Shown piece by piece: positions 1-33,448 of a stretch of DNA of 33,448 nt. This DNA comes from Candidatus Colwelliibacteriota bacterium (GTDB lineage Bacteria > Patescibacteriota > Minisyncoccia > UBA6257 > Colwellbacteraceae). Numbering within the stretch: position 1 is the first letter of the stretch; each line of letters opens with the position of its first letter. Below the pieces are notes generated by a model, which saw only the letters and a list, made by a program, of their open reading frames with translations, was not told the origin of the DNA and ran no database searches. A program made the position numbers and the translations under genes. The stretch spans positions 1 to 33,448 of the forward strand of contig JAUYKE010000012.1 in the NCBI GenBank assembly GCA_030700125.1. Reading direction: 5' to 3'.

Positions 1-270
1 TATAATCGCGGTTCGGTTATTGAGTCCCGCCTCGTTGGCTGGCTAAAAGACGCCTTAGAAATTCATGGTGAGAACCTTAAAGCAGTTACCGGGAAAGTTG
101 GTCACACCGGCGAAGGAGCCTGGACCGTCGCATCCGCTAAAGAAATGAAGATTAAAACTAAAATTATTGAAGAATCGCTAAAGTTTAGAAAAATGTCGGA
201 GAAACAACCGAGCTACACCGGCAAAATTTTGTCGGCTTTAAGGGAGGGGTTTGGAGGCCACAAGGTGTAA
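1..270 (+). CDS. gnd: 6-phosphogluconate dehydrogenase (decarboxylating), C-terminal fragment, truncated by window start
   Basis: Frame 1 reads YNRGSVIESRLVGWLKDAL...GKILSALREGFGGHKV*, resembling the 6PGDH C-terminal region (NRGSVIxS..., ALRxxFGGH). Confidence 0.8.
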   Translation, partial: YNRGSVIESRLVGWLKDALEIHGENLKAVTGKVGHTGEGAWTVASAKEMKIKTKIIEESLKFRKMSEKQPSYTGKILSALREGFGGHKV

Positions 271-279
271 ATTCAAAAT

Positions 280-1473
280 ATGGATAAGGAGGTAGCTCTC
301 AAGAAGCTCAAGCGCGACCTCGATGCCCTCGTGAGTCCCGAGGGCTATCTCTATGCTGGCGTCCCCACCAAATTTATGGGACTCTTTGGCAGAGATTCTC
401 TAATTTCCGGCTGGCAGCTTTTAGATTATGATTCGAGCTTTGCTAAGCAGGCTCTCCTATCACTGGCCGAAATCCAAGGTCAAAAAATAGATTTGAAAAC
501 CGGTGAGGAGCCGGGAAAAATTCCACATGAGTTTTATTCGAAAAACGTTCCCGAGAGCTGGTTTTCTAATGAGAAAAATGGAATTAAGTGGCTTGAAAAA
601 GAGAAACCGGTTTATTTCTCGGTTGACAGCACTCCCCTCTTCTTAATCGTTGCCGGCAAATATTACCGCCGCACAAAAGATAAAAACTTAATCCAGCAAT
701 TAAAACCAGCACTAGAGGGCGCTATAAGCTGGATAGTTAGCTATGGCATTATTAATGGCTTTCTAAGATACGGTGGAACAAATCCAGAAGAAGGATTAAT
801 CTCTCAAAGCTGGAAAGACGGCATTGGTGTTACCCTCAATAACCAGAAAGGTCCTGTGGCAATAGTTGAAGTCCAGGGCTACACTTTCCAAGCAGCCGAA
901 GAAGTTAAGAAGTTAGCCGAGGTTCTCGGACCATCGGAGACTACGGATAAATTTGTTGAAAGCACTCAAAAACTTAAAGAGCAATTTAACAAAAAGTTTT
1001 GGATGGAAGAACAAAGCTTTTATTGCCTGGGAATAGATGGTAACGATAACCAGATTAAGTCCATTACCAGCAACCCGGGCCAGCTCTTATTTACCGATAT
1101 TTTAGGTAAAGAACGGGTTTCTCAAATAGTTGACCGCATCTTTCAAAAAGATATGTGGACTCCTTACGGAATTAGAACTCACTCTACTCTGGAACCGGAT
1201 TTTGATCCCCTGTCTTATCAGCGGGGATCTGTCTGGCCTCACGACAATTGGATAATCGCCCAGGGCTTAATTAAGGGGGGGTATAAAAAAGAGGCTAAAA
1301 AAATCAGAGAAGCTTTATTCAGCGCTTATCAAAAATTTGGTTTCCTGCCGGAATTTTACGGCGTCACTCTCGATGACCAAATTACTTTTGACGACGACAA
1401 TCTGGAAGATAAACCAGTCACGATCCAAGCCTGGTCAGTAGGAGCAATGATAAATTTCTTGACAAGAAAATAG
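280..1473 (+). CDS. Amylo-alpha-1,6-glucosidase / glycogen debranching enzyme C-terminal-like protein
   Basis: 397 aa; motifs FMGLFGRDSLISGWQLL and SYQRGSVWPHDNWIIAQGL typical of (alpha/alpha)6 debranching-type glucosidases. Confidence 0.8.
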   Translation: MDKEVALKKLKRDLDALVSPEGYLYAGVPTKFMGLFGRDSLISGWQLLDYDSSFAKQALLSLAEIQGQKIDLKTGEEPGKIPHEFYSKNVPESWFSNEKNGIKWLEKEKPVYFSVDSTPLFLIVAGKYYRRTKDKNLIQQLKPALEGAISWIVSYGIINGFLRYGGTNPEEGLISQSWKDGIGVTLNNQKGPVAIVEVQGYTFQAAEEVKKLAEVLGPSETTDKFVESTQKLKEQFNKKFWMEEQSFYCLGIDGNDNQIKSITSNPGQLLFTDILGKERVSQIVDRIFQKDMWTPYGIRTHSTLEPDFDPLSYQRGSVWPHDNWIIAQGLIKGGYKKEAKKIREALFSAYQKFGFLPEFYGVTLDDQITFDDDNLEDKPVTIQAWSVGAMINFLTRK

Positions 1474-1487
1474 AATCCCCATTAACT

Positions 1488-1513
1488 TTTCTAGATTCTA
1501 ATTTCTAGCTTCT
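1488..1513. repeat. Dispersed 26-bp repeat, copy 1
   Basis: TTTCTAGATTCTAATTTCTAGCTTCT; one mismatch to copy at 18881-18906. Confidence 0.7.
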
Positions 1514-1990
1514 AGATTCTGCCCGATTATAGCGGCCCATTAATTCTGCCTGGGATAAAATATGACTTTGCATTGCCGCTTCTAAGTCGCTTTTTGTCGT
1601 TGTCTCCGGCGATAAATCGAGCACAGTATCCAAAGCATAAAGCTTAAAGAAATAACGATGCTCCCTATCCGGTGGGCAAGGACCTTGATAACCTAATCTA
1701 CTGCTGGTGTTTTTACCAACCGCCCATTGGCCCTGCTTGCCGGCCCGCAGGTCTTGGCCTTCAGTGATTTCATTCGTCTCCGGCGGGATATTCCACACAA
1801 GCCAATGGTCCCACACTCCATCCGGTCGAATAGATTTTGGCACATCCGGATCATCCATTATCAAAACTAAACTTTCCGTACCCTGCGGCACATCCGAAAT
1901 TTTCATGGGCGGACTAATATTCTCCCCGTCACAGGTATATTTTGCGGGAATCGCTCCTTCATGCTCAAATACTGAACTCTCCAATTTCAT
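1505..1990 (-). CDS. YbhB/YbcL family Raf kinase inhibitor-like (PEBP) protein
   Basis: 161 aa; IPAKYTCDGENISPP, MDDPDVP, DHWLVWNIPP, GYQGPCPP, HRYFFKLYALD motifs. Confidence 0.93.
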   Translation of the reverse strand: MKLESSVFEHEGAIPAKYTCDGENISPPMKISDVPQGTESLVLIMDDPDVPKSIRPDGVWDHWLVWNIPPETNEITEGQDLRAGKQGQWAVGKNTSSRLGYQGPCPPDREHRYFFKLYALDTVLDLSPETTTKSDLEAAMQSHILSQAELMGRYNRAESRS

Positions 1991-2031
1991 AGTTTTAATT
2001 TTACTCGATCTTCCCCTATTAATATATAAAC

Positions 2032-2124
2032 GCTGTCGGACAGCCTTATATTAGGAACGAAGCAAAAGGGCAATCTATCGTCATTAGATGACGATAGACA
2101 TACTAAGGCTGTCGGACAGCCTTA
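2032..2124. repeat. Cluster of three hairpins: GCTGTCGGACAGC, CTATCGTCAT-TAG-ATGACGATAG, TAAGGCTGTCGGACAGCCTTA
   Basis: 2032-2044, 2075-2097 and 2104-2124; all perfect stems. Confidence 0.8.
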
Positions 2125-2134
2125 ATATGGAAGG

Positions 2135-4439
2135 CTAATCTACCACGATAGTGGAGGAGGCGCTGCGGGTGGTGGCGCCTTCATTGTCGGTGGCGATAGC
2201 GGAGATGGTGTGGGTGCCGACGGAGAGCGGGATCTGGGCGCTGAAAGGTGAAGTGGTATCCGTCACAACATCGGTGGCGGTGTCGGTGAAGACAACTTGG
2301 GTGATATTGCCGTCATAGTCGGAGGCGGTGGCGGTGGCAGTGGTAACGGCAGCGGAAGAGCTGGCATTGTCCCCTTTCCAGAGGAAGGTGAGACTGGAAT
2401 CATAAGGGAAGTCTAGTGGGTTAGGATCTGTTGAGCCGAAGCCGTTGATGGTGGAGGCGTCTGCATCAGAAAGGGTGCCGGTGCCAGCGGCAAACCAGAA
2501 CATCTGCCCGTCTACTTCGCCGGTGGCGGCAGCGTTACCAATGTCGAGTGTCGTGGCGGCAAGCACTGGGATGTTATTGTTCGCGACTTTCGTAAACGCC
2601 GATCCGTTGACCGAGATCCCGCTCTGGGTCGCCGCCCATGTCCCGATGACTGTCAACAAATCATTGAGTGCAAGTGCTGGTGTCGAAATCTCCGCCTCAG
2701 CTCCGACCCCGGACGCTTTACGGCGTAGCGAAATTACGTCTGTCGTAATGCCCATGTGTATCTCAAGACGGTCATTATCGGTATCATACCAGCGGGCGAG
2801 GCGCGGAGTGCCGGACGGTTCTGCGACGCGCGACCAGCCGATCTGAATACGGGTGGCGAACCATCCTTGGGTCGTATTAATTAATGTCGTCGATGCCTGA
2901 AGGCGACCGCCATTCCGATTAGCCTCGGCACCGTCCGTGTGGATATATGGAGTTGCGACCCCTTGCGAACGCTCCCATTGCAAACCGTCAATATAGATAA
3001 ACTTGCCGGCAGAGGGGGCTGAAGCGCTATCAACCAGGAATGTGCCCGCCATGTCTCCGGCAACGGGTGTTGTCATCACCCAGATACGCTGCCACTGATT
3101 AACCACTAACATGTCGGCGTTCAACTGGTTGCTGGACGCCGACCCAACGAAGTCCGGTGTCGTAATCCGTACCTGACCACCATCCCAGTCAGACGGGATA
3201 TATACCCACGCCGACGCCCAATGAATAAGACTGGCTGTCACACCGTTAATTGTTCCTGTCAGTAACGTCGCTGAGTCAGCATAGGTGACCTTCGCTGAGG
3301 CGACTCCAAACTTCGCCTGCGTAGTCGAGCGAGCTAAAATGTTTGTGCCACCCGTCGTCCAGCCTGTTGTATTCGTTTCAAGGCCACCGTTTGTAATCCT
3401 GTTCGTGCTGGCCTCCCACATACCAAAGCTCGATTCTGTCGTACGCCCGTCTCCCTGGGTATTGGTGGTTCTTGTAGCGTCAGTTATCTCATTGCCGGAA
3501 ACGGTAAGAGCCGGGGTGGAACTGGCAGAAGGGACACCGCTTAAGGAGATAGTGGGAGGAGAGTTGGTTCTTCCGCCACCGGTTGCCCAGGAGACCTTGA
3601 AGGTGACGGGGTAGGAAGTTGTTTTGGCGCCTTTGTCGTCCGTGGCAACGGCGGTTAAAGAGTAATCGCCGACAGCGATGTTCACCCATCTCATACTCCA
3701 GGGAGCTTGAGAGACGGCGCCGAGGAGGTTGGTACCTTCAAAGAATTCCACTTTACCTATTACGCCGTCGTCATCTGCGACAGAGGCGATAATCTCAACT
3801 GAAGCCGGGGCGGTGAGGGTGGCACCGTAGGGATTGATGATGTTCACTCTGGGAGGAGAGTTGGAGACGGTTGATGTGGGGGAAAGAGAAGCTGTCGAGG
3901 TGGGAGTGGTGGCAGGAATTATGACGGGAGGAGGGGTGGCTGGAGGAGGCTTTAGAGCCGGGAATTGAGAAGGAAGGACATCCGAAGCAAGAGGAACATT
4001 AAGAGCGATTTCTCTATTGATGGAAGCTCTGGTCTTGGGGCCGAAAACGCCGTAGCCCCGGAGGCCGGGGCTGGCAATGCCGGTGCGTTCCTGGTAACGC
4101 TGGACGGCTTTCTCCGTGAGGGGGCCGAAATATCCGGTGACTAGTCCTTCGGGGTAGATGTCGGGGTATTTGGAGAGAAGTCTTTGCAGTTTGGAAACCT
4201 CGCCGTTTGTTTGGAGATTAGTGAGGCCCCGGTAGAGGTTGGCCTGGAAAGGGGAGATTTCTGGCTGCTGGCCGGTAGGGGCGGAAAGAAAGGCCTGGAG
4301 AGCTTCAATCTGTTTCTGAATGGCTTGAATTTGACTCTGAATCTCCTGAAGGGTGATTGCCTCGGCTGTTGGTAGAGAAGGGATTATAAGAGAGAGAGAG
4401 AAGGGCTATGAAACTGGGAAATACGTATTTATTTCGCAT
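2135..4439 (-). CDS. Secreted peptidoglycan-binding / Ig-like / CBM-LamG surface protein, frameshifted inside the signal peptide
   Basis: ORF track shows 2135..3847 (GTG start), but the frame stays open to 4405 (…SLSLIIPSLPTAEAITLQEIQSQIQAIQKQ…LQRLLSKYPDIYPEGLVTGYFGPLTEKAVQRYQ…). The only plausible ATG (4439, MRNKYVFPSFIALLSLS) is in another frame; the frames meet at an (AG)6 tract at 4389-4400. Confidence 0.75.
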
Positions 4440-4524
4440 GTCAGAAGATATATTCAATAGGAAACCGGGCTAGAACAACCCATTCAATTATAGCAGATTC
4501 TTCGGACGCGGAGTTAATACGGGG

Positions 4525-4598
4525 ACGTCCGACATCCAGGCGTTAGCGTAATATTGGGGATGTCGGACGTTCGATAATATATGGCTGTCGGACAGTCA
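4525..4598. repeat. Related TGTCGGACA-core hairpins on the other side of the LamG gene
   Basis: ACGTCCGACATCC (4525-4537) / GGATGTCGGACGT (4558-4570), and CTGTCGGACAG (4585-4595). Confidence 0.75.
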
Positions 4599-4605
4599 TA
4601 GGTGG

Positions 4606-4872
4606 CTATATTACTTGGAAATTCTCGAAATTTTTAAGATCCCCTTCTTCAATTTCGACTTTATCCACTTTTGCCATCTCCGGTCCTTCCCAGCTCCAGC
4701 TTACCAGCTTTTCCAGTCCTTCTTCCGGCCCTTCCGCCTCAATATAAACCGGCCCATCCGCCTCATTCCGGACAAATCCCTTAATCCTCCATTCTTCTGC
4801 TTTTCGCTTCACCGAATCCCTAAAGAAAACTCCCTGAACCCGGCCATAGATTTTAATATTTAAGTGTTTCAC
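4606..4872 (-). CDS. acyP: Acylphosphatase
   Basis: 88 aa; IYGRVQGVFFRDSVKRKAEEWRIKGFVRNEADGPVYIEAEG. Confidence 0.95.
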   Translation of the reverse strand: MKHLNIKIYGRVQGVFFRDSVKRKAEEWRIKGFVRNEADGPVYIEAEGPEEGLEKLVSWSWEGPEMAKVDKVEIEEGDLKNFENFQVI

Positions 4873-4890
4873 AAATTAAATCATTATTTA

Positions 4891-6531
4891 CTATCTGGGG
4901 TGTTTCAAGTGAGCCAATGCGTACTCCAAGCTCGCCCCCACTTTCTTCCCTGGATTAAAAATGTTATCCGGATCGAAAATCCTCTTTACTTCTTCAAAAA
5001 GTTTATAGACTTCTTCTCCGTACATTTGCTTTAAATAGGGGCTTCTGATTAATCCGTCGTTATGCTCGGCGGTCATCGATCCCCCGTATCTAAATACCAA
5101 TTGGTATACATCATCAGTAAGTTTATGAATCACTTCTTTTGCATCGGCGCGTGAAAGATTCATCAAAGGAATAATGTGAAGGTTCCCTTCTCCTATATGG
5201 CCGGCGATGGTATAAGTCAGATCATACTTCCCCATAATCTCTTCCAGTTTAGGTAAAAATTCGGGCAAACTATCCGGCGGAACAATAATATCGTCAATGA
5301 AGGGGGCGGTTTGTTTGTTTTTAATTTTATGACGAAGTAGATTAAAACTTTCTCGTCGAATCCAATGATATTTATCTACCTCCGCACTGCTCTCGGTAAT
5401 TCTTGATTTAACTCCGAATTCTTGAATTGCCTTCCTCGCTTGGTTGACTCTCGTAAGAACTTCTTCCTCGCCCTCCCCGGTAAATTCAGCGGTAAGAACC
5501 AGTTTAGGCATCCCGCCGGTCAAAAGCATTCTAATCTCCGGCAGAAACTTCCAACCGACAGATACGATACTACCCTTAAGCAGTTTTACAAATTGAGGTA
5601 TAAAGCGAATTGCCAATTTAAGCGTGTGATCGTCGTACGACTCGAAGGTTTCCGGCTTATGCTCAAGCACCCGATTCACCAATTCCGCTAATGGCTTCAA
5701 GTCCCGCAAAAAAATAACCAGCATCCTAGAGCATGGTTTTGGCTCTATCAATTCAAATTTAATTTTAGTAATAAGCCCCAGTGTCCCTTGAGAACCGACA
5801 AAAAGTTGAGTTAAATCAAAAATTTCTTTATCCCAAACATCCCATAAGGCATAACCGGCCGAATTCTTGTGAACTTTCGGTTTAGCATTTTGGAGTAAAT
5901 CGTAATTCTTATCAACTATTTCGTAGATTCGGCGATAAATCTCTCCTTCAAAATTATCAAGCTTAAGTTTGGCACCTAGTGTTTCCCTATCGAGTGGCGT
6001 GAGGGCATATTCATTCCCGTCGCTTAAAACAACTTTCAACCCCTTAACGTATCGATCGGTCTTGCCGTAAACGAGTGTTTTCTCTCCGCCGGCGTTATTG
6101 GCCGCCATCCCGCCCACCGTACAAATTTCCCGAGAAGCCGGAAAAGAAGGCAAAATCAAATTATACTCTAGGGTTCTTGTATCAAAATCACGATAAAAAA
6201 CCCCGGGCTCCACCGAAACGTGGTGGTTTTTTATATCTTCAATCCCGGTAAAATGCCGGCTGAAATCAACAATAACGGATTCTCCGAGCGGCCCGCCGGT
6301 CATATCGCTCCCGCCGGAACGAGGAGTTAGATAAATTTGCCGGTAATCTTTTCCTTTCTCTCCCGAAACAAATTTAACTAAGGACTTTAAATCTTCGGCA
6401 TCCTTAGGAAAAACAACTGCTTGAGGTTGAACCTCAAATAAACTGGCATCCCGACTATAACGAGCGAGAGTTTTTCCATCACTTACAACCTCGCCTCGAA
6501 TTACTTCTTTTAATTTATCAACCAAATCCAC
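4891..6531 (-). CDS. FAD-binding oxidase (GlcD/D-lactate dehydrogenase-like)
   Basis: 546 aa; PRSGGSDMTGGPLG FAD-binding region, GGMAANNAGGEKTLVYGKT, AGHIGEGNLHIIPL, HNDGLIRSPYL, FDPDNIFNPGK. Confidence 0.92.
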   Translation of the reverse strand: MDLVDKLKEVIRGEVVSDGKTLARYSRDASLFEVQPQAVVFPKDAEDLKSLVKFVSGEKGKDYRQIYLTPRSGGSDMTGGPLGESVIVDFSRHFTGIEDIKNHHVSVEPGVFYRDFDTRTLEYNLILPSFPASREICTVGGMAANNAGGEKTLVYGKTDRYVKGLKVVLSDGNEYALTPLDRETLGAKLKLDNFEGEIYRRIYEIVDKNYDLLQNAKPKVHKNSAGYALWDVWDKEIFDLTQLFVGSQGTLGLITKIKFELIEPKPCSRMLVIFLRDLKPLAELVNRVLEHKPETFESYDDHTLKLAIRFIPQFVKLLKGSIVSVGWKFLPEIRMLLTGGMPKLVLTAEFTGEGEEEVLTRVNQARKAIQEFGVKSRITESSAEVDKYHWIRRESFNLLRHKIKNKQTAPFIDDIIVPPDSLPEFLPKLEEIMGKYDLTYTIAGHIGEGNLHIIPLMNLSRADAKEVIHKLTDDVYQLVFRYGGSMTAEHNDGLIRSPYLKQMYGEEVYKLFEEVKRIFDPDNIFNPGKKVGASLEYALAHLKHPR

Positions 6532-6536
6532 TGATT

Positions 6537-7130
6537 CTATTCTAACAGATTTAAGACATCGACTGCTCCCGCTCTTTTAATCACAACCCTCCCATTCTCG
6601 AAGGCAACAAGTGTCGAGGGTAAACCCTCCAGCTGCCCCTCGTCCAGATAAAAATCCGCTTTATCTCCGAAATAGCTTTTAGCTTCCTCAACCGTTTTAG
6701 CGGACGCCAAGCCCTCAGGATTAGCACTCGGTGCCACTAGCGGGCCCGTTTGCCTGATTAGCTCAACTAAATCTTCTTTTTGAGGAATCCGAAGAGCCAA
6801 GTTTTCTGTGCCACGATGCAAGTATTTAAATTCAGAGTTTGGGCACGGCAGGATGACGCTTACTTTCCCTGGCCAAACTCTTAAAAGAAATTGTTTTAGA
6901 AAATCATCCAGCTTAATTTTAAAAATAGTTAAATCGTCGAGCGAGCCAATCAAAATCACCATTGGCTTCTCTGGTGTACGTCCTCGGAGAACGTACATGC
7001 GTTCTACTGTTGCGGGGTTCAAGGCCGAGCCAACCAAAGCATAAATCGTATCAGTTGCAAGAACTCCAACCTTTCCCTCTTTCAAAAGGTTAATAGGTTT
7101 TGCTCTTCGAGGATCTATCTTATCTAGCAA
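6537..7130 (-). CDS. Sua5/YciO/YrdC family threonylcarbamoyl-AMP synthase-like protein
   Basis: 197 aa; GKVGVLATDTIYALVGSA, RGRTPEKPMVILI, VWPGKVSVILP, LALRIPQ, GPLVAPSANPEGLASA. Confidence 0.92.
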   Translation of the reverse strand: MLDKIDPRRAKPINLLKEGKVGVLATDTIYALVGSALNPATVERMYVLRGRTPEKPMVILIGSLDDLTIFKIKLDDFLKQFLLRVWPGKVSVILPCPNSEFKYLHRGTENLALRIPQKEDLVELIRQTGPLVAPSANPEGLASAKTVEEAKSYFGDKADFYLDEGQLEGLPSTLVAFENGRVVIKRAGAVDVLNLLE

Positions 7131-7365
7131 ACCTATTGTAAATCTTTGCCAAAACCCAGCCTCCTACAAACCCGTAAATCAAATGCTGAATCACCATCAC
7201 TGCCATTCCGCCCCAAGTGTAGCTCCAAAAAGGATGACTTATTCCCCAAGCTGTTACAAAAGCATCACCAACACCAGTAAGGAGCGAAAAAGTCATTACC
7301 AAAAACCACCAACTGCCAGCCACTATAGCTAAAGCCAATCCCAGCGCTTTAGAATTTAGAGTCAT
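7120..7365 (-). CDS. Small membrane protein of unknown function
   Basis: 81 aa with two or more hydrophobic helices; overlaps the upstream end of the YrdC-like gene (possible coupling). Confidence 0.6.
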   Translation of the reverse strand: MTLNSKALGLALAIVAGSWWFLVMTFSLLTGVGDAFVTAWGISHPFWSYTWGGMAVMVIQHLIYGFVGGWVLAKIYNRFAR

Positions 7366-7397
7366 AAAAAAATAATTATTACACTCGACCTTTCCAA

Positions 7398-8306
7398 TTA
7401 AACTTTCAAATAGCGCCGGATCGCGATAAAACTTGAGATGACCCCGATCCCGATTCCAAAAAGCAGTTGATATAGAACGAGAAGGAAAAAATGCGATGTG
7501 AAGTACTCCCTCAAGTCCATCGCCGGGATAAAAAGCTTAACGTAAGGCGCGGCGAACCAGACAACCGGCGTTACGAGAGCAATGCTTATAACTGCCGTAA
7601 TTAAGCCGTAAATTACTCCCATTACCACAAACGGTCCTCTTACATAAATATTGGAGGCCCCAACTAACCGCATAATTGAAATCTCGTCTCGGTTTGAATA
7701 AATCCCCAGAAGAATCGTGTTGAAAGCTACGAGAATCGCCACGATGGTGAGGAATAGTGCTGCCAGAAGTCCCACTTGGCGAGAAACCTTGATAATTGAG
7801 GCCAACCGGTCAATCACTACCTGATTTTCATTATAAGTAATTTTCTCCACCAAATCCCCGGAGACATTATTATTTAAGTAATTGGCGATAATTGAATACT
7901 TACTCGGATCCCCGGCCTTTATATTCAAAGAAGCGGAAAGCGGATTTTCTTCCAGCTCTTCAACTGCTTGACTGATTGTTACATCGCCCTTATGGCGTTC
8001 CCTAAATGACTCTAACGCCTCGTCCCTGGAAACATATTCCACCGATTTCACTTCAGTCATCTGTTCCAGATTACTTTTAATGCGCAGCATCTCGTCTTCC
8101 GACGTGGCAGTTTTAAAATAGATACTGATATCAATTTTGTCTTGAATGGAATTAATCGCCGTGTTGGCAATAACCCCGGAGATAATCAATCCTTCAAAAA
8201 CTAAAAGCGCCAAGAGAATCACCACCATTGTTGCTATTGAGAGTAATCTCTGCCGCCAGAAAGTTTGAATCCCGTATTTTATTAATCTGTGAATTGCAGT
8301 AAGCAT
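7398..8306 (-). CDS. ftsX: Cell division protein FtsX (permease-like)
   Basis: 302 aa, 4-TM topology; directly downstream of ftsE; DISIYFKTATSEDEM, VEYVSRDEALESF. Confidence 0.93.
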   Translation of the reverse strand: MLTAIHRLIKYGIQTFWRQRLLSIATMVVILLALLVFEGLIISGVIANTAINSIQDKIDISIYFKTATSEDEMLRIKSNLEQMTEVKSVEYVSRDEALESFRERHKGDVTISQAVEELEENPLSASLNIKAGDPSKYSIIANYLNNNVSGDLVEKITYNENQVVIDRLASIIKVSRQVGLLAALFLTIVAILVAFNTILLGIYSNRDEISIMRLVGASNIYVRGPFVVMGVIYGLITAVISIALVTPVVWFAAPYVKLFIPAMDLREYFTSHFFLLVLYQLLFGIGIGVISSFIAIRRYLKV

Positions 8307-8996
8307 CTATGCCAATGAATATTTCCCTTTTGCTACGTCTCTCATCACCCGGCCGTTCTCCAATAAAATCACTCTCCGCCCCAATTGATTAACAATTTCT
8401 TTATTGTGAGTTGCCAAAAGTACCGTTGTTCCCAGCTGATTAATCTGTTGAAGCAAAGTAATAATTCCCAAGCTGTTGAAAGGATCTAAATTACCGGTTG
8501 GCTCGTCAGCCACTATCACATCCGGCCGATTGACCATCGCTCTTGCAATCGCCACCCGCTGCTTTTCTCCACCGGAGAGTTCGTGGATAAAATTTTCCGC
8601 CTTATCAGCCAAGTCCACCAAATCAAGCACTTCCTCCACTAAGTCATCTATTTCCCTCTGTGGCCGGCCAGCCACTTCCAATGCGAAGGCCACATTTTCA
8701 TAAGCGGTCTTAGTCGGCAGCAGTTTAAAATCCTGAAAAACAACTCCAATATGCCGCCGCATTTCCGGTAGCTGCTTCGGCTTCATTTCACTAATATCAT
8801 AATGACCAAAAATAACCCTTCCTTTTGAAGGTTTCTCTTCTCCGATTAAGAGCTTAATAAGAGTGGACTTCCCTGCCCCTGATCGCCCCACAATTGAAAC
8901 AAACTCTCGGGGATTAATTTTAAAGTTTACGTCCACTAAAGCAGAGTGGTTACTGCTGTTATAATAGATTTTAGAAACGTTCTGGAAATTAATCAT
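8307..8996 (-). CDS. ftsE: Cell division ATP-binding protein FtsE
   Basis: 229 aa; Walker [10 protein letters not shown], signature [14 protein letters not shown], Walker [13 protein letters not shown]. Confidence 0.95.
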
Positions 8997-9985
8997 CTAC
9001 TTTCGCGCTGACAGTTAGTAATTTTAGTCCAGCTTCTATGAATTCTTCAAGCCCTCCCTCTAAAACCTTGTCCACATCTCCCGTTTCCACGCCAGTCCGG
9101 TGATCTTTCACCATTTTATAGGGATGGAGGACATAGGAGCGGATTTGGTTGCCCCATTCCGGTTTTACCCTAGTTTTTAGCTCTCCAAGCTCTTTAGCTT
9201 GGTGGGCTTCCATTAACTTAACGATTTTCGCTTTCAAAAGATTCATTGCCCGCTCCCGATTTCTCGCTTGGGAACGTTCGACTTGCGAACTGGCCGAGAG
9301 ACTCGTCGGCAAGTGGACTAATCTTACCGCAGTTTCCACCTTATTCACATTCTGGCCGCCCGGCCCGGATGAGCGGAAAAATTCGGCTTTGATGTCTTTC
9401 TCCGGAATTTTAAGTTGAGCTGCCTCCACTTCCGGTAGCTCCGGCAATACCTCTACCTGTGCAAAAGAAGTATGGCGGAGCCCTTTAGCGTCATATGGCG
9501 AGATTCTTACCAAACGGTGGACGCCGTTCTCCCCTTTCAGAAACCCATAGGCGTAATTTCCCTGGATCTCGATTGTATTATCGTCAATCTCTTTCGTCTT
9601 CCATCCGCTGGAGGTGGCATACTTCACGTACATTTGAGAAAGCATGTTAGCCCAATCTTCGGCGTCTTTCCCACCAGCACCGGCATAAAAAGATAAAACC
9701 GCCGTACCGGAATCGTACCTCCCTGAAAGCAAAGTTTTAATCTCAAATTTTCTTAATTTTTCTTCCGAATCAATCGCCTCGAATTCATCAATCAAATTGC
9801 GAATCATCCCCGCCTCCTTACTTTTCGCTTCGGCTAACTGACGATTTTCTTTCCATATATCCGGACTAGAAATTTCCGCCTCTAGTTCTTGAAGTTTTAT
9901 CCTCTTACTGGAAAGGTCAAAGACGCTCGCCTAAGCGGCGAGCCAACTCTTGTAAATTTTGGTTATTATTTTCTTTATTTGTCAT
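8989..9985 (-). CDS. prfB: Peptide chain release factor 2, expressed by programmed +1 frameshift
   Basis: ORF track starts at 9807 only. Upstream ATG at 9985 reads MTNKENNNQNLQELARRLGERL then CTT TGA C (9922-9916); shifting +1 gives DLSSKRIKLQELEAEISSPDIWKENRQLAEAKSKEAGMIRN… joining the listed ORF. SSGPGGQNVNKVETAVRLVHLP is the GGQ motif. Confidence 0.95.
9916..9922 (-). promoter_or_regulatory. RF2 programmed frameshift site CUU-UGA-C
   Basis: CTTTGAC on the minus strand, preceded by a purine-rich AGGCGAG. Confidence 0.92.
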
Positions 9986-10058
9986 TACAGTTTTAATCTT
10001 ATCAAAAAATAGCCCGCTCTTCAATCCACAATGATTTTTCATGAGCTGAAGGGTGGGG

Positions 10059-10093
10059 GTGAGGCAGCGGATACAGGTGTACCGCTGCCTCAC
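10059..10093 (-). terminator. Hairpin terminator-like structure downstream of the ORFan 10104..10484
   Basis: Perfect 12-bp stem GTGAGGCAGCGG / CCGCTGCCTCAC with 11-nt loop; no clear U tract. Confidence 0.5.
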
Positions 10094-10103
10094 CACGAGT
10101 GAA

Positions 10104-10484
10104 CTAGAAAAGAGAGAAAATCAGTCCCTCGTCGAAACCTCGCTCCTTGATGCGGGGTCCGGTAGCCTCAATGAGGTGCTGAGGGAAGCCAGCCAGCCGA
10201 GCCAGCCGGCGGAGACGGCAGTGCTCCTTCTTTTTCTGCTCGGTGGCAAGCAAGGTTGGAAGAATCCCGAGGTACCACACTTGCCAGCTTTCCCTCTCGA
10301 CTGGCGGGCCACTCTCGAGGTACCTCGTCTCCTCGACTCGAGCCATCTCGGCTTCGTAGCCAACCTTCTCCAGGAACTCCATCACGGAGTCCTGGATCTC
10401 GACCTTCTCTTCGAGGGTTCGAGGAAAAGGATGACTAAAAGCCTCCTCGAACTGCCGAGCCCAAAAACGAAACAGAAATCTCAT
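10104..10484 (-). CDS. Hypothetical protein (ORFan candidate)
   Basis: Listed start is 10520; ATG at 10484 (MRFLFRFWARQFEEAF…) has a good SD (GAGAGGAGA); no family recognised. Confidence 0.55.
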   Translation of the reverse strand: MRFLFRFWARQFEEAFSHPFPRTLEEKVEIQDSVMEFLEKVGYEAEMARVEETRYLESGPPVERESWQVWYLGILPTLLATEQKKKEHCRLRRLARLAGFPQHLIEATGPRIKERGFDEGLIFSLF

Positions 10485-10583
10485 CGATGATTCTCCTCTC
10501 TTCAAGATTTTAGGGTACAACTGCGCCCTTTCTCCAAATTTTCATAGAAGAGCACCAGAGCATAAAAACATTACTTAATCGCC

Positions 10584-10612
10584 TTGTCAAGACTTTCCAG
10601 GTGTGCTATAAA
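10584..10612 (+). promoter_or_regulatory. Sigma70-type promoter for the 10643 operon
   Basis: TTGTCA – 17 bp – TATAAA. Confidence 0.6.
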
Positions 10613-10642
10613 TCCCCTGCTTCCAATATAATTAACTGATCT

Positions 10643-11326
10643 ATGAAAGCCATTATTTTAGCTGCTGGAGAGGGTCGAAGGATGCGGCCACTGACCGAAA
10701 GTATTCCAAAACCTCTTCTCCAAATTCAGGACAAACCCTTAATTGAACATATCGTTCTAAAGCTCCCCAAGGAGATAGATGAGCTTATTATTGTCGTTGG
10801 CTACCTGGGCCAGATGATTCAGGACTATTGCGGCAATAACTTTCTTGGTCGGCCAGTCACCTATATTGAGCAATCGGCTGCCTTAGGCACTTATCACGCT
10901 ATTTCTCTTGCCAAAGATCTCCTCAAGGAAGATGAAAGATTCTTTGTCCTAAATGGCGACGAGATCCAGGGTAAGGAGGGGGTCAAAGAATGTTTCAATT
11001 ATCCTCGGGCGATTATTGTAGATGAAGTTGATGATCCCAAACCGTTTGGCGTGGTTGAACTTGATGAGAATGGATTCGTTCTCGACATTATAGAAAAACC
11101 GGAATTTCCAAAAACTAACCTAGTGAACACCGGTGCCTATCTTCTTGACTCCAATATTTTTAAATACCCGGCTGAACAGCATCCGAATGGTGAATTCTAT
11201 CTTCCTACCGTCATTGGAAAAATGTTAAAAGATTATCCAGTGAAAGCAGTTCACTCCACCGGTTGGCTAACAGCCACCAAGCCAGACGACTTAGCTCGCA
11301 TTGAAAAAATTCTTGCAAATGCTTAA
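10643..11326 (+). CDS. Sugar-1-phosphate nucleotidyltransferase
   Basis: 227 aa; MKAIILAAGEGRRMRPLTESIPKPLLQIQDKPLIEH. Confidence 0.93.
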   Translation: MKAIILAAGEGRRMRPLTESIPKPLLQIQDKPLIEHIVLKLPKEIDELIIVVGYLGQMIQDYCGNNFLGRPVTYIEQSAALGTYHAISLAKDLLKEDERFFVLNGDEIQGKEGVKECFNYPRAIIVDEVDDPKPFGVVELDENGFVLDIIEKPEFPKTNLVNTGAYLLDSNIFKYPAEQHPNGEFYLPTVIGKMLKDYPVKAVHSTGWLTATKPDDLARIEKILANA

Positions 11327-12689
11327 TCCCGGTATTTTCAAGGCCTACGATATCCGGGGCATCGTTCCTGACGAACTCGATGAAAAAGGAGCATATTCCA
11401 TTGGCCGTGCCTACGCCCAATTTTTAAAAAAGAAATCCAGTAGCGAGAATCCAACAGTCGTTGTCCAGGCAGATGCCCGCCATTCCTCCCCTGCCCTCAA
11501 GGAAGAACTAGTAAAAGGACTACTCGCCGAGGAGATACAAATTATTGACGGCGGACTTGCTACGAGTCCCCTTATCCACTTCGCTATAAATGACACAAAA
11601 GCAGACGGTGGAATAATGATAACCGCTTCCCACCTTCCCCCTCCCTACAACGGCTTCAAGTTGTTTACTAAGGGCGCAGTTAATATCGGCGCCGGAGTCG
11701 GCATGGAAGAAATTAGAGATTTGGCACTGGCCATCAATCCTAACCCAGCCCCCATTTCAAGCCGTCCAGGAATCGAAAAAAGAAATTTCGAAGATGATTA
11801 TCTGAAATTCATTTTAGACAAAATTGATGTATCAAGAATAAAACCTTTCAGGATTGTAATTGATGCCGGTAATGGGATGGCTGGACTCCTGCTTCCAAAA
11901 CTGATTGAGAAATTACCGATAGAGGTCACGCCACTCTTTTTTGAAGTAGATATGACTTTTCCGAACCACGAAGCCAATCCCCTTATAGAAGAAACTCTCA
12001 AGGAGCTCCAAGATAAAGTAAAAGAAGTTGGCGCGGATTTCGGGGTGGCTTTTGACGGCGACGCCGATCGAATCGGCTTCGTAGACGAACAAGGACAAAT
12101 CGTTCGAAGCGATTTTGCCGGTGCCTATCTCGCTGAAGAATGGTTTTTAGAAAAAGAGCCGAGAGCGAAAATAATTTATGATATCCGCTCAAGCCTCATC
12201 GTGCCAGAGATCATCGAAAAAGCTGGTGGGAAAGCTATCCAGTCTCGAGCCGGGCACACTTTCATTAAGCAGTTGATGCGAAAAGAAGAAGCCGTCTTTG
12301 CTGAAGAAAGATCAGGGCACTTCTATTTTAGGGATTTCTTCTATTCGGAATCTGCTTTGCTGACTTTTCTCTATCTTCTCGCCGCCCTCTCAAAGACAGG
12401 TGAGAAAATGAGTACCATTATCGACCGCCATAACAAATATTTTGCCACTCCAGAACTTAACTTCACCGTCAAAGACCGCTCGCCGGAAAGATTGAAGGAA
12501 ATCGCCGAGCATTTTGCTGATGCTAAAGAGATAAAATGGCTTGATGGCTTATCTATCGCCTACGACGACTGGTGGTTTAACCTTCGGTCAAGCAACACCG
12601 AACCCTTAATACGCCTCATGATCGAAGGCAGAAATCAAGCAATTGTTAACGAAAAACTAGAATTATTAAAACAACTCATCTTAAGTTGA
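11319..12689 (+). CDS. Phosphomannomutase/phosphoglucomutase
   Basis: IFKAYDIRGIVPDEL, TASHLPPPYNGFK, FGVAFDGDADRIGFVD, LRSSNTEPLIRLMIEG; ATG at 11319 overlaps the preceding stop by 8 bp (listed TTG 11301 less likely). Confidence 0.93.
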   Translation: MLNPGIFKAYDIRGIVPDELDEKGAYSIGRAYAQFLKKKSSSENPTVVVQADARHSSPALKEELVKGLLAEEIQIIDGGLATSPLIHFAINDTKADGGIMITASHLPPPYNGFKLFTKGAVNIGAGVGMEEIRDLALAINPNPAPISSRPGIEKRNFEDDYLKFILDKIDVSRIKPFRIVIDAGNGMAGLLLPKLIEKLPIEVTPLFFEVDMTFPNHEANPLIEETLKELQDKVKEVGADFGVAFDGDADRIGFVDEQGQIVRSDFAGAYLAEEWFLEKEPRAKIIYDIRSSLIVPEIIEKAGGKAIQSRAGHTFIKQLMRKEEAVFAEERSGHFYFRDFFYSESALLTFLYLLAALSKTGEKMSTIIDRHNKYFATPELNFTVKDRSPERLKEIAEHFADAKEIKWLDGLSIAYDDWWFNLRSSNTEPLIRLMIEGRNQAIVNEKLELLKQLILS

Positions 12690-12761
12690 GCCACCTCGCG
12701 GATTCGAACCGCGGACCTTCACTTTACGAAAGTGCTGCTCTACCAACTGAGCTAAGGTGGC
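12690..12761 (-). tRNA. tRNA-Thr (anticodon CGT)
   Basis: Reverse complement GCCACCTTAGCTCAGTTGGTAGAGCAGCACTTTCGTAAAGTGAAGGTCCGCGGTTCGAATCCGCGAGGTGGCT folds as a cloverleaf; 3' CCA not encoded. Confidence 0.95.
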
Positions 12762-12795
12762 TTAATGTACTAAGCTGGCTATACTATAAAAGATT

Positions 12796-13506
12796 ATGAC
12801 AAAAATTCTAGAGGTAGAAAATCTAAATGTCGCCTTTAATGGCGTGCGTGTCCTTGAAGACCTGAATTTTAGCGTTGAGGACGGTGATGCTCTGACGATT
12901 ATCGGCCCGAACGGCTCAGGCAAAACTGTTCTTTTGAAAACCTTATTAAACCTTATCCCCTACCAAGGAAAAATCACTTGGAAAAAAGATATTAAAACGG
13001 GCTATCTTCCTCAAACTCTTTTTTTGGATCAATCTCTCCCTCTAACCCTCAGAGAATTTTTAATGTCTAAAATAAATGTTACAAAAACTGATCCTAATGA
13101 CTTAGAAGAAACTCTTAAGCTAGTGAGGCTCCCAGAAGATTCATTAAACCACTCACTGGGAAGACTCTCCGGCGGTCAGATCCAGCGGGCTCTCGTTGCC
13201 TTTGCCTTGATCGGCAATCCCGATGTATTGCTCCTCGATGAGCCGACCGCCTCAATTGATCCTCCGGGCGAGGAGCAAATCTATGACACTATCCACAACC
13301 TCCAAGACATGAAAAAGCTAACCGTCATTATTGTTTCCCACGATTTAAGCTTGGTCTACCGCTATGCTACGAAAGTTCTATGCCTCAATAAACAGCAAAT
13401 CTGTTTTGGTCCCCCGGAAGAGACCCTTACCACTAAAAAATTAGAAGAACTCTATGGTGCTCCCCATAAGTTTTACCATCACCTCCATGACGGAAGCACT
13501 CACTAG
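12796..13506 (+). CDS. Metal-type (Zn/Mn) ABC transporter ATP-binding protein
   Basis: 236 aa; GPNGSGKTVLLK, LSGGQIQRALVAFAL, LLLDEPTASIDPPGEEQIYD; followed by a ZnuB-like permease. Confidence 0.9.
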   Translation: MTKILEVENLNVAFNGVRVLEDLNFSVEDGDALTIIGPNGSGKTVLLKTLLNLIPYQGKITWKKDIKTGYLPQTLFLDQSLPLTLREFLMSKINVTKTDPNDLEETLKLVRLPEDSLNHSLGRLSGGQIQRALVAFALIGNPDVLLLDEPTASIDPPGEEQIYDTIHNLQDMKKLTVIIVSHDLSLVYRYATKVLCLNKQQICFGPPEETLTTKKLEELYGAPHKFYHHLHDGSTH

Positions 13507-14266
13507 TAATACGCTATACATTAATTTAGCCATCGGTATGGCTTCCGCCGCCGGCATAATCGGGCCATTCGCCATTATGCGCCGGCTGGCTCTAGCTTCT
13601 GATCCCATTTCTCACGTAGCTCTGCCGGGATTGGGGGTTGCACTTCTTTTAAAGATTAATCCATTGGTCGGAGCAGCTTTTGCTCTTATCATCGGGGCGA
13701 TTCTTATCTGGCAACTGGAAAAAAGAACCGGTCTTTCAACCGATGTTTTAATCGGCGTAATCTTCTCCGTCTCGCTGGCTTTAGGAAGTTTAATTACTCC
13801 TGATGAAGAATTAATCGACGCACTCTTGGGAAGTTATACCTCGGTTGGTTTAATCGAGTTCATTATCGGACTAATTGCTTCCGCGTTTATCATCGGATTT
13901 GTCTTATATCAGAAACATAGATTAACCCTGGCTAGCTTATCCCCCGACTTAGCGAGGACATCAGGATTAGACACTAACCGGCTAAACCTTTATTTCCTTC
14001 TCGCTTTCGTTCTTACCATGATTCTCGGCTTGCGCTACTTAGGAGTGCTTCTAATGGGCTCGCTCATCATTATTCCTGCCGCAGTCGGTAAAAATCTCGG
14101 CTGGAGCTTAAACTCAATGCTTGTTGTGGGCAGCATTACGGCTGTCCTAAGCACCGGCTTAGGTCTTCTTATCGCGCCTCGCTTTGACCTGGAACCCGGC
14201 CCAGCTATTATCGTTGTCGCCGCAATCCTCTTTTTCCTGTCTTTTTTCCTCAAACGCCGCGACTAG
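13487..14266 (+). CDS. Metal-type ABC transporter permease (ZnuB/MntB-like)
   Basis: Multi-TM protein; AIMRRLALASDPISHVALPGLGVALLL; listed ORF begins 13454, ATG at 13487 more likely. Confidence 0.87.
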   Translation: MTEALTSNTLYINLAIGMASAAGIIGPFAIMRRLALASDPISHVALPGLGVALLLKINPLVGAAFALIIGAILIWQLEKRTGLSTDVLIGVIFSVSLALGSLITPDEELIDALLGSYTSVGLIEFIIGLIASAFIIGFVLYQKHRLTLASLSPDLARTSGLDTNRLNLYFLLAFVLTMILGLRYLGVLLMGSLIIIPAAVGKNLGWSLNSMLVVGSITAVLSTGLGLLIAPRFDLEPGPAIIVVAAILFFLSFFLKRRD

Positions 14267-14278
14267 GTAAGCGGCCTC

Positions 14279-14677
14279 TTAGGGAGTGTGTTTGATGACG
14301 TTAAATTGCCAGTGACTTTTTAGGGCTCGGAGGAATAAAACGAAAGCCACGATGGTTAAACCGACGTCCCGAAAAGTGATGTCGTCAACGCCGTAAAATA
14401 TTAGTATTGATAAGAGAGAAAGGGTCGCTGCCCCCGAGAATAAAACACGCCAAAAGCCGATTAAAAGCCCGGCGCCGATTATTAGATTAAAAAAGCTGTG
14501 AATCCCAAGAAACGCTTCCGGATCCACAAAGCCAGCCAGCCAAGCCGGCACAAAACCAACCCAATTAGTCGGTTCTGTAAGCTGGGCAACGCCCGCCCAA
14601 ATCATCGGAAACGCGACTGCAGCTCTTAGAAGTAAGTCCTCCCTTTCCGAAAGTGTCCTTAAAACCGCTTTCAACAT
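14279..14677 (-). CDS. DoxX-like small integral membrane protein
   Basis: 132 aa; RAAVAFPMIWAGVAQL…IHSFFNLIIGAGLLIGFW, four hydrophobic helices. Confidence 0.55.
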   Translation of the reverse strand: MLKAVLRTLSEREDLLLRAAVAFPMIWAGVAQLTEPTNWVGFVPAWLAGFVDPEAFLGIHSFFNLIIGAGLLIGFWRVLFSGAATLSLLSILIFYGVDDITFRDVGLTIVAFVLFLRALKSHWQFNVIKHTP

Positions 14678-14712
14678 ATATTAATTAAATAATAACATAT
14701 TGAATTGTCTAT

Positions 14713-14786
14713 TGGAGCGGGTAACGGGAATCGAACCCGTGTCTCAACCTTGGGAAGGTCGCATTCTACCACTGAACCATACCCGC
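14713..14786 (-). tRNA. tRNA-Gly (anticodon CCC)
   Basis: Reverse complement GCGGGTATGGTTCAGTGGTAGAATGCGACCTTCCCAAGGTTGAGACACGGGTTCGATTCCCGTTACCCGCTCCA; CCA encoded. Confidence 0.95.
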
Positions 14787-15074
14787 CTATTCTTCACTAG
14801 TAGAACTCTCTTTCTTCGGAACGACAATGATTAACTTCTCATTCGGTAAACGGTAATTAAATCTCGCTCGAAGTTCTTTCTCCAAATTCCGAGGGTTAGC
14901 ATAATATCCTATCTTCTCTTTTAAATCAGTGTTATCAGTTTCCACCAATTCCAATTCCTTATTCACCTCCTTCATCTCTTTACTCAAAGTCCGCCCCTCA
15001 CTCCCCATCTTATAAACCTGCACCAGCAAGACGGCAAGAATAATCCCAAAAATTATATAGACCGACCTCCTCAT
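14787..15074 (-). CDS. Septum formation initiator-like (FtsB/DivIC) protein
   Basis: 95 aa; N-terminal TM, then coiled coil and YYANPRNLEKELRARFNYRLPNEKLIIVVPKK. Confidence 0.82.
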   Translation of the reverse strand: MRRSVYIIFGIILAVLLVQVYKMGSEGRTLSKEMKEVNKELELVETDNTDLKEKIGYYANPRNLEKELRARFNYRLPNEKLIIVVPKKESSTSEE

Positions 15075-15102
15075 CCTGTCTGTAAGGATATATCCTAAAG
15101 CC

Positions 15103-16857
15103 CTACTTCTTCAATAACTCCCTAAAAACTTCGGGTGCAACCGTCACTCTCCCCCGCTCTTTCAACTTCTTTTTCCCTTTCTCCTGCTTTTTCCAAAGCT
15201 TCATTTTGCGAGTTCTATCCCCTCCGTAAAGGTGGCCGGTAACATTTTTCTTCAAAGCCGGAATATCTTCCCGAGCAACAATTTTTCCCCCTGTCACCGC
15301 TTGGATCGCCTGGGCAAATTGCTGACGCGGCAGAAGCTCCTTCAACCGCTCAGCCATTTTTCTCGCCTCTCTATCCAAACTATCTTCTGGAACAATTCGG
15401 CTTAAGCCCGGTACCATTTCCCCTGCAACTAAAACATCGAGCTTTTTGACTCTGGCTTCTTTGAATCCCAAAAGCTCATAGCTGAAAGAAGCAAATCCCT
15501 GGGAAACTGATTTTAATCGGTCATCAAAATCAAGAATCAGGTCAGAGAGAGGCAGCTCGGAGACAAGTTGTATCTGGTCGCTAAAGGTCTGAGTCCTAAC
15601 TTCCCCGAAACGAAAAACTCTTGTTAGCTCAAGTAATGACGCCAGAAATCTTTGAGGAGCGAGCATCTTTACCGCCACGTAGGGCTCCCAAACTTTCTCG
15701 TAGTTCTCCGGAAAATCTTTAGGGTTTTCAACTAGCTCCTCTCCAGTCGCCGTCAAAACCTTATATGCCACCGATGGAAAGCTGCTCACCACTTCCAGAT
15801 TGAACTCTTGCTCTAACCTCTGGGTAGTAATCTCGAAGTGCAGGCGTCCTAAAAATCCGCATTTAAACCCTCTCCCTAAAACTTCACTAAAATCAGCGGT
15901 AAAAGTAAGCGAAGCATCGTTAAGTTTTAATTTACCCAACGCAACTTTTAGATCATCGTATTCCGAGGCATCACTAGGATAAAGGGAAACAAACATCACC
16001 GGCAGCGGCAACTGAAATCCCGTAAGAGCTGTCTCTCCAATAGTGTCTCCAATTCGAATCGCATCCGGCTCTTTAATGCCGGTTGCAATATAACCAACCT
16101 CGCCGGCTCGTAGCGTTCTACCGGCAGTAAACTCCGGAGTAAAATACCCGACTTCTTTAACTTTGAATTCACGACTAACTGCTTGAAGAGTGGTTAACGT
16201 GTCTCGCTTAAATTCACCCCCAAAAACTCGAACAAAAGCTATTACCCCTTTGTGGTCATCGTAAAGCGAACTAAAAATTAGGGCGGCTCGCTCTGGATTC
16301 AGCTTCGGCGGCGGCACTAAACGCACTACATCGCTCAAAAGATCCCCTACTCCTTCACCGGTCTTACCTGAAACTTGATGAATCTCCTGAGGGTTAACTC
16401 CAATTAGCTCTGCCAGCTCAATCTGAAGCTCTTCCATTCCCGCCGGCTTTAAGTCAACTTTATTCAAAGCGCCGATTATTTTAAGGCCAGCACGCTTCGC
16501 CGCCTCCAAATTAGCCAATGTTTGCGCTTGAATCCCCTGCGCCGCATCAACCAATAAAATTGCTCCCTCAACTGCTTTTAGGGCCCGAGAAACTTCGTAA
16601 GAAAAATCGCTGTGCCCCGGAGTATCTATTAAATTGAGAATATAATTTTCCTCCTCAAATTTATAATTCATCCGCACGGGAGCCATTTTAATGGTAATCC
16701 CCCGCTCCCGCTCAAGCTCTAAAGCGTCCAGATACTGCGCCCGCATCTTATGCGGTGAAACAGTCTCCGTTACCTCCAGAAAGCGATCGGCCAAAGTGCT
16801 TTTTCCATGGTCAATGTGAGCAATAATACAGAAATTACGAATATTATTTCTCTCCAT
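15103..16857 (-). CDS. lepA: Elongation factor 4
   Basis: 584 aa; NIRNFCIIAHIDHGKSTLADRFLE, ERERGITIKMAPVRM, LIDTPGHSDFSYEVSR, FKCGFLGRLHFEI, C-term HLYGGDRTRKMKLWKKQEKGKKKLKERGRV. Confidence 0.97.
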   Translation of the reverse strand: MERNNIRNFCIIAHIDHGKSTLADRFLEVTETVSPHKMRAQYLDALELERERGITIKMAPVRMNYKFEEENYILNLIDTPGHSDFSYEVSRALKAVEGAILLVDAAQGIQAQTLANLEAAKRAGLKIIGALNKVDLKPAGMEELQIELAELIGVNPQEIHQVSGKTGEGVGDLLSDVVRLVPPPKLNPERAALIFSSLYDDHKGVIAFVRVFGGEFKRDTLTTLQAVSREFKVKEVGYFTPEFTAGRTLRAGEVGYIATGIKEPDAIRIGDTIGETALTGFQLPLPVMFVSLYPSDASEYDDLKVALGKLKLNDASLTFTADFSEVLGRGFKCGFLGRLHFEITTQRLEQEFNLEVVSSFPSVAYKVLTATGEELVENPKDFPENYEKVWEPYVAVKMLAPQRFLASLLELTRVFRFGEVRTQTFSDQIQLVSELPLSDLILDFDDRLKSVSQGFASFSYELLGFKEARVKKLDVLVAGEMVPGLSRIVPEDSLDREARKMAERLKELLPRQQFAQAIQAVTGGKIVAREDIPALKKNVTGHLYGGDRTRKMKLWKKQEKGKKKLKERGRVTVAPEVFRELLKK

Positions 16858-16872
16858 AGTTCATTAACTTTA

Positions 16873-17022
16873 GCCCAGCACCTTGCTGTCGTGCGGAAGC
16901 TCTCGGAGCCCCGACGGGCTTGGTCTTCGACGAAGTCGGAGCCGTCGGGGCGAGAGCGCAGGGCGGCTTCGGCCGCTGGAGCTGAAGAACGCCCGGTTCC
17001 GTCAGACAGTAAGGTGCTGGGC
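16873..17022. other. 150-bp GC-rich, highly structured element (ncRNA, leader or palindromic mobile element)
   Basis: Terminal 18-bp inverted repeat GCCCAGCACCTTGCTGTC / GACAGTAAGGTGCTGGGC (one G·U), plus GCTCTC/GAGAGC, GCCCCGAC/GTCGGGGC and GCGGC-TTCG-GCCGC arms. Confidence 0.8.
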
Positions 17023-17026
17023 AATC

Positions 17027-18865
17027 TCATTCCTTGACTAGAGTGAGTTCTAGTATCAATCGAGCAGGTATTGTATCACTCTTATAGACGAAGGTCGAGC
17101 CGTTACTCTCCTGCCACCTAAATCCCAACGGAGCCGCAATCTCGTATTCAAGCTTCGATTCCACCCCCGACTGCTTATCAATAATTACGCGGTACCGGAC
17201 TCCATCCGCTAGAGAAAGTTGAGTGCTTTTGTAGTCCATCTCTAAGGTCTTCGACTCGCCCGGCAGAATGCTAAACCAAGTGGCAAAAACATTTTTTCCG
17301 GATTCTAAGTAAGTTTCGGTACTGTATTTGGTTATATCTTTTCTGGTTCGTTCAATCGATTCTAATACGGGATCTACAGAATAATCGGCGATAGAATAAT
17401 TAATCTGCGGATGAACATTCTTAGGAGTCGATCCTTTTAGAGAGACAAGCTCTGCGTCGGGCATCGTAAAAATCTTGATGAAATTCTGGTTCTGGGCACG
17501 ATACCACGAAGCTTCATCACTCCTGCCAAGATGGCGTCGACTCACAGTCAAGTGATTATTAACCCGACCGGTTGAATCAATCTCAGATTTCAGCTTAATT
17601 GCCTGATTAACCCTAGCGTCGGTTTTTCCCCCGGCAACATTAACATTTACTACTGCCAGGTAATCACCGCTCTCCGGTAAATTAGCTACTTCTCCCGCCC
17701 AACCGATCTTCCTTGCGAAATCCTCCGCTTTTGATTCATTAAAATAAAACTGAATATCTTTATTGATTGCCCGAGCCAAGAAAGCAAAAGCTAAAGCATT
17801 TTTATCCGAGTCATTTAACTCGTTAAGGCGACTGGTTAAAAGCGGGGTTAAAGCACCTAGCACCCTTTTTGGATTCTCGCCCGGTTTTTTATCCCGGCCG
17901 ACCTCGACTTCCCGCTGAATCTCTTCCAAAAAATTATCCTTAGTTAAAGTGAGGCCGTATTCCGGAAGCTTAACCGGGCCGGTAATCTCCAAGAGATCTT
18001 CAATAACTTTGACGTTCAGGGCTACTACTCCATCGAACTTGACTCCCTCTTTAGCATAAATATCCGAAGCCTCGAGCAGTTCAATTGTTTTTTGGGCCGA
18101 AGTTGGGAAGTCAAAAAACCAAGCGGCGTCTCGCGCTCCCCAATCTACCGTCACCGTTTGGAGATGGGTCGGCGGCACTATTTTCTTCGTGAGAAATCGA
18201 TCTGGATAGTAGATATCACTAACTTTAATTTCTTTAACACTACCGCGCGTGAGCACTACCTCGCCATAACTACCGGCAAACCCGCCAATCGGCCTCATCT
18301 CCGAGGGATTAAGAAAAAGCACAAGAAAACGCTGCTCTCCCGGCTTATCTAAAAGCGCTATTAAAGCATCAAGCCCATCACTCGCAGTGCTTAAATTAGA
18401 CTGCACGAGAAAACTAGCCCTTAGTGCATCGAGCTTTGAAACATTCGCCTGCAAGCTTTTAAGAGTAGTAATTAGCTCTTCGCCTTTGCCGTTGAAAGCG
18501 AAATTAAAACCCTCGGCTTTCAATGTATTGATGTCAGAGCTAATACCCATTAGAGCGCCGATTAGATCTTTGAGCTCACTAAATGTTTGAGGAAAGTCGC
18601 TTGCGGCAATCCCCGATCCCAATTTGTCCTGTAATAGGAAGCGAGCGCCAAATACCAACGCGATTAAAGCCAGAGCAACCACGAAGACAGCTAGTAATGG
18701 TTTTTTCAGCTCCTTCCCCTCCACCCTTGGGGACCGAACGGCCTTGTCCTGAGCTTGCTTGCCCCGCAGTGAGCTCTGCTCTACTGCTTGGGGCCGAATC
18801 GGTCGAACGGGCTTAACGTCGTGAAGGGTTGAATTAATTCGTTTTTTAAAATTTGGTTTTTCCAT
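17027..18865 (-). CDS. DUF4012 domain-containing membrane-anchored protein
   Basis: 612 aa; single N-terminal TM; RFLVLFLNPSEMRPIGGFAGSYGEVVLTRGSVKEIKVSDIYYPD, VDWGARDAAWFFDFPTSAQKTIELLE. Confidence 0.85.
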   Translation of the reverse strand: MEKPNFKKRINSTLHDVKPVRPIRPQAVEQSSLRGKQAQDKAVRSPRVEGKELKKPLLAVFVVALALIALVFGARFLLQDKLGSGIAASDFPQTFSELKDLIGALMGISSDINTLKAEGFNFAFNGKGEELITTLKSLQANVSKLDALRASFLVQSNLSTASDGLDALIALLDKPGEQRFLVLFLNPSEMRPIGGFAGSYGEVVLTRGSVKEIKVSDIYYPDRFLTKKIVPPTHLQTVTVDWGARDAAWFFDFPTSAQKTIELLEASDIYAKEGVKFDGVVALNVKVIEDLLEITGPVKLPEYGLTLTKDNFLEEIQREVEVGRDKKPGENPKRVLGALTPLLTSRLNELNDSDKNALAFAFLARAINKDIQFYFNESKAEDFARKIGWAGEVANLPESGDYLAVVNVNVAGGKTDARVNQAIKLKSEIDSTGRVNNHLTVSRRHLGRSDEASWYRAQNQNFIKIFTMPDAELVSLKGSTPKNVHPQINYSIADYSVDPVLESIERTRKDITKYSTETYLESGKNVFATWFSILPGESKTLEMDYKSTQLSLADGVRYRVIIDKQSGVESKLEYEIAAPLGFRWQESNGSTFVYKSDTIPARLILELTLVKE

Positions 18866-18880
18866 TTTCCCTGTTCCCGA

Positions 18881-18906
18881 TTTCTAGATTCTATTTTCTA
18901 GCTTCT
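18881..18906. repeat. Dispersed 26-bp repeat, copy 2
   Basis: TTTCTAGATTCTATTTTCTAGCTTCT. Confidence 0.7.
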
Positions 18907-18909
18907 GAT

Positions 18910-19518
18910 TCATACCGCTGTAGGATCAAAAAATAAAATCGCTGCAGTTTTCACAAGAATCTTAATATCCATCTTGGGAGAGATATTCTCCGAATAAAAT
19001 TTATCAAGTTCCAGTTCCCTTAGAAACGGCAAGCTGGATGCACCGTTAACTTGAGAAAGTCCCGTTACTCCGGCTCTAACTAAAAGAAGCTTTTTATGTT
19101 CGTCTGGGTAATGCGTCACTTCTTCCGGTTCATGGGGCCTCGGTCCAACCAGAGCCAACTCACCTGTGAGAACATTCAGCAACTGAGGAAACTCATCTAT
19201 TCTGAACCGCCGCAACACCTTTCCAACCCGAGTGACGCGAGGATCATTTTTCATTTTAAAAAAGTAACCGTCTCGCTCATTCAACTCTAAGAGATTTATC
19301 TTCATCTTGTGGGCGCCCCTTACCATTGAGCGGAATTTATAGACCTTAATAATCTTCCCTTTACTCACTCTTGGGAGCCGGATGAAAACTTCTCCCCGGC
19401 TGTCTAACTTTATTGCCAAAGTAATAAAGGGAGTAAAGGGAGTAATCAATAAAAGGCCGGCTGCAGCTCCGGCGATATCAAGCGATCTCTTCCAAATCGG
19501 ATAATTCACACCACTCAA
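18910..19518 (-). CDS. Sugar transferase (undecaprenyl-phosphate glycosyl-1-phosphate transferase type)
   Basis: 202 aa; KRSLDIAGAAAGLLL, VYKFRSMVRGAHKM, RVTRVGKVLRRFRIDEFPQLLNVLTGELALVGPRPHEPEE. Confidence 0.94.
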   Translation of the reverse strand: MSGVNYPIWKRSLDIAGAAAGLLLITPFTPFITLAIKLDSRGEVFIRLPRVSKGKIIKVYKFRSMVRGAHKMKINLLELNERDGYFFKMKNDPRVTRVGKVLRRFRIDEFPQLLNVLTGELALVGPRPHEPEEVTHYPDEHKKLLLVRAGVTGLSQVNGASSLPFLRELELDKFYSENISPKMDIKILVKTAAILFFDPTAV

Positions 19519-19532
19519 ATTATATAATAAGA

Positions 19533-20630
19533 ATGGTGAAAGTTGCGCTAGTCCACGATTACCTGAATCAGTTTGGCGGAGCCGAAAGGGTTTTGTTCGT
19601 CCTCGCCGAGATGTTTCCCGAAGCGCCGATCTACACCCTTTTTTACGAACCTTCTGTATTTGATGGTCACCTCAAAGGAGGGACGATCAAAACCAGTTTT
19701 CTCGATCATGCCATAGTCAGGCGCAGGCACCGATTTTTTATCCCTCTTTTTCCTAAAGCTGCCGAAAATCTCAATTTAGGTAATAATTATGACTTAATAA
19801 TATCTAATTCGTCCGGCTTCGCTAAGGGTATAAACTACAAAGGCGGCGTCCATCTCTCTTATATCCACACCCCTCTTCGTTATGCTTGGGAACCGGAAAC
19901 ATGGCTTGGTACCCTCCTACCAAAAGTGGTGATTAAACTTTCTTCGCCGATAATTAGCTACCTTCGCCGATGGGATAGGCGAGCCGGCAAGAAACCTGAT
20001 TTTATTATTACCCTTTCCACCCACATTGCTAAAAAGATTAAAGAAGCTTACGGACGGGAAGCTGAAGTTATTTATCCTCCGGTTGATACCACGGTATTTT
20101 ATCCGGATTATTCCGTTCCGAAGCAAGATTACTTTCTCGCTTTTGGCAGATTAATCCACAACAAAAGATTTGATTTGGTGATTGAGGCCTTCAATGAACT
20201 TCAATTTCCTTTGAAAATTGTCGGTTCCGGCCCCCACGAAGCGAAGTTAAAAAAACTTGCCCATTCGAATAATATAGAGTTCCTCGCTCGAATCTCTGAC
20301 GATGAACTAAGAAAAGTTATCACCGGTGCTAAAGCATTTATCTTTCCTCAATTAGAAGATTTCGGCTTAGTGGCCGCGGAGGCTCTTGCTTGCGGCACAC
20401 CAGTCATTGCCTACCGTGCCGGCGGGGCATTAGATATTATTGAAGAGGATGCAAACGGCCTTTTCTTCGATGAACAGACTCCAAACAGCTTAATCGAAGC
20501 TATCAACCGCTTCAATAAAATGAAATTTGATCAAGAGAAGATAGTCCAATCCGCTCAAAAATTCTCCGAAGCACTCTTCAGGCAAAACTTGACACGAGTG
20601 ATCAATCAATCCTTTACCCTCCCACTATAG
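19533..20630 (+). CDS. Glycosyltransferase family 4 protein
   Basis: 365 aa; VHDYLNQFGGAERVLFVLAEMFPEAPIYTLF, FGRLIHNKRFDLVIEAF, FIFPQLEDFGLVAAEALACGTPVIAYRAGGALDII. Confidence 0.94.
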   Translation: MVKVALVHDYLNQFGGAERVLFVLAEMFPEAPIYTLFYEPSVFDGHLKGGTIKTSFLDHAIVRRRHRFFIPLFPKAAENLNLGNNYDLIISNSSGFAKGINYKGGVHLSYIHTPLRYAWEPETWLGTLLPKVVIKLSSPIISYLRRWDRRAGKKPDFIITLSTHIAKKIKEAYGREAEVIYPPVDTTVFYPDYSVPKQDYFLAFGRLIHNKRFDLVIEAFNELQFPLKIVGSGPHEAKLKKLAHSNNIEFLARISDDELRKVITGAKAFIFPQLEDFGLVAAEALACGTPVIAYRAGGALDIIEEDANGLFFDEQTPNSLIEAINRFNKMKFDQEKIVQSAQKFSEALFRQNLTRVINQSFTLPL

Positions 20631-20661
20631 TAAAAAAGCGATCGCTTTTTTACTATAGTGG
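20622..20661. terminator. Perfect 40-bp palindrome, probable bidirectional terminator between convergent genes
   Basis: CCACTATAGTAAAAAAGCGATCGCTTTTTTACTATAGTGG; left arm includes the TAG stop of the GT4 gene. Confidence 0.8.
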
Positions 20662-20681
20662 TTATGACGATGAGTCTAATC

Positions 20682-21149
20682 TTATTTTTTTGGGCGGCTT
20701 GAGGAATTATTCAAAAAAGCGTTTAGGAGCCATGAGCTGGATTGGACTTTACCGCCCCGGCCGACGCTATAAACCACCTTACAGCCAGCGGCTTTGCAAG
20801 CTGCTTTTTCGGGAGTGTTTTTAACAGTTCTGTCTCCCCCATTGGCAAAAATATTAGGTCGCAGTGCTCTTAGCTCCTTTGAAACGGTCATATCCTTTGG
20901 ATTCGGCCGGTGACCGGTTAAAATAACTTTATCCACCGCCCTAAGCGCCTCAATTACTTCTTTCCGTTCCCTTTGAGGCATAAATACGTACCCCTTCTTT
21001 TTCTTGAGCCAGTTATCATTATTGAGGATTACTACTAGTTTATCACCCAGTTTCCCTGCCTCCTCAAAAAGCCGCACATGCCCCGCATGAATGGGATCGA
21101 ATCCTCCGCTCACCACCACTACAACAGGTTTTCTCCTTTGGGCCTTCAT
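20682..21149 (-). CDS. Cytidylyltransferase-like (adenylyl/cytidylyltransferase) protein
   Basis: 155 aa; VVVSGGFDPIHAGHVRLFEEAGKLGDKLVVILNND. Confidence 0.88.
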   Translation of the reverse strand: MKAQRRKPVVVVVSGGFDPIHAGHVRLFEEAGKLGDKLVVILNNDNWLKKKKGYVFMPQRERKEVIEALRAVDKVILTGHRPNPKDMTVSKELRALRPNIFANGGDRTVKNTPEKAACKAAGCKVVYSVGRGGKVQSSSWLLNAFLNNSSSRPKK

Positions 21150-21206
21150 CGCTTGAATAAGGTATCCAGAACCCTATCAAACCCTGGTAAAAGTTTCAAA
21201 CTTACT

Positions 21207-23738
21207 TTATCTCCCATGACACCTCTTGAATTTCTTACCACTGCCGCATGGGCAGGGATCATTTCTGCCGACATCCTTGAATTTGGGGTCGTTCGTGGCA
21301 ACTGCAACCTGCCGGACTTGCTCTTGCGGCACTGCTTCTATCCGAAACAAATTACTGAAAATCCATTCTTCAAAATTAACTTCCATCTTATCGAACAAAA
21401 TCCTACTTTCTCTTCTATATTCAACCAGTGGGTCTTTCTGGCCGTAAGCCCTGATTCTCACTGACTCGACCAGCGCCTCAATATCCTCTAGATTATTCAT
21501 CCAGAGAAAATCAAGAATCACCAAAAGCTGGCGACCGACCGCTTCGATAAAGTTCTCGTGAAAAGTAGTAATTTTGCTCTCGACCCATTCTTTGGCGTTG
21601 CCTAAGTTGGCTTTCTCGTCTATTTCAATCCCTATTTCTCCCAACAACTTCTTCCGTTCTTCAACATCAATATTCGCTTCCCCAACTTTATCTAAATGCC
21701 CGGCTACCGCCCCTCTAAGAATTTCTCTTATCTTCCCCGAATCCTTTAACTTTCTCGTTTCCCCCTCTAAGACAGGCCTCACAGCTTCAAGAATTGATTG
21801 TCTTTTATTGTAGAAAGCCAGCCGCTGTTTGTTTAAAACATCGTCGTATTCAAGCAGGTGCTTCCGAATATCAAAGTTGAATCCCTCCACCTTGCCCTGG
21901 GCCTGACCAATCGCTCTACTAACCATCTTATTTTCAATCGGCATATCTTCCGGCACATCAAACCGTTCCATCAAGCCCTTTAATCTATCCCCGCCGAAAA
22001 TCCGCAGTAAATCATCCTCCAAGGAGAGGAAAAACTGCGATGAGCCCGGGTCTCCTTGTCGCCCGGACCGGCCGCGAAGCTGGTTATCAATTCTCCTTGC
22101 TTCATGACGTTCGGTACCTAAGAGATGCAAGCCGCCTAGTTCTTTAATTTTCTCTGCCTCCCCTGGATCAGGCGGATTGCCGCCCAAGATAATATCTACT
22201 CCCCGACCGGCCATATTGGTCGCCACCGTCACCGCTCCCGGCCTTCCTGCTTGAGCGATAATTGCAGCTTCGCGTTCATGATTTTTGGCATTCAAGATCT
22301 CATGGCGAATCCCCGCACCATGAAACAATTTAGAAAGTATTTCGTTCTTCTCAATAGAAACCGTACCGACAAGCACCGGTTGACCGGCCTCCTGCCGTTT
22401 CTTAATATCTTTCACTACCGCGTCGTACTTCGCCTTAATGTTTTTATAAATTACATCCGGCATATCCTCTCTAACCATTGGTTTATTGGTTGGAATACTC
22501 ACCACTTCCAGGTTATATACTTTATGAAATTCTTCCGCCGAAGTTTGGGCTGTACCCGTCATCCCCGCCAGTTTTTTATAAAGCCGGAAATAATTTTGAA
22601 TCGTAATCTGGGCAAAAGTTCGCGACTCCTCCTTAACCGTCACTCCCTCTTTTGCCTCAATCGCCTGGTGCAAACCGGCCGAATACCGCCGGCCAAACAT
22701 CAATCGGCCGGTAAATTGATCAACAATCACTATCTCCCCCTCCCGCACTACATAATCTTTGTCGCGCGCAAACAGAGCCCCCGCTTTCAAGCTCGCTTCT
22801 AAATAATGAACGAGCCGCATGTTCTCCACTGAAAAGATATCTTTAATTCCGGTAGTCTTTTCGATTTTATCAATACCTGAATCCGTAATCTCCACTGCTC
22901 GCAATTTCTCATCAACCACATAGTCTTCTTTTGAATCGAGCCGCGCGACCGCTCCCGCGAAAAGTTTATAGTAATCGGACGAGCCGACATCCGGAGTGGA
23001 GATAATAAGCGGCGTCCTCGCCTCATCAATCAAAATCGAGTCAACCTCATCAATGATGGCGTAGTTTAACTCTCGCTGTGCCTGGTCACCCGCGTGGTAA
23101 ACCATATTATCCCGCAGATAATCAAAGCCGAATTCGTGATTAGTGCCATAAATAATATCGGCCCCGTAGGCCTCTCTCCTTGAGACGGGCTTAAGAAAGT
23201 CTTGTTGAACCAAAAAGCCGCCGGTAGCGTCGCGGAGCTCATCATCTTTGGGCGCTATGTGACTGGGGTCATACATTAGAGCCCCTTCGTGAACGAGACA
23301 TGCAACCTGGAGACCCAAAAAATGATAGATCTGCCCCATCCAGGCAGTATCACGCTTCGCTAGGTAATCATTAACAGTAATAATGTGAACTCCTTTACCC
23401 GTTAAAGCATTCAAATACGCCGGCGCCGTAGCCGCCAAAGTTTTTCCTTCTCCGGTTGCCATCTCGACAATCGCTCCCTGATGCAAAACCATTCCGCCCC
23501 AAAGCTGAACGTCAAAATGACGCTGGTGAAGCGTGCGCACTGCCGTCTCTCTCACCAAAGCAAAAGCCTGAGGTAATAGGTCTTCGAGATCCTTACCCTC
23601 GCCGGCCTCCTTTTTAATCTGCAAACTTTCCTCCTTAAGTTCTGCGTCAGTTAACTTGCTGACTCTTTTTTCTAACTCATTAATCTTAGCTATCTCAGGT
23701 GGAGAAGTTTGCTTAGCACCAAAAGAGAATAATCCCAT
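21207..23738 (-). CDS. secA: Preprotein translocase ATPase SecA
   Basis: 843 aa; MATGEGKTLAATAPAYLNAL, DEVDSILIDEARTPLIIS, TNMAGRGVDIILGGNP, C-terminal RNDPCPCGSGKKFKRCHGR. Confidence 0.98.
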   Translation of the reverse strand: MGLFSFGAKQTSPPEIAKINELEKRVSKLTDAELKEESLQIKKEAGEGKDLEDLLPQAFALVRETAVRTLHQRHFDVQLWGGMVLHQGAIVEMATGEGKTLAATAPAYLNALTGKGVHIITVNDYLAKRDTAWMGQIYHFLGLQVACLVHEGALMYDPSHIAPKDDELRDATGGFLVQQDFLKPVSRREAYGADIIYGTNHEFGFDYLRDNMVYHAGDQAQRELNYAIIDEVDSILIDEARTPLIISTPDVGSSDYYKLFAGAVARLDSKEDYVVDEKLRAVEITDSGIDKIEKTTGIKDIFSVENMRLVHYLEASLKAGALFARDKDYVVREGEIVIVDQFTGRLMFGRRYSAGLHQAIEAKEGVTVKEESRTFAQITIQNYFRLYKKLAGMTGTAQTSAEEFHKVYNLEVVSIPTNKPMVREDMPDVIYKNIKAKYDAVVKDIKKRQEAGQPVLVGTVSIEKNEILSKLFHGAGIRHEILNAKNHEREAAIIAQAGRPGAVTVATNMAGRGVDIILGGNPPDPGEAEKIKELGGLHLLGTERHEARRIDNQLRGRSGRQGDPGSSQFFLSLEDDLLRIFGGDRLKGLMERFDVPEDMPIENKMVSRAIGQAQGKVEGFNFDIRKHLLEYDDVLNKQRLAFYNKRQSILEAVRPVLEGETRKLKDSGKIREILRGAVAGHLDKVGEANIDVEERKKLLGEIGIEIDEKANLGNAKEWVESKITTFHENFIEAVGRQLLVILDFLWMNNLEDIEALVESVRIRAYGQKDPLVEYRRESRILFDKMEVNFEEWIFSNLFRIEAVPQEQVRQVAVATNDPKFKDVGRNDPCPCGSGKKFKRCHGR

Positions 23739-23741
23739 TTA

Positions 23742-24053
23742 TTAATTACGAATCTCTTTAAATTTTTTAATCTCCCGTTGGAGTTTCTCTTTAACCGCAT
23801 TAATCGCCTTGCGGACATCTTCATCATCATGAGCCGCCCTAATAGTTCTTCCTAGAATGAGAAGGTTAACATCAACATGGTACACTCTGCCATGGCGGTG
23901 ATGCTGACTTCCTCGCCCAACATCCACTTCGGCTAGGACACTATCCGCCTCAAATTTCTTAAGAAATTTCTCCAGTCCCCCGATTTTCTTCTCAATATAT
24001 TCCGCGAGAGCCGGAGTCAAATCCAAGTTAGGAGATTGAATATTGATTTTCAC
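23742..24053 (-). CDS. Ribosome hibernation promoting factor HPF/YfiA family
   Basis: VKINIQSPNLDLTPALAEYIEKKIGGLEKFLKKF…AVKEKLQREIKKFK; listed start is a TTG at 24077, GTG at 24053 is better and sits 6 nt after a TATAAT. Confidence 0.9.
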   Translation of the reverse strand: MKINIQSPNLDLTPALAEYIEKKIGGLEKFLKKFEADSVLAEVDVGRGSQHHRHGRVYHVDVNLLILGRTIRAAHDDEDVRKAINAVKEKLQREIKKFKEIRN

Positions 24054-24079
24054 CAGCGTATTATACCCAAAAACCAAAA

Positions 24080-24119
24080 AACTAAAAGCCCCTCGATAAA
24101 ATCGGAAGGGCTTTTAGTT
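24080..24119 (-). terminator. Hairpin terminator
   Basis: AACTAAAAGCCC / GGGCTTTTAGTT 12-bp stem, T-rich on the minus strand downstream. Confidence 0.65.
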
Positions 24120-24227
24120 AAAGTGGAGAAGAAGCTATTTCTTCTTCTTCTTTTTCTTCTCGTACATGTGGCTTAACTGCCTTTCTTAACGTTCTGGCTG
24201 GCGACCGCCCAGCCACGTTAGATCATT

Positions 24228-24245
24228 CTAATTTTAGAACAAATT
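24228..24245. repeat. 18-bp direct repeat, copy 1
   Basis: CTAATTTTAGAACAAATT; second copy at 24460-24477. Confidence 0.7.
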
Positions 24246-24279
24246 TGTTCTCAAAACCAACTGTGGAAAACCTCTTAGA

Positions 24280-24393
24280 CTACCTCTTTTTCTTTCGGCG
24301 AGTGGTTTTCTTAGCAGCAGTCTTTCTCTTTGCAGTCTTTCTCTTTGCAGGAGCCTTCTTTGCCGCAGCTTTCTTTCTTCTTTTTACAGCCAT
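24280..24393 (-). CDS. Histone H1-like Lys/Arg/Ala-rich small basic protein
   Basis: Unlisted 37-aa ORF: MAVKRRKKAAAKKAPAKRKTAKRKTAAKKTTRRKKKR*. Confidence 0.75.
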   Translation of the reverse strand: MAVKRRKKAAAKKAPAKRKTAKRKTAAKKTTRRKKKR

Positions 24394-24459
24394 CGTTTTA
24401 ATTTACTTTTATCCAGCTAACGGTAGGTTGCCGACTAATCAACTCCGTTATCTTTTAAC

Positions 24460-24477
24460 CTAATTTTAGAACAAATT
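24460..24477. repeat. 18-bp direct repeat, copy 2
   Basis: CTAATTTTAGAACAAATT; flanks the small basic ORF. Confidence 0.7.
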
Positions 24478-24502
24478 AAATTTAAAAAACATGTTAATAA
24501 CT

Positions 24503-25432
24503 CTAATTTATGATTCTTACTTCTTCTTCGAGCTGAATTTTAAATTTTTCTTTTACTTTTTCTTTAATCAATTCAATCAAAGCCAAAACATCGTCCGCTT
24601 TAGCATCTAGCACATTAACAATAAAGTTCGGGTGCCGAGGAGAGATCATCGCTCCGCCGCAACTCACCCCCCTAAGCCCGGCTTTATCTATAAGGTATGC
24701 CGCCGGAATCACCGGGAACGGATCAGTTTTCACGACCAGTCGGTGAGGATCCGCTAACTCTTTATCCAGGTTGCCGACCGGAACATTTTTAAAGACACTG
24801 CCGATATTAGGGTACTCCAGTGGGTGTCTCCTCTTCCGATAATTAATTTTCGCCATCATGCTCTCATAGAGTATTCTCTTCTCACCCGGTTCCAACTTAA
24901 CCGTTGCCTGAAGGATAATTTCTTTACCTCGTTTTTTGAAAACGCTCGCCCGGTAATCAAACTCGCATTCTATATTATTCCTTTTCTTTAGTTCCATCGT
25001 TTCGGTATCCAAGCTCATAACCTCCACTACAATATCTCTAATCTCGCCGCCGAAGGCGCCGGCATTTCCATAAACCGCTCCTCCAAAAGTTCCGGGCAGT
25101 CCCCCAGCCCACTCTAGCCCGGCAAGGCCACGCGAAACAGCCGCCTGAATTAACTTTGACATAGGCACGCTTGCGCCGGCAGTAAGATAAAAATCCTCAA
25201 CTTCAATAAAATTAAAATCCGGTTTTAGCACTAAGCCGTCAAACCCTTTATCACTCCAGAGAATGTTCGTGCCTCCTCCAAGAATATAAATAGGAAGCTT
25301 CTTCTCTCGAGCCCATTGAAGGGTCTGGATGACCTCCTCGGCCGTCTTCGCTTCTTTGAAGTATTTAGCTTGTCCCCCAATGCGAAAATTACTATATCGC
25401 TTCAGATCAACCATCTCCTCAAAATTACCCAA
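24503..25432 (-). CDS. murB: UDP-N-acetylmuramate dehydrogenase
   Basis: NFRIGGQAKYFKEAKT, LGGGTNILWSDKGFDGLVL, GLEWAGGLPGTFGGAVYGNAGAFGGEI, HRRHPLEYPNIGSVFKN-like region, ISPRHPNFIVN; exact start uncertain. Confidence 0.95.
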   Translation of the reverse strand: MGNFEEMVDLKRYSNFRIGGQAKYFKEAKTAEEVIQTLQWAREKKLPIYILGGGTNILWSDKGFDGLVLKPDFNFIEVEDFYLTAGASVPMSKLIQAAVSRGLAGLEWAGGLPGTFGGAVYGNAGAFGGEIRDIVVEVMSLDTETMELKKRNNIECEFDYRASVFKKRGKEIILQATVKLEPGEKRILYESMMAKINYRKRRHPLEYPNIGSVFKNVPVGNLDKELADPHRLVVKTDPFPVIPAAYLIDKAGLRGVSCGGAMISPRHPNFIVNVLDAKADDVLALIELIKEKVKEKFKIQLEEEVRIIN

Positions 25433-25470
25433 CTTTCATATATTCGTAATTTCGTAGCTAATTAAAATTT

Positions 25471-25537
25471 AGGGAGCGACCGCTAGACTCCAAATCCTTT
25501 GTTGGTGTTAAGTGAGTGCTGCGTCTCGCCGCTCCCT
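25471..25537. other. 67-bp stem-loop element (AGGGAGCG…CGCTCCCT)
   Basis: 8-bp terminal inverted repeat enclosing a GC-richer interior in the murB/GT39 intergenic region. Confidence 0.4.
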
Positions 25538-25631
25538 CAGACATTTTAACTTATCTTTTAACATCAGCAAACCGAGGATAATATTGCTTTGCCCTTCCAT
25601 AGCCTTGGCGAAGGAGGGTAGAATTAGATCA

Positions 25632-27116
25632 ATGAAAAAAGAGTACTGGTTGCTGATTTTCATCATCATTATAGCTGCCTTCCTCCGTCTCGTGAATCTC
25701 CCCGCCGCTCCTCCGGGACTCTATCCGGACGAAGCGATGAATGGCAATAACACCCTGGAAGCGTTAGCAACTCGTGATTGGAAAGTTTTTTATCCTGAAA
25801 ATAACGGCCGCGAGGGGTTATTCATCAATATTCAGAGCCTCTCGATAGCTCTTTTCGGCAACGAACCCTGGGCCTTAAGATTACCGAGCGCGCTTTTTGG
25901 GATATTAACTGTTCTGGGAGTCTACTTCCTAACTCGGGAGTTATTTCGGGAAAGCAAGCACAGATCTACTATTGCGCTCCTCGCCGCCTTTCTCCTCGCT
26001 ACTTCCTTCTGGCATATTAATTTCTCCCGCATCGGCTTCCGCGCCATTATGGCCCCGGCGTTTTTGACTTGGGGAATCTATTTAACACTCCTCGTTCTCA
26101 ATAAAATTCGGGAGACAAGCGGCAAAATAAAATTTAGGAGATTGTTACTCCTATCACTCACAGCCGGAGCCGTTTATAGCTTAGGTCTCCACTCCTATAT
26201 CGCCTACCGCGCCACCCCCCTCTTACTTCTCATTATTCTTATCGCCTACCTCCTTAAGAGCAAAGACACTCTTGTTCGCAAAAAAATCCTGGTCTCTTGT
26301 CTCTTGTTTCTAGTCTCTGCCATCATCGTATTCCTTCCTCTCGGCATCTATTTCTTAGAGAATCCGGCTGACTTCTTTGGCCGTACTACTCAAGTCTCAG
26401 TTTTCGCCTCTGAAGAGCCACTCAAGAATCTAGCTCTTAACACCGTGAAAACCTTAGGGATGTTTAATTTCGCGGGGGATTATAATTGGCGACATAACTT
26501 ATCTGGTCAACCGCAGCTTTTCTGGCCTGTGGGAATTATGTTCTTAATTGGTTTTCTGATTTCGCTGAAATACTTAATGCGTGATACCAAATACCAGATA
26601 CTTATAGTTTGGTTTATCGTCGCTGCCTTACCAGTAGTGATTTCAAACGAAGGTATGCCTCATGCCCTCCGAGCCATTCTTATGATCCCGCCGGTGTTTA
26701 TTCTCTCTGCAATCGGTGGAATCTGGATTTATCAATTTTTATTGGAAAAACTGAAAAATCCGCAGTTGATAAAAATCGGTGTAACCCTCCTTTTAATTAC
26801 TTTCGCAGCCGAAGCTTATTACACTTACTTTATCCGCTGGGCCAAAAACGAGAACACTGCCGGGGCTTTTGCCGCCAATTACGTTGAGATCGGCCGTGAA
26901 CTTAACAGTCTTCCTGTTGATCAGCCCAAATATGTAATCGTCAATGCCGCCGGATTTGATGTCCGCGGCCTCCCCATGCCCACCCAAACCGTGATGTTTC
27001 TCACCGATACCTTCACCCCGGAAAAACAGGCACGGAAAAACATCCACTACATTATTCCTGGGGATGTAGAGAAAACCCAAATCCCTAAATCTGCTTACGT
27101 TACCTCAATTGATTAG
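25632..27116 (+). CDS. Dolichyl-phosphate-mannose-type (family 39/ArnT-like) membrane glycosyltransferase
   Basis: Start ATG 25632 (MKKEYWLLIFIIIIAAFLRLVNLPAAPPGLYPDEAMNGNN…); many TM helices. Confidence 0.85.
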   Translation: MKKEYWLLIFIIIIAAFLRLVNLPAAPPGLYPDEAMNGNNTLEALATRDWKVFYPENNGREGLFINIQSLSIALFGNEPWALRLPSALFGILTVLGVYFLTRELFRESKHRSTIALLAAFLLATSFWHINFSRIGFRAIMAPAFLTWGIYLTLLVLNKIRETSGKIKFRRLLLLSLTAGAVYSLGLHSYIAYRATPLLLLIILIAYLLKSKDTLVRKKILVSCLLFLVSAIIVFLPLGIYFLENPADFFGRTTQVSVFASEEPLKNLALNTVKTLGMFNFAGDYNWRHNLSGQPQLFWPVGIMFLIGFLISLKYLMRDTKYQILIVWFIVAALPVVISNEGMPHALRAILMIPPVFILSAIGGIWIYQFLLEKLKNPQLIKIGVTLLLITFAAEAYYTYFIRWAKNENTAGAFAANYVEIGRELNSLPVDQPKYVIVNAAGFDVRGLPMPTQTVMFLTDTFTPEKQARKNIHYIIPGDVEKTQIPKSAYVTSID

Positions 27117-27257
27117 ATCAAATACCTATTTTTTTCCTTTTTTACCCGCCGGGATGCGGGAAGAGGGTGGCAACCGAAGCTTGACAATCAATAGGAAATC
27201 TGATTGAACTAAGCTTGGTACTAAGACGCTCATTAATAAAAATAAAAGGAGGACGCT

Positions 27258-28121
27258 GTGGCTATGTTGTTTCGGGTACTTTCCTTTGACCCTACAAGGA
27301 TCAAAATTGCTAGTAGAAACGGGCTTGGGGTTGTCGAAAAGAAGACGACCGAAACCGAGTACATTCAGTTCCAACAAGCAATTGATCACCTGAAAGCCCA
27401 CCCGATAAACCTTGCGGGGAATATTACCGTAACTCCTGCACCCCTAATTGAATGGCAACCAGGTGAGATGGTGTTGGTTACACAATACTGTGACGGTATC
27501 AACCTTGAGCAGATGCTAAGGGTAATTCAGGAGCAATCCGAGCGACAAAAGTGGATCGAGATGTTCCGCGACCTCTTTCTGGGTTTCAAGAAAACGGGAT
27601 TCCTGTGGGGTGACTGCGCGCCTAGAAATATGATCTACGACCCGGAAAGCGCCACGATACACATCGTTGATTTCGAACGTAAGTTGGTGCTCCTTGATGG
27701 GCCACCCAGCAGAGATCTCTTTACCAGATATGTCAGAAACTATTCTCTCGAAGAATTTGCATCGTTCCTTCTAAAAGGCGAGGTACGGTCACTTTTCGAT
27801 AGTCTCCTTCATCACGAACGACAGCAGAAGATCCAGCAATCAGAAATTGCATCTAACCGCAAGAAGGCGTTGCTAAGCACTCTATTGGGAGAAAACAACA
27901 CTTATTGGATCAGCGATGTCGTTTACGTCGAGGAGTTGATGGCGTCGGCGGCAACACCGTTTATCGTCAACGGCAAATTCTTTTTTCCCATGGATATAAT
28001 CGATCAAGTTAGCGAACGTGAAGGAGTAAATGCTTATGTCAAGCTCGTCTCTACCCTGGTAGAGCTCGGTGATATAGAACGATACGAGTTCCTGACTAAT
28101 GAGGAAAGAGGCTATGTCTGA
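27258..28121 (+). CDS. Protein-kinase-fold (APH/RIO/lipid-kinase-like) protein of unknown function
   Basis: 287 aa; catalytic-loop-like GFLWGDCAPRNMIYD and DFG-like HIVDFER; SD AAGGAGG upstream of GTG. Confidence 0.7.
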   Translation: MAMLFRVLSFDPTRIKIASRNGLGVVEKKTTETEYIQFQQAIDHLKAHPINLAGNITVTPAPLIEWQPGEMVLVTQYCDGINLEQMLRVIQEQSERQKWIEMFRDLFLGFKKTGFLWGDCAPRNMIYDPESATIHIVDFERKLVLLDGPPSRDLFTRYVRNYSLEEFASFLLKGEVRSLFDSLLHHERQQKIQQSEIASNRKKALLSTLLGENNTYWISDVVYVEELMASAATPFIVNGKFFFPMDIIDQVSEREGVNAYVKLVSTLVELGDIERYEFLTNEERGYV

Positions 28122-28869
28122 GTTTGCTGTACTGCACAAAACTGATACTGGCGATTACTTAAGAATCGATAGTCTAGATCTGACACTTCGTATCTGCAAG
28201 GGTGGATATATACCCAGAAGCGGCCTGTATCTAGCAGCTCACCTTAGCCAAAGAGGTGTACAGGGCGAAGTGCTGGATGTTGGCACCGGCGATACTGGTT
28301 TGCTGGCTTACTGCATGGCAAAGCTAAACGCTCGGCGAGTGATGGCATGCGATATCAATCCAGGCACAATTGAATGTGCCCGAACAGCTGGAGATAACCA
28401 AGCAATCGACTGGTTGATAAGCGATGTGTTCGCCAACATTCCAAAGAATTACCGCTTCGACCTAATTGTAAGTAATCCTCCGCAACTCCCAATGCCAATC
28501 CAGGGAGCATTGCATGATTACGGTGGACCAGGCGGTCGAGCGACAATTCTAAGGCTTATTAGCGGAGCCCGTAGGTTTCTTAAAGATAGCGGGTCGCTAG
28601 TGATGCTGTGCTTTGACTTCCTCGGTGTAGATGAACGATGGAGTGCAACGCCAAGTCTAGAAGAAATTGCCGTTGATCATGGCTTCACCTTGAAAGTAGT
28701 TGCCCAACATGAAAAATCAGTGAAGCCAGGTGGACAAACGGAGAAACACCTTCCTTGGATAAAAGCAGTATATCCACTCTATCAGTTCAAGGAAGACAAA
28801 GAGAATAATCCTGTTCACCTAATACAGATTGTCGAACTCAAGTGGCAGAAAAAGCAAGGGGCTTTCTAA
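28114..28869 (+). CDS. Class I SAM-dependent methyltransferase (HemK/PrmC-like NPPQ motif)
   Basis: VLDVGTGDTGLLAYCMAKLNARRVMACDINPGTIECAR, FDLIVSNPPQLPMP; ATG 28114 overlaps the kinase stop (ATGTCTGA). Confidence 0.85.
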   Translation: MSEFAVLHKTDTGDYLRIDSLDLTLRICKGGYIPRSGLYLAAHLSQRGVQGEVLDVGTGDTGLLAYCMAKLNARRVMACDINPGTIECARTAGDNQAIDWLISDVFANIPKNYRFDLIVSNPPQLPMPIQGALHDYGGPGGRATILRLISGARRFLKDSGSLVMLCFDFLGVDERWSATPSLEEIAVDHGFTLKVVAQHEKSVKPGGQTEKHLPWIKAVYPLYQFKEDKENNPVHLIQIVELKWQKKQGAF

Positions 28870-28884
28870 ATCAGAAAGCCCCTT
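28856..28884. terminator. Bidirectional hairpin terminator between the methyltransferase and NUDIX genes
   Basis: AAGGGGCTTTCT-AAATC-AGAAAGCCCCTT, 12-bp perfect stem. Confidence 0.75.
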
Positions 28885-28902
28885 ACGCTTACTTACTATC
28901 TT

Positions 28903-29382
28903 TTAGACTTGGTGTGGTTGGTTATATATCTCAAGTGGATATTTTTTACCATCTTTAAGACATCCCTGGATTACTTGATATGTTATTTCGGATAGATAAT
29001 CACTCTTTTCCAATTTTAAAACTTCTTCTTTTCTAAACCAGTGGGCTTCGCTTATATTCTCATTTCTAAGCTCCTGATGATCTTTATCTGGAACTATTGC
29101 TTTACTATTCTTCGCTACCGCAAGAAAATTAAATTGTATGCGAAACCTCCGATCTCCATCATAAAGATAGACGCCGAGCGCGTGAGTCAGCTCCACATCG
29201 ATGGAAGCCTCTTCTTGACACTCCCTTATTGCTGTTTCAAAAATTGTTTCTCCATTATCTTCATGGGTCCCTTTAATAATATTCCATTTCGCCTGCCCGA
29301 TGTTCGGCGGTTTTTCTTTGATAAGTAATACCTCACTTCTCTCGTTCACCACCAAAACACCGACTTTAATTTGTGCCTTCAT
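28903..29382 (-). CDS. NUDIX hydrolase
   Basis: 159 aa; NUDIX-box-like GTHEDNGETIFETAIRECQEEASI. Confidence 0.88.
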   Translation of the reverse strand: MKAQIKVGVLVVNERSEVLLIKEKPPNIGQAKWNIIKGTHEDNGETIFETAIRECQEEASIDVELTHALGVYLYDGDRRFRIQFNFLAVAKNSKAIVPDKDHQELRNENISEAHWFRKEEVLKLEKSDYLSEITYQVIQGCLKDGKKYPLEIYNQPHQV

Positions 29383-29401
29383 AAAATTATTTTACTCTAA
29401 T

Positions 29402-29953
29402 TTAGCGGCTGGGAATAAGGCGGCGGCCGAGTAGATTGGCAACAAGTCCAGCTAAAAGAAGAATTGAAAGGTAAGCCCCCGTAATCTCTCCGTAGCTCCA
29501 CGGCACTTTGTGAAGCGCGCCTAAAGTAAGCGCGGAAAGCCAAGAAACAAGAGAGATAGCTCCGCTTGTAAAAAGAAACGGTCGTTTTCGCATAAACTCG
29601 TCTGACGAAGGTAGATGCCCGCTAACATGCCTGCGAAGCCGCGGAATTGAGCTCTTATGGAGAAAGAGGCCATTCAGCAAAATAATGCCCACAATCGTCA
29701 TCTTGGCCAAAAACTTTGGAGAATTGAGGTATTTATCCGGATCAAGCGAAAATAACAAGTAGCCGGAGATGATCAAAATTACTAACCCTATCCAAACCAT
29801 AACACTACCGATTTGCAAAAAACGCATCTCGGTCTTGGAGATTTTCATATCCTTCAAGGCGCCAAAAAACATGGAATCGCTGGCCAATGCTCCTCCAAGT
29901 CCAACGGCCACCCCTAAGAGATGAAAAATGACGAATAAATCCTCTAGCTCCAC
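29402..29953 (-). CDS. Integral membrane protein of unknown function
   Basis: 183 aa (GTG start) with four or more TM segments; FHLLGVAVGLGGALASDSMFFGALKDMKIS. Confidence 0.65.
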   Translation of the reverse strand: MELEDLFVIFHLLGVAVGLGGALASDSMFFGALKDMKISKTEMRFLQIGSVMVWIGLVILIISGYLLFSLDPDKYLNSPKFLAKMTIVGIILLNGLFLHKSSIPRLRRHVSGHLPSSDEFMRKRPFLFTSGAISLVSWLSALTLGALHKVPWSYGEITGAYLSILLLAGLVANLLGRRLIPSR

Positions 29954-29969
29954 AGTTGCTATTGCCTAC

Positions 29970-31001
29970 CTAAAGCCGGGGCAGATTAAATTCATTATTG
30001 TCGCTGGGTTTGCAATTACCGCCGGAATCAAGGCAACCCGGGTCAGCCCCATCAATTTTGCCGTCGCCATCATTATCTTTACCGTCAGTGCATTGGGTGT
30101 CACCTCCACCGCTTCCACTGCCTCCACCTCCCCCACCTCCAGATGTTGGAGGTGATGAAGGCTGGGTGCCATCTCCAGACGGTGGAGGTGATGGTGAAGA
30201 TGATTTCACAACCTGAATAGTTACATCTCTTATTACATTCTTCTTTTTCGGATTATCACTGCCACAAATCATTCCAAAACTATACTTCCCTGGTTTACCA
30301 AGACTAGTAGAGAAAGAGCCGCTTAGAGGCCAGGGATCCCGGGGACCATGGAGATTCTTGAAAGAAGAATGGCCGGTTCCTCTGCACCAGGTCGCTCCGT
30401 TACCAGCCTTCCATTTTATCGTGAATTTTTGCCTTGGCTTCACTGTTTTCGGACTGCCACTAAAGCTCAAGGTGATGGGGGCTTCTGTCCCCACTTCACT
30501 GCCAACTCCACCGCCAACTCCACCACCACCTCCTCCTCCACCCGCCCCAGGCGGAGGCAGAATTGGAGCTGGTCCACCGGACGATGGAGGCGATCCAGGT
30601 GATGAGTCCGGTTCCACCTCAACAGTCACCATGTCCGAATTACTTCCGCCCGCATTTGAACACAGTATTCTGTAATTCCTGCGTCCAACCGTCTGATAGC
30701 CGGTCGGCTGATCCTCTGGAAGGGAAACGTTCCCGGCCGTGTTCCGCGCACGATTATCCCACGCGCCCTGACTTAAGCATGCAGTTCCCACTGCTTGTGA
30801 GAGGTTCGTCACTTCCCAACGAACATTTACGCGGTCTCCTCTATGCTTGATTGTGCTCCTCTGGCAATCCTGGAGCGTTCCGATGCAAACGCGCACATTC
30901 GGCGCAGGAGGTGTCTGAGCAGATGTGACCACAAAGACACCCGAGATGGCCAAACTGGCAGCGAAAACAACAAGGAAAATTATCAACTTATAATTACTCA
31001 T
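29970..31001 (-). CDS. Secreted Gly/Pro-rich protein with Ig-like regions and Asp-rich DNDGDGK tail
   Basis: ATG 31001 gives signal peptide MSNYKLIIFLVVFAASLAISGVFVVTSAQ; C-term CTDGKDNDGDGKIDGADPGC; listed start 31046 less likely. Confidence 0.75.
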   Translation of the reverse strand: MSNYKLIIFLVVFAASLAISGVFVVTSAQTPPAPNVRVCIGTLQDCQRSTIKHRGDRVNVRWEVTNLSQAVGTACLSQGAWDNRARNTAGNVSLPEDQPTGYQTVGRRNYRILCSNAGGSNSDMVTVEVEPDSSPGSPPSSGGPAPILPPPGAGGGGGGGGVGGGVGSEVGTEAPITLSFSGSPKTVKPRQKFTIKWKAGNGATWCRGTGHSSFKNLHGPRDPWPLSGSFSTSLGKPGKYSFGMICGSDNPKKKNVIRDVTIQVVKSSSPSPPPSGDGTQPSSPPTSGGGGGGGSGSGGGDTQCTDGKDNDGDGKIDGADPGCLDSGGNCKPSDNNEFNLPRL

Positions 31002-31401
31002 CCGTGTCACGGAAGCGTTTAATTGTCTCGGCGATGAGACGCTCACCGTCGCTTACGACCTCTACCTCAACAGAGTCGCCTTCGGCAATATCTCCTTCGA
31101 TGAAGGGTCTAGACGCAAATTTCCCGGCTTGAATTATCGTCTTCTCAGTTATCCTAATAATTATTGAGTCCTCCTCGGCGCCGCGTTCAATGTAAAAAGC
31201 AAGTGTGTCATCCTCGGACTGACCCATTCCTCCAACAATGCCGTCCACCGTGACTCGTTCCCCTACCGGTGGAATTTGAAACTCGCCTGCGGACTGCGGC
31301 ACGGCTGGAGAACCGCTGTCCTGCACCAAGAACACAACAGCGAAAATCACCGTAGCCGCAACCACAAGAACCGCAAGAACGATCCACTTCCGACCCATCA
31401 T
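30994..31401 (-). CDS. Membrane-anchored small extracytoplasmic protein (possibly DUF5666/OB-like)
   Basis: 135 aa; N-terminal TM, beta-rich C-terminal part; its stop overlaps the ATG of the next gene (GATGAGTAA). Confidence 0.6.
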   Translation of the reverse strand: MMGRKWIVLAVLVVAATVIFAVVFLVQDSGSPAVPQSAGEFQIPPVGERVTVDGIVGGMGQSEDDTLAFYIERGAEEDSIIIRITEKTIIQAGKFASRPFIEGDIAEGDSVEVEVVSDGERLIAETIKRFRDTDE

Positions 31402-31455
31402 ATATACCCAATTGTACCAAATCCATCTTCTCCCTTCTAGTTAATAAAATTAAAA

Positions 31456-31472
31456 GGCCCGTAACGTGGGCC
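31456..31472 (-). terminator. Intrinsic terminator
   Basis: Minus strand GGCCC-ACGTTAC-GGGCC followed by TTTTAATTTTATT. Confidence 0.65.
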
Positions 31473-31513
31473 AGTTAAGGCAGTTTAAGACATGCCTGGG
31501 TCAGGTGGAGGTG

Positions 31514-31540
31514 CCCCCGGCAGCACGGAGCTGCCGGGGG
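31514..31540 (-). terminator. Strong GC hairpin after the lipoprotein gene
   Basis: CCCCCGGCAGC-ACGGA-GCTGCCGGGGG, 11-bp stem, no adjacent U tract. Confidence 0.5.
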
Positions 31541-31546
31541 TGTTCA

Positions 31547-32512
31547 TCACGAGTAGAACCCCCTCGCACGGTAGGCCTCGAAGTCTTTGTAGAACTTCGA
31601 GTTAATCGCACGGCCGAAGGTCCTCTTCACTGCCTGCTGAAACTCCATGCCCTCACCAAGGCGGCGGTAGAGCAAGAGCAGCTTCTGCGGCGTGGCCCCA
31701 AGATAGTCCACCGCCCAATAGGCTACTCCGTAGGAATCCGCCTTGCCCGGAGAGGCGCCCAAGAGCTGTTCCAGCGTGATCATCCGGTTGAGTGGTGTCG
31801 AGACGAGCGAGGCCCAATAACGCGTTGTGTTCTCGGCGTATGCCTTGCTGGCAGCGCCGAAATGCACTGCGGCGTTCCACGCCATCCACTCCGCGCTTCC
31901 TTCCCACAGCCATTCAGGCAGGTCATAGGCACCGGCAGAATAGCCGCGGTCCGCGAAGTTCCACTGGACCACATGGAACCACTCGTGGGCGATCGTCCGC
32001 CAGTTCAAGATAGCGTCGCTATCCTGCCACCCGGCGAGTGAGAGGCAAGCTTCCAGACCGTCAGAATTGCTGACGGCGAGGAAAGCGAACGGGCAACGGT
32101 TCCAGTATCCACGGACTTCCACTTTCGCGGATGGACCAGCCGGCCGCGGGATGACGAAATACGGCTGGAGTTTCTTCACGACGTTCCGGACAAACTGACG
32201 ATCATCCTCCGGAACGCCTTTGTCGAACCGGAAGACCGCCCAAGCGATGGGCTTCCGCACCATCTCCGGCTTGGCCGACTTCATCGGCTCTTGAGCCTGT
32301 CCCGAGTCTTCGGGCACGGCGCTCTTGACTTCCTCGCTCGTCGCTTCGGCCGTCACGAGTGTCGGTTCCGCCGCCGACTCTTCGGGGACAGCAACCGGTA
32401 TGGGCGTATCAGCAACCGGCGCCTGTTCGGCCGCACTGCAGCCAAAAGCCGCAAGTGCTACAACGGCAATAACTGCCGCCGAACAGATACGTTTCGGATT
32501 CACCTCTTTCAC
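31547..32512 (-). CDS. Putative lipoprotein metallopeptidase (gluzincin-like, HExxH…E)
   Basis: Lipobox-like LAAFGC; TIAHEWFHVVQW followed by LPEWLWEGSAEWMAW; GTG at 32503 has better SD spacing than GTG 32512. Confidence 0.75.
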   Translation of the reverse strand: MKEVNPKRICSAAVIAVVALAAFGCSAAEQAPVADTPIPVAVPEESAAEPTLVTAEATSEEVKSAVPEDSGQAQEPMKSAKPEMVRKPIAWAVFRFDKGVPEDDRQFVRNVVKKLQPYFVIPRPAGPSAKVEVRGYWNRCPFAFLAVSNSDGLEACLSLAGWQDSDAILNWRTIAHEWFHVVQWNFADRGYSAGAYDLPEWLWEGSAEWMAWNAAVHFGAASKAYAENTTRYWASLVSTPLNRMITLEQLLGASPGKADSYGVAYWAVDYLGATPQKLLLLYRRLGEGMEFQQAVKRTFGRAINSKFYKDFEAYRARGFYS

Positions 32513-32558
32513 CCCCTTCTTCAGTTGGAAAAGGACAGGATTCTCGAAAACTAACTAA

Positions 32559-32587
32559 CACATATCATACTTACCTCAAATTGTCAA
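32559..32587 (-). promoter_or_regulatory. Sigma70-type promoter for the lipoprotein gene
   Basis: TTGACA – 17 bp – TATGTG on the minus strand. Confidence 0.5.
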
Positions 32588-32638
32588 GGAAACGGACGGA
32601 TGAATAAGTTCCCCAGCTCCAGAGCTGTTATTGCTTAC

Positions 32639-33448
32639 CTAAAGCCGAGCCCCCAAGAAGTTCGGGGTGTTAAGGTTAAGCCAATTGAGTTTGAAGAAGT
32701 CAGGAACTATTTCTTTAATTTTAAAGAAACGTAATTCGCTGTTATCGCTGGGCGAGGTACAGCCAGAGTCCTTGGGGTAGTCAATTTTACCATCGCCATC
32801 GTTGTCTATCCCGTCAGAGCATTGAGCGACGGGAGGGGGCGGTGGTGGTGGAGGAGGCGGTGGTGGCGGTGGAGGCGGTGGTGGTCCCTCCACGTTCACT
32901 GTCACGCTGTCGGACGCCGAACCACCCAGACCGCGACAAGTAAGGCTATAGATTCGATCCGCAGTTAACGGTTCGGTTGGTTCAGAACCCGATGTCCACC
33001 TGGGTCCACTCCAGCCGCCGGAAGCAGTGCATGAAGTTGCGTTACTTGAGGTCCAAGAGAGGGCTGCGGAAGATCCTGAATCGATGGTGATAGGACCGTC
33101 GGAGCCGTTTGCTTTGATGTCAACCGTGGGCGGAAGTAGTGCTCCCACTCTTACCGTGACGCTATCCGAAACGTTGCCACCGGGACCGAAACAAGTAATT
33201 GTGTATCCTCGCGAGGAAGTAAGCGGTCCGGTTGGTTGGGAACCTGCGATCGGTTTGAATCCGCTCCAGCCGCCGGAGGCCATGCATGAGGTTGCATTGC
33301 TTGAAGTCCAAGAGAGAGTTGCGGAAGATCCTGAATCGATGGTGATGGGACCGTCGGAGCCGTTTGCTTTGATGTCAACGGAGGGAGGCAAAGAAGGTCG
33401 TATGCCGGTGACATTAACGGTACAAGCAGTATTGCCGTTTATCACTCC
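32639..33448 (-). CDS. Secreted protein with tandem Ig-like repeats, polyproline linker and DNDGDGK motif; 5' end beyond window
   Basis: Two ~85-aa repeats (PPxVDIKANGSDGPITIDSGSSAxLSWTSSNATSC…) and the end of a third, a long Pro run, CSDGIDNDGDGKIDYPKDSGC. Confidence 0.8.
   Translation of the reverse strand, partial: GVINGNTACTVNVTGIRPSLPPSVDIKANGSDGPITIDSGSSATLSWTSSNATSCMASGGWSGFKPIAGSQPTGPLTSSRGYTITCFGPGGNVSDSVTVRVGALLPPTVDIKANGSDGPITIDSGSSAALSWTSSNATSCTASGGWSGPRWTSGSEPTEPLTADRIYSLTCRGLGGSASDSVTVNVEGPPPPPPPPPPPPPPPPPPVAQCSDGIDNDGDGKIDYPKDSGCTSPSDNSELRFFKIKEIVPDFFKLNWLNLNTPNFLGARL

Follow-up and report, generated by a model that had tools for sequence, protein, structure and literature searches.

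A surface-protein gene out of frame at a (CT)6 tract in its signal peptide: a candidate slippage switch in a Colwelliibacteriota genome

Phase variation based on repeats is known classically from pathogens and other host-associated bacteria. Switching can be placed in the signal peptide itself: the Helicobacter pylori gene oipA is switched by CT repeats in the sequence that codes for it (PMC10564699), and the opa genes of Neisseria carry CTCTT repeats in the leader peptide and switch at a rate of about 1e-3 per cell per generation (PMC3960869). In a hypervariable gene of Gracilibacterium, the repeats are in-frame 9-mers in the mature protein (PMC6851277). For Patescibacteria, Parcubacteria and Saccharibacteria, our search of the open-access literature returned no report of frame switching by phase variation or slipped-strand mispairing. 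These tiny bacteria are probably episymbiotic, and if their surface layer is switchable, then genetically uniform populations would show mixed surfaces to hosts or phages.

We analyze here a gene of a Candidatus Colwelliibacteriota bacterium that lies on contig 34 of a fragmented draft genome (555 kb in 41 contigs, 96% complete). We refer to this contig, 33,448 nucleotides in full, as the window, and the features of the locus are collected in Table 1. On the minus strand, the frame that begins at the ATG encodes the start of a signal peptide and enters a (CT)6 tract, past which it reads YNPFSTNSRG... and stops after 44 amino acids. The frame of the surface protein has no internal stop up to its own stop codon (2135-2137) and is shut by a TAG immediately upstream of the tract. 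Its earliest ATG, GTG or TTG is the GTG at 3845-3847 (codon 187), which is already beyond the peptidoglycan (PG)-binding domain. The initial annotation had described both a signal peptide that goes out of frame in the tract and a mature frame with no start codon near its beginning, and our reading of the minus strand agrees on the two points.

Table 1. Features of the locus and of its surroundings, in window coordinates.
Feature	Position	Strand	Basis
ATG start codon, signal-peptide frame	4437..4439	-	read from sequence
Start of signal peptide, MRNKYVFPSFIALLSLS	4389..4439	-	signal peptide at the same place in paralogues and homologues, directly before coil and PG-binding domain
(CT)6 tract, site of the frame break; sole (CT)6 of the genome	4389..4400	-	
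In-frame TAG that shuts the mature frame immediately upstream of the tract	4406..4408	-	
Surface-protein open frame, 756 codons plus stop, without usable start	2135..4405	-	
PG_binding_1 (PF01471)	4073..4207	-	Pfam, residues 67-111, E 7e-9
Big_7 bacterial Ig domain (PF17957), best stretch	3650..3853	-	Pfam, residues 185-252; PDB Ig-domain matches
TATAAT, possible -10 box	4487..4492	-	read directly; no good -35; missed by consensus scan, weak
Palindrome CTGTCSGACAG, upstream of gene	4585..4595	.	
Palindrome CTGTCSGACAG, downstream of gene	2109..2119	.	
Palindrome CTGTCSGACAG, downstream of gene	2033..2043	.	
prfB with CTT TGA C site	8989-9930 and upstream	-	

As in oipA, a CT repeat occupies the 5′ signal-peptide part of a surface-protein gene, where a change of length puts the mature protein out of frame; the difference is that switching of oipA has been documented across hundreds of isolates, whereas the window gene is one assembly, with 6 units, of an unrelated protein. 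It shares with opa, which is switched by slippage, a pyrimidine-rich coding repeat inside the leader peptide, but the opa unit is a pentamer, and opa is a multigene family of outer-membrane proteins whose switching rate is known. The Gracilibacterium gene is alike in that it codes for a CPR surface protein and has a variable region made of repeats, with stem-loops on its flanks, but its repeats are in frame and there is no frame switching.

The frame beyond the tract is truly coding, as its Pfam domains indicate (PG_binding_1 and two Big_7 stretches). PDB sequence matches are mostly to bacterial Ig-like domains, and the PG-binding part resembles a muramoyl-pentapeptide carboxypeptidase. Of the PGB/LamG label in the initial annotation, the PG-binding half holds and the LamG half was not confirmed: Pfam, PHROG, PDB and phage tblastn gave no Laminin_G or LamG match in the region, and a structure model made without an alignment (pLDDT 31) was unusable. 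At least five other proteins in the same genome have related PG-binding or Ig parts. In the paralogues and family homologues that share it, the intact architecture is an in-frame signal peptide, followed by a coil (LQxQIxxLQ) and the PG-binding domain, and all 80 of the (distant) homologues that we fetched from GTDB contigs have an in-frame start. All of these parts are present in the window gene, in that order, but split over two frames. It fits a PG-binding surface protein family of Parcubacteria, with the signal peptide counted only across the frame break, and we read the encoded product as a secreted, probably wall-anchored protein.

How unusual are this tract and this break in their own genome? 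(CT)6 is found once in the 555 kb, at this gene. For the remaining statistics we used a sample of 263 kb, taken as stretches, in which the tract is the sole dinucleotide run of at least 5 units (2.0 expected for at least 5 units, and 0.2 for at least 6). Given the peptide and the codon usage of the genome, a CT run this long has P = 0.0026, and among 199 genes this is the only one with a run longer than 7 nt in its first 90 nt. A coding-potential scan of the 194 coding ORFs in the sample found only two in which coding begins well before any start codon. One is this gene; the other, prfB, has the canonical CTT TGA C programmed +1 frameshift site and serves as positive control of the scan. Since it is very unlikely that a break would land by chance on the sole long tract, slippage made the break, whether in living cells or in the data. 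The remaining repeats of the sample (homopolymers of 7-8 nt, 6- and 7-mer repeats) are inside intact ORFs. One of these ORFs holds the heptamer AATTTCG four times (L054:5569-5596) and is ksgA-like (16S rRNA dimethyladenosine transferase) by its N-terminal sequence.

Slippage in the data would mean a sequence or assembly error, with the true tract length in frame. Tandem tracts are the typical sites of such errors, and the genome is a draft in many pieces. Yet among the 194 ORFs there is no other unexplained break despite homopolymers of 6-8 nt by the hundred, which argues against a general problem with indel errors and makes a random assembly error unlikely as the source of this break. Moreover, a 12-nt dinucleotide run is seldom misread by short-read sequencing, and this too counts against an error, provided that the data are short-read. 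Altogether we consider an error at the tract to be distinctly unlikely.

Programmed frameshifting, transcriptional slippage or a non-standard start could also allow the protein to be made in spite of the break. Recoding does exist in this organism, as the frameshift in prfB, on the same contig, demonstrates. But the shift site at the tract, CTC TCT TAT, does not match any known slippery site and offers no stop codon for pausing, the local RNA is unstructured (z +0.8), and no ATG, GTG or TTG lies between the TAG and the PG-binding domain. With neither a slippery site nor an RNA structure, we reject a programmed frameshift at the tract, and expression by any of these routes seems highly improbable.

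There is no second lesion in the 756 codons downstream of the break; one would be present with 95% probability after about 36 neutral mutations (assuming 5% indels). The out-of-frame state is then either recent or recurrent. We also searched with the models for MutS_I (PF01624) and MutL (PF01119) in 27 genomes of the family to which the window belongs and in 14 control genomes: none of the 27, the window genome (G000) included, has a match, while 11 of the 14 controls do.

We lean, with modest confidence, toward the reading in which the assembled allele is the OFF state of a short locus that can be switched by slippage. Mispairing of slipped strands at the (CT)n, within the hydrophobic segment of the signal peptide, would have put the assembled allele out of frame; translation from the ATG would lose the frame in the tract and soon terminate, so that no protein would be exported. 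The length change is probably reversible in the population, as a change of whole units in a tandem tract, in a lineage without MutS and MutL and with a long undamaged frame downstream, and the locus would then act as a contingency switch of low rate. On this reading the slippage would take place in living cells, and switching would benefit the cell. Two properties of genes that vary in phase by simple sequence repeats are present, a tandem repeat exactly where the frame breaks and an intact coding frame beyond it. One assembly represents the locus, and no length polymorphism was observed there, which weighs against switching. As for tract length, (CT)6 is unique in the genome and sits at the break, yet 6 units is the chance level across the order.

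This last statement comes from a scan that took in 244 genomes of the order and covered CT/AG only; other dinucleotides were compared just within the retrieved loci. Tracts of at least 6 CT/AG units occur in 56 of the genomes, often with 8-23 units (23 being the longest among those read). A single 6-unit tract is all that 13 of the 56 have, the window genome among them, and the rest have longer or several tracts. A Markov model expects 0.17-0.40 tracts of at least 6 units per Mb, and the observed 6-unit tracts are at or below chance, which means that length alone proves nothing for ours. At 8 units and above the model expects 0.001-0.003 per Mb, or fewer than one in the whole order, versus about 30 distinct tracts seen; chance cannot explain the long tracts of the order. 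In 601 kb of relatives' loci that were not picked for tracts, there are zero dinucleotide tracts of at least 6 units of any kind. In the 23 genes that we read in detail, the phase across the tract is out in 16 and in for 7, near the 2:1 of free drift.

A direct comparison of the window tract among relatives found no orthologue of the gene in the genus (represented by this genome only), the family, the order, the GTDB contigs (single-protein scan) or viral contigs, and what the order offers is other genes with longer CT/AG tracts. A direct parallel is L250 (genome G049), where the gene for a Laminin_G_3/DUF2341 protein has (CT)10 in the part that encodes the hydrophobic core of its signal peptide. 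It is the same dinucleotide in the same place of a signal peptide, also out of frame, and it raises the odds that the window allele is a switchable OFF allele. Another DUF2341 protein with a signal peptide and a tract, L191, is in frame. On either side of other tracts, Pfam identifies RVT_1 reverse transcriptases, bAvd, pilin-like N_methyl with FGE-sulfatase or Gly_rich_2, a GT10 fucosyltransferase, an FkbM methyltransferase and a type I restriction specificity subunit; the remaining tracts are intergenic or unclassified. Signal peptides, pilin-like proteins, the fucosyltransferase and retroelement genes are among the frames that the tracts interrupt.

After most of the long (CT)n tracts, which lie in otherwise unrelated genes, CG comes next (often as CGT), and CGT or TTA/CTA stands before many of them. 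We suspected a hairpin beside the long tracts and dropped the idea, since p ≤ 0.1 was reached by 17% of left flanks vs. 10% expected. The order's long-tract genes (L250, L237, L211, L184, L248 and the reverse transcriptases) share with the window gene the dinucleotide and, mostly, the loss of phase, and some are surface proteins with signal peptides; they differ from it in having 7-23 units, far above chance, mostly with CG next, and in that many belong to diversity-generating retroelements. With only 6 units, flanks CTT and TAT, and no CG after it, the window tract falls outside the long-tract class (at least 7 units, then CG), and these same properties weigh against reading it as a switch. 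Being shorter and without the CG flank, it is kept out of that class, though it may work alike. The window genome has no long CT/AG tract, its single tract being the one of 6 units, and so gives no sign of a general contingency strategy.

A rival possibility is that the gene is a recent pseudogene, in which one slippage event at a chance CT run left an allele that is now fixed and decaying, without any switching. The chance frequency of 6-unit tracts agrees with it, CT runs are favoured by a signal peptide rich in Leu and Ser, and the paralogues mean that loss of the gene may be tolerated. Against this stand the undamaged downstream codons and the recurrence across the order of equivalent genes with tracts, and we regard a pseudogene as rather unlikely. 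Of the phase-variable surface protein first put forward in the initial annotation, what can be upheld is that the surface-protein gene is genuine, that its signal peptide loses the frame at a tract prone to slippage, that its family has neither MutS nor MutL, and that relatives carry longer (CT/AG)n in equivalent genes, mostly out of frame; the switching itself is the part to which the modest confidence above applies.

Tracts in the order also recur within diversity-generating retroelements. The phase is lost in all nine of the tract-bearing reverse transcriptases that we examined (L239, L243, L251, L252, L253, L196, L199, L183, L200), where the tracts favour two sites, and tracts are also found in a bAvd gene (L249) and in pilin-like targets (L242, L245, L251:4557-6230). 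L251 has a complete element: a target with tract, an Avd-like protein, a template repeat and a reverse transcriptase with tract. The mismatches between template and variable repeat fall at template A in 17 of 17 cases in L251 and in 9 of 9 in L252. The reverse transcriptase tract differs in length between a pair of related genomes that share 92% identity over 2.1 kb, being (CT)12 plus an imperfect extension in one (L195/L251) and (CT)21 in the other (L196). In the sampled part of the window genome no diversity-generating retroelement was found.

The order-wide pattern resembles a frame switch that acts on targeted hypermutation. We propose, tentatively and as something short of our favoured expectation, that in this order contingency tracts of (CT/AG)n turn surface proteins and all parts of the retroelements (reverse transcriptase, Avd, pilin-like target) on and off, helped by the lack of MutS and MutL (a result for the family only), and that the window gene is a short-tract member. 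If this pattern is true, with a frame switch atop the hypermutation, cells could silence the mutator and keep a useful variant.

Two further arrangements are seen elsewhere in the order. In genome G015, two contigs carry near-identical leaders, with (AG)20 and (AG)19, and there is a diverged third with (AG)10 (L236, L237, L238), possibly a duplicated, switchable leader cassette. At L203:570-587, a (CT)9 between two genes lies directly before a TATAAT and is a possible transcriptional switch.

Around the window gene, a promoter-like match across the tract (4383-4412) was dismissed, with 1 found vs. 2.4 expected in shuffled sequence. The palindrome CTGTCSGACAG has three copies in the genome, all of them around this gene, and elsewhere in the family it is found in one other genome only. 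The copies could be cassette ends, terminators or operators. A related inverted repeat is present at 4525-4570.

Follow-up and report, generated by a model that had tools for sequence, protein, structure and literature searches.

A 150-bp branched hairpin on the plus strand of the window (the whole stretch of 33,448 nucleotides analysed), at 16873-17022, is in our assessment probably a copy of a mobile, non-autonomous DNA palindrome of ~150 bp that inhabits Parcubacteria-type (CPR) genomes. The family apparently lacks an earlier description, and the most fitting label for it seems to be a new Parcubacteria family of structured, palindromic mobile elements; a literature search of sources other than subscription papers and preprints did not find it described in CPR bacteria. 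The initial annotation of this DNA had offered three readings of the hairpin: a new ncRNA family, a cis-regulatory leader of lepA and a MITE-like palindromic element. The last of these is supported by the dispersed, multicopy and strain-polymorphic occurrence of the element, by nested insertions and by empty sites.

Structure of the element and conservation of its fold

The minimum free energy of the element is -107 kcal/mol, as against a mean of -67.2 (sd 4.35) for dinucleotide-shuffled sequences (z = -9.1), and none of 200 shuffles folded as low. Read 5' to 3' on the folded or sense strand (plus throughout), this A-type copy (16873-17022) is closed by the outer stem P1, which pairs GCCCAGCACCTTGCTGTC (16873-16890) with GACAGTAAGGTGCTGGGC (17005-17022), and by P2, which pairs CGGAA (16894-16898) with TTCCG (16997-17001). 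The 5' side of the long arm inside them is composed of P3 (GCTCTCG, 16899-16905), a conserved 3-nt bulge GAG (16906-16908), P3b (CCCCGACGG, 16909-16917) and a conserved 7-nt bulge GCTTGGT (16918-16924; consensus GCTNGGT). The arm is capped by the apical hairpin P3c (16925-16941), variable in sequence and length, and returns through the 3' sides of P3b (CCGTCGGGG, 16942-16950) and P3 (CGAGAGC, 16951-16957); all nine pairs of P3b show covariation. The second arm, P4 (16961-16994), contains two covarying helices and a conserved loop CGCTGGA at 16974-16980 (consensus CGCNGGA). The location of the element, its 18-bp terminal stem, the CGGAA/TTCCG stem, the long arm with its apical hairpin and a second GC-rich hairpin had all been proposed from the letters, and all appear in the fold. 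The proposed GCGGC-TTCG-GCCGC hairpin is modified: a GC-rich hairpin does lie there, but it is better drawn as the longer P4 arm with its conserved loop.

The neighbouring genes had been named correctly. The DUF4012 gene (PF13196; 17027-18865, minus strand) abuts the element with its stop codon (17027-17029, minus strand), 4 bp from the end of the P1 3' arm, and the next gene on the minus strand is lepA, encoding LepA (PF06421; 15103-16857). Two ordinary tRNA genes are found elsewhere in the window, also on the minus strand (12689-12761 and 14716-14786). The gap between the two flanking genes, 16858-17026, is nearly filled by the 150 bp, if not wholly filled as was first stated. This filling of most of the space before lepA speaks for a cis-regulatory leader of that gene. 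However, since both flanking genes are on the minus strand, a transcript that enters lepA contains the element as its reverse complement; moreover, no association of the homologs with lepA was observed, the other copies adjoining or interrupting unrelated genes. A leader function is therefore barely credible.

An Rfam search, a covariation analysis of homologs and a genome copy count had been suggested as checks. In Rfam, the window element matched no family at the gathering threshold, its E<=10 list holding only matches far below gathering scores; at permissive thresholds, the element and 19 loci gave only tRNAs and sub-threshold matches. A likeness of the strings GCATGGTC and CTCGCTGG to the HDV ribozyme was dropped because the helix order differs.

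The fold of the family is conserved by covariation. For 12 cores aligned by MAFFT, unfitted to structure, RNAalifold yielded 28 pairs, 20 of them with compensatory changes. This unfitted alignment agrees with that of 75 copies fitted to a covariance model, in which 97.1% of cells are paired, 25 of the 30 pairs contain double changes, double changes occupy 686 cells (188 in shuffles), and covariation reaches a score of 0.833, compared with 0.10-0.14 for slid partners. The conserved unpaired motifs of the family are the GAG bulge, the GCTNGGT bulge and the CGCNGGA loop. Non-Watson-Crick cells are rare, with GU exceeding AC both in the core (47 vs 17) and in the outer stem (117 vs 65); the strand read as sense is thus probably the one whose folding matters, either as RNA or as single-stranded DNA.

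To the extent that the fold is conserved, covaries and has no Rfam match, the proposal of a new ncRNA family holds. The strong covariation, the conserved unpaired motifs and the excess of GU over AC on one strand all favour a structured RNA family with a host function (a trans-acting ncRNA, or a 3'-UTR element for processing or stability) that was dispersed by duplication. GU accounts for just ~2% of paired core cells, however, which we judge low for an RNA family, and the genomic distribution described below also bears on this explanation.

Distribution, subtypes and genomic sites of the copies

The genome from which the window comes (G000; 555 kb in 41 contigs) has further copies at 99%, 96% and 69% identity and a solo left end; a covariance model built from eight copies finds nine, and the genome copy count is thus at least nine. 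Three more A copies in this genome have the outer stem of the window copy. The R1 core match in the window copy spans 16896-16999 (E 6e-23). BLAST identified matches to the core in other genomes of the order, each folding alike with a different outer stem. Within the order, 125 of 244 genomes have a covariance-model match at E<=1e-3, and copy number ranges from 0 to 23; the highest counts per genome, 22-23, come from a set of 17 genomes with every candidate scored. A class-wide draw of 384 genomes gave 70 with a match at E<=1e-6, of which 50 are in other orders (best 2e-19), and 11 of 380 genomes matched in a phylum-wide draw, nine of these being listed only as 'same phylum'; with 10-16 candidates scored in each genome, the large scans give minimum counts. 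The motif also occurs in two named MAG records, Candidatus Jorgensenbacteria and Candidatus Wolfebacteria, which identifies the host as a Parcubacteria-type CPR lineage. Three exact-pattern scans of viral contigs and blastn against plasmid and phage records returned no match.

A second subtype, B, contains the same motifs in the same order as A (TCTCGGAG, GCATGGT, CGAGAG, CGCTGG) on different stems. Its copies in G000 (C16:10644-10767, C16:12797-12920, C25:50023-50149 and C32:1950-2074; loci L023, L032, L027 and L029) are bounded by CCAATATCTCTTC...GAAGAGATATTGG, and their core motifs are homologous to those of the A element. The two subtypes are nested in each other: A copies lie within B copies at an identical internal position at several loci, and B copies lie within A stems in G000. 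Further GC-rich palindromic types, recognised as neither A nor B, occupy similar sites (L244, in the tRNA-guanine transglycosylase gene of G161; L125:6100-6350; L189:5300-5480); an example from that enzyme is ...CCCCGTTAGAAATATCCCGCCC...GGGCGTGATTTCTAACGGGG.

After removal of near-duplicates, 102 copies were classified by position, with mechanical ORF calls and a locus sample that favours high-scoring copies. Copies adjoin unrelated genes, often a few bases past the stop codon: the right end abuts the stop codon of a converging gene in 24 copies; the three remaining boundary types account for 3, 4 and 6 copies. Integron attC sites were considered because of the hairpin form and the position after stop codons, and no R' box was recognised by eye. 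Of the tandem intergenic copies, 39 run antisense to both neighbouring genes and 15 run sense (p = 0.0015). The frequent location directly past stop codons is a further point in favour of a structured RNA with a host function, whereas the antisense preference indicates that the folded polarity is not the mRNA. The range of 0 to 23 copies within one order, the in-frame copies in enzymes and the nested copies also argue against it, and we regard this explanation as unlikely.

About one quarter of the 102 copies are located within long open frames, many of which are real genes. The in-frame hosts include tRNA-guanine transglycosylase (Tgt), MnmA, a NifS/IscS-type cysteine desulfurase and ParB, as well as RF2, FolD and a phosphoribosyltransferase. 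In ParB, the N-terminal linker holds in-frame copies in two families of the order (L081:2726-3901; L132:372-476; L169:15156-15260). For Tgt, a match was obtained in 28 of 42 genomes of one family, and in 15 of the 28 it is split at residues ~107-116 with the frame open; by eye, the element accounts for nine of these 15 inserts, one of them decayed, and other sequences for the remaining six. Within the genus g104, G138 has an uninterrupted Tgt, and the element is present in that of G139 and of G141. The orientation and reading frame of the inserts vary between genera. Among intergenic copies, 1.12 of three frames are open on the sense strand and 1.57 on the antisense strand versus 0.43 in composition-matched shuffles; the element is thus poor in stop codons and unusually readable. 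The insert peptides matched no Pfam model, and NCBIfam reports the host enzymes only. The Tgt genes of G159 and G160 (L239, L240) have in-frame stop codons (two TAA, one TGA) and look like decaying genes. Interruptions in the sample are most frequent in Tgt, MnmA and cysteine desulfurase, three enzymes that all serve tRNA modification; this may reflect chance or bias.

Outer stems, empty sites and a possible mode of movement

The genomes G151 and G152, 92-98% identical where aligned, have many copies in common and carry different elements at other shared sites. At two loci of G152, 100% identical cores sit on unrelated outer stems, and among 18 paralog pairs with core identity >=80% the mean stem identity is 0.46 versus 0.40 by chance. 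Orthologs retain their stems, one with a compensatory change (L121/L160). Near-identical cores on unrelated stems of ~20 bp imply that the moved or converted unit is the core and that the stem is locus-specific. The A copies of G000 share a stem, so a larger unit can spread too, and the window copy probably spread together with its outer stem. A rule whereby the outer stem invariably moves together with the core was rejected; it is true in G000 and contradicted in G152.

Six occupied/empty pairs, a small sample, were available from a comparison with G148, a genome of the same genus, and none of the six showed a direct target duplication. For L168:5598 and L182:10211, the empty site already has one of the two stem arms, and the second arm is an inverted copy of it; the same pattern is probable at L120:1569. 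At L179, L192:908 and L130:591, the stem is largely missing from the empty site. Our hypothesis is that the target may be copied in inverted form at insertion, a pattern that deletion of one arm in G148 would mimic exactly. In some lineages, the N-side arm in Tgt codes for residues similar to those of the uninterrupted protein (FP motif), consistent with the opposite arm being the inverted copy. If the native arm were invariably the 3' one, empty sites 1, 3 and probably 5 would be accounted for; no such fixed polarity is claimed here, because in-gene copies are inconsistent as to which arm is native. A separate comparison, of L168:4309-4528 in G152 with G148:C11:9382-9404, revealed a clean ~220-bp insertion missing from the relative, which starts GGCTTGGTATGCATTTCC and recurs elsewhere in G148 (76% over 170 bp); it is apparently a separate repeat family.

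The outer stems could alternatively be intrinsic transcription terminators, with the core as decoration or cargo in the loop. Several copies do have a T-tract directly past the outer stem in the gene direction (e.g. TTTTTTATTATT, TTTTTTGTTG; L182:13202), but other copies, including that of the window (AGTTAATGAACTAT), do not. In L124/L165, a separate terminator-like hairpin stands intact downstream of the insertion; in-gene copies carry the outer stem as well, and the target at empty site 3 is not a hairpin. We consider the terminator explanation improbable. The notion that every outer stem was a terminator hairpin before insertion is rejected as a general rule by L124/L165, by the copies that lack a T-tract and by the empty sites.

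As to the agent of movement, hairpin DNA with conserved unpaired bases in many intergenic copies would suit a REP/IS200-type element mobilised by a Y1 (RAYT/TnpA) transposase. However, the Y1 transposase domain PF01797 was not found in G000, G050, G017, G048, G064, G152 and most other high-copy genomes, and it was found in some genomes without element copies, which makes such mobilisation highly improbable. Reverse transcriptase was likewise not detected in G000, G017, G151, G152 and others, many high-copy genomes among them. Both enzymes occur in some low-copy or zero-copy genomes, and they were rejected as general partners since their presence does not track copy number. A retron or other retroelement RNA is not supported either, carriers including G000, G017, G151 and G152 being without a reverse transcriptase.

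We favour a mobile element that would be selfish DNA, surviving because it is harmless at gene ends and readable inside genes. A putative enzyme acting in trans would recognise the folded strand and move the element. More tentatively, insertion might copy 15-20 bp of the target in inverted form, giving each new copy a locus-specific outer stem (fold-back copying). The complete scheme, in which the folded strand integrates, the adjacent 15-20 bp of target are copied inverted and recognition and movement concern the multibranched core, is one possibility that we advance with reservation; to our knowledge, no described bacterial transposable element uses such a mechanism. Given the strength of the fold conservation, the fold might conceivably also have a host function at the RNA or DNA level.

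Significance and comparison with known repeat families

CPR/Parcubacteria genomes are held to be minimal, yet in many of them a single structured mobile element is present in as many as about two dozen recognisable copies, even inside tRNA modification enzymes. If our interpretation is true, odd inserts of ~50 residues in Parcubacteria proteins would be explained, 'protein-coding palindromes' would not be peculiar to Rickettsia, and the family would offer insertions that differ between strains, where a possible inverted duplication of the target is directly testable.

REP/BIME sequences with their RAYT are likewise structured intergenic palindromes. REPs measure 20-40 bp (PMC3733652); the present element is several times longer and multibranched, and most of its carriers are without a Y1 transposase. 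MITEs and ERIC-like enterobacterial repeats are short, non-coding and multicopy, have inverted-repeat ends and are sometimes intragenic with open frames (PMC10969869; PMC2759123). The element resembles them in each of these respects. It differs from MITEs in having no direct target duplication in the six comparisons, with an inverted copy at two instead. As to a partner transposase, the Y1 transposase and reverse transcriptase families were ruled out as general partners. With regard to MITE terminal inverted repeats, the A copies of G000 do share a stem, whereas the G152 paralogs with near-identical cores do not.

Rickettsia palindromic elements (RPEs) are ~150 bp long, palindromic and multicopy, and are found both between genes and in frame in unrelated conserved genes (PMC10969869). 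The element described here is also a palindrome of ~100-150 bp with many dispersed copies, some of them in frame in conserved protein-coding genes. The hosts differ, and the inserts of the element match no Pfam model, with NCBIfam naming the host enzymes only. The element is characterised by a class-wide covarying multibranched core, a locus-specific outer stem, abutment on stop codons and an antisense bias. We know of no mobilising enzyme for RPEs. By analogy, the element would work as RPEs do, and we make no claim that it belongs to them.
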